Shown here piece after piece: positions 1-64,000 of a stretch of DNA of 64,000 bases. This stretch comes from Prochlorococcus sp. AG-402-I23 (GTDB lineage Bacteria > Cyanobacteriota > Cyanobacteriia > PCC-6307 > Cyanobiaceae): positions 1 through 64,000 of the forward strand of contig QCIB01000005.1 in NCBI GenBank assembly GCA_003216915.1. Reading direction: 5' to 3'. The number at the start of each line of letters is the position of its first letter. Position 1 is the first letter of the stretch. The notes below the pieces were generated by a model that was not told where the DNA came from, did no database searches, and saw only the letters and a program-made list of their open reading frames with translations. The translations under genes and the position numbers were made by a program.

Positions 1-1180
1 TCTTTAAGTAAGTTTGTTTATCTAGATCAAACCAATCTTTAGTTTTGGTAAAGATACTGGCAATTAAAGTAACCTCACCTTTTGGCGCTCTTCCATCGCC
101 ATCATCACTAATTGATACAAATAACGAACAAAATTCTTTTGAAACAAATTGATAATGATTGGAGAATGTTTTTTTAATATGTTCCTTTTTTAATGCTGAA
201 TAAAAAACTACAGCTCCACTTGGATCTGGCAAATTATTAAGTCGATTTTTATAATTTTTTTTTCTTTCTAAAGGATCTTTCAAATGCTTGAGCAAAGATT
301 GTGGAGGTGCGGTATAAATCACATCTTTTGCTTGATAAATAAATGATTTTTTTTTCGAATTAGCAGATAGTTGCCAACACATATTTTCGTCGTCAAAAGT
401 TATAGAATTTACTTCTTGTCCAAAAATTAAATTAACTCCAGTTTTAATTAATGAACTTTCTAATGATTCACTTAAAGACTGCATAGATTTTTTAAGATGC
501 CACAGACCATGTGGCTGTTGACACATCTGAAGAACAGTAGATCCATATAATGCTGCAGTACTATAAACGTCTTCTTGAGAATAAAGTTTTAGTTGAAGAT
601 TTAAGAATTTAATCAAGCGCTCATTCTTGGATAATCCACATATCCGCAATAGATCAAAAATAGTAGATTTAAGTAAGATACCTGTGACAAGGTTTGAAGG
701 TACTAGTGCTTTGAGAAGTTGAGAAAAATCCCAAAAATTACTTATTGGTAATACAGGATTATTATTAGCAAATATCCAATTACTTTCATGTATTAGGGTA
801 CAAAGCTTCCAAAATCTTTGACTCCCAGGAAACTGCATTTCTCGTTCAGCAATCCATTTACTTTTTTCATACCAAATGGGTATAGGATTACCACCATCAT
901 TTAAATCAACAATGCAAGCAGGGTCTAAAATTGTGGCTTCTGGGGATGGAATATCTAAAAAATCAAAAATTCTAGAATGTATTCCTCCCTTCTCTAAACC
1001 AGCAACCTGAGTTGCGCCAACATCGAAAGTATAATTCTTTCTTTTAAAAGTACCGGCACATCCTCCGGCTTGAGTATGAGATTCGATTAAAGTCACAGAT
1101 AAGCCTTGTTTTGATAAAATCGCTGCAGAAGTTAGTCCTGCTATACCGGCGCCTACAACAATAACTTCAGACTTTTTCAT
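1..1180 (-). CDS. FAD-dependent carotenoid desaturase/isomerase-like oxidoreductase (CrtD/phytoene dehydrogenase-like), C-terminus off window
   Basis: Absent from the ORF track because it is open at the edge. My minus-strand translation from ATG at 1180 gives MKKSEVIVVGAGIAGLTSAAILSKQGLSVTLIESHTQAGGCAGTFKRKNYTFDVGATQVAG, a Rossmann GxGxxG FAD motif plus phytoene-desaturase-like N-terminus. Confidence 0.8.
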   Translation of the reverse strand, partial: MKKSEVIVVGAGIAGLTSAAILSKQGLSVTLIESHTQAGGCAGTFKRKNYTFDVGATQVAGLEKGGIHSRIFDFLDIPSPEATILDPACIVDLNDGGNPIPIWYEKSKWIAEREMQFPGSQRFWKLCTLIHESNWIFANNNPVLPISNFWDFSQLLKALVPSNLVTGILLKSTIFDLLRICGLSKNERLIKFLNLQLKLYSQEDVYSTAALYGSTVLQMCQQPHGLWHLKKSMQSLSESLESSLIKTGVNLIFGQEVNSITFDDENMCWQLSANSKKKSFIYQAKDVIYTAPPQSLLKHLKDPLERKKNYKNRLNNLPDPSGAVVFYSALKKEHIKKTFSNHYQFVSKEFCSLFVSISDDGDGRAPKGEVTLIASIFTKTKDWFDLDKQTYLK

Positions 1181-1184
1181 TAAA

Positions 1185-2063
1185 ATGCAAAAATTATCTC
1201 CTATTGAAATTAACGAAATTTGTGAAGAATTAGGTGAAACCTATCCAAAAAGTATTGAACAAGTACATGGTGGCGATATTCATAATGCATGGCGAATAGA
1301 ATTCTCAAACAAAAAGTTATTCCTTAAAAGAAACATTAGAAACAAAAAATTTCTTGAATTTGAAAAATATTGTCTCCAAAATTTGAGAAAATATATTAAT
1401 CAAGAAAACTTAGTTATTCCTGAAGTTATTGCATATAAGAATATAAAAAATATAGAGATTCTTTTAATTGAATGGATAGATATGCATAACTTTGACCAAA
1501 AAAAGCTTGGAAAAGGTTTAGGTGAATTGCACTTGAAATCAGCTGAATCTAACCCCAAAATGTTTGGCTTTCCAGTTGAGGGTTTTATCGGAACAACAGA
1601 TCAGAAAAAAGGCTTGGAAGATAATTGGATAGATTGTTTTTTAAATTTAAGGATAATACCTCAATTATTAAGTCTTAAATCAAGAATTTTAGATAAAGAA
1701 ATTATAAATAAAGTTAAAGAAAAAATTCAATCAGAATTGCTGAATCACAAACCAATAAATGCTCTAGTTCATGGTGATTTATGGTCAGGCAATGCAGGAA
1801 TGGACAGAAATGGAAAGGGGGTTATATTTGACCCTGCATCTTGGTGGGCAGATAATGAAGTAGATATAGCTATGACAAAACTATTTGGAGGTTTTAGAAA
1901 AGAATTTTATGAAGAATACCATAGAATTTTTCCTATAAAAAACGGATTTGAAAAAAGAATTATTATTTATAATTTTTATCACATATTGAATCACGCCAAC
2001 ATGTTTGGAGGAGGGTACTTAAACCAAGTTGAAGATTACGTAAAAGCAATTCTTAATATGTAA
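1185..2063 (+). CDS. fructosamine/ketosamine-3-kinase family protein
   Basis: ORF with LVHGDLWSGNAG and FDPASWWADNEVDIAM, typical of the fructosamine kinase family. Confidence 0.85.
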   Translation: MQKLSPIEINEICEELGETYPKSIEQVHGGDIHNAWRIEFSNKKLFLKRNIRNKKFLEFEKYCLQNLRKYINQENLVIPEVIAYKNIKNIEILLIEWIDMHNFDQKKLGKGLGELHLKSAESNPKMFGFPVEGFIGTTDQKKGLEDNWIDCFLNLRIIPQLLSLKSRILDKEIINKVKEKIQSELLNHKPINALVHGDLWSGNAGMDRNGKGVIFDPASWWADNEVDIAMTKLFGGFRKEFYEEYHRIFPIKNGFEKRIIIYNFYHILNHANMFGGGYLNQVEDYVKAILNM

Positions 2064-2070
2064 TCTTTAA

Positions 2071-2436
2071 CTACCCTAAATATGTCTTCTTAAGATTTTG
2101 TACCTTATCTAGAACAGCTTCACGATTTTCACTGGTGCGAAGATTTTGCCAGCTCCATTGACCGACAACAATGACTCCTAGCAGTTCTAGTAAACCAGGG
2201 AGAATTGGGAAAAAGTTTATCGTGTCAATGACAACTTTAATTATTATCTGAGCTATTACGACAACAGCAATTATGCCTGCCGCCTTGCCGTACTTGCCCA
2301 TTTGAGTCCAATCAACATTACCAAGGGTTTCGTTGACTTTTCCCATAACATCAGAGTACTTCTCTGAAAAACTTTTGGTTTCTGAGCTTGTATCGGAGCC
2401 GGAGTCTTGGTTTGACTCTGGAGTGTTATCACTCAT
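2071..2436 (-). CDS. CAAD-domain (cyanobacterial aminoacyl-tRNA synthetase appended domain / CURT1-like) membrane protein
   Basis: Acidic Ser-rich N-terminus, two TM segments, and WSWQNLRTSENREAVLDKVQNLKKTYLG resembling CAAD proteins. Confidence 0.7.
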   Translation of the reverse strand: MSDNTPESNQDSGSDTSSETKSFSEKYSDVMGKVNETLGNVDWTQMGKYGKAAGIIAVVVIAQIIIKVVIDTINFFPILPGLLELLGVIVVGQWSWQNLRTSENREAVLDKVQNLKKTYLG

Positions 2437-2730
2437 GAATTCAGTAAACTTAATATATGAACCAGACAGTATCGGAAAAAACGTCTATTGACTACCTTTT
2501 TGTTGTGCAAAATTCCGAACCGAAACATTTTGTATTTTTTTAGAGGCGTTGGTATAAATGGTTTCTGAAGATATTTAAACTTAAAATTGATTTATAAAAA
2601 CTTCACATTATCGTCTAGTTCTAACAAAAACATTAATAAATCTCAGTAATAAGAAAAATTTAAAAGGCTAAAATTTTTATTTTAATTATTATGTTTTCAT
2701 AGTTTAGCTAGCAAACACTAAGGGATCGAA

Positions 2731-3876
2731 ATGTCCAAAGATATCAAATTTAATTTCTTAAACTCTGATGAAGAAGAAAGATATCAAAAACATTTCACCC
2801 TCAAAGAGATAGGTTATGAGGGTCAACTATATCTTAAAAACAGCTCAGTATTATGCATTGGTGCAGGTGGGCTTGGGTCTTCCGTTTTGCTTTATTTAGC
2901 TGCAGCAGGAATTGGGAGAATTGGAATAGTTGATAACGATCAAGTTGAAAAGTCTAATCTCCAGAGACAGATAATTCATGAAACAAATACTATTGGTAAT
3001 CTTAAAATTGATTCTGCCAGGGAAAAAATTAAAAAATTCAATCCTAATTGTGAAATATTAACCTTTTCAAAGAGAATTAATCCTAAAAATGCTCTTAAAT
3101 TAATAAAAGATTTTGATATTATTTGTGATTGCTCGGATAACTTTGGCACAAGATATTTGATAAATGATTCATGTCTGATATTAAATAAACCCCTAGTCTT
3201 TGGAAGTGTACAAGGCTTTGAAGGGCAAGTGAGTGTTTTCAATTTATATAAAAATAGTCCTAATTTAAGAGACTTACTTCCAGAATCACCTTCAAAAAAT
3301 GCTGCCCCTAGTTGTGCAGAATACGGGGTTGTCGGTGTTTCAACAGGTTTAATAGGAATTCTTCAGGTTAATGAAATTATCAAAATCATTTTGAAAAAAG
3401 GTGAAATTTTAAATGGGAAGATTTTAATTTTTGATCTATTGAATATGAATATGAAAAAATTGCATCTAAAAAGTGATCAGTTACATAAACGAATAAAAAA
3501 TCTGTCTCAGTTTGAGAGCTTTTATAATAGTGATGAATATTGTGAGAAAAACGATAAAATTAACAGTATTAATGCTAATGACTTTAATAGTTTATACAAA
3601 GCAAAACCCAACAAAATTCTTTTAATTGATGTTAGAGAAAATGAAGAATTTTCTACATCTGCAATAGAGGGATCTATCTCAATTCCCTTAAGTCATTTGA
3701 ATCAAGAATCTGACTTAAAATTTATTCAAAAAGAAAGTTTAAAGAAAGAGGTTTTTACTATATGTAAATCGGGGAAACGCTCTGAAAAAGCTTCAAGAAT
3801 CTTATCTAAATTCAAAATTCATTCAAGATCTATTGAAGGCGGCATTGAAAAGGTAAAAAAAATATTGTGCAATTAA
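2731..3876 (+). CDS. ThiF/MoeB-family E1-like adenylyltransferase with C-terminal rhodanese domain
   Basis: ERYQKHFTLKEIGYEGQLYLKNSSVLCIGAGGLGSS; PSCAEYGVVGVSTGLIG; rhodanese loop CKSGKRS. Confidence 0.9.
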   Translation: MSKDIKFNFLNSDEEERYQKHFTLKEIGYEGQLYLKNSSVLCIGAGGLGSSVLLYLAAAGIGRIGIVDNDQVEKSNLQRQIIHETNTIGNLKIDSAREKIKKFNPNCEILTFSKRINPKNALKLIKDFDIICDCSDNFGTRYLINDSCLILNKPLVFGSVQGFEGQVSVFNLYKNSPNLRDLLPESPSKNAAPSCAEYGVVGVSTGLIGILQVNEIIKIILKKGEILNGKILIFDLLNMNMKKLHLKSDQLHKRIKNLSQFESFYNSDEYCEKNDKINSINANDFNSLYKAKPNKILLIDVRENEEFSTSAIEGSISIPLSHLNQESDLKFIQKESLKKEVFTICKSGKRSEKASRILSKFKIHSRSIEGGIEKVKKILCN

Positions 3877-3890
3877 TTTATTCAGAATAG

Positions 3891-5051
3891 TTAGTAATCT
3901 ACACCTCTTTTCAAATCAACTCCCACATTTGCGTAATGCTTATGACAAACCATTTCAGAGTAAACATCAGCTAGTTCAAAGTAAGAAGGTTCATTTTTAC
4001 ACCTCCCAGTAATTACAACTTCTGTATCTGCTGGTTTTTTTAAGAGCGTTTGATGTATTGATTCCACAGGTAACAACTCTAAATCAACAGTTGGATTCAA
4101 TTCATCTAAAATGATTGTTTTATACAAGCCAGACAAAATAGCAGCTTTAGCAATTTCCCATGCTCTTTCAGCCTCAACATAATCAATTGGTTGTTGCTGA
4201 CCTCTCCATACGATGGCATCTCTGCCTGAACGCAAATGATCTACTAAATGAGGGTAACTCTCTCTCAAAGCTTCTATGGCAGCATCTTCGGTATATCCAT
4301 TTCCACCTTTTAACCACTGTAATATCAAAACTCTATGACTTTTATCTTGAGATATTCCTTTACCGATAGCTTGAAGAGCCTTACCGAGTGCACTTGTGGA
4401 TTTACCCTTTCCTTCACCTGTATAAATCTCAATTCCACCATTAGAACTACTTTGTTTGGTTAGTTCTGATAAGTCTCCTATCAAACGTGGTCTCATTTCT
4501 GAATGGAGTTGAGATATTCTTACCAAAGAGGGCGGGGCTGCCCTTCCAGTAATAATTATTTCTAATCCATCTGGACGATTTTGAAGAGAATTAACTACTT
4601 CATTGATATCAAGCATTCCTAAATCAAGAACTGGATTCAACTCATCGAGTACTACAACAGAATAAAGAGAACTAGCAATTGCTCCTTTAGCAATATTCCA
4701 ACCTCTTTCGGCCTCACCAACATCAAACTTTGTCACTTGGTCAGCAGTAAAGAATTCAGATCTTCCTGTCCTGACATGGTCAATTAAATGTGGAAAGCCT
4801 CTTTGTAAAGCCTCTATAGCTGAATCCTCGTCATATGGCCTCTCAGGGCCTTTTAAAAATCTTAGAAGTAAAACTCTTGACTGTCTTTTTTCGCATATTC
4901 CTAATCCTATTGTCCTGAGAACTACTCCCAATGCAGCTTGGCTTTTACCCTTACCCTCTCCATCATAAATATGTAATTGACCTTTTGATCTCTCTTGACT
5001 GTCACTTGCTGTGACAATTCCAATTCCTCTATTTCTACTCGTATTCGTCAA
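3891..5051 (-). CDS. cobO: tandem-domain cob(I)yrinic acid a,c-diamide adenosyltransferase-like P-loop protein
   Basis: Two homologous domains with DGEGKGKSQAALG and TGEGKGKSTSALG Walker A motifs, LDELNPVLDLG/LDELNPTVDLE, and TGR motifs. Confidence 0.85.
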   Translation of the reverse strand: MTNTSRNRGIGIVTASDSQERSKGQLHIYDGEGKGKSQAALGVVLRTIGLGICEKRQSRVLLLRFLKGPERPYDEDSAIEALQRGFPHLIDHVRTGRSEFFTADQVTKFDVGEAERGWNIAKGAIASSLYSVVVLDELNPVLDLGMLDINEVVNSLQNRPDGLEIIITGRAAPPSLVRISQLHSEMRPRLIGDLSELTKQSSSNGGIEIYTGEGKGKSTSALGKALQAIGKGISQDKSHRVLILQWLKGGNGYTEDAAIEALRESYPHLVDHLRSGRDAIVWRGQQQPIDYVEAERAWEIAKAAILSGLYKTIILDELNPTVDLELLPVESIHQTLLKKPADTEVVITGRCKNEPSYFELADVYSEMVCHKHYANVGVDLKRGVDY

Positions 5052-5159
5052 TTGAACAAAATTAGTAAATTTAATCTAAGATATAGATAAGAATATTATT
5101 AAAGATTTAATAATAAATTCAACCTATTCATAGGTAATTTGAATTTTAAAGTAATTAGC

Positions 5160-5984
5160 ATGTTCAATCAACTAGAAATTCTCTCTGATGAACAAAGTGA
5201 AAAGCTTTATACAATTAGAAGATACATTAAGAATCTTGATAGTGTTTGTATTGCTTATTCTGGAGGAGTTGACAGTACATTAGTAGCATCATTAGCATTC
5301 GAGCAATTAGGTAGCAAAGCAATTGCTATAACTGGTATTTCTCCTGCATTAGCCAATACTCTTCGTGAAGAAGCAAGAAGGCAAGCAAAATGGATTGGAG
5401 TAAAGCATTTAGAAATTAAAACATCAGAATTAGACCAATCCAGTTATCGTGAAAATCCTAAGGATAGGTGCTTTGCATGCAAACAAGAGCTCCACAAACA
5501 TACAACCTACCTCTCTAAAAAACTTAATTACAAGATTGTTTTAGATGGGGTCAATCTAGATGATCTTAAAGATTACAGGCCAGGTATACAAGCCTCAAAA
5601 CAAGCAGGAGTTATCTCTCCCCTTGCAAAATTTAAAGTCTCAAAACAAGACATTAGGGATATATCAAGAGCATTGGGTTTCCCTTGGTGGGATAAACCTG
5701 CTCAACCTTGCTTATCATCAAGATTTCCTTATGGCCATGAAATAACTAGTGAAAGGCTAAAAATGGTTGAGAAAGCAGAAGAATATCTTAAAGAATGTGG
5801 ATTATCGGAGGTTAGAGTTAGATGCCAAGGCTCAACTGCAAGAATAGAAATTCCCAAAGATGAATTAAAGCATTTTTTTAACAACTATAATTTTAGTGAG
5901 TTAGTTCAATATTTTTCTAATTTAGGATTTAATTGCACAAGTTTAGATCTCGAGGGACTAGTAAGCGGAAAATTAAATAGGTAA
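5160..5984 (+). CDS. larE: ATP-dependent sacrificial sulfur transferase LarE family
   Basis: SGGVDSTL PP-loop, DRCFACK, QPCLSSRFPYG. The track start (5139) is a TTG; ATG at 5160 (MFNQLEIL) looks more likely. Confidence 0.85.
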   Translation: MFNQLEILSDEQSEKLYTIRRYIKNLDSVCIAYSGGVDSTLVASLAFEQLGSKAIAITGISPALANTLREEARRQAKWIGVKHLEIKTSELDQSSYRENPKDRCFACKQELHKHTTYLSKKLNYKIVLDGVNLDDLKDYRPGIQASKQAGVISPLAKFKVSKQDIRDISRALGFPWWDKPAQPCLSSRFPYGHEITSERLKMVEKAEEYLKECGLSEVRVRCQGSTARIEIPKDELKHFFNNYNFSELVQYFSNLGFNCTSLDLEGLVSGKLNR

Positions 5985-5990
5985 ACATTG

Positions 5991-6425
5991 TCAAACAACC
6001 GTTCTGATCTGTTTAGAGACTGCTGAAGGTGGATTTCGCTCAATGACACGCAAAGAATGTTCTTTAGCCATCAAAAATTCAATTAAATATTGACTAGCTA
6101 GTTCAGGCATCATATTTTGACCACATGTAAAAATATCGACTGCCGAATAATTAGATTCAGGCCAAGTATGTATTGAAATATGAGATTCTGCCAGTAATGC
6201 AATTGCCGTAACCCCCTGAGGCTCAAATTTATTACTTATCAAATTCAAAACTGTTGCATTTGCCAATTTAGCAGCTCTATTTAAAATACATCGCAAAAAG
6301 GATTCGTCATTTAATTTTTCGCGATCGCATCTATAAAGTTCCAACAAAAGGTGTTTACTTTGATGACTTAATTTTTGCTCATCACTTAAAGAACTTAAAA
6401 TTTTACTTTTTTTGTAGATTTCCAT
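5991..6425 (-). CDS. speD: S-adenosylmethionine decarboxylase proenzyme
   Basis: AESHISIHTWPESNYSAVDIFTCG, the pyruvoyl cleavage and active-site signature of prokaryotic SpeD/SpeH. Confidence 0.93.
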   Translation of the reverse strand: MEIYKKSKILSSLSDEQKLSHQSKHLLLELYRCDREKLNDESFLRCILNRAAKLANATVLNLISNKFEPQGVTAIALLAESHISIHTWPESNYSAVDIFTCGQNMMPELASQYLIEFLMAKEHSLRVIERNPPSAVSKQIRTVV

Positions 6426-6478
6426 TTAAGAAATTTATATGAAATTAAGATTAGCTAAAAATCATCCCTTTTTTTAAA

Positions 6479-7570
6479 TTATAAGTGAATCATTTGTGAC
6501 GAGCCTAAGAAAGACTGATTAAATTTATCTAAATGTGTCGCACTTATAAAACATTGACTATCTTTACCAACAGAATTTAATAACAAATTTTGCCTGGTTA
6601 AATCTAATTCCGCCAAGACATCATCCAATATAAGTATTGGAGGAACATTTAATGTTTTAGTTAATAAATCGAGTTCAGCCATCTTTAAAGCCAAGATAAA
6701 AGTCCTTTGCTGTCCTGAGGAACCATATTTTCTAACTGAAACATTATTGATTAGAAACTCAACATCATCACGATGAGGTCCAAAATTACATTTACCAGTC
6801 AATGCTTCTATTGAACGCTGATTTAAGAGTTGTTCTACTATTTTTTTACTAATAACTTCTTCTTCTTCTTCTTCTGGACTTATATTTTGTATCCCCGAAA
6901 GATAATTTATGTCTATTTGCTCTTGAGATTTACTTAAATGATTATGCCAATATTCAACATATGGTTTTATTTTTAATAAAGCTCTTCTTCTGCGCCTAAA
7001 AATTCTTGTACTTATTATTGACATTTGAATATCAAAGCTTTCAACAATATCTGTAGATTGGGTTTTTAAGAAACTTTCTGAACGCCAAAAATGACTTCTT
7101 TGTTTTAAAAGCCTATTAAATCTACTTATCAGGTCTAAATATACTGGTTCAAGCTGAGATACGACTTTATCAATCCATGTTCTTCGATAACTGGGTTCAC
7201 TTCTAACGATATCTATATCATTAGAACAGAAACATACACTCCGAATATAATTCTTTATTTCACTTTGTTTTTTCAAGATTGATTCATTGACATAAATTCT
7301 TTTAGGCCCTTTTCGGAATAAATTTAACTTTAAATCGTCTTGAAAATTTATCTGTCCTATAACTACAGCCATATCACTGTCGTTCTCTATTAAATCTTTA
7401 TCGCTTAGTGCTCTATTAGATTTTAATTGACTTAAAAATTCAACCGATTCAAGTAAATTTGACTTGCCAATACCATTGCAGCCAAGAACAATTGCTCTTT
7501 GCTCATTTAGATCAATTTCAAAACTTTTATGGTTCCGAAAATTTTTAATTTTTAATTTATTTAAAAAAAT
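6479..7570 (-). CDS. recF: DNA replication and repair protein RecF (start uncertain; ATT at 7570 proposed)
   Basis: The track ORF (6479..7372) lacks the Walker A region. The same frame continues upstream as FLNKLKIKNFRNHKSFEIDLNEQRAIVLGCNGIGKSNLLESVEFL, the RecF N-terminus. No canonical start exists in that extension. Confidence 0.9.
   Translation of the reverse strand: MFLNKLKIKNFRNHKSFEIDLNEQRAIVLGCNGIGKSNLLESVEFLSQLKSNRALSDKDLIENDSDMAVVIGQINFQDDLKLNLFRKGPKRIYVNESILKKQSEIKNYIRSVCFCSNDIDIVRSEPSYRRTWIDKVVSQLEPVYLDLISRFNRLLKQRSHFWRSESFLKTQSTDIVESFDIQMSIISTRIFRRRRRALLKIKPYVEYWHNHLSKSQEQIDINYLSGIQNISPEEEEEEVISKKIVEQLLNQRSIEALTGKCNFGPHRDDVEFLINNVSVRKYGSSGQQRTFILALKMAELDLLTKTLNVPPILILDDVLAELDLTRQNLLLNSVGKDSQCFISATHLDKFNQSFLGSSQMIHL
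6857..6875. repeat. TTC/GAA trinucleotide microsatellite encoding Glu6 in RecF
   Basis: Run TTCTTCTTCTTCTTCTTCT on the + strand, giving PEEEEEEVI in RecF. Confidence 0.9.
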
Positions 7571-7647
7571 TTTTTTTGTGCATTCATTAATTAAATTAGC
7601 TAAGTTTAAAATGTTTAGATTTTCTTTAAAGAAATTGAAAAATTAAA

Positions 7648-7721
7648 GGGCATGTAGCTCAGTTGGATAGAGCATCAGATTCCGGTTCTGAGAGTCGGGG
7701 GTTCGAATCCCTCCATGCTCG
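7648..7721 (+). tRNA. tRNA-Arg (anticodon CCG)
   Basis: GGGCATG/CATGCTC acceptor stem, anticodon stem-loop TCAGA-TTCCGGT-TCTGA, T-arm GGGGGTTCGAATCCCTC. Confidence 0.96.
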
Positions 7722-7731
7722 TAAAATGATT

Positions 7732-8178
7732 TTAAAGTTTATATCCCATTACTCTTATTCCATTTGGATCTAGTATGAATCCATTTTCCTCTAAACTTAT
7801 AAACGAAGATACTGGAGCTTGTACAGAAATACTACATCCAGGCATTTCTCTATTTATTTTCTCAAGAGTTACTTGAAGTAATATTGAATAATAAAGTTGC
7901 TGATTATTCCCTGGCAATGCACTTAAATTCCACAAGTTGGCATTCAATCCCCTGTCGGATGTAACCCTTACAAAGCCATATAATTTATTTTTTAATTCAC
8001 TCTGTATCGTAAAAAAGAAATTACTTTTCTGAATAGCCTCAGAAAGAGGCTTTATTGGAAATGTCTCACAACCACAATTCGCTAAAAGTTTGTTAACTTC
8101 TTTAGCTAATGGGATTTGAGAAGAGTTAACAAAATAACCTTCTGGAAGAACAAGTTTTTTTTTAGAATAATATTGCAA
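7732..8178 (-). CDS. GNAT-like acetyltransferase domain protein
   Basis: Size and pattern (LYGFVRVTSDRG...PVSSFISLEENGFILDPNGIRVMGYKL) resemble a GNAT fold; family assignment is by eye only. Confidence 0.5.
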   Translation of the reverse strand: MQYYSKKKLVLPEGYFVNSSQIPLAKEVNKLLANCGCETFPIKPLSEAIQKSNFFFTIQSELKNKLYGFVRVTSDRGLNANLWNLSALPGNNQQLYYSILLQVTLEKINREMPGCSISVQAPVSSFISLEENGFILDPNGIRVMGYKL

Positions 8179-8181
8179 TTA

Positions 8182-11151
8182 TCAACCTGTATTTCTCATG
8201 CCAGCTGCTATCCCATTAATAGTTAAAAGTGCCCCCCTCAATAGTTCACTTCTGCTGTAAGCTCTTCTAGATTCATCTTTATCCATAATGAATTCGCTTA
8301 TTGGAGGTTGTCTTGTCTGGTCTCTTAATCTTCTTAGAAGTGAAACCTGCAAAAACCCTAATGGAATAATTGTCTTATTTCTCAAGCTTACTGATGATTT
8401 CAAGTCTCTATCAGATTCTAGGAGCTTATTTTTACCAGTAATTTCAAGTATTAAAGATTTTGTAAGACTATATTCTTTAGAAATTACTTCAAAAATATCA
8501 TCAAAAGAATCTTTATTTTCTTTACTGCCAAGAGTATCAACATAATATCTAGCAACTTCCAGATCCACCTTCGATAATGTCATTTCCACCTTGGATATAA
8601 GCATCCTAAAAAATGGCCATCTTTGATGCAGAACTCTTAATAATTCAATTTGTTGTGGATCTGAATTTAATTCAGATGACAATGCAGTGCCTACTCCAAA
8701 CCAACTTGGCAAAAGAAATCTACTTTGTGTCCAACCAAATACCCATGGAATAGCTCTTAAACTTGACAAATCTTTTGCACCTTTTTTTCTTCTAGCAGGC
8801 CTACTAGATATCTGTAATTTACTTATTTCTTCTATTGGAGTGACCTCTTGAAAGAAATTTAACAAATCAGGATTCTCATGCACTAATTTTCTGTAATGAG
8901 ACCTTGATGTTTCTGCCAGCCTAGACATTAATTGATTCCATTCTGGAGTAGCATCAAGTCTATTATTTACCAAACTATTTTGAATTACCGCTGTAGTTAC
9001 AGTCTCAAGATTGTACAAAGCCAGTTCGGGAAGACTATATTTAGAAGCTAAAACTTCACCTTGTTCAGTTATTTTTATTCGCCCTTTTAAAGTGCCGCTT
9101 GGTTGAGCCAATATTGCCTGATAGGCTGGTCCTCCTCCTCTCCCTACAGAACCACCTCTTCCATGAAAAAGTCTTAGCAATATGTTATTTCTACTTGAGA
9201 GATTTTGAAGAGCTATTTGGGCTCTATGAATTTCCCAATTACTAGAAACAAACCCTGAATCTTTATTGCTATCAGAATATCCAAGCATTAATTCTTGCAG
9301 AGGTTTAAAAGATTCTCCTACTTTTGGCAATAATGATCTATAGAAATCTAATTTAAACAACTTTTCCATTACTTCTGGTGCTCTTTTAAGGTCTTCCACA
9401 GTTTCAAAAAGAGGAACAACTAATAATTTTGACTTTTGTGAATTTTGATCAAGAAGTCCCATTTCTTTTGCCAGTAGGAGAACTTCAAGCAAATCAGATG
9501 CACTATGACTCATTGAAATTACATAAGAATGACAAATACGACTTCCAAATTCTTGCTGTAGTCTCTTAACCATTTTAAAAACTGAAAAGGTTTCTTCTGT
9601 AGTTTTTGTCCAGTTAACGTCAGATGGAATTAAAGGCCTTTTTGTATTTAATTCGTCTATAAGCCATTTAATTTTCTCTTCCTCAGACATTTGGTCATAT
9701 TGAACAGATAAATCAAGATAATTTGTAAGCTCTTGTATAGCGTCACTATGCCTTGTACTCTCTTGACGAATATCTAAACTTGCTAAAGAAAATCCAAAAA
9801 TATGAACCTGAGTAAGTAAGGTGTTTACAGACTCACAAGTTAAATCTGTACTAATTAAGCTATTTTTAATTAGTTCTAGATCATAAGTAAATTCGTTTAC
9901 TGACTTGTAATATAAGTTTTCAACTTTATCTAGATTTTTGTTATCAGTTTCTCCCTCCAAGTCAAATTTCCACCCACTATCAGCTAATAAATTATTTCTT
10001 TCTTGTGTTAACCTTAATTTCTCTAAAATATAACTTAATTTTAATCTGTAGGGTTCTGATCTATACCTTGTAGCTCTAGCTTCATATATTTCAGGGAACT
10101 TAACCCTGTCAGTTTCGAGTGACTCTAATAAGGAGGAACTGACCTGACTCCATTGCATCGATACACTTAATTGATCTCTAAGATTAGACGTCGCAATAAT
10201 ATATCTTTCCAACATCAACTGCCTTTGGTAGCAAGCAGTTCTCCATGTTATCTCTGGAGTGACCGATGGATTACCGTCCCTATCAGAGCCTACCCAAGAA
10301 CCGAAGTTACAAAAAGATTCTGAGGGCAACTGAACATCTGGATAATTTTCAGTAAGTGCTTCAGCGATCCTGCCCCTCAATTGAGGCATCGCATTAAATA
10401 AAACTTGCTGAAAATAATGCAAGGCATAATCAACTTCATCTAAAACTGAAGGTTTAAATTGATGCAATTCATCTGTTCTCCACCAAAGTCTTACTTCCTC
10501 TTTTAATTGAGTTTTTAGAGAAATTTTTTCTTCTTTTGTTAGAAATTGCTCAATCTGTATTTTTTTTAACAAATTTGCTACTCTTGTTTGCTTATGTCTA
10601 ATCGTATGTCTTACTATCTCCGTCGGATGTGCAGTAAAAACTAAACGAATATCCATTTCCTGTAATAACTCCTCTAATTTTCCTGGTGGTACATTTAATT
10701 TTCTCAGCCTGTAAAATAATTCTCTAAAAGTTACTGGAGCATTTTGCCTAGCCAATGCTGGGGCAAAAGGATCAAGATTATCGGGCGATTTTTGAACATC
10801 CTTATTGGTAAAGCTTTGAATATATCTATCTTCCTCAACTCTTTGTTCCAAAATATTCACAAGTTGAAAATATAATGAAAAAGCCCTTGCTGCAGCTATG
10901 GATTCTGCTAAATCCATAGAATTTACAATATCAACTATTTCATTTTTCAAAGTTTTTGAACTATCACCATCAATTTGTTTTGAATAACTTAATTCTTTAA
11001 GCTGTATCAATCTCTCTGCTTGATCATCTGGGCATTCTTCTCTGAGCACAGATTCCCAGAGATCTTCAATTAAAAGACGATTTTTATCAAGTGGATCATT
11101 GTTACTTATCAGATCCACGTTATTATTTTTTATCTGTTGAAAAGATTCCAT
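8182..11151 (-). CDS. ppc: phosphoenolpyruvate carboxylase
   Basis: 989 aa; [38 protein letters not shown], and terminal RNTG. Confidence 0.98.
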
Positions 11152-11213
11152 ATAATCATTATGTCACAAGTAAAAATGTTCAGATCAAATGTTTATTTAA
11201 ATAATCAAACATT

Positions 11214-12323
11214 CTAGGCCTCACTTCTAATCATATCTTCGATAGAAATTTTCATTATCTGCTCAATAGAAAGTCCTTTTTCATATTGATTAATCCATTT
11301 CATAGATTGATTACCTTCTTCAAGCACTTTATAGATAGGATCTAAAAGATGTTTCATACCAAAATTTTCTGCTGTGGATGATAAATCTGATAATAAGTTT
11401 TGAATCCATTCCCTACAAATAATTCTTTTGCCATCTTGCCAGTGAATTAACTCTGAATTCAGACTATCTTTAGCAGCATTAATTTCATTTTTATCACATA
11501 TTTCTGACAACTCATCCATAGAAAAAGTACTAGCATGCATAGGATCTAAGGTATTTATATTTTCAAAAAGATTTAAAATCCTTAGTTCTATCATGGCCGT
11601 TATCCCTAAAAGCAGATTAATATCGTGAACAAAATCACAAATTCTTAATTCCAAACGATCAAGAATTAAAGGTCTTTGGGGACCATTTGGTCGAATTGAA
11701 GACCAAAAATGCCTAATATTTTGCATTTTTTTATTAGATATATTTTCCTCTATCCAATCGATATAAGAATTATGATTTACAAAAAAAGGCACCCTACTTG
11801 GAGTTTTAGGAAACTGGATCCATCTCTGAGAATGATTATTCGTAATTTTATTATTTAAAAAAGGTGAACTAGCACTTAATGATAGATATAGAGCAGCCTC
11901 AGATCTGATAAGTCTTATAGCTGTAAAAAGTTTATCTAGATCATTTATTCCTATGTTTATATGGACACTTGAAGTTGCAATAGATATTCCATAATTATCT
12001 TGAATAAATTGATGATAGCCGTTGTCAATATCAGATCTTTGAAATTGAATATCGTGTTTAAAACAAAGAGTGGATGAAGGAATGATTGTTAAATTTTTAG
12101 TATTTAACCATTTCCTTAACTTTTTTCTTGGAGTTATTAATTTCTCATATAAAGAACCGTAGTCTTTTTCAGGTGTTGTAATGTATTCAACATTTCTGTT
12201 ATCTGGCTCTTTTACAAAATCAGGAAATTTTTTCTCAATTTCAGCCGAAGCACCAATATGAGAATTTAAAGAACCTGTGAAAAGTTCCACCTCAAAACCC
12301 TTATAAAGCTTATTTTGACTCAT
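11214..12323 (-). CDS. gshA: glutamate--cysteine ligase, cyanobacterial type
   Basis: MSQNKLYKGFEVELFTG and GISIATSSVHINIGI resemble the cyanobacterial GCS family. Confidence 0.8.
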   Translation of the reverse strand: MSQNKLYKGFEVELFTGSLNSHIGASAEIEKKFPDFVKEPDNRNVEYITTPEKDYGSLYEKLITPRKKLRKWLNTKNLTIIPSSTLCFKHDIQFQRSDIDNGYHQFIQDNYGISIATSSVHINIGINDLDKLFTAIRLIRSEAALYLSLSASSPFLNNKITNNHSQRWIQFPKTPSRVPFFVNHNSYIDWIEENISNKKMQNIRHFWSSIRPNGPQRPLILDRLELRICDFVHDINLLLGITAMIELRILNLFENINTLDPMHASTFSMDELSEICDKNEINAAKDSLNSELIHWQDGKRIICREWIQNLLSDLSSTAENFGMKHLLDPIYKVLEEGNQSMKWINQYEKGLSIEQIMKISIEDMIRSEA

Positions 12324-13844
12324 TTATTTATCCAGACAGGCTAATGCTTTAAGAATCCCCTTTGCTTTATTTATCGTCTCTTGATATTCATTTTCAGGGA
12401 AAGAATCAGCAACTATACCAGCTCCTGCTTGCACTGATACATCATATTTCCCATCTCTTGAGGGTTTAACTATCATGGTTCTTATAGTTATTGCTGTATT
12501 TAATGCACCATTAATATCAACAGATCCGTATACACCAGCATAAGGTCCCCTAGCATCTTTTTCAAAGTGCTTAATCAATTGCATAGCTCTTATTTTTGGG
12601 GCACCAGTTACTGTCCCAGCGGGAAAGGATGCTTTGAGCAAATCCCATACATCAGCATTGTTTTTTAAGATGCCCTCAACTTGACTGACTATATGCATAA
12701 CATGTGAATATTTCTCAATAACCATTAAATCCTTAACCTTGACAGTACCAATTTCACAAACTCTTCCAAGATCATTTCTCCCAAGATCAATTAGCATTAC
12801 ATGCTCAGCTATCTCTTTTGGATCTTTTAATAATTCCTTTTCTAATTCCAAGTCTTGTTGATTATCAATACCTCTAGGTCTTGTACCAGCTATTGGTCTT
12901 AAGCTTGCAACAATCTGACTATTTTTATTTTTTTCTGCTTTAACCATCACTTCAGGACTTGAACCTATCAGATACCATGAGCCAAAATCAAAAAATGACA
13001 TGTATGGAGATGGATTAACCATCCTCAAACTTCTATATAAATTAAAGGGATCATTATTGACTTGAGTTTGGAATCTCTGACTTATAACTATTTGGAAGAT
13101 ATCTCCCTTTCTTATGTATTCTTTTGCAGAGAGAACTGCATCCTCAAAATCTTTTTTCTCCCAATTACTTTCTAGATCTAAACTCAAATTCTCATTTTCA
13201 TTCCAATCTAAAAACTCATTTTCTTTTAGAGGAACTCTCATTAAACTTCTAGTTTTCTGAATTTTAGAAATTGAGTTTTGATACAACTCTTCAATTGAGC
13301 ACTCTTTTGAAGAAGTTGTATCTGCATAAACCACTGCAGTAATACATCTTTTTAATTGATCAAAAACAACTAACTGATCAAAAAACATCCAGGAACCATA
13401 GGGGATATTATTTTCTGGTATTACATTTATTGGTACGCTTGGTTCTATTCGATTTATTAATTCATAACCCCAAGAGCCATATAACTGTCCAATTGATGGT
13501 AAGTCATCAAGCATGGTTGACTTGTATTCCTTTGTCCAACTTTTTAAAATATCAAAAGGATCACCTTTATATGTTTCAGTTTTGCCATTATTCCAAGTTT
13601 TAACTATTTCTTCTCCATAACAAACGGCTTCCCAAAGAGGTTTAGTAGCAACAATACTCCACCTACCCAAATTCTCCCCACCTTCAACAGATTCAAGAAA
13701 AACACCATGGGAATCTTTTGAAGATAATTTTAACCAAGTCGATAATGGAGTCTCTAAATCTGCTGGCCAAGTTTCAATGATAGGTATAAAATTTTTACCT
13801 TCTTTGTAAGCCTTTAAAAAACTATCTTTATTTGAGCTGATCAT
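12324..13844 (-). CDS. trpE: anthranilate synthase component I
   Basis: [53 protein letters not shown]. Confidence 0.96.
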
Positions 13845-13903
13845 ATTAATAATGTCAGCCCAAATTATAATTATTTTCTTCTTTTATATCAACTTTAAGG
13901 AAG

Positions 13904-14326
13904 TTAATCAAAAGTATTCTTAGTTGTAAATTTCAAACCAGCTGGATTAGGATTCTCACCTATTCTTCTAGGATTATGACCTACTTTCTCTCTGCCTTCA
14001 TTTACTTTTTCAGGGAAAACACCATCCTTTGGGTGTAAAAATTCAATATCTCCACCTGGGAAAATTCGGTAAATTTTAAAATCTTCAATTCTTGGCTTGA
14101 AGGCTCTTAATTGTGTCCCTAATGCAAGGCATTGTTCTTTTCTTGCAAAGTACATTAAATTATCACCTTCATGCATAATAGCCGCTCCGCCGGTGGGTAA
14201 TTCAAATGCTTGTTCCTTTGAACTTTTCCATACAATTGCATATTTTTCTTCGGTTTCTGCTGAGTTTAATAAACCCCCAGTACTTCCTATATGCTTTGGA
14301 AATTGACCAACTAAAGTTTCAGTCAT
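13904..14326 (-). CDS. psaD: photosystem I reaction center subunit II (PsaD)
   Basis: [67 protein letters not shown]. Confidence 0.98.
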
Positions 14327-14437
14327 CCTAAATTTTGAGTTATTTCTAATAAGAAATTAGCATTCATATTTTGCAAAATTCAAAATTAATAGGAAATTTT
14401 CTACATTATTTAATATATGTATAACTTAACTCTCATT

Positions 14438-15805
14438 TCATTTTGCATCTGAAATCGGAAAAAATACTGTCAAACCTGTATCGCGTCTTTGTGTGACATG
14501 CCCTCCTAAACTAGCTAACAGCTTTTGAGTGGCATTTTGACTAAGTTGTAAACTTCCAGTTTGAGGGTTCCAATTTAAAACAGGGCCAATATCAGAACCA
14601 TTATCTTTTTTTAGAATTTCTTTTTGATTGTTATCTAATTTTTGTACTTTGAGTTGAAGTTTGAGTTTTTGACCAGCTGGTCTTAATTCTAAAATCAATG
14701 TACTACCTTCTTTTAATCCTCTAGTATTTTTATCAATTAATCCTCTCAACATTAATTCTAATTTTTCAGAATCACTCAAAATTTGTGGAAGTTGTTTGGG
14801 GACATCAATCTTCAAAGAAATACCACGTCGATTTAATTGTTTATTCCACAAAGGAGCAAGCTTTTTGAAAATTTCGGCTAAATTAATTTTGGCCAAGTTA
14901 TTCAATGATGGCACTTCATTACTGACTAATTCTGCTGCATTAAAAATTAAACCAAACCTATCAATTTGTTCATTGCATTCATTATCTATTTGAATTAAAC
15001 GATTTCTCATAGATTCATCCATTTTATATTTTTTTAAAGTAGAACTAATTAGGGTTCTTATTGTTGCCAAAGGAGTTCTTACTTCATGAGAAATTGCACG
15101 TAATAATTTTGCTTCAGTTATTTGTACATTTTTTTCATCATTTTTCACAGAATTCTGTATATTATGACTTGGCATATTATTTGCTAATTTTGCCGATAAT
15201 ATTGGCCAAAATAATTTTTCAAATTGATTGTTAATATTAAGATTACCTAAATTATTGATTGCATTACGAAATTTTACTCCTTCCTCATAATTTTCTTGAT
15301 TTAATTTTGCATGCATTAATTCAATTGAAAGTTTTAGGCTTTCTTCATCACACTTCATTAATAGAATTTTCTTATCTTTTTCTCCTACAATTGATAATAC
15401 GCATTGAAAATTTGGGGTGATTATCATCAAAAAAGGTTCATAACCATCTTCCTGACAAAGATTTAAGACTTTATAGTTACTAACTAAATCGAAATCTTTT
15501 TTTATCTTTTCTGAATTACTGACTGGTAAAAAACCTGCATTCTCATTTTGAAAGTATGGAAACCCCTCAGGAGACCAAAGCCATCCATGAAGTTGATTTA
15601 AAAATTTTTTATCATTAAAAGCTGGCAAAGGCGACACAACCCAGATCCCCCCCTGTTTATAATTCTGAGATAGAAAATCTTTTTGAATAACTTCTAAAGA
15701 AGCCCACCACATTCTTCTGGATGTATCATCATCCACATATATGGTTTGAACTCCTTTAATTAAAAGCTCTTGAATTTTTTTTATAGTTATTTGTGATTTC
15801 ATCAA
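14438..15805 (-). CDS. sensor histidine kinase with degenerate catalytic domain
   Basis: HisKA H-box AKLLRAISHEVRTPLATIRTL; weakly conserved HATPase region. Confidence 0.75.
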   Translation of the reverse strand: MMKSQITIKKIQELLIKGVQTIYVDDDTSRRMWWASLEVIQKDFLSQNYKQGGIWVVSPLPAFNDKKFLNQLHGWLWSPEGFPYFQNENAGFLPVSNSEKIKKDFDLVSNYKVLNLCQEDGYEPFLMIITPNFQCVLSIVGEKDKKILLMKCDEESLKLSIELMHAKLNQENYEEGVKFRNAINNLGNLNINNQFEKLFWPILSAKLANNMPSHNIQNSVKNDEKNVQITEAKLLRAISHEVRTPLATIRTLISSTLKKYKMDESMRNRLIQIDNECNEQIDRFGLIFNAAELVSNEVPSLNNLAKINLAEIFKKLAPLWNKQLNRRGISLKIDVPKQLPQILSDSEKLELMLRGLIDKNTRGLKEGSTLILELRPAGQKLKLQLKVQKLDNNQKEILKKDNGSDIGPVLNWNPQTGSLQLSQNATQKLLASLGGHVTQRRDTGLTVFFPISDAK

Positions 15806-17073
15806 CTTCTTAGTGATCTAGAACGTTTCAAGATAGATAAAACAAATCCAATAGATATAAAATTAGTCACCAATGACGTTCGACCATAGCTCATAAAAGG
15901 AAGGGGAATCCCAGTAACTGGTCCTAATCCAATAGTCATAAATAAGTTAATAATTATTTGAAATACAAAAGTTGAGGCTATTCCAATAACAATTAGAGAT
16001 TCAAAGTTAGTCCTAGCAATTGATGCAGTATTAATAAGTTTTTTAATTAAAAAAAAGAGCAAAAATAAAATTATAGTACACCCCACAAAACCTAATTCTT
16101 CCCCTAAAGCACTGAATATAAAATCAGTATGTTGTTCAGGTATAAATTGCAAATTAGTCAACTTACCTTGTAGCAAACCAGTCCCAAATAATCCTCCAGA
16201 ACCAATTGCAATTTGACTCTGTATCAAATGATATCCGCCACCTAATGGATCTCTATTTGGATCTAAAAATAAAACTAATCTATCTTTTTGATATTCTTTC
16301 AAGCCATATTGCCACAAAATTGGTGTCAATTTTGCCACTAATAAATGGAACGAAATAGCGAGAGCAGAAAAAATAATTTTCTTTTTTGAAGATCTATAAG
16401 CAAGATATCCTATAACTGGAATCCAGAAAATAAGAAGAGTTGGTGAGGTTAGATATAATATAGATGTGATAATACAAAACACTAATATCAAAATCCACTC
16501 TATAGGCATTTTCGACCAATAGAGCATCACACTTGTCAAAACAAGTAAAACTAAAGAAGTACCTAAGTCCGGTTGAAAGAAAATTAATAACCAAGGAATA
16601 ACTACTACTAATAAGGGGAATACTAAATCTCTTATTGTTAGAATTATTTTTTTGTCGAGTACTAAAGCAAGAGTTAATACAGTACTAAGTTTAGCTACTT
16701 CTGAAGGCTGAAAAGAAAAAATGCCCAAGTTTAGCCATCTTTGGGCTCCAGAAACTGAAATCCCAAAAAAATAAATTAGTAATAAGGATATTAAAGTACA
16801 CAAATAAAATGGAACCACATACTTTCTAATTCTCTCTAAGGGTATATAAGAAATAAAAAATGCTAAAAAATAACCTAAAAAGCCAGTTAGAATATGACCT
16901 AAATAGTTCGAAACCAAAAGATCACCCTGAATACTTTTTATTAATAAACCCGAAATAATGACTAAAAAAAGGGGAATTATAAGTAGTGGAGAAAATAAAA
17001 AAACTCTATTAAAGTTGCCTTTTTTTTGTAAAAATCCTCTGTTATTAAATAAAGCAATTCTCTTAAACATCAA
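15802..17073 (-). CDS. rodA: rod shape-determining protein RodA (SEDS family)
   Basis: Multi-TM; GAQRWLNLGIFSFQPSEVAKL, FIPEQHTDFIFSALGEELGFVG, GIPLPFMSYG. Confidence 0.95.
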   Translation of the reverse strand: MMFKRIALFNNRGFLQKKGNFNRVFLFSPLLIIPLFLVIISGLLIKSIQGDLLVSNYLGHILTGFLGYFLAFFISYIPLERIRKYVVPFYLCTLISLLLIYFFGISVSGAQRWLNLGIFSFQPSEVAKLSTVLTLALVLDKKIILTIRDLVFPLLVVVIPWLLIFFQPDLGTSLVLLVLTSVMLYWSKMPIEWILILVFCIITSILYLTSPTLLIFWIPVIGYLAYRSSKKKIIFSALAISFHLLVAKLTPILWQYGLKEYQKDRLVLFLDPNRDPLGGGYHLIQSQIAIGSGGLFGTGLLQGKLTNLQFIPEQHTDFIFSALGEELGFVGCTIILFLLFFLIKKLINTASIARTNFESLIVIGIASTFVFQIIINLFMTIGLGPVTGIPLPFMSYGRTSLVTNFISIGFVLSILKRSRSLRS

Positions 17074-18144
17074 TTAACTATTAACAAATTGATTCTTAAT
17101 TAATTGAGCTAAATTACCAAATACAATAGAACTTTCTTTATTGGGCTGGCTTACTGAGATTGGTACACCTTTATTACTATCATCAACGAGAGGGATTTCA
17201 ATAGGAATTTGAGCTAATAATGGTAAGTCATTTTCTTTAGCTAATGTTTGTCCACCACCTTTACCAAAAATTTCATATTTTTTACCTGGCATATCTGGCG
17301 GAATAAATACTGACATATTTTCTACAATTCCCAGTAAAGGTACTCCGAGTTGTTTAAACATTGCTAATCCCCTCCTTGCATCTTGCAAAGATACTTGTTG
17401 AGGAGTAGTGACAACTATAGCTCCAGAAATAGGCACAGATTGAGAAAGGGATATTTGAGCGTCTCCTGTTCCTGGAGGCAAGTCAATAACCAAAAAATCA
17501 AGATTATTCCATTCAACTTGGTACAAAAATTGTCGGATAATACTATTAAGCATTGGTCCTCTCCATATAACTGGCTGACCTTCTTCAATGAGGAAACCCA
17601 TTGATACCAATGAAATTCCATATTTATGTATTGGTATTAACCTTTGATCACTGCCACTACCTTCTGTAACCTTTGGATTCTGTTCGGCAACTCCCATCAT
17701 TGAGGGAGTATTAGGTCCATATATATCTGCATCCAGTAAACCAGTTTTTAAGCCTAATTGAGCTAGAGAACAAGCGAGATTAACTGCAATAGTACTTTTT
17801 CCAACTCCACCTTTACCACTGCTAACAGCTATGATATGTTTAATCCCATCAATCTTCTGCAACTCAGGAGCATTACTTTGTTTTTGAGATTCTGTTTTAG
17901 AAGGATTATTATCTATCTCTATTTGAACATCTTCAATATCTTCAAAATCCAGTAGTACTTCTCTAACCTCTTGTACTATTCTATCTCTCTGAGAATTTGC
18001 AAACGATGGTAATGATAATGTTACGATTACTCTCGGTATAGTTACTCTTACATTTTTAATCCAAGCTAATTCAATTACATTTTTCTGTGATCCAGCATCT
18101 AGAACTTTTTGTAAAGCAAAATTCGCATCTTCTATTGTGGTCAT
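17074..18144 (-). CDS. mrp: Mrp/ApbC-family P-loop Fe-S cluster carrier
   Basis: DUF59-like N-terminus, VSSGKGGVGKSTIAVNLA, DADIYGPNTPSMMG. Confidence 0.93.
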   Translation of the reverse strand: MTTIEDANFALQKVLDAGSQKNVIELAWIKNVRVTIPRVIVTLSLPSFANSQRDRIVQEVREVLLDFEDIEDVQIEIDNNPSKTESQKQSNAPELQKIDGIKHIIAVSSGKGGVGKSTIAVNLACSLAQLGLKTGLLDADIYGPNTPSMMGVAEQNPKVTEGSGSDQRLIPIHKYGISLVSMGFLIEEGQPVIWRGPMLNSIIRQFLYQVEWNNLDFLVIDLPPGTGDAQISLSQSVPISGAIVVTTPQQVSLQDARRGLAMFKQLGVPLLGIVENMSVFIPPDMPGKKYEIFGKGGGQTLAKENDLPLLAQIPIEIPLVDDSNKGVPISVSQPNKESSIVFGNLAQLIKNQFVNS

Positions 18145-18304
18145 TAAATTTTTAAATATTTTGATAAGGTAGTCGACTGTTTAAAAGATTAAGAACTATG
18201 TCGAACTATCAAATAATAGGCAATAAGGACCCCCTAAGAGAAATTATAAAGAGAAACTTATAATTAACCAAAAAAATTTTTTTTCTTCAAGATTTACTAA
18301 ATAC

Positions 18305-19333
18305 ATGTTGAAAGAACCTCCTAAAAACTCGAGAGAAAAAACTAAAAATCTCTTATTAACTCTACAAGACAAAATTTGTTCAGGACTTGAAAATGTAGAT
18401 GGCAAAGGAAAATTTACAGAAGAATCCTGGCTAAGAGACGAAGGTGGCGGTGGCAGATCAAGAGTATTGAAAAATGGTTCTGTTTTTGAGCAAGCAGGCG
18501 TAAATTTCTCGGAAGTACAGGGAAAAGAATTACCTCAATCTATAATCTCTCAAAGGCCCGAAGCAAAAGGTCATGAATGGTTTGCTACGGGAACTTCAAT
18601 GGTTTTGCATCCTAAGAATCCCTATATTCCTACAGTTCATTTGAATTATCGATATTTCGAAGCTGGTCCTGTTTGGTGGTTTGGAGGAGGAGCTGATTTA
18701 ACCCCTTTTTATCCTTATCTTTCTGATGTGAGAATTTTTCATAACGAGCATAAAAAAGCTTGTGAGAAAGTTGATACAGATTTGCATAAAGTTTTCAAAC
18801 CATGGTGTGATGAATATTTCTTTTTGAAGCATAGAAATGAATCAAGAGGCATAGGAGGTATTTTTTATGATTATCAAGATGGTTCAGGCAATATTTACAG
18901 AGGAAATAATCAAAATGGCGAGGCATCAAAAGCTTCGCAAAGTATTAGCAAATCTAATTTGAATTGGGATAATTTATTTTCTTTAGCTGAAAACTGTGGG
19001 CAGGCATTCCTACTTTCATATTTGCCTATTATTGAAAAAAGAGCTTCTCAAACATATTCATCGAAGGAAAGAGAATTCCAGCTATATCGAAGAGGTAGAT
19101 ATGTCGAATTCAATTTAGTTTGGGATAGAGGGACGATTTTTGGACTTCAAACAAACGGCAGAACTGAATCTATATTAATGTCCTTACCACCTTTAGCCAG
19201 ATGGGAATATGGATATAAAGCTAAAAAGGGTTCTAGAGAGGAATTTCTCACATCAATTTTTACAAAACCCCAAGATTGGTTAAATGATAAAAAGTTAGAG
19301 AAATTCTGTGTAGAGAATAATATCTTTGATTAA
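18305..19333 (+). CDS. hemF: coproporphyrinogen III oxidase, oxygen-dependent
   Basis: [63 protein letters not shown]. Confidence 0.98.
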
Positions 19334-19361
19334 AAATTATCAAATAACTTTTTCGAGTATC

Positions 19362-19919
19362 TTAAATAGGTGTTTTAAACAAAGAACCGTCACTTTTCAG
19401 TTGAAGTTTTTCTCCAAGTTCATTTTCCAAAGAGATTAATTCATCCCTATGCGCTCTTAATCTCATAAAAGTTTTATCATTTTCATTTTCGTTTATCAAT
19501 CTTAATTCAAATTTCTCCTCTCTTGCTGATTTCTTAAAATAAACAATGCCAGACATAGGGCCACCAACTAAACCTAAAAGAATAGGCCACCAACCTAATT
19601 CAGGAAATATTTGAATAATCACTAATCCCAAAGCACAAGAACCAAAACCGCCAAGAAAACCTAAAAAAATCGCTAAAAATTTACTAGAAACAACTTGCCC
19701 CTTAAATATTAAAATTCTTTGTTCAAAATCTCCTCCCGTTTGCGTCCATCCCCTCAAATTAAGCCATTGACATAAATCATTTAAAACCTTAACTGGCTGT
19801 TGAGAAGATGAAATCTCAACGATGGTTGTTCTATCTTTACTAGAAGCCCTAAGAAAAAAAAATAATCCTATGGCCAAAAGAATTGTCAGCAATAATGTTG
19901 AATTTAAGGAATAGGACAT
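19362..19919 (-). CDS. putative cofactor assembly of complex C subunit B (CCB-like) membrane protein
   Basis: N-terminal TM, two central TM segments, cyanobacterial-type conserved protein; family call from recall. Confidence 0.5.
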   Translation of the reverse strand: MSYSLNSTLLLTILLAIGLFFFLRASSKDRTTIVEISSSQQPVKVLNDLCQWLNLRGWTQTGGDFEQRILIFKGQVVSSKFLAIFLGFLGGFGSCALGLVIIQIFPELGWWPILLGLVGGPMSGIVYFKKSAREEKFELRLINENENDKTFMRLRAHRDELISLENELGEKLQLKSDGSLFKTPI

Positions 19920-20084
19920 TAAATAAATTTTTTCTAGTAACTCGAGAATAAAAAGTAAAATTACATCATATTATAATTTTTTAGATTTATTCTGTAAAAT
20001 AATCCTATTAGATAAAAATTCTTAATTAAATAAAATCTTAAGTAATATTCTAAGATCTTAAATTTCTTTAAATACCTATTAAAA

Positions 20085-20720
20085 ATGACTATTGAAAATA
20101 AAAATATTGATTTTCTTTATAGCGATTTAACAACAGATTTATACAATCTTTATAGAAACTCATCCTACCTAGCCATTGACACCGAAGCAATGGGGTTAAT
20201 TCATGGAAGAGATAGACTTTGTTTAGTACAAATATGCAATGAATTAAGTAGAACATCCTGTATAAAAATCGAACTTAATACATCTTCTTCACCTCATTTA
20301 AAAGCACTTCTTGAAGATGAAAAAATTACTAAAATATTTCATTATGCGAGATTTGATATAGCAGCTCTTAAATGCAATCTTGAAATTAATACAAAAAATA
20401 TTTTTTGTACAAAAATTGCCAGTAAGTTGGCAAGAACTTATACAAACAAACACGGTTTAAAGGATTTAATTAATGAATTGTTAGGTATAGAACTGGACAA
20501 AAGCTCGCAAAGTAGTGATTGGGGTAGCAACGAAGATTTAACAAAAGATCAATTAGATTATGCAGCAAATGATGTTAGATATTTAATTGAAGCTATGCAT
20601 AAATTAAAAGTTATTTTAGAAAGAGAGAATAGATATGAATTAGCTCAAAAATGTTTCGAAACAGTTTCTGTACATGCTGATTTAGACATACTAAAATTCT
20701 CAAATATATTTGAACATTAA
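20085..20720 (+). CDS. rnd: ribonuclease D / 3'-5' exonuclease domain protein
   Basis: LAIDTEAMGL, FHYARFDIAAL, DLTKDQLDYAANDVRYL (DEDDy exonuclease motifs). Confidence 0.9.
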   Translation: MTIENKNIDFLYSDLTTDLYNLYRNSSYLAIDTEAMGLIHGRDRLCLVQICNELSRTSCIKIELNTSSSPHLKALLEDEKITKIFHYARFDIAALKCNLEINTKNIFCTKIASKLARTYTNKHGLKDLINELLGIELDKSSQSSDWGSNEDLTKDQLDYAANDVRYLIEAMHKLKVILERENRYELAQKCFETVSVHADLDILKFSNIFEH

Positions 20721-20723
20721 GAA

Positions 20724-20990
20724 TCAATCTTCAGTTAAAAAATTATCTTCACCATCAAGAGTTTCCATAAGCTTATCCAGTATTCTTGAAGAACTTAATT
20801 TATCTCCATCATTTTTTTCACAAATTTTTAAGACATTTTGCGCAACTTGTATTTTTTCTTGAATAGTTTTCGAGCCTTCTTTTGCAATTTGAATTTCTAC
20901 TTTCTTCTTAGCCGAAGATAAGCTTATACTCATAAGTTTTGCAATTTCTGCACAAATTTTTAGATATTGCCGGTCATTTATTGAATACAT
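20724..20990 (-). CDS. conserved hypothetical protein
   Basis: 88-aa ORF filling the gap between neighbours, coding-like composition. Confidence 0.6.
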   Translation of the reverse strand: MYSINDRQYLKICAEIAKLMSISLSSAKKKVEIQIAKEGSKTIQEKIQVAQNVLKICEKNDGDKLSSSRILDKLMETLDGEDNFLTED

Positions 20991-21025
20991 AAAAGAATTA
21001 ATAATTAATAAGCTAGTGCCATTTA

Positions 21026-22255
21026 CTAAGATAACAAATGAAGGTTTATGGCATCCACGATTTTTTGACTTGCTCCCGATTCCCCCATTCTTTTTTTTCC
21101 AATTTTTGCTTGTTCTAACCTATCAACTTTTCTTTTCAAAAGTAAACTTAAACGTTTTAAAAGAATTTTTTTGTTCTTACAGACTAAAACACTACCTCCC
21201 AATAATCTTGATTGCCTTTTTGCAAATGATTTTGTAAATTGTGGTCCAGGTCCCGGTAGAGAAAGAGATGGAATTCCAAGGCCAGCAATTTGCTCTGTAG
21301 CAGTTCCTGCATTAGACAAGCCAACTTCTGCCATACTGGCCCATGAATTGAATTTACCTTTTCCAATCACTACATATTGATCTTTCTTTTTCCATACTGA
21401 ATCTTCATCAATTAGAAATTTAACTTTACTCTGTTTTATAAAACCATATTTATTTAAATAACTTTTAATTTGAATCACATTCGCATTAATGCTCAATGGC
21501 AAAAGTATTACCAAATCCTTTGATAAATCAAAACCTTGCAAACAATTAAGAAAATTATCAAGATTTTTAAGAGCTTCAGGGTATCTACTTCCAACTAATA
21601 AAATAACCCTTTTAAAAGAGATAATATTTGATATCTTCTCGTTTGTTGCATTAACAAAATCCATCATAGGATTACCCAAGTATTTTGCATCAATATTTTT
21701 TTTATTCAAATTATTAGCTGTAACTTTATCTCTCATAATTAAATTTTTACATCTTGGAGATTTCATTAAAAACATTTCCCATGGATCCCATTCAGAACCT
21801 TTCAACTTATGATAAAAATCGCTTAAATCCCAACCTGGCCCACTACTCCAAGTATGATCACTTTTGGGAGTTCCAATGAAACTAAATTCGCATTCAGAAC
21901 TCCAAGCGTAAAGTAATGGCAAGAAATCGCCTACTGCGATAATTTTGCAGTTATGTTTTGACTTCTTTTTTACAAGTAGAAAATTTCTTAAATTATCGAT
22001 TAAAAATCCTGCAAACAAATCAAGCACAAATCCCTTCAGACTTTGATTACTAAAACCTCCACTAGGTAGCTCTTTAAGATATCCTATTTTACAAAAATTC
22101 TTTGATTTTATGGAATTAAATACATCTCCATTCCCTACTAATGGCAAAACTTCAATGTTTTCATTTTTTATTTTTTTTAGTAATCTTTTTATTATTTCCA
22201 GTGCGATTACATCTTCTCCATGACCATTGCATATAAATAATAGAGAATGAGACAC
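21026..22255 (-). CDS. lipid-A-disaccharide synthase-related glycosyltransferase-like protein (start corrected to GTG at 22255)
   Basis: SLLFICNGHGEDVIALEII, GLSNAGTATEQIAGLGIPSLSLPGPGPQFT. The track start at 22444 runs antisense through tRNA-Cys. Confidence 0.8.
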   Translation of the reverse strand: MSHSLLFICNGHGEDVIALEIIKRLLKKIKNENIEVLPLVGNGDVFNSIKSKNFCKIGYLKELPSGGFSNQSLKGFVLDLFAGFLIDNLRNFLLVKKKSKHNCKIIAVGDFLPLLYAWSSECEFSFIGTPKSDHTWSSGPGWDLSDFYHKLKGSEWDPWEMFLMKSPRCKNLIMRDKVTANNLNKKNIDAKYLGNPMMDFVNATNEKISNIISFKRVILLVGSRYPEALKNLDNFLNCLQGFDLSKDLVILLPLSINANVIQIKSYLNKYGFIKQSKVKFLIDEDSVWKKKDQYVVIGKGKFNSWASMAEVGLSNAGTATEQIAGLGIPSLSLPGPGPQFTKSFAKRQSRLLGGSVLVCKNKKILLKRLSLLLKRKVDRLEQAKIGKKRMGESGASQKIVDAINLHLLS

Positions 22256-22272
22256 CTGACTGTTAAGATCAT

Positions 22273-22296
22273 AAAAAGATTCAATCGAATCTTTTT
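22273..22296. other. perfect inverted repeat AAAAAGATTC-AATC-GAATCTTTTT
   Basis: 10-bp perfect arms with a 4-nt loop, 2 nt before tRNA-Cys and 17 nt from the proposed GTG start of the divergent gene. Confidence 0.85.
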
Positions 22297-22297
22297 C

Positions 22298-22368
22298 GGC
22301 GGCATGGCCAAGTGGTAAGGCAGAGGATTGCAAATCCTTTATCCCCAGTTCGAATCTGGGTGCCGCCT
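22298..22368 (+). tRNA. tRNA-Cys (anticodon GCA)
   Basis: GGCGGCA/TGCCGCC acceptor stem, anticodon loop TTGCAAA, T-arm CCCCAGTTCGAATCTGGG. Confidence 0.96.
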
Positions 22369-22578
22369 TATTTAATTTTTTTATGCATTTAATTATGAAG
22401 TTTTCGAAAAACTTCAATTTCAAATAAAGAGTATAAAGTTTCAATTACCTATTGATATATAGAAAAATAATCTTTTCTTTATTATTGATAAATAATACCT
22501 TATATCCATTAATAAATAAAATTAAATGGATTTATTAATTATTATCATCATATTATTTAAATATAAATTTGAATTATT

Positions 22579-22746
22579 TTAGTAATCATTATCTGCTACA
22601 CACATTCCTAAACATCTAACACCATTTGATGCAGTCCTTTTGCAATGATTACATAAAATGGGATCTTTCTTTGAAGTAAATTTAATTTTTGAATTATTTT
22701 GGTCTTTAAAACTTATTAACTCTTGTGTTGAATCAAATAGAGTCAT
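22579..22746 (-). CDS. small CxxC...CxxxC putative zinc-ribbon protein
   Basis: MTLFDSTQELISFKDQNNSKIKFTSKKDPILCNHCKRTASNGVRCLGMCVADNDY. The internal Met start reduces overlap with the upstream gene. Confidence 0.55.
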   Translation of the reverse strand: MTLFDSTQELISFKDQNNSKIKFTSKKDPILCNHCKRTASNGVRCLGMCVADNDY

Positions 22747-23377
22747 TCTTGGAATCATCACTTGAATCGATACTAACAACAAGTGAAGCATTTGTGTTGG
22801 AAGAGGGTATATCCATAATTTTTACAGTTTCTTTAGGCTCATCAATAACTTGATTTTCTTCAATACTCTCATCCACTGCGCAAGCTTCAAGAGCCTCTCG
22901 AAGTAGTGAATCAAAAGTTGCTCCAGGCAATCTATGTCTAGCAACCTCCAGAAAAGTTCTCGGTAACGATTCAGATGCAGCATCTCGTAAGGCAGGATTA
23001 TTCTTTCTATGTTCTTGTTCTTCTTCTATTGATTTAATAAACCTCAGTGTGACATCTCTTTTGGTAGAGGCTTTTATCAACGTATCGTTTTCAGGATTAC
23101 TAACATTAGGTTCATTTTCAAGATCACTAAGTCTTTTTTCCAAACTATTTAAAACTTCATTAGCTTCTTTACTAATATGCGCTAATTGACCATCGGACAA
23201 ATTAGGTAAATCAGCTACAAAAACTTTCCCATGATCTCTTAGTGTCAAGAAAGTTGGTCTTGGGCCTTGAGCTTGTCTACCAATTGATTCAGAATTATTA
23301 CCTATTGGTCTTTTTGGAGGTGTAGGGCCAGCAGAACTACGTCTACGTGTAATTCTTTGATTATTTGCAAAGGGCAT
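22733..23377 (-). CDS. conserved hypothetical protein (picocyanobacterial)
   Basis: 214-aa ORF with a basic N-terminus and acidic C-terminus. Confidence 0.7.
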   Translation of the reverse strand: MPFANNQRITRRRSSAGPTPPKRPIGNNSESIGRQAQGPRPTFLTLRDHGKVFVADLPNLSDGQLAHISKEANEVLNSLEKRLSDLENEPNVSNPENDTLIKASTKRDVTLRFIKSIEEEQEHRKNNPALRDAASESLPRTFLEVARHRLPGATFDSLLREALEACAVDESIEENQVIDEPKETVKIMDIPSSNTNASLVVSIDSSDDSKNDSI

Positions 23378-23509
23378 TGAATAAAGGTTAAATCTTAATA
23401 CTTAAACTTCCGATATAATTCGGCGGTAATTTTATTATATTACACCTAACTTTTTCATTTGGGTATAAAAAATAATTTTTTAAAACTCATTTAAAAAAGA
23501 TAAAAAAAT

Positions 23510-24553
23510 TTAAGTTAAAATTTCTGGCAAAAATTTACTAATTGTTGAATCATTTTTTCGAACTATCTTTCCAATTTCCCAACTATCTATGTCATGATCT
23601 TTACAGATACTTAATATGGCGTCCTTAAATTGTTTATCAATAATTAAACAAAATCCCACTCCAAGATTGAAAGTATTCCAATAATCTTTTTCAGGAATCG
23701 ATCCTTTCTCTTTGAGGAATTTAAATAAAATAGGAATTTCCCAAGAACTGGTATTGATATAAGGAATAAAATCAGAAGGTATACATCTTGGTAAATTTTC
23801 TGGAATTCCTCCTCCAGTAATATGAGACATCGCTTTAATTCCTATATTTTCAGATAACATTTGATTAATAACATTATTGTAAATTTTTGTGGGTTTCAAT
23901 AACTCATCATAAAAATTTAAGTGAGAAACTTTTTCAAATTCTTTATCTATTTGATTATTCTTTTGAATAATTTTTCTTACTAAACTAAAGCCATTACTAT
24001 GAACTCCATTACTTTTTAAAGCAATTATTAAATCATTTTCAGATACTTTCTTACCATTAATAAGCTTATCCTCATCAACTATTCCAACGCAAAACCCTGC
24101 AAGATCATACTTATTTTTTGAATAAAATCCAGGCATTTCAGCAGTTTCACCGCCGAGTAATGAACAGTTATTTTCTCCGCAGCCATGTGAAATTCCCTGA
24201 ACAACCCTCAATAATTGTTTCTTATCAAGTTTACCAGTAGCAATATAATCCAGAAAAAATAAAGGTTTTGCACCACTAGTAATGATATCGTTCATGCACA
24301 TAGCAACTAAATCAATACCAACCTCAAAGTGAAAGTTTTTACTTTGGGCTAATTCTAATTTTGTTCCAACTCCATCAGTTCCTGAAACAAGAACTGGTTT
24401 TTTAAAACTATCGATAGGAATTCTAAACAAACCTCCGAACCCACCAATACCCTCAATCACATTAGATGTATGAGTTCCTTCAACTGCCTGTTTAATTTCG
24501 GAAACAAATTCTCGTCCAGCTTCTATATCAACACCTGATGTTTTGTAATCCAT
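23510..24553 (-). CDS. purM: phosphoribosylformylglycinamidine cyclo-ligase
   Basis: DYKTSGVDIEAGREFV, GTDGVGTKL, GGETAEMPGFY, HITGGGIPENLPR. Confidence 0.97.
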   Translation of the reverse strand: MDYKTSGVDIEAGREFVSEIKQAVEGTHTSNVIEGIGGFGGLFRIPIDSFKKPVLVSGTDGVGTKLELAQSKNFHFEVGIDLVAMCMNDIITSGAKPLFFLDYIATGKLDKKQLLRVVQGISHGCGENNCSLLGGETAEMPGFYSKNKYDLAGFCVGIVDEDKLINGKKVSENDLIIALKSNGVHSNGFSLVRKIIQKNNQIDKEFEKVSHLNFYDELLKPTKIYNNVINQMLSENIGIKAMSHITGGGIPENLPRCIPSDFIPYINTSSWEIPILFKFLKEKGSIPEKDYWNTFNLGVGFCLIIDKQFKDAILSICKDHDIDSWEIGKIVRKNDSTISKFLPEILT

Positions 24554-24651
24554 AAAATAAAAATGATAGACTTCCCCTATATAGATATTCCTCCTAAGAT
24601 TGCTTTTGTCCAGTAATTATTTATCAAATAGATTTATTTTTTAAAAACAAA

Positions 24652-26175
24652 GTGAAGAAAATAATCATAAGGAAAACTGAAGAAATAGAAAATTGGAGGA
24701 GAAATATAAATAGTGAAATTAACTTCATTCCAACAATGGGTAATCTTCATAATGGACATATAAAACTAATATCAACAGCAAAAAATGATAATTCAAATGT
24801 TAATTTAGTAAGTATTTTTATTAATCCACTTCAATTTGATAACAAGTTAGATTTAGAGAATTACCCTAAAACAATTGATAATGATATAAAAATCTCCTTT
24901 TCAAATGGCGCAGATGTCATCTTCATCCCAAATAATGAAGATATATATCCACCGAATAATAAAAATATTAAATTCCTAAAAGCTCCAATAGAATTATCTT
25001 CTGCATTATGTGGATTAAATCGAATTGGACATTTTGATGGAGTTTGTACAGTAGTTTATAGATTACTTAATCTCATCAAGCCAAAAAATCTTTACTTAGG
25101 AGAAAAAGATTGGCAACAACTTTTAATTTTAAAAAATCTTGTCCTAAGAAAGAAATTAAATGTTGCTATTAAATCTATTCCTACACAAAGAGATTTTGAT
25201 GGAATCCCTTTAAGTTCACGTAATATACATTTATCAAAAAACGAAAGAAAATTGATTAGTTTTTTTTCAAGTGAGTTATTAGAAGCAAAAAAAATTTTTC
25301 AACAAGAAAAAAAGATCAATTTAAACGAAATAATTAAAAAGCTATCAGCAAAAAAAATTCCAATTGAATATTTAGAACATTTACACCCTCATACACTCCA
25401 AAAAGCAAGACTTGAAGATAATATTTCGTTACTGGCTGGTGCGATAAGATGTGGAGAGACAAGATTAATTGATCACGTTTTTCTAATGAAAAGAAGGCCG
25501 ATTATTGCAATTGATGGTCCTGCAGGGTCAGGTAAAAGTACTGTAACAAAGTTAATAGCGAAGAAACTTAAACTTTTATATTTAGATACTGGAGCAATGT
25601 ATAGGGCATTGAGTTGGCTTATGATCAAAGAAAGTATTGATTATAAAAAAGAAAAAAAATTACAGAATATTCTTAAAGATATATCTATTGTTTTCAAGTC
25701 GAATACAAATTCACATCAGGATGTTTATGTTAATAACTACTGTGTTACTGAAGAAATTAGGTCGCAAAAGATAAGTTCCATCGTTTCTAAAATTTCCTCA
25801 ATAAAAGAAGTAAGAAAATTCTTAGTAGAAGCACAAAGAAAAATTGGAGAATCAGGCGGACTTGTAGCTGAGGGAAGAGATATAGGAACTACTGTTTTTC
25901 CTCATGCAGAACTTAAAATATTTTTAACTGCTAGTATCGATGAAAGAGCAAAAAGAAGAAAATCTGATAAAAATAGTAAAGACTCACAAGAAATAGACCT
26001 TCATACATTAAAAGAACTTATAAAGAAAAGAGATTTTGAAGATTCCAATAGGGAAATTTCACCTCTAAAAAAAGCGAATGAGGCAATAGAAATTACTACG
26101 GATGGATATTCAATTAATGAGGTAGTGGATAAAATTATTGACCTTTATAATGATAAGATTCCTAAAGAGACTTAG
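24652..26175 (+). CDS. panC/cmk: bifunctional pantoate--beta-alanine ligase / cytidylate kinase
   Basis: PanC motifs (IPTMGNLHNGHIKLI, FDGVCTVVYRL, YLGEKDWQQL) followed by the CMK start PIIAIDGPAGSGKSTVTKLIA and LYLDTGAMYRA. GTG start. Confidence 0.96.
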   Translation: MKKIIIRKTEEIENWRRNINSEINFIPTMGNLHNGHIKLISTAKNDNSNVNLVSIFINPLQFDNKLDLENYPKTIDNDIKISFSNGADVIFIPNNEDIYPPNNKNIKFLKAPIELSSALCGLNRIGHFDGVCTVVYRLLNLIKPKNLYLGEKDWQQLLILKNLVLRKKLNVAIKSIPTQRDFDGIPLSSRNIHLSKNERKLISFFSSELLEAKKIFQQEKKINLNEIIKKLSAKKIPIEYLEHLHPHTLQKARLEDNISLLAGAIRCGETRLIDHVFLMKRRPIIAIDGPAGSGKSTVTKLIAKKLKLLYLDTGAMYRALSWLMIKESIDYKKEKKLQNILKDISIVFKSNTNSHQDVYVNNYCVTEEIRSQKISSIVSKISSIKEVRKFLVEAQRKIGESGGLVAEGRDIGTTVFPHAELKIFLTASIDERAKRRKSDKNSKDSQEIDLHTLKELIKKRDFEDSNREISPLKKANEAIEITTDGYSINEVVDKIIDLYNDKIPKET

Positions 26176-26186
26176 ATCAAATAAAT

Positions 26187-26660
26187 TCAAGAAATACTTT
26201 CCAAAAACCCTGTTACAGAGTCTTCTAAAATATCAAGGACATAATCGAAGCCCTCATCACCTCCAAAATATGGGTCAGGCACTTCTTGCTCATTAAAAAC
26301 TGATCTAAAATCTTGTATTTTTTTTATTGATGCAAAACCAGTTGAAACTGTTCTATTTTTAAGATCTTGAATATTTCTAAAATTTGAATCGTCCATCGCA
26401 AGAATATAGTTAAATTCGTCAAAATCTTTGCTAGTAATTTGACGAGCCCTGCTGAAGATATTTATATCTCTTCTTTCTGCCGCAATTCTCATCCTAGAGT
26501 CAGCTTTTTTTCCAATATGCCAACTCCCAGTTCCAGCAGAATCTACAATAAAGCCATCGGTTAATCCCTTCTTTTCAAGTAGACTTACAAAAATAGCTTC
26601 TGCTGCAGGAGACCTACAAATATTTCCCAAACATACAAAAAGAACAGAAATTTTATTCAT
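26187..26660 (-). CDS. low molecular weight protein-tyrosine phosphatase
   Basis: VLFVCLGNICRSPAAEAIF and the DPYFGG acid loop. Confidence 0.94.
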   Translation of the reverse strand: MNKISVLFVCLGNICRSPAAEAIFVSLLEKKGLTDGFIVDSAGTGSWHIGKKADSRMRIAAERRDINIFSRARQITSKDFDEFNYILAMDDSNFRNIQDLKNRTVSTGFASIKKIQDFRSVFNEQEVPDPYFGGDEGFDYVLDILEDSVTGFLESIS

Positions 26661-26692
26661 ATGATTTCAAATTCCAATAGATTATAAGACTT

Positions 26693-27454
26693 TTAAGTAG
26701 TAAATAAAACTTCTTCAATTAAAGATTCAGTAAATTCTTTACCAAACAAACTCGACAACATTGGCCTTGCTGGATCGTTATCTCTTCTATAAGTCAAATA
26801 ATTATTTTGACCGTTTATTAATTCTTTTTGCAGTTCAATATTGACTTCTTTGCTTTCGAAAAGAATTTCCAAATATAAATCAAGATATTCCTTAAATGAG
26901 GCATAAAGCTGATTAGTAATTAAAAAATCACTTCTTTCTTCTTTTGGTAATTTTGACCATATTACTCCTGGAGAAAAAAATCTAGCTACATCCGCAGACA
27001 TTTTTTCAGCTAATGGGAGTGATAAATGACAATGATTTTTGAGTTTTATAAGTTTTTCTAATAACTCATTATTGTATTGATTTTGTATTTTTAATGAAGG
27101 CTGAAAATCTAATACTAATAAATAACTATTAGGTAGAGAAACAAAATCTACTCCAAAAAATGGGACGTTATAAATAGTATTAGGAATAATTAAAAAATTT
27201 AAAACAGAATAATTTGGACTATTTATACAAACTGCCCTTGCGAATTGAATTCTTTTTTTATGCGTTACACCCCAAGTAGATAGATTTACATTTTTTTTTG
27301 ATTTTTTTGAACCATAAGTTGAATCTTTATAAGAATATTCCGAGGGTATTGTTTTTTCTAAACAGTTATATTTACTTAAATTATTTGTTAAATATTTTAA
27401 AAAATTATGCCATCTCCAATCTGACCTGTAAAAAATAGTATCTTGTATTAACAT
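26693..27454 (-). CDS. pebB: phycoerythrobilin:ferredoxin oxidoreductase
   Basis: Ferredoxin-dependent bilin reductase family, in ho1-pebA-pebB order. Confidence 0.88.
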
Positions 27455-28165
27455 TCAATGAATAATCTCATTATTTAATGTAAATAGAAATTTATTGATA
27501 AATTTTTTTGTCCATTTTTCTCCAAAAAAAGATTTAAACAATTTATCTGCAGGGTCTTTTTCAAAACTGTACTTATCATATTTAATTTGATTAATCTTTA
27601 TTTCTTCTGCATTTAAAAATTGATTAACAGGATGCGATTTATAAATTTTCAAATAATTATTTACAAATGAATGGAATATATTATTTAAATCTCTATCAAG
27701 ATTTAATTTATTTCCTCTACATATAATCACCCATGGGGAAAAATACTTTTTTGCATCATATATATTCTTCATTTTATTATTATCAAATGCAGAATATTTT
27801 TTCTTAATACTACCTAAACTTGAACAATATTTTTCAAGATATTTGCTTTCTTGAATTAAAGGTTGATAATCAAGTATTGCTAATAACTTTTGAGAAGTTC
27901 CAAACCATAAAATATCAGCCCCTAAAATAGGCAATTCACTATCAAAATTAGGATATGCGACCGTATTAAACACTTGCAGTTTTTTGCCACCATCTAATCT
28001 TGTTATTCGCCACTTTCTATATTCGGGAGATGAAAAAAGCCAATTTTTAATAATATATTTTGAGTCTTCATTGTGATGTTCTTTGAATTCACTAGATATT
28101 TGTACTTCATGTCCATTTAATTCATCAATATTGGTTTTAAGGAAATCAACTAATGAATCAAACAT
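27455..28165 (-). CDS. pebA: 15,16-dihydrobiliverdin:ferredoxin oxidoreductase
   Basis: 236 aa, ferredoxin-dependent bilin reductase family ([31 protein letters not shown]), adjacent to ho1. Confidence 0.88.
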
Positions 28166-28170
28166 AAATA

Positions 28171-28881
28171 TTAGGTCTCGGTACTTCCTTTCCTAACTTT
28201 TTTTGTAATGTAATTAAATACAATCTTGCCTAAAACAGCAATCAAGTTACCTTCAAGCTCCTTAAACATTTTCATATTGTAAGTAAAAGCTTGATTAGCT
28301 TCATCAATAATTTGATCAGCCGTCTTTTGATTTATTGGAAGTTGATTCAAAGTAATGGAATATTCTTCCTTGAATTTCTTTTCATCAGCAATTAATTCAA
28401 ACTCATAAAAATTTAAACCATCATTTCCCTGCAAATTTAATGCTTTTTTAGCGATCCTTTTCAAGATTTGTCCCCCAGATAAATCTCCTATATAGCGAGT
28501 GTAGTGGTGACCAACTAAGAGCTCTGGTGAATTTTTAGCGACCTCTCGGATTCTTTCAACATATTCTTTTGCTGAATGAGAGATATTAATTTCATTCTTC
28601 CAGTTTTCACCAAAATAAAATTTAAGATCATTTACAAGAGTTTCTTTCCTGAATAATGATTTAAAACCTATAGGTTTTATTACGGGATGTTCCTCATTGA
28701 CCAGTCTTTCAATTTCTTCTTCCATAGCTTCATAAACAAAATATAAATCACTTATTAATTTTCTATAAGATTTTTTTTCAACAACTCCTTTTAAAAAACA
28801 AGCCACAAAGCCAGTATTTTCTGCCATAGTATGGGATTTTTTTGTCCCTTCTCTTAATTGTCCTGCAAGAGCAACTGCCAT
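28171..28881 (-). CDS. ho1: heme oxygenase (biliverdin-producing)
   Basis: [48 protein letters not shown]. Confidence 0.96.
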
Positions 28882-28938
28882 ATATTTTGAATTATTTTTG
28901 TAAGTGTATTTAATCTACAAGGAAAATACATAAAACAG

Positions 28939-29370
28939 CTAATTTTTGTTACCAGCGGATGTTGTGGAGAATAGCTTATAAAGTTCTTTACAAACCAAAA
29001 ATAGGTTATCTTTTTGTTCCTTTTGCGGTAGATGAGTACCAGTCATTTCCCAATCACCGATAGTAGCCACTCTCCATCTCTCGGAGGGAACAATCATACC
29101 TCGCATTATTATTCCCAACAATTTCGGAACTCTGCCATTATTATCATTTTCAATTCTTAATTGTAAAAGTATTGCTCTACATTCAATAAGAGGACTCCAA
29201 CCAGGGAAATGAAACGCAAAATCAATAGTATCTTGCATGGATTCATTATTTGAATTGTCCCAGGGACTAAAGTTTACGCTTGCATCTGGAAAATATTTTC
29301 GAAACAAAGCTGCAGTGGAAGCAATTTTATTAGCTATTTGAACATTACTTACATTTGAACTCGCATTCAT
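28939..29370 (-). CDS. conserved hypothetical protein upstream of ho1
   Basis: 143-aa ORF, same strand as the bilin genes. Confidence 0.65.
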   Translation of the reverse strand: MNASSNVSNVQIANKIASTAALFRKYFPDASVNFSPWDNSNNESMQDTIDFAFHFPGWSPLIECRAILLQLRIENDNNGRVPKLLGIIMRGMIVPSERWRVATIGDWEMTGTHLPQKEQKDNLFLVCKELYKLFSTTSAGNKN

Positions 29371-29580
29371 AAGTAGCTGAGTATTTTTTTGAAAATGACA
29401 TAATTTGCTTTAACTTGCTTATTAACTACTTTTTCTTTTAATAAAGATGTTGAAATGCTGATCAATAAACTATTCTCTATTCACATTTGAGTAATAAATT
29501 TCTAGGTTTTAAAGAAAATAACTCATCGCAAATTACAATACGAGGAACTTCAATGAGTTATCTTTTATTAATTCAATGCT

Positions 29581-31005
29581 ATGCCAAAATTTGAAAAATT
29601 AACTTTACCTAATGAAGGCGAGATAATAACTTTTAATCAAGGCAAACCTAATGTTCCTAATAATCCAATTGTCCCATTTATTAGGGGTGATGGTACTGGA
29701 GTTGATATTTGGCCTGCAACCCAAATCGTTCTTGATTCAGCTATTAAAAAAAGCTATGGAGATGAAAGAAAAATTAATTGGTTTAAAGTCTATGCAGGCG
29801 ATGAAGCTTGTGAACTTTATGGAACATATAACTACCTCCCTCAAGATACTATTGAAGCAATCAAATACTTTGGTGTTGCCATCAAAGGTCCTTTAACAAC
29901 TCCCATCGGTGGAGGTATTAGATCTCTTAATGTTGCATTAAGACAAATATTTGATTTATATAGCTGTGTTAGACCATGCAAATATTATTCAGGAACTCCA
30001 AGCCCTCACAAAAATCCCCAAAATTTAGACGTTATTGTTTATAGAGAAAATACTGAGGATATCTACATGGGGATTGAATGGGAAGCGGAGGATAATAATT
30101 GTCTTGAATTAATTAATCACTTAAATAACGTTGTCATACCAAAAAGTAAAAATTTAAAAAATAGATCTATACCCGACGGATCAGGTATTGGAATAAAACC
30201 GGTGAGTAAAGCTGGTAGCCAAAGGCATATTAGAAAAGCTATTGAACATGCCAAAAGATTATCAGGAGATAAAAGGCATGTGACTCTTGTACATAAAGGG
30301 AATATTATGAAATATACAGAAGGTGCATTTAGAGATTGGGGATATGAATTAGCAGTAAATGAATTTAGAGAAGATTGCATTACAGAAAGAGAAAGCTGGA
30401 TTTTAGATAATATTCAGAAAAATCCAGAAATTACAATTGAAAATAATGCTCGAAAAATTGAACCAGGTTTTGACAAGCTTACAAATAACAAAAAAGCATT
30501 CATTTGCGAAGAAATTAAAGAAGTTATTGCATCAATATCAAATTCTCACGGAGATGGAAAATGGAAAGAACTTATTCTTGTTGATGATCGGATAGCTGAT
30601 AGTATATTTCAACAAATTCAAACTAGACCTCAAGAATATTCAATTCTTGCAACCTTAAATCTCAATGGCGACTATGTTTCTGATGCAGCTGCAGCAATTG
30701 TTGGTGGCCTAGGTATGGCTCCTGGTGCAAATATTGGAGATAATGCAGCAATTTTCGAAGCTACGCACGGTACTGCGCCAAAACATGCAGGCTTAAATAA
30801 GATTAATCCAGGCTCAGTAATTCTTAGTGGTGTAATGATGCTTGAATATTTTGGTTGGGATGAGGCAGCTAACTTAATTACTAATGGTTTAAGTAAGGCA
30901 ATAGAGCAAAAAAAAGTCACCTATGATCTAGCACGCTTAATGGAACCAAAAGTAGAACCGTTATCCTGCAGCAGTTTTGCTGAAGAAATTATCTCAAATT
31001 TCTAA
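29581..31005 (+). CDS. icd: isocitrate dehydrogenase (NADP+)
   Basis: PFIRGDGTGVDIWPA, RSLNVALRQIFDLYSCVRPC, YRENTEDIYMGIEW, APGANIGDNAAIFEATHGTAPKHAG. Confidence 0.98.
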   Translation: MPKFEKLTLPNEGEIITFNQGKPNVPNNPIVPFIRGDGTGVDIWPATQIVLDSAIKKSYGDERKINWFKVYAGDEACELYGTYNYLPQDTIEAIKYFGVAIKGPLTTPIGGGIRSLNVALRQIFDLYSCVRPCKYYSGTPSPHKNPQNLDVIVYRENTEDIYMGIEWEAEDNNCLELINHLNNVVIPKSKNLKNRSIPDGSGIGIKPVSKAGSQRHIRKAIEHAKRLSGDKRHVTLVHKGNIMKYTEGAFRDWGYELAVNEFREDCITERESWILDNIQKNPEITIENNARKIEPGFDKLTNNKKAFICEEIKEVIASISNSHGDGKWKELILVDDRIADSIFQQIQTRPQEYSILATLNLNGDYVSDAAAAIVGGLGMAPGANIGDNAAIFEATHGTAPKHAGLNKINPGSVILSGVMMLEYFGWDEAANLITNGLSKAIEQKKVTYDLARLMEPKVEPLSCSSFAEEIISNF

Positions 31006-31007
31006 TT

Positions 31008-32357
31008 TTAAAAATTATTTTTATTTTCAAAAACTTTCCAAATATTAACCAGTGAATCTTTAGTGCCAATGTTTCCAGGATGAGTAACAATGGGAAGTTT
31101 TTCTCCATTTTTTAGATTGTAAGTCACCACTGAAATGCCAGTTAAAATCTGTCCTTCAAGATAAACATAATCTGCATTAAGTCCTTTACTAAGAATCAAA
31201 TTTGTTGTTATTCCACCTTTTGAAATCAAATACCCTATTTCATACTTCAAATCTGCGACTAATTCAGAAATAAAACAAGCAAGTAAATTATAAAAATTAA
31301 ATAGTTCAGAAGCATCTAAAGACATAAATTTTCTTGAAGTAAACAAAACAGGAGTTTTTCCTTTCTCAAAAGAAAATCTAATTTCTTTCAACAATTTATT
31401 TTTAAACAAATTCCTTCGCTTCTGATTATTATCTGATGAAGTAATTTTAAAGAATTCAAAAACATCTAATTCAACTGGATTGCAATTACTTATCTCTAAT
31501 AAATTATTCAATTGTATTGTTGAAAGTTCTACATAAGATCCAACAATTATAAGTCCTGGAAGCAAACTCTTTTCTTTATTTCTTATTCTTAAATTAGAGA
31601 AAAATATTTCACGCTGAGCGGCATTTTTTTTCTCAGAAATTGAACTTATAAAACTTGCTGCAGTTCGAAAAAGGAATTTTTTTTGTTTAACTAATTTTTT
31701 TATTACTAAAGAAAATTTGTTTAGTTGAGAATAATTTTCTACATCTACAATTACATGTTTATTATTCTTCAAGTTCTTTAATGTTTTAAAAACAATATTA
31801 TTTTCTTCATCATTTAGCATTTCAATATCTGACAAAAACAGATTTTGAATATCTTCAAAATTTATTTGTGATTTACTCTGCTGAAATAAAAGATTCTTGA
31901 TGTTACTTGTCTCATATCCAAAAATTGTATCCGTTGCAAAAATTGTTTGACTTATAGGTGTTTTATCAACAAAATGTGATCCATTAATTGTTAATCTTTT
32001 ACCCTCTATGAAAGCTGGAATATGAAAAGTAGCATCAAAAGGACCTAAGCAACTATTTAGGGCCCTTGGCTCTAAAAAGTTATGTCCTCGAAGAGTAGAG
32101 TCTCCTCTACTTATAAAAATAATTTCTTCTTCATAGGCTTGAGAAGCAATTACAGTCTTAAGATTTTTGCAAATTTCCTCTATTGTTAATTTCGCATCTT
32201 TTTCCGATAGTGACCTCGTATTAGCCAAAATAAAGAATAAATTTGATTTAGATTGAAAAGCTTTGACTAAAGTTGAGCAGTCCCACTTAAGCAGTAAAAA
32301 GCAATGGTGAACAGTTTGAGAGCCTGTAGGATCATCATCTATAACGACAAATTTCAT
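31008..32357 (-). CDS. four-carbon acid sugar kinase (OtnK/DUF1537) family protein
   Basis: N-terminal DDDPTGSQT, SRGDSTLRGH, C-terminal GGITTNLILSKGL and THPGNIGTKDSL. Confidence 0.8.
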   Translation of the reverse strand: MKFVVIDDDPTGSQTVHHCFLLLKWDCSTLVKAFQSKSNLFFILANTRSLSEKDAKLTIEEICKNLKTVIASQAYEEEIIFISRGDSTLRGHNFLEPRALNSCLGPFDATFHIPAFIEGKRLTINGSHFVDKTPISQTIFATDTIFGYETSNIKNLLFQQSKSQINFEDIQNLFLSDIEMLNDEENNIVFKTLKNLKNNKHVIVDVENYSQLNKFSLVIKKLVKQKKFLFRTAASFISSISEKKNAAQREIFFSNLRIRNKEKSLLPGLIIVGSYVELSTIQLNNLLEISNCNPVELDVFEFFKITSSDNNQKRRNLFKNKLLKEIRFSFEKGKTPVLFTSRKFMSLDASELFNFYNLLACFISELVADLKYEIGYLISKGGITTNLILSKGLNADYVYLEGQILTGISVVTYNLKNGEKLPIVTHPGNIGTKDSLVNIWKVFENKNNF

Positions 32358-32370
32358 AAGTATTGCAAAA

Positions 32371-33225
32371 TTACTTAAGAGATTTTATTTGTATTGAGGT
32401 ATTTAACCTTTTACTATCATTTGAAGGAATCATAATGTTTCTAAATCCATCAACAAAAGAATTTCGGGGACTAGTCCAAGGTTCGAGACATATCATTCTT
32501 CTTGGAGGATCACTCCAAATCACGCCTAAATCAAAAGGATATGGATGATTTAAAGTTACCTCTCTTTTAAAAATCTTATCTCTAAAAGAGCTTCTGCCGG
32601 AAGTATACATAAGTAGATCAACTCCTAAATTAATTTTGTTTAATTCATCCAAAGTATTACTTATAGTATTTCTTCCTTGATCCTGACAATTAAGTGGATT
32701 ATCAACAAACTCTAAATTTTTGAAATCTGAAATATTAAAATAAGGATGCAAACCAAAATTTATAGGCATAGCAAAATCTGTTTTGTTATGGATTGTAATT
32801 TCAAATTCTAAAAAGTTAATTTTTAAGGTAACTTCTATTTTTAGTTCGAAATCGAAAGGGTAATATTTTTTGGTTTGTTTAGATGCATTTAAGAATAAGC
32901 ATAAAAATTTTTCATTTTCATTGAAGGAGTATTGCCATTGCGAATCCCTAGCGAAACCATGTTGTGGTAATTGCAAATAACCATTTCCAAATACTGAACT
33001 AGAGGTATTGAGATTTCCACAAATTGGAAACAAGATTGGAATGCCTCCCCTAATACTTTTTGTCTTGTCCATAAATCTTGTTTCATCGAAATAAAGTATT
33101 TCATTACCATCCGAAACCCAATTTGTGATAACGCCTCCTCTTTGAGGACAAAATTTAATGTAATTATTTTTATCTAATTGAAAGACAAAAATTCCTTGGT
33201 CCCTATTAGATAATTTGATTTGCAC
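32371..33225 (-). CDS. aldose 1-epimerase / D-hexose-6-phosphate mutarotase-like
   Basis: RGGIPILFPICGNL, LPQHGFARDSQW, NFGLHPYFNIS, RMICLEPWTSPRNSF. Confidence 0.85.
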   Translation of the reverse strand: MQIKLSNRDQGIFVFQLDKNNYIKFCPQRGGVITNWVSDGNEILYFDETRFMDKTKSIRGGIPILFPICGNLNTSSSVFGNGYLQLPQHGFARDSQWQYSFNENEKFLCLFLNASKQTKKYYPFDFELKIEVTLKINFLEFEITIHNKTDFAMPINFGLHPYFNISDFKNLEFVDNPLNCQDQGRNTISNTLDELNKINLGVDLLMYTSGRSSFRDKIFKREVTLNHPYPFDLGVIWSDPPRRMICLEPWTSPRNSFVDGFRNIMIPSNDSKRLNTSIQIKSLK

Positions 33226-33234
33226 AACTGTTAC

Positions 33235-34134
33235 TTAGAGAGAATCAACCCAATCCAAAATATGCTGATTAACTAATTCAGGTATCTCATCATGAGGGCA
33301 ATGTCCTGCATCAAGAATAATTTCTTTTGTATTCTTTGGTGTAAATTTTTTATATAGATTTCTTTTTTTTGGAGTGTTCATCCATGGATCTTTCCCTCCC
33401 CAAAGAAGTAATAATGGTGCATTTAGTTTTGCGAATAGCTTATCCAACGGCAATCCCTGAGGACCTGATGGGTTAAATACACTTCTAAAAACATTAAAAG
33501 CTCCGAAATCTAAAGAAGGCTTCCTTATTGACTCAACTAAAAAATCATCAACATTTTTTTTATCAACATAAACTTGATTCAAAGTTTTTTTAATATTTTT
33601 TGGATTTCTCATATTCTCAAAAATCAGACGTTGAAGAACAATATTTTTCAAAAATATGCCGGCAACTGTTTCAATTGAAGTTTGCAACATATTCTTTTTG
33701 ATAGTTTTTTCTTCACTAAAATATCCTGCAGCATTTAGTAATATCACTCCTGCATTTAGATCATTTAATTCTGCGCCAGCTGCTAATGCTGCATAACCAC
33801 CTAATGAATTTCCAACAACAATTGTGGGTTTTTTGATTTTCTCTTTAACGTAAGCGACAACCTGATCCTTCCATAAAGATCCTGAGTATTCAACATCTTG
33901 GGGCTTCGGACTTTTTCCAAAGCCGAGAAGATCCATCGCATGAACTTCATATTGGCTACTCAAAATAGGGATATTGAATCTCCAATGATCCGTAGAGGCC
34001 CCGAAACCATGAATTAATAAAATTGCACATTCTTTTGATGTATTCTCAGGCTTAGCAGAAACTGTATGTATTGGGTAATTTAAAAAATTCCAGTCATAAT
34101 TTACATCACTATCTATCAGAGCTGACTTTTCCAT
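33235..34134 (-). CDS. alpha/beta hydrolase (pheophytinase/chlorophyll-dephytylase-like)
   Basis: LIHGFGASTDHWRFN, DLLGFGKSPKP, VVGNSLGGYAAL, GHCPHDEIPELVN. Confidence 0.85.
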   Translation of the reverse strand: MEKSALIDSDVNYDWNFLNYPIHTVSAKPENTSKECAILLIHGFGASTDHWRFNIPILSSQYEVHAMDLLGFGKSPKPQDVEYSGSLWKDQVVAYVKEKIKKPTIVVGNSLGGYAALAAGAELNDLNAGVILLNAAGYFSEEKTIKKNMLQTSIETVAGIFLKNIVLQRLIFENMRNPKNIKKTLNQVYVDKKNVDDFLVESIRKPSLDFGAFNVFRSVFNPSGPQGLPLDKLFAKLNAPLLLLWGGKDPWMNTPKKRNLYKKFTPKNTKEIILDAGHCPHDEIPELVNQHILDWVDSL

Positions 34135-34178
34135 TTATTGAAAACTTTTTATTTTTTTGATTCTAATAAACTTATTTC

Positions 34179-35546
34179 CTAAAGAAGACCCACAGGATCA
34201 GCTGCAACATCATCTGAAATTTTATTGCCATCATTTGGGGGCTTATCTTTTAGGACAATTCTCAATAGAACAGGTGCAAGAAATGTAGTTCCAATAACCA
34301 TTAATAAAATAGCTGCTTCAAGAGAAGGAGTTAACAACTTAGCGCTTGTTCCTAATCCAAGGAAAATCAAACCAACCTCTCCTCTAGGCATCATACCCAA
34401 ACCTACTACTAATCTATTTGTAGGTTTATCACTTGAAAATACCCATCCTGCTGCAATTTTTCCAATAATTGCGACAACTAATAAAAATCCTGCAACTACA
34501 AGAGCTGACCTACTTGTTGGATCAAGTGGATTGATAACTGATAAATCCATTCCCGCTCCAACTAATACAAAGAAAATAGTTGCGAATAAGGATACTAAAG
34601 GTAAAACGGATTGTTGAATTGCGTGATTATTTTTAGAACTACTTAGAATTAATCCAGCTGCAAAAGCCCCTAAAGCTGCTTCCAAACCAATGGCTGTTGC
34701 GACGAAACAACACAAAACAAGTATCACAAAAGAAGCTACAACTACTGCTCCAGGTGCCTTTAATCTATCTAATAACCAATCAAAACCTGGAGCTGCTGTT
34801 CGACTTAATGCAATAGCAGCAATAACAAATACTACAGCTGCTGCAACTAATTTAACGATAGGAGCAATTTCTAAAGAACCTCCGGCAGCTAGGGCTACAA
34901 CAACAGCAAGAATAACAATACCCAAAATATCATCTAAAACAGCCGCTCCAATAACAATCTGTCCTTCTCTAGTTTTTAAATATCCCAACTCACCAAAAAC
35001 ACTTGCAGTAATTCCTATACTTGTTGCTGTCATAGATGCGCCTGCAAAAACTGCTGGAATTAGATCTACTTGGAAAATAAACATTAGTCCAAGGGTTCCA
35101 AAGGCAAAAGGTAAAATTACACCAGCCATAGCAACAGTGAAAGCCTGAGCCCCAACAGCTACTAATTCCTCTAACTCACTTTCTAATCCTGTTAAAAATA
35201 AAAGAGCATATAACCCGAGAGTTGCTACTGCTTGGAGGGATGGAAAACTTTCGAAATAAACATCAGGTACAGCTTCTGGGGGGATTGACGCTAATGAGCT
35301 AATAACATTTACAAGTCCTTCATTTAACTCGGTTCCAGCTGAAGGTGGTATCAACAAATGGAATCCTGATGCCCCTATTACAACCCCTGCAAGAAGCTCT
35401 CCTACTATCGTTGGTAAACTTAGTCTTACTAAGACTTCTGCTAATGCTCTTGCAGCTAAAAATATCAATAGAAACCTTATAACTCCTATCAACGTTTCAG
35501 CAACTTCTAAATCATGTGCACTTAATTCAGCAAGTAAGGAATACAT
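34179..35546 (-). CDS. cation:proton antiporter (CPA2/KefB-NhaS-like)
   Basis: About 12 hydrophobic segments; LPTIVGELLAGVVIGASG, AVLDDILGIVILAVVVALA. Confidence 0.88.
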   Translation of the reverse strand: MYSLLAELSAHDLEVAETLIGVIRFLLIFLAARALAEVLVRLSLPTIVGELLAGVVIGASGFHLLIPPSAGTELNEGLVNVISSLASIPPEAVPDVYFESFPSLQAVATLGLYALLFLTGLESELEELVAVGAQAFTVAMAGVILPFAFGTLGLMFIFQVDLIPAVFAGASMTATSIGITASVFGELGYLKTREGQIVIGAAVLDDILGIVILAVVVALAAGGSLEIAPIVKLVAAAVVFVIAAIALSRTAAPGFDWLLDRLKAPGAVVVASFVILVLCCFVATAIGLEAALGAFAAGLILSSSKNNHAIQQSVLPLVSLFATIFFVLVGAGMDLSVINPLDPTSRSALVVAGFLLVVAIIGKIAAGWVFSSDKPTNRLVVGLGMMPRGEVGLIFLGLGTSAKLLTPSLEAAILLMVIGTTFLAPVLLRIVLKDKPPNDGNKISDDVAADPVGLL

Positions 35547-35682
35547 TTAAAATTTGAGAAAAAATAAACTACCTAATTGGAAGATAGTTTATGAAGGGCC
35601 CACTTTAAGAAATATGTAAGAAAAAAGCAAAAATACTCAACAAGTGTGGATCTGAAGTTACAACAAAGAAATTTTCTTAAAA

Positions 35683-38247
35683 ATGGCTATTGTCTGTTAT
35701 ATGGCTAATCCAATGAATCCAAACGAACCCTTCGATCTACGTTTGCCTACCCCGGGCTGCTATCTAGATCCTGAAAAAGCTGGCATGGATTCTGATGCTG
35801 TTTTTCAAGGTATGACAGCCCATCTTTTTTATACTCTTGGAAAGTTAGCCACATCTGCAAGTCCCCACGACTTATACATGGCTTTAAGTTATGCAGTGAA
35901 AGATAGACTAATGACAAGATATTTAGCCAGTCAAGAAGTCATAAGAAAAAAACCACAAAAAACAGTTGCTTATCTATCAGCAGAATTTTTAATAGGTCCG
36001 CAATTAAGTAATAATCTTCTCAATCTTGGCATAACTCAAGAGGCAGAGGATGCTTTAAAAAGATTTGGCATTGAATCATTGTCAACAATTCTTGAAGTTG
36101 AAGAGGAGCCTGGATTAGGTAATGGTGGACTTGGTAGACTTGCAGCATGTTACATGGAATCATTAGCATCTCTACAAGTTCCAGCAGTTGGTTATGGTAT
36201 TCGATATGAATTTGGCATATTCAATCAGTTAATTAGGGATGGTTGGCAAGTTGAAGTAACTGACAAATGGTTAAAAGGTGGATGGCCATGGGAACTTCCA
36301 CAACCGGACGAATCATGTTTCGTGGGTTTTGGAGGGAGAACTGAAAGTTATAGAGATGATAAAGGGAACTACAGATCAAGATGGATTCCTTCAGAACATG
36401 CCATAGGAGTACCTCATGATGTTCCAGTTTTAGGATATAGAGTAAATACATGCGACAGATTAAGATTGTGGAGAGCTGATGCAACAGAAAGTTTTGACTT
36501 TTATGCATTCAATATTGGTGATTATTATGGTGCAGTCGAAGAAAAAGTTGCATCTGAAACTCTTTCAAAAGTTCTATATCCAAATGATGGAACTGACGAG
36601 GGTAGAAGATTAAGACTCAAACAACAACACTTTTTTGTAAGTTGTTCTCTTCAGGATATGTTGAGAAGCCTTGAAAAAAGATCAATTGCAATAACAGAAT
36701 TCCCTAAGCATTGGACAGTCCAATTGAATGATACCCATCCTGCTATTGCAGTTGCAGAATTAATGAGACTTCTTATTGACCAATATCAAATAGGTTGGGA
36801 TAAAGCTTGGAACATAACAACCTCTTCAGTTGCTTATACCAACCACACATTACTACCAGAAGCTTTAGAAAAATGGGATTTAGTTTTATTTAATGATCTT
36901 CTTCCTCGTCATCTGGAAATTATTTATGAAATTAATTGGAGATTTCTACAACAATTAAGACTTCGTTATCCTGGTGATGACAAGATTCTTGAAAAACTCT
37001 CAATAATTGATGAAGAAGGCTCCAAATCAGTTAGGATGGCACATTTAGCTACAATTGGAGCACATCACATAAATGGTGTTGCAGCTCTCCACTCAGATTT
37101 AATAAAAAGACAACTTCTGCCTGAATTCGCAGCTCTTTGGCCTGAAAAATTTACAAATGTAACTAATGGAGTTACTCCAAGGAGATGGGTTGCCCTATCT
37201 AATCCATCACTATCGAAACTTTTAGAAGAAGAAGTTGGTCCAAACTGGATAACAAATATGGAACTTCTTGAGAAGCTAGAAGAAAAAAAAGATGACAACA
37301 ATTTTTTGCAAAAATTTGAGGAAACTAAACTAAATGGCAAAAGAAAATTATCTAGCTTTATCCATTCAAAAACTGGAATACTGGTAGATCCATCAAGTTT
37401 ATTTGATGTTCAAGTAAAAAGAATTCATCAATATAAAAGGCAACATTTAAACGCCCTACAAATTATTGCCCAATATTTAAGAATCAAAAATGGTACAAAT
37501 AAGCATGAAGTCCCAAGAACAATAATATTCGGAGGTAAAGCTGCACCAGGTTACTTTATGGCAAAGCTGATGATTAGATTCATTAATGGTATTGCTGATG
37601 TAGTTAATTCTGATCCAGATATGGATGGTTTATTAAGAGTTGTTTTTCTACCAGACTATAACGTTAAGCTTGGTGAAATAGTTTATCCTGCAACGGATCT
37701 TTCAGAACAAATCTCAACTGCTGGAAAAGAAGCTTCTGGAACTGGAAATATGAAGTTTGCCATGAATGGCGCTTTAACGATTGGAACCTTAGATGGAGCA
37801 AATGTGGAATTAAGAGATCTTGTGAAAAAAGAGAATTTCTTTCTTTTTGGTAAAACTGAAAGCGAAATTATGGACTTAAAAAATAATAACTACTCTCCTA
37901 AAACTTTTATTGATCAATGTCCAGAGCTGAAAGAGGTTATACGTCTAATTGAAATTGGCCACTTTAGCAATGGAGATAAAGAATTATTTAAACCTTTATT
38001 AAATAGCCTTACAGGACATGACCCATTTTTTGTTATGGCTGACTTTGCAGATTACTTAAATAAACAGGATGTGGTCAGTGAATGCTGGAATAATAAAAAA
38101 TCTTGGAATAAAATGGCATTATTAAATACTGCTAGATCAGGATATTTTTCTTCAGATAGATCTATTAGAGAGTACTGTAAATCTATTTGGAAAGTATCTC
38201 CAATGCCTGTTGAAATTACTTGCGACGTCGAAGAATTAACTAATTAA
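35683..38247 (+). CDS. glgP: glycogen/starch/alpha-glucan phosphorylase
   Basis: GNGGLGRLAACYMESLASL, VQLNDTHPAIAVAELMR, EASGTGNMKFAMNGALTIGTLDGANVE (PLP site). Confidence 0.97.
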   Translation: MAIVCYMANPMNPNEPFDLRLPTPGCYLDPEKAGMDSDAVFQGMTAHLFYTLGKLATSASPHDLYMALSYAVKDRLMTRYLASQEVIRKKPQKTVAYLSAEFLIGPQLSNNLLNLGITQEAEDALKRFGIESLSTILEVEEEPGLGNGGLGRLAACYMESLASLQVPAVGYGIRYEFGIFNQLIRDGWQVEVTDKWLKGGWPWELPQPDESCFVGFGGRTESYRDDKGNYRSRWIPSEHAIGVPHDVPVLGYRVNTCDRLRLWRADATESFDFYAFNIGDYYGAVEEKVASETLSKVLYPNDGTDEGRRLRLKQQHFFVSCSLQDMLRSLEKRSIAITEFPKHWTVQLNDTHPAIAVAELMRLLIDQYQIGWDKAWNITTSSVAYTNHTLLPEALEKWDLVLFNDLLPRHLEIIYEINWRFLQQLRLRYPGDDKILEKLSIIDEEGSKSVRMAHLATIGAHHINGVAALHSDLIKRQLLPEFAALWPEKFTNVTNGVTPRRWVALSNPSLSKLLEEEVGPNWITNMELLEKLEEKKDDNNFLQKFEETKLNGKRKLSSFIHSKTGILVDPSSLFDVQVKRIHQYKRQHLNALQIIAQYLRIKNGTNKHEVPRTIIFGGKAAPGYFMAKLMIRFINGIADVVNSDPDMDGLLRVVFLPDYNVKLGEIVYPATDLSEQISTAGKEASGTGNMKFAMNGALTIGTLDGANVELRDLVKKENFFLFGKTESEIMDLKNNNYSPKTFIDQCPELKEVIRLIEIGHFSNGDKELFKPLLNSLTGHDPFFVMADFADYLNKQDVVSECWNNKKSWNKMALLNTARSGYFSSDRSIREYCKSIWKVSPMPVEITCDVEELTN

Positions 38248-38707
38248 TATTTTTCTTATCTGGGGAATCTGGGGTTTGATGAAATAATCTATTCAAAATT
38301 AATCTATCCATATTTAATGGGTCTGGGGCTAATTCATTTGCAATTTCTTTAAATTTTGATTCAATATTGTTTGAAATTTTTGTATCAAATATTCTTTCCA
38401 TTAATGCCTCAATTGAGTATAAATAGGCATTTACACTTTCCAGTTCATCTAAAGCTTCAGTAATTTCTGTATCAGAGATATGCTTATCTTCTGGACTGAT
38501 AACTTCATTTGATTCTCTTTCAGATAATTCTCTCTGCAATTCATCAGTAATCTTAGTACAAAGAGTTCTGAAAGATTGTATAGATGCCCAATTTAATTCT
38601 TGTTGCTGTTTAAAAGTAGGAAATTCTCTAATCAGACGATCATGCTCTTTATAAAATCTCTGACAATCAGAGCATTGACATGGTTCTTCAGCCAAAAGAA
38701 AATACAA
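38240..38707 (-). CDS. conserved hypothetical protein with N-terminal CxCxxC
   Basis: 155-aa ORF starting MYFLLAEEPCQCSDCQRFYKEHDRL. Confidence 0.65.
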   Translation of the reverse strand: MYFLLAEEPCQCSDCQRFYKEHDRLIREFPTFKQQQELNWASIQSFRTLCTKITDELQRELSERESNEVISPEDKHISDTEITEALDELESVNAYLYSIEALMERIFDTKISNNIESKFKEIANELAPDPLNMDRLILNRLFHQTPDSPDKKNIN

Positions 38708-38726
38708 TTCTCTTTATATCATCTCA

Positions 38727-39059
38727 CTATTTAGGCAAAATTGTAGGTCCATCCAATAATTCGTCATTTTCATCGAGTGAATCTGGACTATCTGGCAAAG
38801 GTATCTCAATACTAGTAACCAAATTAATAACATCTCTTAGTCTCATAGAATCAGCAAACCATCCCATTGCTTGCTCAGCATCACCTCTTTTTTCAGCATC
38901 ATTTGCTTGATCTTCGTGAGCTTCCGCCAAAAGAGCAAGCCAGCACAAGCATCGTGCTTGAACTATTGAAAGATCTAAATCATTAGGTTGGGATTTAGAA
39001 ATGCGTTCATGCTCTTGTTGAATTAAGAGCTTTAAACGCATATCATGCAACTTAGCCAT
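38727..39059 (-). CDS. conserved hypothetical protein
   Basis: 110-aa ORF, helical coding-like composition. Confidence 0.65.
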   Translation of the reverse strand: MAKLHDMRLKLLIQQEHERISKSQPNDLDLSIVQARCLCWLALLAEAHEDQANDAEKRGDAEQAMGWFADSMRLRDVINLVTSIEIPLPDSPDSLDENDELLDGPTILPK

Positions 39060-39137
39060 AAAAGATTTACTACTAACTATACGCTAGCTAGAGAGTAGCA
39101 AGTTTGCACACATACTACATATAGTTTTTTATTTTTA

Positions 39138-39211
<74 letters not shown>

Positions 39212-39249
39212 AATAGATGATTTTTGGAGTATTAAGCATTATGCTAAAT

Positions 39250-39631
39250 GAAAGCAGGAGAGGCAATCGCAAGAAAGTTTTATTTTGTTTCCAAAATAAA
39301 ACTTTCTTGAGGAAAGTCCGGGCTCCCATATGGTCAGGCTTGCTGGGTAATTCCCAGTGCGGGCAACCGTGAGGATAGTGCCACAGAAACATACCGCCTA
39401 ATACTTTATGTATGGCAAGGGTGCAAGGGTGTGGTAAGAGCGCACCAGCAACATTGAGAAGTGTTGGCTAGGTAAACCCCGGCTGGGAGCAAGGCTTAGT
39501 AGATTTATGACCATTAAACAATCTACTTTTAAGCGCCGCTTGAGACTGTGAAGTAATTCTAGTCCTAGATAGATGATTGCCCATCTTATTTTTTATTAAG
39601 ATGAACAGAACCCGGCTTATGACCTGCTTTC
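39250..39631 (+). ncRNA. rnpB: RNase P RNA, bacterial type A
   Basis: P1 arms GAAAGCAGG/CCTGCTTTC; GAGGAAAGTCCGGGCTCC; universal CR motifs CACAGAAACATACCGCC, GGTAAGAGCGCACC, GGCTAGGTAAACCCC. Confidence 0.96.
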
Positions 39632-39656
39632 TAATTTTTGTGATTATTCAAATCAG

Positions 39657-40406
39657 ATGCCAAATATAATTAACGCAAAGAGGATTAATCAAATAACGAC
39701 TTTTTTAAAATCTTTAAATGTTAAATCAAAAAGATTTTCTGAAATAATTAGAACTCAAAATATTTCAATTATTCAAGATTTTAATCAAGCATTTATCCAC
39801 TCCTCGGAGGACAAAATCTTAAATTATGAAAAACTAGAATTTTTCGGAGATGCAGTCCTCAGATTAGCTGCTTCTAATTTTATTGAAAAAAAATATCCTC
39901 AAATGAGTGTAGGAGAAAGATCAGAGCTAAGAGCACAAATTGTAAGTGATGAATGGTTAACTAAATTAGGGGAAAAAATTGATATAGAAAAATTAATAAT
40001 TAAAGGACCTAAAGCTCTTGGTGATGAAAATTCAAAAAATACTATTATTGGTGAAGCTACAGAAGCTTTAATCGGTGCTATTTACAAGTGCTTTAATTCC
40101 ATTCAGGAAGTAAATCTTTGGTTAGATGATATTTGGGAGGAAGATTCAGAAATATTTTTAAAAGCTCCATATAAATTCAAATCTAAAACAGTATTGCAAG
40201 AGTGGTGTCAAAGTAAAGGTTTTGATTTGCCAGTCTATAAAATAATTGAAGTCTCAAAGAAAAATGGGGACCCTAAAAGATTTTCTTGCGATATATTTAT
40301 AGAAGGGTTAAAAGAATCATCTGCATTCGGCAAGTCTCATAAACAAGCAGAAACAAATGCAGCTAGAATTTTGATAGAGAAATTTATTGCTATAGGTAAA
40401 ATCTAA
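39657..40406 (+). CDS. rnc: ribonuclease III
   Basis: YEKLEFFGDAVLRLAASNFI signature, EATEALIGAIY, C-terminal dsRBD. Confidence 0.93.
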   Translation: MPNIINAKRINQITTFLKSLNVKSKRFSEIIRTQNISIIQDFNQAFIHSSEDKILNYEKLEFFGDAVLRLAASNFIEKKYPQMSVGERSELRAQIVSDEWLTKLGEKIDIEKLIIKGPKALGDENSKNTIIGEATEALIGAIYKCFNSIQEVNLWLDDIWEEDSEIFLKAPYKFKSKTVLQEWCQSKGFDLPVYKIIEVSKKNGDPKRFSCDIFIEGLKESSAFGKSHKQAETNAARILIEKFIAIGKI

Positions 40407-40408
40407 TT

Positions 40409-40594
40409 TTAAACTATTTCTAAATTGGTTAGCTGAAAAGTTATGAGTTTATCCCAATTACCTCCTTCAAACAGAACCGCTGCTCTTTTTTTTGTAACTC
40501 TTTGTACAAACCCTTTATATCCTCTATAGATAGAATTGGTATCTTTTACAACAACAAAAGATCCAGGGAGTATGGGTTTAGTAGATAATTCCAT
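40409..40594 (-). CDS. ndhS: NAD(P)H-quinone oxidoreductase subunit S (NdhS, SH3-like)
   Basis: 61 aa; [51 protein letters not shown] matches the cyanobacterial NdhS pattern. Confidence 0.8.
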
Positions 40595-40618
40595 AAAACA
40601 TTCTTTCTAATACAATAT

Positions 40619-41158
40619 ATGATAAATAAAAATGAATGGTTGACTGTTGGATTAATAACATCATGTCATGGAATTAATGGACAGGTAAAGGTTAAATCTC
40701 TAAGTGATTTTGAAGAAAGATTTTTAAAACCGGGAATTAGATGGTTGCTAAAAGAAAATGAACCTCCTACAAAAATAGAACTTATATCTGGTTTCAAACA
40801 GCCTGGCAAAGAAACCTTCATAGTTAAGTTCCAAGGAATAAATACAAGAAATCATGCAGAACAACTGAAAAAATTTAAAATTCTTGTAAAAGCGGATACA
40901 CTACCCAAATTACAAAAGGAAGAATTCCACTTGTTAGAACTTGTAGATCTCGAGGTCAAGACTTTAGAAAATGATGAATTAAAAAACATTGGGAAAGTTA
41001 TCGATTTAGAAAATGAGAAGAATAATTTACTTGTTATTGAACTATTTAAAAATCAAAAGAAAGTTCTAATACCATTTGTTAAAGAAATAGTCCCATTAGT
41101 AGATATAAAAAATAATTTTCTAATCATCAATCCTCCAAATGGACTTTTAGAGCTATAA
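40619..41158 (+). CDS. rimM: ribosome maturation factor RimM
   Basis: [58 protein letters not shown]. Confidence 0.93.
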
Positions 41159-41189
41159 ATTTAAAAAATTAAAATTTGTAAAAAACTCA

Positions 41190-43085
41190 TTATTCAACAG
41201 TTACACTTTTAGCTAAATTTCTTGGTTGATCCACGTCAAGTCCCCTATGAGCTGCAATATGGTAACTCAATAATTGTAAAGGCAGTATATTAAGTAGAGG
41301 TGAAATCCATTCATTAGAGGAAGGAACTTTCATTAAATAATCAAAGATTTCAGTTCCATTACATTCAGGAGCAATACCAATCAAATATGAATCTCTAGCT
41401 TTTGCCTCTTGAGCATTACTGATAACTTTATCAAAAACCTCGCCAGGGGAGGCAATTGAAATTACAGGCACTTTTTTATCTAACAAAGCTATTGGACCAT
41501 GTTTCATTTCACCAGCAGGATATCCCGCTGCATGAATGTAACTAATTTCTTTAAGTTTTAATGCGCCTTCAAGGGCAATAGGATAATTAATTCCTCTTCC
41601 TAAAAAAATAACATCTTTAATATTAAAAAAGTCATGTGCTAGCTTTTCTGAAGATTTATTATGTTTCTCTAAGAGATCTTCCAGTAATGGCGGAAGTTTT
41701 ATAAGTTCGTTTATAAGTTTACCAATTTCATCAGGACTTTGATTGCCTTTAATTTGAGCAAATTTTATGGCTAATCCATAAAAAGAAAGTAATTGAGCAA
41801 AAAAAGTTTTTGTTGCTGCAACTCCAACTTCTATTCCAGCACAGATATCAATTATGTTTGATACCTGCCTTCCTATGGAACTCTCTTTTCTATTTGTTAT
41901 TGCAATAAGATTGGGTTTAAATTTTTCATTTTCAATTGAAGAACGTCTTTTAATTTCCATATCGATAGCCGCAATTGTATCAGCAGTTTCTCCGGATTGA
42001 GTGACTCCAATAGTTAACGTATTTGGCAATAGTGGAGGTGGTGAATATCGAAATTCGCTTGCATAAAAGACATTTGTAGGGATACCTGAAAATTGTTCTA
42101 ATAAAAAGCTGCCCACCATTGCAGCATGTTTACTTGTACCACAAGCAATTATTTCAATTCTTTCTATTGATTCAAAAAAATCTGTATCAAATGGATAGTT
42201 GATTTTATATTGATCATTATCTGAGTTCTTAATTAAATAATTTTCCAACCAGTTTTTTGCAGTCTTTGGTTGATCATATATCTCTTTCAACATGTAGTGT
42301 TTGAAATTCATCTTATCCATAATTTGCTCTGAGACTTTTAAAGAAACTGGATTTCTATATTGTCTCTCGTTGCTTGAGTCATATATTTCAATTCCAAGGG
42401 GAGTCAACAAAGCTATTTCTTCATCCTCCATAGGCAAAATAATATTCGTAAAGTTTGCAATGGCTGGAGTATCACTAGCACAAATAAATTCTCCTTCACC
42501 CAAACCAATAATCAAGGGTGCTTGTCTTCTTGCAACTACCAAAGAGGTTGGAGCACCAGACCATAAAACTGCTAAAGCATAAGATCCTTCTAAATCCGAT
42601 AATACATTTCTCACTGCAACTAATAATGTTGAACCATTATTTTCAAGATTAAGTTTACTTAATGTATTTAACTCTCTTTGTATTAGATGGGGAATTACCT
42701 CGGTATCTGTATCAGAATTAAAAATAATGCCCTCTTCCTCTAATTTATTTTTTAAATCTTGAAAATTTTCAATAATGCCATTTTGAACAACCGCTATATT
42801 TCCTGAACTATCGGTATGAGGATGTGCATTTTTAACCTCAGGTTTTCCATGAGTTGCCCATCTAGTATGTCCTATACCTACAGTTCCAGGAATATTATGA
42901 TCATCAAGATTACTTTTTAAATTCTTGAGTTTTCCTTCTGCTTTATTACAAGAAATAAAATTTGTGTCGGGATTTATTATTGCAATACCTGCAGAATCAT
43001 AACCTCTGTATTCAAGTTTTTCTAAACCATTAATTAATAATGGTAAAGCTTTTTTATATCCAGTTACAGCAACTATTCCACACAT
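41190..43085 (-). CDS. glmS: glucosamine-fructose-6-phosphate aminotransferase (isomerizing)
   Basis: Must start MCGIVAV because Cys-2 becomes the N-terminal nucleophile, so ATG at 43085 rather than the track TTG at 43103; terminal PRNLAKSVTVE. Confidence 0.97.
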   Translation of the reverse strand: MCGIVAVTGYKKALPLLINGLEKLEYRGYDSAGIAIINPDTNFISCNKAEGKLKNLKSNLDDHNIPGTVGIGHTRWATHGKPEVKNAHPHTDSSGNIAVVQNGIIENFQDLKNKLEEEGIIFNSDTDTEVIPHLIQRELNTLSKLNLENNGSTLLVAVRNVLSDLEGSYALAVLWSGAPTSLVVARRQAPLIIGLGEGEFICASDTPAIANFTNIILPMEDEEIALLTPLGIEIYDSSNERQYRNPVSLKVSEQIMDKMNFKHYMLKEIYDQPKTAKNWLENYLIKNSDNDQYKINYPFDTDFFESIERIEIIACGTSKHAAMVGSFLLEQFSGIPTNVFYASEFRYSPPPLLPNTLTIGVTQSGETADTIAAIDMEIKRRSSIENEKFKPNLIAITNRKESSIGRQVSNIIDICAGIEVGVAATKTFFAQLLSFYGLAIKFAQIKGNQSPDEIGKLINELIKLPPLLEDLLEKHNKSSEKLAHDFFNIKDVIFLGRGINYPIALEGALKLKEISYIHAAGYPAGEMKHGPIALLDKKVPVISIASPGEVFDKVISNAQEAKARDSYLIGIAPECNGTEIFDYLMKVPSSNEWISPLLNILPLQLLSYHIAAHRGLDVDQPRNLAKSVTVE

Positions 43086-43166
43086 ACGAATTTTTTTTTT
43101 CAATTATATTGAAATAAAATGCGTATTTATTAAAAAATGGACTCTCTTAAAACTGCACTATAAAAA

Positions 43167-43454
<288 letters not shown>

Positions 43455-43545
43455 TTACAAAGAAATTAAAAAAATTAAGATATGCTTCACTCTTGTTAAC
43501 TCTAGGGCATAAAATCATATAGATAATTAGTAATTTCCATAAACT

Positions 43546-43785
43546 ATGTCACAAGAAATCCTCGAAAAAGTCTGTTCTATTGTTTCAGAACAATTAAGCG
43601 TTGAAGCAGGAGAAGTCAAATCAGATTCAAATTTCCAAAATGATTTAGGTGCAGATTCTCTAGATACTGTTGAATTAGTAATGGCTCTTGAAGAAGCATT
43701 TGATATTGAAATTCCTGATGAAGCAGCTGAAGGAATAGCAACTGTTGGCGATGCAGTAAAATTCATCGAAGAAAAAAAAGGTTAG
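43546..43785 (+). CDS. acpP: acyl carrier protein
   Basis: [27 protein letters not shown] with the phosphopantetheine Ser. Confidence 0.98.
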
Positions 43786-43791
43786 TATAGG

Positions 43792-45036
43792 ATGCCAAAT
43801 TTCCATCGAGTAGTTATTACTGGTATCGGAGCAGTAACTCCAATTGGTAATAACATTGATGAATATTTAGTCGGTCTTCAAACAGGTACTAATGGGGTTT
43901 CAGATATTACTCTCTTTGATCCTGAACAACATCCCTGCAAATTTGCTGCAGAAGTAAAAAATCTTCAATCTGAAAATTTTATTGAAGTTAAAGAATCCAA
44001 AAGATGGGATCGTTTTTCCCAGTTTGGAGTTATTGCGGCAAAGCAAGCATTTAATGATTCTGGACTTGAAATTACTGAAGCTAATGCATCAAGAATTGGA
44101 GTGATTATTGGTTCTGGTGTTGGAGGCTTACTAACTATGGAAAGTCAAGCTCAAATATTGAGTCATAAAGGGCCTAAAAGAGTAAGTCCATTTACAGTCC
44201 CAATGATGATTCCAAACATGGCCACTGGACTGGCTGCAATAGCTTTGGGTGCAAAAGGGCCAAGTTCATCTGTTTCTACCGCTTGCGCTGCCGGTTCAAA
44301 TGCAATTGGTGATTCTTTTAGATTACTCCAACTTGGAAAAGCAGATGCAATGATCTGTGGGGGAGCAGAAGCAAGTATTACGCCTCTCGGAGTAGCTGGT
44401 TTTGCCAGTGCCAAAGCTCTTTCTTCCAGAAATGAAAGCCCTCAAACTGCTAGCAGACCTTTTGATGCAGAAAGAGATGGATTTGTTATTGGAGAGGGAT
44501 CCGGAATTCTTGTTTTAGAAACTTTAGAAAATGCACAAAAAAGGAATGCGAGAATTTATGCAGAAATAGTTGGTTATGGAACAACATGTGATGCTCATCA
44601 TATAACTGCTCCATCACCAGGCGGGATTGGAGGCGCCCAAGCTATCAAATTAGCAATTGAAGACGCTTGTCTTAGCCTTGAAAAAGTTGATTACATAAAT
44701 GCTCACGGAACAAGTACATCAGCTAATGATAAAAATGAAACTTCTGCAATTAAATCTATTTTTAGAGACAGATCTTACCTCATTCCTGTAAGCTCTACTA
44801 AGTCGATGACAGGTCATCTCCTAGGAGGCTCAGGAGGTATAGAAGCTGTAGCTTGTATACTTTCTTTGACACATAATTTTATCCCTCCTACAATTAACTA
44901 CGTCAATCGAGATCCTGAATGTGATCTTGATTATGTACCAAATAATGCAAGAGAGGCTCAAATAGGAGTTGCTCTTTCTAATTCTTTCGGCTTTGGTGGT
45001 CACAATGTTTGCCTTGCTTTCAGCAAAATGAATTGA
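43792..45036 (+). CDS. fabF: 3-oxoacyl-ACP synthase II
   Basis: [55 protein letters not shown]. Confidence 0.98.
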
Positions 45037-45079
45037 TGACAACCAATTCCGTATTTCCAACTTAACTTATTTTAAAACA

Positions 45080-47086
45080 ATGGTCGCTGCATCTGTTTCA
45101 TTAGAATCACTTTGTGTAAATAGTATAAGAATGCTTGCTGTGGATGCAGTAAATAAATCAAATAGTGGACATCCTGGATTACCAATGGGATGTGCTCCTA
45201 TGGGTTATGCATTATGGCAAAACATACTTAATCACAATCCTAATAACCCAAAATGGTTCAATAGAGACCGTTTTGTATTATCAGCTGGTCATGGCTGTAT
45301 GCTGCTATATTCCTTGCTTCATTTGACAGGATATAAATCAGTTTCCATTGAAGATATTAAAGAATTTAGGCAATGGGGATCAAAAACTCCTGGACATCCA
45401 GAAACATTCGAAACTGAAGGAGTTGAAGTGACAGCTGGGCCTCTTGGAGCCGGAATTTCAAATGCAGTTGGATTAGCAATAGCTGAAACACACTTAGCAG
45501 CTAAATTTAATAAGCCTGATTGCAATATCGTTGATCACTATACTTACGTAATAATGGGTGATGGCTGTAATCAAGAAGGTATTGCATCAGAGGCCTGCTC
45601 ATTAGCTGGTCATCTTAAGCTTGGAAAATTAATTGCACTCTACGACGATAATCAAATTACAATTGATGGGCGAACAGACGTTTCTTTTACCGAAGATGTT
45701 TTAAAAAGATATGAAGCTTATGGATGGCATGTGCAACATGTTGAAGATGGGAATCATGATGTTAAAGGAATTACTGAGGCTATCGAAAAAGCAAAATTAA
45801 TTACAGACAAGCCATCAATTATAAAAATTTCTACAACCATAGGTTATGGTTCTCCCAATAAATCAGATACTGCTGGAATTCATGGAGCAGCTGTTGGAGA
45901 AGAAGAAGCTGCATTAACTAGAGAGTTTCTAAATTGGGAATATCCTCCATTTGAAATACCCGATGAAGTATATGCGCATTTTAGAAAATCAATAAATAAA
46001 GGTGAAACTTTAGAGAAAGAATGGGATTCTAAATTTGAAGAATATCAAAAAAAATATCCCTCTGAAGGAGCCGAGTTAAATAGAATGTTAAAGGGTCAAT
46101 TACCTGAAAATTGGGACTCAGATCTCCCCTCTTATTCGCCTGGTGATAAAGGGTTAGCCACCAGAAAGCATTCACAAATATGTTTGGGTGCTCTAGGTCC
46201 TAACCTACCTGAATTAATTGGCGGATCTGCAGATTTAACTCACTCTAATTACACAGATATAAAAGGAGAAACTGGATCATTCCAGCCAAACAGCCCTGAA
46301 AAAAGATATTTACATTTTGGTGTAAGAGAGCATGCAATGGCAGCTGTACTTAATGGTATTGCCTATCACAATAGTGGTCTGATCCCTTATGGTGGAACCT
46401 TCCTTGTTTTCGCTGATTATATGAGGGGCTCAATGAGGCTTTCAGCACTTAGCGAATTAGGAGTAATCTATGTCTTAACTCATGATTCAATTGGTGTAGG
46501 AGAAGATGGCCCAACACATCAACCTATTGAAACTATCCCTTCTCTTCGCGCCATGCCTAACATGCTAGTTTTCAGACCTGGAGATGGTAATGAGACTAGT
46601 GGAGCTTATAAGCTTGCTATTCAAAATCGAAAAAGACCTTCTGCCCTTTGTTTAAGTAGACAAGGTATGCCAAATCAAGAAAATACTTCAATCGACAAAG
46701 TTGCTCTAGGAGGATATGTAGTTTCCGATTGTGAAGGAACACCAGACTTAATATTTATTGGTACTGGAAGCGAACTGAATCTTTGCATTGAAGCAAGTAA
46801 GGAAATTTCAAGCTTAGGTAAAAAAATTAGAGTTGTTTCTATGCCTTGTGTAGAACTTTTTGAAGATCAAGAAGAATCTTATAAAGAAAGTGTTTTACCT
46901 AGTAGTGTGAAAAAAAGAGTTGTAGTAGAAGCTGCCCATTCTTTTGGTTGGCATAAATATACAGGTTTTGATGGAATTTGTATTACTATGGACAGATTTG
47001 GTGCATCAGCACCAGGTGGAGAATGTATGAAAAATTTTGGATTTACGGTCGAAAACGTAGTTAATAAGACTAAGGAAATTCTATAA
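45080..47086 (+). CDS. tktA: transketolase
   Basis: [70 protein letters not shown]. Confidence 0.98.
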
Positions 47087-47100
47087 CTACTAATTGATAA

Positions 47101-48471
47101 CTACACTGAAGTATTGCATTCTTCAAGCTTATCTTTTAACTGATCAAGAGATTCATCAGAAATCTTTGAATTCATTGGACAATGTTTAGGGCCACACATT
47201 GAACAAAACTCTGCCTTTTTAAAGATTTCTTCAGGCAGTGTCTCATCATGGTACTGCTTTGCTCTTTCCGGATCTAATGAAAGTTCGAATTGTTTATTCC
47301 AATCAAAGTTATACCTTGCATGACTAAGTTCATCATCTCGATCACGAGCTCCAGCTCTATGTCTTGCTATATCAGCAGCGTGAGCAGCTATTTTATAAGC
47401 AATTAAGCCTTCTCTTACATCCTCTGCATTTGGTAGACCTAGATGTTCTTTTGGGGTTACATAACATAACATAGAAGTTCCATACCACCCTGCCATCGCT
47501 GCTCCAATAGCACTTGATATATGGTCATAACCAGGGGATATATCTGTCACTAATGGACCAAGCACATAAAATGGGGCTTCTGAACATTCTTCCATTTGCT
47601 TTCTAACATTAAACTCAATTTGGTCCATAGGTACATGACCAGGACCCTCAACCATTACTTGAACATTATGTTCCCATGCTCTTCGAGTAAGTTCGCCTAA
47701 GGTCTTCAATTCAGCTAGCTGGGCATCATCAGAAGCATCATGCAAACATCCAGGCCTTAATGAGTCTCCTAGAGAAAAAGTACAATCATATTTCTTAAAA
47801 ATCTCACAAATATCATCAAACCTTGTGTAGAGGGGGTTTTGCTTAAAATGATGTAACATCCATTGGGCTAAAATGCCTCCCCCCCTACTGACAATTCCAG
47901 TAATTCTTCCTTTGACTTTCGGCAAATGCTCTATTAATAGCCCAGCATGAATAGTTTGATAATCTACGCCCTGCTGACAATGTTTTTCGATAATATGAAG
48001 AAAATCGTCTTCAGTTAGTCTATCTATTGAACCATGTACACTTTCTAATGCTTGATACACAGGAACTGTTCCAATGGGAACAGGAGACTCATTAATAATT
48101 GCTTGCCGAACTTCATCTAAATTTACTCCACCTGTAGAAAGATCCATAACCGTATCAGCCCCATATTTAACTGCCAGTTTTAGCTTCTCTACTTCTTCAT
48201 TGATATCACTTGCATTAGGGGAAGCACCAATATTTGCATTAACTTTGCATCTTGAAGCAATACCTATAGACATTGGCTCAAGATTCAAATGATTAATATT
48301 AGCTGGAATAATTAATCTTCCTCTTGCCACTTCTTCCATTATTAAAGAAGAAGGAAGATTCTCTTTTTTAGCAACAAAATCCATTTCTTCAGTGATATAT
48401 CCGTTTCTCGCAAAGTTCATTTGAGTTACATTGTCTTTCCCAAGGCGAGGCTTAATCCACGAACTTCTCAT
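47101..48471 (-). CDS. thiC: phosphomethylpyrimidine synthase
   Basis: [41 protein letters not shown] radical-SAM cluster motif. Confidence 0.98.
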
Positions 48472-48520
48472 AATTTACAAATTTTTTATAAGTGTTATTA
48501 CTAAAGTTTGATCAAATCTT

Positions 48521-48600
48521 TACTTCCCTGCATCAAGGTTAATGATTCAGGTTCAAAGGGTATGATCTCAGCTAAGTTAAAATTCTTAGCACCCCTAGTA
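48521..48600 (-). promoter_or_regulatory. TPP (THI-box) riboswitch upstream of thiC
   Basis: Minus strand: TACTAGGGGTGCTAAGAATTTTAACTTAGCTGAGATCATACCCTTTGAACCTGAATCATTAACCTTGATGCAGGGAAGTA. It contains GGGGTGC, CTGAGA, ACCCTTTGAACCTGA and GCAGGGAA, with P1 pairing TACT/AGTA. Confidence 0.95.
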
Positions 48601-48669
48601 TTAATATTATTAATAGCTCTTTTCTCAAAAATAGTCATCTCATGTTGCGTAAAAATAAATAAAATGATT

Positions 48670-48885
48670 TTATTTAGTTTTTTGATAAGACTTTATCTTT
48701 TTTAAAATATTTTTCCTATCCAATTGTCTACTTATACCTCTCTCAAAAATAATTACAATCCCCATTAAGCCAATAGGTAAATAAAAAATCTTCCTAGAAT
48801 TGTCCCTAAATATCAATCCAATAGCAGATATGAGGATCATGAAAGGAGCCACAAAAGATAAAATAAATCTTTTATTAATATTCAT
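48670..48885 (-). CDS. small membrane protein, hypothetical
   Basis: 71 aa with two hydrophobic segments; overlaps the next gene by 4 bp. Confidence 0.6.
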   Translation of the reverse strand: MNINKRFILSFVAPFMILISAIGLIFRDNSRKIFYLPIGLMGIVIIFERGISRQLDRKNILKKIKSYQKTK

Positions 48886-50069
48886 TTACCAATTGTATTA
48901 ATTTTTTCATCGTTTAATTTTACTATGGATTCTGTTATCACTTTAATTCCAACAGCAATAGCTCTTTCATCTGGATCAAATTTAGAACTATGAAGCGGAG
49001 CACATCCATTTGAACTCGAAACGCCAAGCCTAAACATAGCCCCTGGAATATCTTTTAAAAATTCAGCGAAATCCTCAGCTCCCAATGATGGTTTTTGTAA
49101 TTCGATAACATTTTCTTGACCCAAAACCTTAATTCCCGAATCTCTAAGGACTCTATTAATTTCAGAATTATTGTTAACTGCCGGAGTGATTTCTCGAAAT
49201 TTTACTTTTGCTTCAGCTCCGCAACTATTAGCTAATGAAGTGATATTTTCATTGAGCCAATTACCAATATTCTTAAATAGTTTACGATTGGTGCATCTTA
49301 CCGTACCAATTAAATTAACCTTTTCTGCAAGGACATTGAATGCATTGCCACCATTTATTTTCCCAAAAGTTATTACTACAGGATCTAGAGGATCTAACTT
49401 CCGTGTTATTGATTCTTGAATTCCCGAGATCACTTTAGAAGCCGCCCAAATAGCATCAACTCCTTCATGAGGTCTAGCACCATGACCTGATCTTCCTTTA
49501 ATCTCTACCTTAAGTTCTCCCGCAGCTGCAGTTAAACTCCCCTCTTTAATGCCAATAGTCCCTACGGATAAATCTGGGTAGACATGGACTCCCAAAATAT
49601 GGGTTAAACCATTAATTGCTCCATCCTTAATCATCCATCTAGCTCCGCTCGCAATTTCTTCAGCGGGCTGAAAAATTATGCGAGTCCCAAAATTTAGTTT
49701 TAAATCCTTAATAATTTTTGCCACCCCCAATCCAATCGATATATGCAAATCGTGACCACAAGCATGCATAACACCATCTACTTTTGAAGAAAAACTTAAT
49801 TTGGTTTCCTCAAATATTGGCAAAGCATCCATATCTACTCTTAAACCTATAATGCCCTTATCTAGGGGGCCATAATCAGCTACAACTCCAGTCCTACCAA
49901 TAGATTCTCTAACATTCCAACCAATATTTTTTAAAAAACCACTTATCAAAATCGACGTTTGATTTTCAAGTCCACTTAATTCCGGATGTGCATGGATATG
50001 TCTTCTTAAGTTAATTAATTCATCATTAAACGAATCAATTTTTTTATAAAACTGTACTCTATTCATCAC
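48882..50069 (-). CDS. M20D-family amidohydrolase (IAA-amino acid hydrolase/hippurate hydrolase-like)
   Basis: RRHIHAHPELSGLE, MHACGHDLHISIGLG, GHGARPHEGVDAI, SLGAEDFAEFL. Confidence 0.92.
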   Translation of the reverse strand: MMNRVQFYKKIDSFNDELINLRRHIHAHPELSGLENQTSILISGFLKNIGWNVRESIGRTGVVADYGPLDKGIIGLRVDMDALPIFEETKLSFSSKVDGVMHACGHDLHISIGLGVAKIIKDLKLNFGTRIIFQPAEEIASGARWMIKDGAINGLTHILGVHVYPDLSVGTIGIKEGSLTAAAGELKVEIKGRSGHGARPHEGVDAIWAASKVISGIQESITRKLDPLDPVVITFGKINGGNAFNVLAEKVNLIGTVRCTNRKLFKNIGNWLNENITSLANSCGAEAKVKFREITPAVNNNSEINRVLRDSGIKVLGQENVIELQKPSLGAEDFAEFLKDIPGAMFRLGVSSSNGCAPLHSSKFDPDERAIAVGIKVITESIVKLNDEKINTIGK

Positions 50070-50858
50070 TTATTTTAAATCGATAAAGTTCATTAAATCT
50101 CTAATTGGTTGTGGAGGCCATCTTCTTATTTTTTTCAACCACTCTTCATCACTATATCTAGGATCTAATTCAGTTACTGCTATCCAATTACTCTCTGCTT
50201 TCCCAGATTCGCCCTTGGACCAATTCAAAGCTGTTAAAGCTGCCCTAGCATCAGCAAAAGTTGGATAACGTCTAATTAATTTTTTTAATTCTTTTTCAGA
50301 TTCATCAATGTTCCCCAACTGGAAATCTGCTAATGCCATACTCGATCTAGCCATCGCAAATCCAGGATTATATAAAGCAGCTTTTGAAAATAAATCTCTA
50401 GCTTTTTCCCAATGTGATGTAGTTCCTTCTACATTAGCCAAATTATATAATGCAGAGAAATTTTCACTATCTTGCGAAATAACAAACATATAATCTTTTT
50501 TCGCTTGCGACCATAGACCCAATGCTTCCTCTGCTATCCCCCTGTTAATGTAAGGATCTATTTCTCTAGAATTCAAACTTATTGCCTTATTTTGGTCATC
50601 TATTGATCCCTTTAGATCTCCTATAACAAGTCTTACATTTCCTCTATTGCTTAAACCCGCAGCATCTTCTGGATAAGAATCGAGATATTGATTCCATTCT
50701 TGTAAAGCGAGATTAAATTTTCCGCTTGAACTTAAATCTAATGCTTTTTTAAACAAATCCTCCCTCAAAGATAATGAATAGCATGGTGCAATATAAAAAA
50801 TATTCAAAAAAACAAAAATTATTAAAAAACAAACCTTAACTTTTTTAAAAGTTATCAT
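50070..50858 (-). CDS. TPR-repeat secreted/lumenal protein
   Basis: Signal-like N-terminus [28 protein letters not shown] and TPR-like repeats. Start moved to Met25 of the track ORF to limit overlap with ruvB. Confidence 0.8.
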
Positions 50859-51903
50859 TTTTTGAATCAATGTACTTTTTTCCCAAAGCAGTAAGCAATC
50901 TTCCTCGAGGAGTTCTTGTGAGAAAACCAATTTTGATTAAATATGGCTCAACTACAAATTCTAACATTGAAGAATCATCACCCAAGCCAGCTGCAATTGA
51001 ATCAAGGCCAGTTGGAATATTATTGTTTTGGTTAAGAAAAGATAAATAGTGTCTATCTAAAGAATCCAGTCCTTTTTCATCTATTTGGTAAGAATTTAAA
51101 GCTTTTTTTATTAAATTCACTGAGATCATATTAGTTTTATTAACAACCTGGGCATAATCTCTAACTCGTCTTAATAATCTTAAAGCAATTCTTGGAGTCC
51201 CTCGAGATATCTTTGCTAAATCATAAGATGCTTCATCATCTAAATTGAGATTTATTAATCGAGAGAAATTAACAATTATTTGTTTTAATTCATCATATGT
51301 ATAAAATTCAATTTTCTGGGATATACCAAATCTATCTCTTAGAGGTGCACTTATTGAGGCTAATTTAGTTGTCGCGCCAATCAGTGTAAACCTAGGAAGA
51401 TTAATTGTTCTGCAACGGGCTCCTCTATTAGCGCCCATAGTTAAGTCGAGTCTAAAATCTTCCATTGCAGAATATAACAACTCTTCAGTTAACCTATTTA
51501 AGCGATGTATCTCATCTATAAATAAAACTTCACCATCTTTTAATCCGAGAAGTAAACCCACAATATCTCTAGGTCTTTCAATTGCTGGCGCAGTCGCTAT
51601 CCTACATTTTGTATTCAATTCATGGGCTATCAAAAAAGCAAGAGTAGTCTTACCTAAACCAGGCTGTCCATATAAAAGAGTATGCTCCATCGGTTCTTTC
51701 CTAAAAATTGAAGCATCTATAGCTATTCTTAAAGAAGATTTAAGTTGTTCTTGGCCAATAAATTCGTTTAAAGTAAGAGGCCTAGCTAAGTTCAGATTTT
51801 TATTTCTCTTGTCTTCTGGAATTATTTTTGAATCAACTAGCCTAAGCTCTTTTTTACGAAAAGAAAAGTCATTATCGCCTATATTGGAAGAAATTATTGC
51901 CAT
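50845..51903 (-). CDS. ruvB: Holliday junction branch migration helicase RuvB
   Basis: [66 protein letters not shown]. Confidence 0.97.
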
Positions 51904-51955
51904 AATGAAAGGTTAATTGTAATTGTTCTGAGTAGAAAGATTTTTTATAACAAAA

Positions 51956-52450
51956 ATGGCTAAAAATTCAAACAAAGTTAAAAAAAATACTAGTAAAGAA
52001 AATAATTTTAAACTTCTAGCTGAGAATAGATATGCAAAATTTCAATATGCAATATCTGAAACAATCGAAGCTGGAATTGAGCTTTTAGGGACTGAAGTAA
52101 AGTCAATTAGAAACGGAAAAGCAAATTTAAGAGATGGGTACTGTTCATTTAGAGATGGTGAGATCTTATTATTAAATGTTCACATTTCACCACATAAAAA
52201 TGTGGGGTCTTTCTTTAATCATGATCCATTAAGAAATAGAAAGTTGCTACTACATAAAAAAGAAATAATAAAAATGAAATCTAATACTGAAAAAAAAGGA
52301 ATGACTATTGTTCCATTATCTCTTTATTTAAAAGGCTCATGGATAAAACTAACTATTGGAGTCGGCAAAGGGAAAAAATTACATGACAAACGCCAAGATG
52401 AAAAACAAAAAAGTATAAAAAAAGAAATAAACTCTGCACTAAAAAGATGA
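51956..52450 (+). CDS. smpB: SsrA-binding protein SmpB
   Basis: [56 protein letters not shown]. Confidence 0.96.
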
Positions 52451-52474
52451 AATTATTATGCAGAATTATTGCAA

Positions 52475-52723
52475 CTATGAATCTAAACTTACTGAACTTG
52501 GAGGTGGGGAAGGATCTGGATCTGCAATTAACATATGCTGTAAGACTGTTTCAGGCCTCTCACTATCTCTCCAGCGAATTTTGTATGCGGGCATTTTTGT
52601 ACCTCTACTTGTAGTTTGCTCTACTGGTTCAATAACCCATCCTCTTCTTGATCGGCCCTGAGGATTTCTTTTTACTACTGCATCCGCGTGTTTGAAACGG
52701 AAACCAACACGTTCACCACTCAT
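52475..52723 (-). CDS. conserved hypothetical protein (picocyanobacterial, small basic)
   Basis: 82-aa ORF MSGERVGFRFKHADAVVKRNPQGRSRRGWVIEP..., higher-GC coding-like segment. Confidence 0.65.
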   Translation of the reverse strand: MSGERVGFRFKHADAVVKRNPQGRSRRGWVIEPVEQTTSRGTKMPAYKIRWRDSERPETVLQHMLIADPDPSPPPSSVSLDS

Positions 52724-52752
52724 TTAAAAAATTTCGTATTGGATTAATTTAT

Positions 52753-54291
52753 TTATTTTACTTCATTCAAGGGTAATTTTTCATTTTTTTTGGAAGTTAT
52801 TTCTGGTTTTAACAATGGGAAAGGGATTACATCTCTAATTGATGCGCTATTAGTAATTAACATAATTAGCCTATCAATGCCTATGCCTAATCCTCCAGTA
52901 GGCGGCATGCCAATCTCTAAAGCATTCAAGAAATCTTCATCTATACAGTGAGCCTCAAGATCTCCCTCATCTCTAAGAGATTGCTGTAATTTCATTCTTT
53001 CTCTTTGATCTATTGGATCTATCAACTCACTAAACGCATTTGCAAGCTCGCGACCAACAATGAATAATTCAAATCTCTGAACCATTTCTTTATTATCAAA
53101 ATGAGGCCTAGCTAAAGGAGAAATTTCAACAGGATAATCGATAACAAAAGTTGGTTCTATAAGTTTTGATTCTACTTTTTGCTCGAAGACTTCATTTAAA
53201 AGTCTTCCTATAGTATTAACTTTATTAGAGAAATCAACATTTATACTTTTAACGGCTTGTTTTGCTGCTTGAAAGTCTCCACTGAAAGAATCAAAATCAA
53301 TTCCTGTATATTTTTTGACAACATCTTTCATGGATATTCGTGTCCAAGATTTAGAAAAATCGATTTCTTTATTTTGATAATTTATAATTAAAGACCCACA
53401 GGCATCAGCTACAATATCTTTAATCAATTCTTCTGTTAAATTCATCATATCGACATAGTCAGAAAAAGCTTGATAAATTTCAACTGAGGTGAACTCTGGA
53501 TTATGCCTTGTACTTATCCCCTCATTACGGAAGATTCTTCCCAATTCATATACTTTCTCAAATCCTCCAACAACCATTCTTTTTAAATGTAATTCTGTAG
53601 CTATTCGCAGATATAGCGGAATATCTAAGGTATTGTGATGAGTTATAAATGGTCTTGCTTCAGCACCACCAGCTTCAGATTGCAGAATTGGAGTCTCTAT
53701 CTCTAAAAAATTTCTATTATCTAACCATTTTCTTATAAAACTTATACATTTTGCTCTTGTTTTAAATACATTTTTAGAGTGAGGATTCACTATTAAATCT
53801 AGATAACGTTGTCTATATCTTTTTTCAATATCAGTCAATCCATGCCATTTATCTGGCAAAGGTTGTAATGATTTGGATAACATTTCCCATTTTTCTACTT
53901 TAATAGAAAGCTCACCTTTATTTGTTTTTTTAATAGTTCCGTAGACTCCTATCCAATCACCAATATCTACTATTTCTTTGATATCTTCAAAAGAAAGTAA
54001 TTTTTGTTTTTCTAAATTTAAGTTAATAATCTTTTTATCAAGATAAAGCTGAATCTGACCATCTTGATCGCATATTGTGAAAAAGGCAATTTTACCCATT
54101 ACCCTTTTTGCCATCACTCTTCCAGCAATAGAAACACTGAAGTCTTCTTCTTGACCATTTTCTAAATAATCAAATTTTTGAATAAGAAATTTTGAAGTAT
54201 TGGAAACCCTAAAACTCTGTGCATAAGAAGCAAATCCTTTACTAACGAGTGAATTAGCTTTTTGTAAGCGTGCTTCTTTTATTTCAGACAA
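52753..54291 (-). CDS. lysS: lysine--tRNA ligase (class II)
   Basis: [62 protein letters not shown]. Confidence 0.97.
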
Positions 54292-54341
54292 AATTTATTT
54301 TAATATATTTGTTTTATTTAATAAAATTATCAGACTATCGC

Positions 54342-55088
54342 TCAACTTGCCAAAGATGTTGCTGTTTCACCAACTCTCTGAGATGCGTAACCAATTCCTC
54401 TAACCGTTAATATTAATTCTGGATTTCTTGGATCTGGTTCTAATTTACCTCTTAATCTAGCGACATATACATCTACAACTCTTAAATCTGCTGCTCTACG
54501 AGGAGGATAACCCCATAGCTGTTCTAAAATTTCCGCTCTTGGAACAACCTTTCCAGGCTCGTCAAACAATAATTCTAGGAGGCTAAATTCAGTATAAGTT
54601 AGGCTAATTCTATCTCCTGCTCTTGAAACTTGTCTGCGATTAGTATCAACAACTAAACTTCCAAATTTCATTACTCCTTTACCTGAAGGAACTTCTTTAG
54701 TTTCTGTAACCGATACAGTTGGGCCCATTCTTCTCAAAATGGTAGCGATTCTAGCTTCTAACTCTTTTGGGCTAAATGGTTTAGATAAGTAATCATCAGC
54801 CCCCAAATCCAAACCTGCAACTCTCTCTGAAATAGCCTCTAGAGCTGTTAAGAATATTATTGGAACTACTGATTCAGCTCTAATTCTTCTACAAACAGCG
54901 AATCCATCCATTTTTGGAAGCATAACATCAAGAACTATCAAATCTGGGGAATCCCTGTGAAAAGACTCAAGAGCTTCTTCGCCGTTAGTGGCTGAATAAA
55001 CTTGATATCCTGCTAGTTGAAGCCTCGTAACTAATACCTTCAAAACTGCTGGTTCATCATCAACAACTAAAATTCTTGCTTTTGACAT
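54342..55088 (-). CDS. rpaB: OmpR-family response regulator RpaB (Ycf27)
   Basis: ARILVVDDEPAVLKVLVTRLQLAGYQV, LDVMLPKMDGFAVCRRIR; winged-helix C-terminus RRAADLRVVDVYVARLRGKLEPDPRNPELILTVRGIGY. Confidence 0.93.
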   Translation of the reverse strand: MSKARILVVDDEPAVLKVLVTRLQLAGYQVYSATNGEEALESFHRDSPDLIVLDVMLPKMDGFAVCRRIRAESVVPIIFLTALEAISERVAGLDLGADDYLSKPFSPKELEARIATILRRMGPTVSVTETKEVPSGKGVMKFGSLVVDTNRRQVSRAGDRISLTYTEFSLLELLFDEPGKVVPRAEILEQLWGYPPRRAADLRVVDVYVARLRGKLEPDPRNPELILTVRGIGYASQRVGETATSLAS

Positions 55089-55270
55089 AGTTAAAAAAGA
55101 TTTCTCGGTATTTCAAAGCAAAGAACAATTGCATTGAATATTTATTCTAACAATTAAAAATATAACATTACGAACCCTCAAAGAGATATTCCTAAGGTTT
55201 ACAAAAATCTTAGATGATTTGAAAGTATATATAAATTTGTTCCAACACTTTGACCTCTTGGCAAAATTTA

Positions 55271-55789
55271 TTATTGAATTTTTCTTTTTGAAAATTTAAA
55301 CATTCTTAAAAGTTGGGAGCAAATAAAGGGAGCAAAAAAACCTGTCAAAAAAACTTCTGCTAAGATATTTTTAACACTGGGAATCAACATTAAGGAATTA
55401 CTATCTGAAAAATTTCTAAACAAAATTTGTAAAAAATAAATAGTCCCACATAAAAAACTTCCAAAAGAACAAATTAAACCATACCTAAAATGTCCCAACA
55501 AAATATCACTATGTAATTTAATTCTCCCAAACAAAAACCCACAAAAAATTAAGCCTGGTATTTGAGTAAAACTTTCATTTACAGTTAGAGAATCTAAGAT
55601 GAGACCTAAAAACAAACCCAATAGTAATCCATTGATTGATCCATTAATCATTGACCAAGGCAATAACCAAAATAATGGCCAATATGGCTGAACACCTAAA
55701 AATCCAAGCCAATTAGGGTGCCACAAAAAAATAATTGGGATAAAAATAAAGCTTATTAAGGATAATTTTTTTGTGAAAAATTTATTCAT
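55271..55789 (-). CDS. mreD: rod shape-determining protein MreD-like
   Basis: Multi-TM, immediately follows mreC; ATG at 55789 preferred over the track TTG at 55819. Confidence 0.8.
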   Translation of the reverse strand: MNKFFTKKLSLISFIFIPIIFLWHPNWLGFLGVQPYWPLFWLLPWSMINGSINGLLLGLFLGLILDSLTVNESFTQIPGLIFCGFLFGRIKLHSDILLGHFRYGLICSFGSFLCGTIYFLQILFRNFSDSNSLMLIPSVKNILAEVFLTGFFAPFICSQLLRMFKFSKRKIQ

Positions 55790-56538
55790 TAAATACCTAC
55801 TTTCAAAATTTGCACCCAATCAATTACATAGGGTTTTGCTAAAAGTGAAATTTTTGCCGTTTTTTTTGATGTCAATGTCTCATCTATAGATTGGATAATA
55901 CCAATAGGGATATTTGGAGGTAATAATGTACTAGCAGGAGATGATGATACAAAATCTCCGACTTTAATATCAGCATCTTTTGAATAAAGTATTAGGCTAG
56001 GATAATCATCTCCTAAACCGACTAGTAATCCATTGATTTGAATTCTATCCACCCAAACGCCTAACTTACTGTCTGGAGAAGTTATTAAAGTTACCGAAGA
56101 AGTGAATAAAGAAGTATTCTTTACTCTTCCTAATAATCCACCCGGGCCAATCACAATATTACCAATTTCTACTCCATCCTTTGAACCTTTGTTTAAAATT
56201 ATTTGTCTCCACCAACTACCCGTTTTTCTCGAAATAACTGCAGCTGAAATATGTTCATCATTAAATGATTCTTGAAGAGATAAGATTTGTCGCAATCTTA
56301 TATTATCTTTTTTAAGAAGATTTAACTTTATTAAATATTCTTGGGCAATACTCTCAAGAACAATTTCTTTTTGAAATTGACCAGGCCAAAAAGGTTTTGA
56401 AATAAAATAATAAAAGTCTTTATAAAAAGCTCCTTTTGATATCCTTACAAAGACCAAAAATAAAAAAATTGCAAAAAAAAGCCAATTTTTCTTTCTATGC
56501 CACCAACGACTAGTAGAAATTCGTCGGATACCTAACAT
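55789..56538 (-). CDS. mreC: rod shape-determining protein MreC
   Basis: N-terminal TM and GSKDGVEIGNIVIGPGGLLGRV; follows mreB. Confidence 0.93.
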   Translation of the reverse strand: MLGIRRISTSRWWHRKKNWLFFAIFLFLVFVRISKGAFYKDFYYFISKPFWPGQFQKEIVLESIAQEYLIKLNLLKKDNIRLRQILSLQESFNDEHISAAVISRKTGSWWRQIILNKGSKDGVEIGNIVIGPGGLLGRVKNTSLFTSSVTLITSPDSKLGVWVDRIQINGLLVGLGDDYPSLILYSKDADIKVGDFVSSSPASTLLPPNIPIGIIQSIDETLTSKKTAKISLLAKPYVIDWVQILKVGI

Positions 56539-56542
56539 AACA

Positions 56543-57595
56543 TTAATCTCTTATGGCATTCCTTATAAATTCAGGAGTGTCAACTACTCTTTTAAGTTTT
56601 TTAAAATCATCCAACACCTCTCCACAACCATTCACTACGCAAAGCAGTGGGTTTTCTGCTATGTGAGTAAAAATTCCTGTTTCATCGCTCAATAAATCAT
56701 TAATGCCTCTCACTAAAGCTCCACCACCTGCAAGCATAATCCCCCTATCAACTATATCTGCAGCAAGTTCAGGAGGGGTTCTCTCTAAAGTTCTTTTTAC
56801 AGCTTCGACTATTTTGCTAAGTGTTTCAGCCATGGCTTCTCTGATTTCTCCTGATGTCAAAGTGACTGACCTAGGTAGACCAGATAAAAGATGTAAACCT
56901 CTAACCTCCAAAGTAGTTTTATCAAAATCATCATCTGGAAATGCAGATCCAATTTTAATCTTGATATCCTCTGCAGTTCTCTCTCCAACAACTAAATTGT
57001 GAACTTTTTTAAGATAAAGCGCAATTGACTCATTTATTTCATCGCCTGCTATTCGAACAGATTCACTCAAAACAGTTCCTCCTAAACTTAATACTGCAAC
57101 CTCAGTAGTACCTCCTCCAATATCAACAATCATTGTTCCAATTGGCTCAGTGACTGGTAATGATGCTCCTATTGCTGCAGCGACAGGTTCATCAATTAAA
57201 TGAACTTCTCTAGCTCCCGCTAATCCAGCTTCTCTTACTGCTCTTCGCTCAACACTAGTAACTCCACTTGGAATACCAATTACTATTCTTGGGGCTACAA
57301 TCCCCTTGCCTTCATTACATTTTTGAATAAATGTTTTTATCATTTGTTCTGCAGCATCAAAATCTGCGATAACCCCATCTCTTAGAGGTCTTACGGCTCT
57401 TATATTGCCTGGGGTCCTTCCAAGCATTAACTTTGCTTCTTTACCAACAGCTAATGGAATCCCTTCTTCTAAATCCATGGCTACCACAGAAGGCTCTTGT
57501 AAAACAACCCCTTTTCCTGATACGTGTATAAGAGTATTGGCCGTTCCCAAATCTATGCCAATATCTCGAGAAAATTTAAATCTGTTAAAAATCAC
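56543..57595 (-). CDS. mreB: rod shape-determining protein MreB
   Basis: [45 protein letters not shown]. Confidence 0.98.
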
Positions 57596-57714
57596 AATAA
57601 GAATTTCTTTTTTTAAATAATATATCTATTTTTTGATAAGCTCTCGGAATTCTGTCGTTTAGTTATGAATAGCACGTAAAACTTTGAGCAGAAACTGAAA
57701 ATATGAGTAGTATT

Positions 57715-57726
57715 AAAAAAAAAAAA
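57715..57726. repeat. A12 homopolymer immediately upstream of ssb ATG
   Basis: tatt-AAAAAAAAAAAA-ttATGG. Confidence 0.95.
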
Positions 57727-57728
57727 TT

Positions 57729-58100
57729 ATGGAAATTAACACTATTAACCTTGTTGGCAGAGCAGGACGGGAACCAGATGTCAGATATTTTGAATCAGGC
57801 AGTATCGTAGCGAATTTCACAATTGCAGTAAACAGAAGAAGCAGAGATGAAGAGCCAGATTGGTTTAATTTAGAAATATGGGGAAAGCAAGCACAAATAG
57901 CCGCAGATTATGTGAAAAAAGGATCATTAATTGGAATTACAGGAAGCTTTAAAATTGATAGTTGGAAAGATAAAAATACTGGAGAAGATAGATATAAACC
58001 AGTTGTTAGGGTAGATAGATTAAACTTACTAGGCTCACGAAAAGAGTCTGATAATAACCAATATTCCAACAACAATAACTCAAGTGAAATTCCTTTCTAA
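57729..58100 (+). CDS. ssb: single-stranded DNA-binding protein
   Basis: MEINTINLVGRAGREPDVRYFESGSIVANFTIAVNRRSRDEEPDWFNLEIWGKQAQIAADYVKKGSLIGITG, terminal acidic/IPF tail. Confidence 0.96.
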   Translation: MEINTINLVGRAGREPDVRYFESGSIVANFTIAVNRRSRDEEPDWFNLEIWGKQAQIAADYVKKGSLIGITGSFKIDSWKDKNTGEDRYKPVVRVDRLNLLGSRKESDNNQYSNNNNSSEIPF

Positions 58101-58756
58101 ATTCTGTTTTTTTTCAAAAATCTCATAAGTATTTTTATAAAAAAATATAAGAAAATTAAAATTAAAATTGGCTTTACAACATATTTGATTTGATCTAAGT
58201 AAGTTTCAATGATTAGATAGTTTTCACCAAATAAATACCCTGAATAGGTGAGAAGTGCTACCCATATCAAGCTACCAAATGTAGTCCAAAGCAAAAATTT
58301 TCTTAATGGCATAAGTTCTATGCCAGCGGGAACTGAAATTAAAGTTCTTATGCCTGGTACTAATCGGCCCCAAAAAACTAAAGAAACCCCATATTTATCG
58401 AACCACCTTTTACTTTTATTTAGATCATTAGAAGAAATACCCAGATATTTTCCCTTTTTATCTAAAAAATTTGAAAGTCTTTTTTCATTTACTAATCTAC
58501 CTAAATAATACCAAGGCAATGATCCTAAAATAGTTCCAAGTAATCCCCAAAAAACTAAAATATAGAAATTTAATTTTTGTTGATAAACAAAAAAACCACC
58601 TAATGGCATTATAATTTCTGAAGGGATTGGGGGGATTATATTTTCTAAAAACATAGCCAGACAAATAGTAAGATATGCAATTGTTGAATTTTTTTCAACT
58701 GCCAAACTGATGTAATCAGGAATTGAAGTAAGAAAATTTACAAAAATTAAACTCAA
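58097..58756 (-). CDS. DedA-family membrane protein
   Basis: ENIIPPIPSEIIMPLGGF, LGSLPWYYLGR, FWGRLVPGIRTLISVPAGIELMPLRKFL. Confidence 0.93.
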   Translation of the reverse strand: MSLIFVNFLTSIPDYISLAVEKNSTIAYLTICLAMFLENIIPPIPSEIIMPLGGFFVYQQKLNFYILVFWGLLGTILGSLPWYYLGRLVNEKRLSNFLDKKGKYLGISSNDLNKSKRWFDKYGVSLVFWGRLVPGIRTLISVPAGIELMPLRKFLLWTTFGSLIWVALLTYSGYLFGENYLIIETYLDQIKYVVKPILILIFLYFFIKILMRFLKKNRI

Positions 58757-58758
58757 TC

Positions 58759-60177
58759 TTAGTATCTATAAAGTTCTGGTTTATAAGGTCCATCAACAGA
58801 GACATTAATATAATCAGCCTGTTCTTTAGTTAATTTTGTTAATTTTGCACCAATTTTATCTAGATGTAATCTAGCTACCATTTCATCTAGGTGTTTTGGT
58901 AAAACATAAACCTCCTTCGCATATTGCTCTGACTTATTGAAAAGTTCGATTTGAGCTAATACTTGATTAGTAAAGGAATTACTCATAACAAAACTTGGAT
59001 GGCCAGTGGCACAGCCTAAATTAACTAATCTACCTTCAGCTAAAAGAATAATTTTATTTCCACTTGGTAGAGTTATGTGATCAACTTGCGGCTTAATATT
59101 TTCCCATTGATAATTTTTTAATGAAGCTACATCAATTTCATTATCGAAATGTCCAATATTACAAACTATGGCCTCATCTTTCATCTTGAGAAGATTTTCA
59201 TGTGTTATTACCTGATAGTTACCAGTAGCCGTAACAAAGATATCTATATCTTTCACAACATCATCTAGCGTAACAACGCTAAAACCTTCCATTGCTGCTT
59301 GAAGAGCACAAATTGGATCAACTTCAGCAACTTTTACGATTGCACCAAGGCCACGTAATGACTGGGCTGAACCCTTACCTACATCTCCAAAACCCATTAC
59401 TAAAGCGACCTTCCCAGCAATCATCACATCAGTTGCACGCTTTATACTATCTACTAAAGATTCGCGGCAGCCATATAAATTATCAAATTTGCTCTTAGTT
59501 ACTGAATCATTAACGTTGATAGCAGGAAAAGGTAAAGCATTTTGCTTTTGCAGTTGATAAAGTCTTGCAACTCCCGTTGTAGTTTCTTCAGTGACACCAA
59601 TGATGTTACTCTTAATTCTAGAATAGAAGTCATTATCATTTTTCAACTTAGACTTGATAGAATTAAATAAGGCAATTTCTTCTTCATTACCTGGATTATC
59701 TAAAATAGATAAATCTTTTTCTGCTTTACTACCGAGTATCAATAAGCCAGTTGCATCTCCCCCATCATCAAGAATCATATTTGGAGAGTCTGAACCCCAA
59801 TCAAGGATATAGTGGGTATATTGCCAATATTCATCAAGAGTCTCACCTTTTTTTGCATATACAGAAATTCCTAGCTCTGCGATAGCCGCAGCCGCATGAT
59901 CTTGAGTTGAAAAAATATTGCATGAAGCCCATTTTACTTCTGCACCAAGATCAACGAGAGTTTCTATTAAGACTGCTGTCTGAATAGTCATATGAAGACT
60001 TCCAGCTATTTTTGCACCTTTTAGTGGCTTTTCGGATTGATATTTATCTCTAAGTGCCATTAGTCCAGGCATTTCTGTTTCGGCAATTTTAATTTCTTTA
60101 CGACCAAAATCTGATAAAGAGATATCAGCAATTACGTAATTAGGTATAGAGGTTTTAACTGAATTTGCAATAACCAT
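58759..60177 (-). CDS. ahcY: adenosylhomocysteinase
   Basis: [57 protein letters not shown], terminal [11 protein letters not shown]. Confidence 0.98.
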
Positions 60178-60216
60178 ATCTAGTAAATACTTTTTCTATT
60201 AAACTATATATGATTT

Positions 60217-60666
60217 TTGATTAATTTTGTGTTTGTTGAGAATTTAAAAGAAACTTTAAATTTAGGAAAGAAACTCTCATACAGATTAAATCCCCAATCA
60301 ATTGTTTTATTACAGGGTCCAATTGGGGCTGGAAAAACTTCATTTGTTCAAGGGATTGCTAAAGGCTTGTCAATCTCTGAGGACATTACAAGCCCTACAT
60401 TTGCTTTATCGCATCACTATAACTCGGGAAGAATTCCGCTAATTCACCTTGATTTATACAGGTTAGAAAATATTTCTTCAGCAAAGGAAGTTTTTTTTTC
60501 AGAAGAAGAAGAGGCAATACAAAGACAGGCTATTTTAGTTATTGAATGGCCAGAATTAATAGAACCAGTTATTGATAATTTCTGGAAAATAGAAATTAGT
60601 TACGCAAAAAATTATGGAAGAGACTACGAAATAAGAGATCCCAAAAATTTATTAACCTTCTCATGA
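60217..60666 (+). CDS. tsaE: tRNA threonylcarbamoyladenosine biosynthesis ATPase TsaE
   Basis: LLQGPIGAGKTSFVQGIAKGL, SPTFALSHHY, HLDLYRL; TTG (or GTG) start. Confidence 0.92.
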   Translation: MINFVFVENLKETLNLGKKLSYRLNPQSIVLLQGPIGAGKTSFVQGIAKGLSISEDITSPTFALSHHYNSGRIPLIHLDLYRLENISSAKEVFFSEEEEAIQRQAILVIEWPELIEPVIDNFWKIEISYAKNYGRDYEIRDPKNLLTFS

Positions 60667-61622
60667 TATGGCTGTTGCTCAATGGCGCCTTCACCAAGAC
60701 AAGTTAATAATCCACAAACACCTGCGAACTTAATGCAATCTTCTATCTCTAGTTCATTTGAAGGATAGCCAGAAGAAATTAATTTTGAAATAAAGCCAGC
60801 TAGAAAAGCATCGCCTGCGCCAGTCGTATCAATAATTTTTTGTGAAGTAGGAGTTTCGGTAAATCCCTGCAATCCGTTGATGTACCATAAAACGGGATTT
60901 TTTCCGTCAGTTATTATTACATCTGGTCTATTAGACAATTGTTGAGATATTAGCAATGGATTGTCATTCTCAAAAAACAAAGTTGCTTCTTCCTTAGCAA
61001 GCTTTAAAACATTTGCATGATTTAAAAAACTCTTGATTAAATTAACTCTAGCGGCTTTACTAATTTCTGATGAAAAACTTGAATGATCCCAAAAGACCTC
61101 TCTCCAATTCAAATCAATAACTATTTTGACTTCAAATTTATTAGCCTGTTCAACAAGAAAAAAAATAGTCTCTGCTGATATTGGAGATGATAATAAGATC
61201 GTTCCCGTAACCAAATATTTTATTTCTAGAAAAGATTTCTCCAAATTTAAAATTTCTTTTTCTATTAATTTCTTACTAAGAACTTCGTCTGCAAAGCATG
61301 AATGAGAACTTTCCTCAAAGCCTGAAAAAAAACGATCTCCAAATTGATCTCTATCTACATTAACCACACGGGTAGATGAATGATTATCTAATTGCAAGAA
61401 ATCTAAATTAACTCCCAATTGGTCAAATTGCGTAATAAATTTTTTTCCATAATCATCATTACCCAAACTTCCTATGAATATTGAATCTATTTTTAATTTT
61501 CTTAATGCACAAGCAACATTAGCCGGCGCACCACCCAAAAAATCTGTAAATCCTTGATTTGACTTATTTCTGATTCTGTCTATTAAGGCCTCTCCAATAC
61601 ATATGACCTTTTTCTTTTTCAT
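60624..61622 (-). CDS. PfkB-family carbohydrate kinase (fructokinase-like)
   Basis: GEALIDRI, FLGGAPANVACAL, DTTGAGDAFLAGFI. Confidence 0.92.
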   Translation of the reverse strand: MKKKKVICIGEALIDRIRNKSNQGFTDFLGGAPANVACALRKLKIDSIFIGSLGNDDYGKKFITQFDQLGVNLDFLQLDNHSSTRVVNVDRDQFGDRFFSGFEESSHSCFADEVLSKKLIEKEILNLEKSFLEIKYLVTGTILLSSPISAETIFFLVEQANKFEVKIVIDLNWREVFWDHSSFSSEISKAARVNLIKSFLNHANVLKLAKEEATLFFENDNPLLISQQLSNRPDVIITDGKNPVLWYINGLQGFTETPTSQKIIDTTGAGDAFLAGFISKLISSGYPSNELEIEDCIKFAGVCGLLTCLGEGAIEQQPYHEKVNKFLGSLIS

Positions 61623-61711
61623 AAAATGAACGCTTTTTCTTAACTAAGAATAATTTATTAAAAACGAATAATTTTTTTTTGAATTAAAGTTTAATTAAAA
61701 GCATATTCATA

Positions 61712-62626
61712 GTGTCTTTAAATAAATCTGAAACTTGGAAGTGGAAAAATTGGAAAATTTCTTGGTCTTTATCCAAAGAATCTACTTCTGAAAAAAAAAT
61801 TAAAATTTTATTAGTTCATGGATTTGGGGCATCAAAAAACCACTGGAGACATAATCAAGATTTTCTGGGTAAATTTTCTAACTGCTACGCAATTGACTTA
61901 TTAGGATTTGGAAAAAGTAGTCAGCCTAGTGCTTTATTAAATTACGAACCTGAAAAAGAAAACTCAATTAAATATTCATTTGACTTATGGGGTAATCAAA
62001 TATCAACATTTTGTGCAGAGGTAATAAAATCTCCTGTTTACTTGGTAGGAAATTCAATTGGAGGTGTTATTGCATTGAAAGCTGCTGAAATCCTGAAAGA
62101 TAATTGCAAAGGTATCATTTTGATTAATTGTGCACAAAGAACTATGGATGATAAACGTTTAAAAAAAAGTGATATCTTAATGAACCTTCTTAGACCCGTC
62201 CTTAAAACGATAGTCAGACAAAGAGTAATTAGTAATACACTTTTTACAAGAGCCGCTAATCCAAAAATTATAAATAAAATACTTAAACAAGCTTACCCTT
62301 CAGGAAAAAATATCGATAAAGAATTGATTGAAATACTTTATCAACCCTCTCAAAGGAAAAATTCTAAAGAAGCTTTTCGTGGTTTTATTAACTTATTTGA
62401 TGACTATCTTGCTACTGACCTTTTCGATAAAGTTGATGTTCCAATCCAATTAATATGGGGTGAGGAAGATCCTTGGGAATCTTTAAATGAAGCTATAGAG
62501 TGGAAGAAACAATTCAGGAATATTAAAAGATTAGATATTATTAATGGTTCTGGTCACTGTCCTCATGATGAAGAACCTGAAAAAACAAATAAGTTAATAA
62601 ATGAATTTATTCAAGAAACAAAATAA
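61712..62626 (+). CDS. alpha/beta hydrolase (pheophytinase/chlorophyll-dephytylase-like), GTG start
   Basis: LVHGFGASKNHWRHN, DLLGFGKSSQP, LVGNSIGGVIAL, GHCPHDEEPEKTN; paralogous to 33235..34134. Confidence 0.85.
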   Translation: MSLNKSETWKWKNWKISWSLSKESTSEKKIKILLVHGFGASKNHWRHNQDFLGKFSNCYAIDLLGFGKSSQPSALLNYEPEKENSIKYSFDLWGNQISTFCAEVIKSPVYLVGNSIGGVIALKAAEILKDNCKGIILINCAQRTMDDKRLKKSDILMNLLRPVLKTIVRQRVISNTLFTRAANPKIINKILKQAYPSGKNIDKELIEILYQPSQRKNSKEAFRGFINLFDDYLATDLFDKVDVPIQLIWGEEDPWESLNEAIEWKKQFRNIKRLDIINGSGHCPHDEEPEKTNKLINEFIQETK

Positions 62627-63612
62627 GCTTCTACATTATCACTAAGTCTTCTCAGGCCTCTTAATCCATCTCTTTCTAGGTTTCTTACTCGATCCCTACT
62701 TATCCCTAGAACCCTTCCTATACCTGTAAGAGACATTGGCTCATCGCCATCCATTCCGTATCTCATTCTTAAAACTCTACATTGCAAATCAGGTAATTGA
62801 TGTAAAAGAGTATGCAGATCACCTCTCATACAATCCATCTCTATTTGTTCGTCTGGAAGATCCTCGCCCCCTGCCAGTAAATCTAATAAAACAGTATCTT
62901 CACCATCACCAACTTTGGTTTCAAGACTAACTGGCTGTCCAGCTTTGCACATCAAATCTTTAACGTCATCTTCGGGAAGCTCTACGTATTTTGCAAGTTC
63001 ACTTACAGTTGGAGTTCTAGACATTTCTTGGCTGAGCTCTCTTTGACCTTTTTTTAACTTATTCAACATTTCAGTTATGTGAATTGGTAGCCTAATTGCC
63101 CGACTTTTTTCAGCAATTGCTCTTGTAATACCTTGTCTAATCCACCAGTATGCATATGTTGAAAACTTGTAACCTCTGGCTGGATCAAATTTTTCAACTC
63201 CTCTGACCAATCCTATAGTACCCTCCTGAATTAAATCTAAAAGTTCCATATTTCTTTTTGTATATTTTTTTGCAACGCTTACTACCAATCTTAAATTCGC
63301 TGCGACCATTCTTTCTTTAGCTCTCTGTCCAGCTCTCAATCTTTTTTTTATTATGGAGGAAGATAAATTTAATTTAGTCGATAATTCATCAATACTAGGT
63401 TTATCTCCTGTTAATTCAATAATTTCTAATTCTGTTCTTTCAACTTCCATGTACTCTTGAACTTGTCTACCTAGAGTAATTTCTTGCTCATGAGATAGTA
63501 ATGGAACTCTTCCTATATCCCTTAAGTATGACCGGACAAGATCAACATCATTACTAGCTTTTATACTCGCGATTGACGCTAATTTATTTTCACTTATTGT
63601 TTCAGAAGACAT
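62611..63612 (-). CDS. RNA polymerase sigma factor, RpoD-like group 2
   Basis: DLVRSYLRDIGRVPLLSHEQEI, GTIGLVRGVEKFDPARGYKFSTYAYWWIRQGITRAI, GISRDRVRNLERDGLRGLRR. Confidence 0.95.
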   Translation of the reverse strand: MSSETISENKLASIASIKASNDVDLVRSYLRDIGRVPLLSHEQEITLGRQVQEYMEVERTELEIIELTGDKPSIDELSTKLNLSSSIIKKRLRAGQRAKERMVAANLRLVVSVAKKYTKRNMELLDLIQEGTIGLVRGVEKFDPARGYKFSTYAYWWIRQGITRAIAEKSRAIRLPIHITEMLNKLKKGQRELSQEMSRTPTVSELAKYVELPEDDVKDLMCKAGQPVSLETKVGDGEDTVLLDLLAGGEDLPDEQIEMDCMRGDLHTLLHQLPDLQCRVLRMRYGMDGDEPMSLTGIGRVLGISRDRVRNLERDGLRGLRRLSDNVEAYFVS

Positions 63613-63712
63613 GAAAGTTGAATGATGTTTTGTAAACAATACCATTAAGAAATGTAAAGTTAAACAAAAAAATCCACATTTTTACAAAAATGAGAATAAA
63701 TACCTAGTAAAT

Positions 63713-64000
63713 TTAGGCCAATGATGAGTTTAACAGCCATTTTGCTGTACTGAGATAAATAAATACACCAGCAATATCAGTGACGGTTGTAATGAAAGGG
63801 GAGGACATTAAGGCTGGATCCAATTTCATTCTGTCAAACAACAAAGGGAGGATCGCTCCTGTCGTAGCAGCTAAAGTTGTTATGGATATTAAACTTATTC
63901 CAACCGCTGAGGCGATTAAAGGCCCTTCTCCTTGCCACCAAGCGAAAGGAAATACTACAAGCATCATGAAAACGCCTAAAAGAGCGCCTGTGATTGCCTC
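63713..64000 (-). CDS. mgtE: magnesium transporter MgtE, C-terminal part (5' end off window)
   Basis: The frame continues past the track ATG to the window edge: EAITGALLGVFMMLVVFPFAWW...PLLFDRMKLDPALMSSPFITTVTDIAGVFIYLSTAKWLL, the MgtE C-terminal TM signature. Confidence 0.92.
   Translation of the reverse strand, partial: EAITGALLGVFMMLVVFPFAWWQGEGPLIASAVGISLISITTLAATTGAILPLLFDRMKLDPALMSSPFITTVTDIAGVFIYLSTAKWLLNSSLA

Follow-up and report, generated by a model that had tools for sequence, protein, structure and literature searches.

A family-wide ATT/ATC codon as the probable weak start of recF in Prochlorococcus and its relatives

AUU is a poor start codon in Escherichia coli, where the AUU start of pcnB limits a protein that is harmful in excess. 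Conserved non-canonical starts that are repressed by IF3 and limit the respective protein have been described for infC (AUU in E. coli and AUC in Streptomyces) and for the expression-limiting start of sigR in Streptomyces (GTC in 32 of 34 species and GTT in the other two), and in Streptomyces both starts are often mis-annotated (PMC5472188). RecF is a further protein of which the cell tolerates little: E. coli cells normally contain about 50 molecules, and in this species, over-expression is extremely toxic via destabilisation of replisomes (PMC10287930).

The recF gene of Prochlorococcus sp. AG-402-I23 lies within the 64,000 nucleotides of contig QCIB01000005.1 that we analyzed (hereafter, the window), and its start resembles these systems in part. 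With infC it shares a conserved AUU or AUC start and the dose sensitivity of the gene, but IF3 controls its own gene, whereas recF is a DNA-repair gene. With sigR it shares the conservation of a non-canonical start; however, the sigR start is GTC, is accompanied by a strong Shine-Dalgarno sequence, has been shown to be controlled by IF3, and is conserved across a genus, whereas the recF start would be AUU or AUC, has no clear Shine-Dalgarno sequence, and extends across a whole family. The pcnB case concerns a different gene in a different lineage. The canonical recF of other cyanobacteria encodes a homologous protein with the initiator at the same position, and in the outgroup family f10 it even has the same tRNA-Arg(CCG) neighbor, but all 53 outgroup genomes that we examined, those of f10 included, have ATG, GTG, or TTG as the homologous codon.

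The assembly that contains the window is a draft of 37 contigs with a completeness of ~88%, which made the genomes of relatives essential to the analysis. On the minus strand, the recF frame runs without interruption between a TAA at 7645-7643 and its own stop at 6479 (Table 1). A preliminary description of this DNA had stated that the frame has no canonical start ahead of the conserved N-terminus, that the ORF listed from the ATG at 7372 omits the Walker A motif, and that an ATT is found where RecF proteins normally begin. All of this was borne out, and the positions given there for the ATT (7570-7568), the A8T7 run, and an upstream ATG (7587) proved to be right on re-checking. The 24 codons between the TAA and the ATT are free of in-frame ATG, GTG, TTG, and CTG. 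The Walker A motif GCNGIGKS is encoded between the ATT and the first downstream in-frame ATG (7372), and the RecF product includes this motif only if translation begins at or near the ATT. Downstream starts were rejected, as every one of them lies past Walker A in AG-402-I23. When read from the ATT, the protein matched the NCBIfam RecF model TIGR00611 over profile positions 1-339 of 339 with 277 bits (cut-off 172), and the ATT/ATC codon aligned exactly with Met1 of other cyanobacterial RecFs (MYLKSLHLRHFRNY vs IRLHRLELRQFRNY). The dN/dS of 0.07-0.13 in comparison to relatives reflects purifying selection, and the gene is therefore functional.

Table 1. Features at the recF locus, in coordinates of the window.
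Feature	Position	Strand	Basis or remark
recF CDS from the ATT start, 363 codons + stop	6479..7570	-	Translation; full-length TIGR00611 match; dN/dS 0.07-0.13
ATT, putative initiator codon of recF	7568..7570	-	ATT/ATC conservation in the family; canonical homologous codon in 53/53 outgroup genomes
In-frame stop TAA upstream of recF	7643..7645	-	Read in the sequence
A8T7 tract overlapping the recF start codon, neither conserved nor needed	7563..7577	-	A1-A8 and T1-T7 among 91 distinct start regions
Out-of-frame ATG put forward in the preliminary description, not conserved	7585..7587	-	Lost in MED4-like relatives
Second out-of-frame ATG	7581..7583	-	Deletion of one A puts it in frame in 6 relatives (MHKKIF...)
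Probable -10 region of the recF promoter, around TTAGCTA	7594..7605	-	Counterpart of the family-wide TANNNTA element; putative promoter role
tRNA-Arg(CCG), divergent neighbor of recF	7648..7721	+	ARAGORN; arrangement shared by f10 and almost every family locus checked

Aligning the start codon across Prochlorococcus, a check proposed in the preliminary description, gave a clear answer in the high-light lineage. This set comprised 176 recF loci, with some species entering via two collections, and species counts do not equal independent events. ATT was present in 175 of the loci and ATC in one, and ATG, GTG, TTG, and ATA were never found at this codon among the 176. In 95 distinct full-length sequences, the start column was the only one of the 25 conserved isoleucine codon columns of recF that showed no variation, and the remaining columns mixed ATT, ATC, and ATA to some degree. 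Over the 36 nt preceding the ATT, codon position 2 had a mean entropy of 0.52 bits, as opposed to 0.02 bits over the 30 nt that begin with the ATT, and in relatives, indels shift the reading frame upstream of the ATT. By these measures, the constraint on the RecF protein begins at the ATT codon. In-frame starts further upstream were rejected on account of these frame-changing indels, the absence of protein-like constraint on the upstream residues, and stops that are too close.

For the rest of the Prochlorococcus/Synechococcus/Cyanobium family, we analyzed 86 genomes from 47 genera and 14 additional genomes, mostly from six further genera. The codon was ATT in 61, ATC in 22, and ATG in three of the 86 genomes, and the 14 additional genomes had ATT (five), ATC (five), or another codon (four). 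Outside the high-light set, this amounts to 66 ATT, 27 ATC, three ATG, and four other codons, i.e., ATT/ATC in 93 of 100 genomes, GC-rich genomes included; ATA, GTG, and TTG were never found at the codon in the family genomes examined. The upstream stop is at most 10 codons away in 44 of 86 family loci, and 66 of the 80 loci with the stop in view have no in-frame ATG, GTG, or TTG between that stop and the ATT/ATC. The recF gene thus has the features of a conserved non-canonical start, namely no in-frame canonical start, conservation across species, and a homologous initiator position, and the ATT/ATC start appears to have been kept across about 50 genera.

In a few percent of the family genomes, a canonical start at this codon or a short way upstream has replaced the weak one, which is therefore not indispensable. 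ATG at the codon itself was found in single genomes of the genera g8, g58, and g48, the last of which also includes a genome with ATT. In the nested clade of the genera g9 and g49, the role of start has passed to an ATG that lies one codon upstream in g9 and five codons upstream in g49, with one ambiguous g9 genome; the loci of this clade in which the ATT/ATC has been superseded in this way by an ATG 1-5 codons upstream (L384, L394, and L395) offer a natural comparison for what a strong start costs. RecF trees supported the family with 100% and resolved the branching within it only in part, and long branches limit the detail. They are consistent with a single gain of ATT/ATC on the family stem, followed by a few reversions. 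From shared gene order, we infer that f10 is the sister family, a placement that the RecF trees do not resolve.

Upstream of recF, a TANNNTA sequence that mostly reads TACCTTA or TAGCTTA is located at -28/-29 relative to the start codon in 75 of 86 family loci; its relative in the high-light genomes, TTAGCTA, is found at -32 to -34. In these 75 loci, the strongly conserved TACCTTA/TAGCTTA at about -29 to -22 is followed by a semi-conserved leader, gCcaca.g.tgC, and the distance to the start codon is nearly fixed. Judged by its conservation, TANNNTA would be the -10 element of recF; a sigma-70 consensus scan of the recF intergenic region gave no match. With a -10 element about 28 nt upstream, the predicted recF leader is short (~15-17 nt), and it contains no clear Shine-Dalgarno sequence. 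RNA folding around the start was not unusual in three representatives (z 0.3 to 1.35). The divergent tRNA-Arg(CCG)/recF pair is common to nearly all family loci checked and to f10 (loci considered: the window, L220-L229, L253, and L381-L399). As f10 has the same arrangement together with an ATG start, the arrangement seems to be older than the change of the start codon. Another minus-strand frame of the window, a 148-aa ORF at 7732-8178 that immediately follows phosphoenolpyruvate carboxylase, seems to depend on TTG as its start codon; its first ATG comes only deep within the frame, and no NCBIfam model matched.

How exceptional recF is within the genus became apparent from homologous stop-to-stop ORFs in 400 kb of two other, finished genomes (385 pairs). 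In this comparison, recF was the extreme outlier: it alone has, in both genomes, a conserved stretch of ~90 codons that precedes the first ATG, GTG, or TTG, which exceeds what chance would give. The next long ORFs had at most 24 conserved pre-start codons, and a tRNA gene adjoins the beginning of the longest of these. None of the other candidates, which comprised these longer ORFs and two ORFs of 60-80 aa, resembles recF.

Two readings of the locus had been offered in the preliminary description, a rare ATT start on the one hand, and transcriptional slippage, a recent frameshift, or a sequencing error in the homopolymer on the other. The ATT start is strongly supported, with ATT/ATC being family-wide and ancient, and the second reading did not withstand comparison with the relatives. 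It would place the true start at an upstream out-of-frame ATG (7587 or 7583) that is joined to recF by slippage on the A8T7 tract (A8 at 7577-7570 and T7 at 7569-7563), or it would require that the tract was mis-sequenced. The tract is indeed long, and a change by one nucleotide in either direction yields an in-frame ATG: the ATG at 7587-7585, which reads MNAQKKFF-stop, would be joined to recF by one additional nucleotide (MNAQKKIF...), and the ATG at 7583 by the loss of one A (MHKKIFLNKL...). Six high-light genomes of differing divergence (L112, L113, L114, L116, L121, and L124) have in fact lost one A, so that A7 brings the ATG at 7583 into frame, and as judged from these start regions, they are a natural near-reversion to an ATG start. 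However, A8T7 is intact in only 41 of the 91 distinct high-light start regions and altered elsewhere (A1 to A8, T1 to T7), while the ATT is kept, and GC-rich Synechococcus relatives that have no homopolymer still have ATT or ATC at the codon. The upstream frame of MED4-like genomes is ATG CAT TAA and thus stops ahead of the tract, and 13 of the 91 regions have no open ATG, GTG, or TTG in any frame within 40 nt upstream that reaches the ATT and could be used by slippage. With such a variable tract and without a usable start in these cases, slippage cannot be the general mechanism; in a slippage-dependent gene, one would expect conservation of the homopolymer via which the out-of-frame start is joined to the coding frame, and at recF, neither the tract nor the upstream ATG is conserved. 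The ATT was also found in independent single-cell, isolate, and finished genomes. As the finished high-light genomes, two in number and presumably those of MED4 and MIT9301, have the same ATT, it is not an error of draft assembly. An origin of RecF at one of the out-of-frame ATGs is thus extremely improbable. It is also very unlikely that the conserved isoleucine is an ordinary internal residue, at position 2 or later, of a protein that starts further upstream at a non-standard codon (AAG, ACG, CTG, or an upstream AUU). Such an internal position would agree with a codon that is always of the isoleucine type (ATT or ATC) and with the few loci that have ATG, CTG, or GTG within a few codons upstream, but in several loci, stops occur two to four codons ahead of the ATT/ATC (TGA ACG ATT in L201 and TGA GCC ATC in L215, as well as L294, L297, and L299), the preceding codon varies, and the residue aligns with Met1 of the outgroup RecFs. 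Moreover, ATA, which is a common isoleucine codon in high-light recF, never occurs at this position.

The best explanation, which we consider quite probable from the comparative sequence evidence, is that RecF is throttled by its near-cognate start codon, AUU or AUC, which is conserved and lies on an mRNA with a short leader. The recF mRNA would begin at the promoter with the -10 element ~28 nt upstream and would have a leader of ~15-17 nt without a clear Shine-Dalgarno sequence. Its translation would begin at AUU 7570-7568, where the usual fMet initiator tRNA would decode a near-cognate codon. A single replacement of ATG (or GTG) by this codon would date to the stem of the picocyanobacterial family, with selection maintaining AUU or AUC ever since. 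The weak start would hold RecF at a few molecules per cell, and such low amounts would matter in view of the destabilisation of replisomes by excess RecF. Throughout the family, ATG is hardly ever found at the codon and GTG, TTG, and ATA never, which points to selection for a start that is weak but functional, and the AUU/AUC start has probably been kept to hold the potentially harmful RecF scarce.

The AUU start could also be real but passive, in the sense that it drifted in on the family stem and has persisted since a low demand for RecF makes the strength of its start nearly irrelevant. The rarity of RecF in E. coli cells (PMC10287930) and the few lineages that went back to ATG without evident gene loss would fit with this. 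Without selection, however, a spread over ATG, GTG, TTG, and ATA would be expected, and yet ATG, although only one substitution away, occurs at the codon in none of the 176 high-light loci and in only three of the 100 others; we therefore regard mere drift as unlikely. A stronger form of the throttling explanation goes in the opposite direction and would make RecF subject to control by IF3, with gap repair going up when IF3 is low relative to ribosomes. AUU, AUC, and GTC starts are repressed by IF3 (PMC5472188), and the infC gene of the family itself gives no sign of an AUU start in the members where it was readable (ATG in five of six genomes, whereas one may use TTG), so that classical infC feedback is not the reason for the use of AUU at recF. 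As simple throttling accounts for the pattern without any regulation, this control by IF3 can be entertained only tentatively. The same caution applies to a related idea about this family, which comprises the most abundant phototrophs of the ocean: RecF would have been under start-codon discrimination since the origin of the family, with AUU/AUC being required and not merely tolerated and with gap repair after replication tied to IF3 and the status of the ribosomes. We regard this as possible but doubtful.

In practical terms, gene callers that demand ATG, GTG, or TTG would truncate RecF before the ATP-binding motif or drop recF altogether, and in many genomes of Prochlorococcus and Synechococcus, the gene may therefore appear to be defective or absent. 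As translation table 11 permits an ATT start, an earlier annotator may have used the recF ATT silently; a partial literature search found no paper that connects recF to an ATT/AUU start. Documented bacterial genes whose conserved start codon is AUU or AUC are very few, infC being the classical case. With a start that was adopted once and kept across about 50 genera, recF would rank among the broadest evolutionary examples, and it offers natural revertants for comparison. If the dose of RecF is the reason for the weak start, the picocyanobacterial family would provide evolutionary support for the view that excess RecF is harmful to the replisome.
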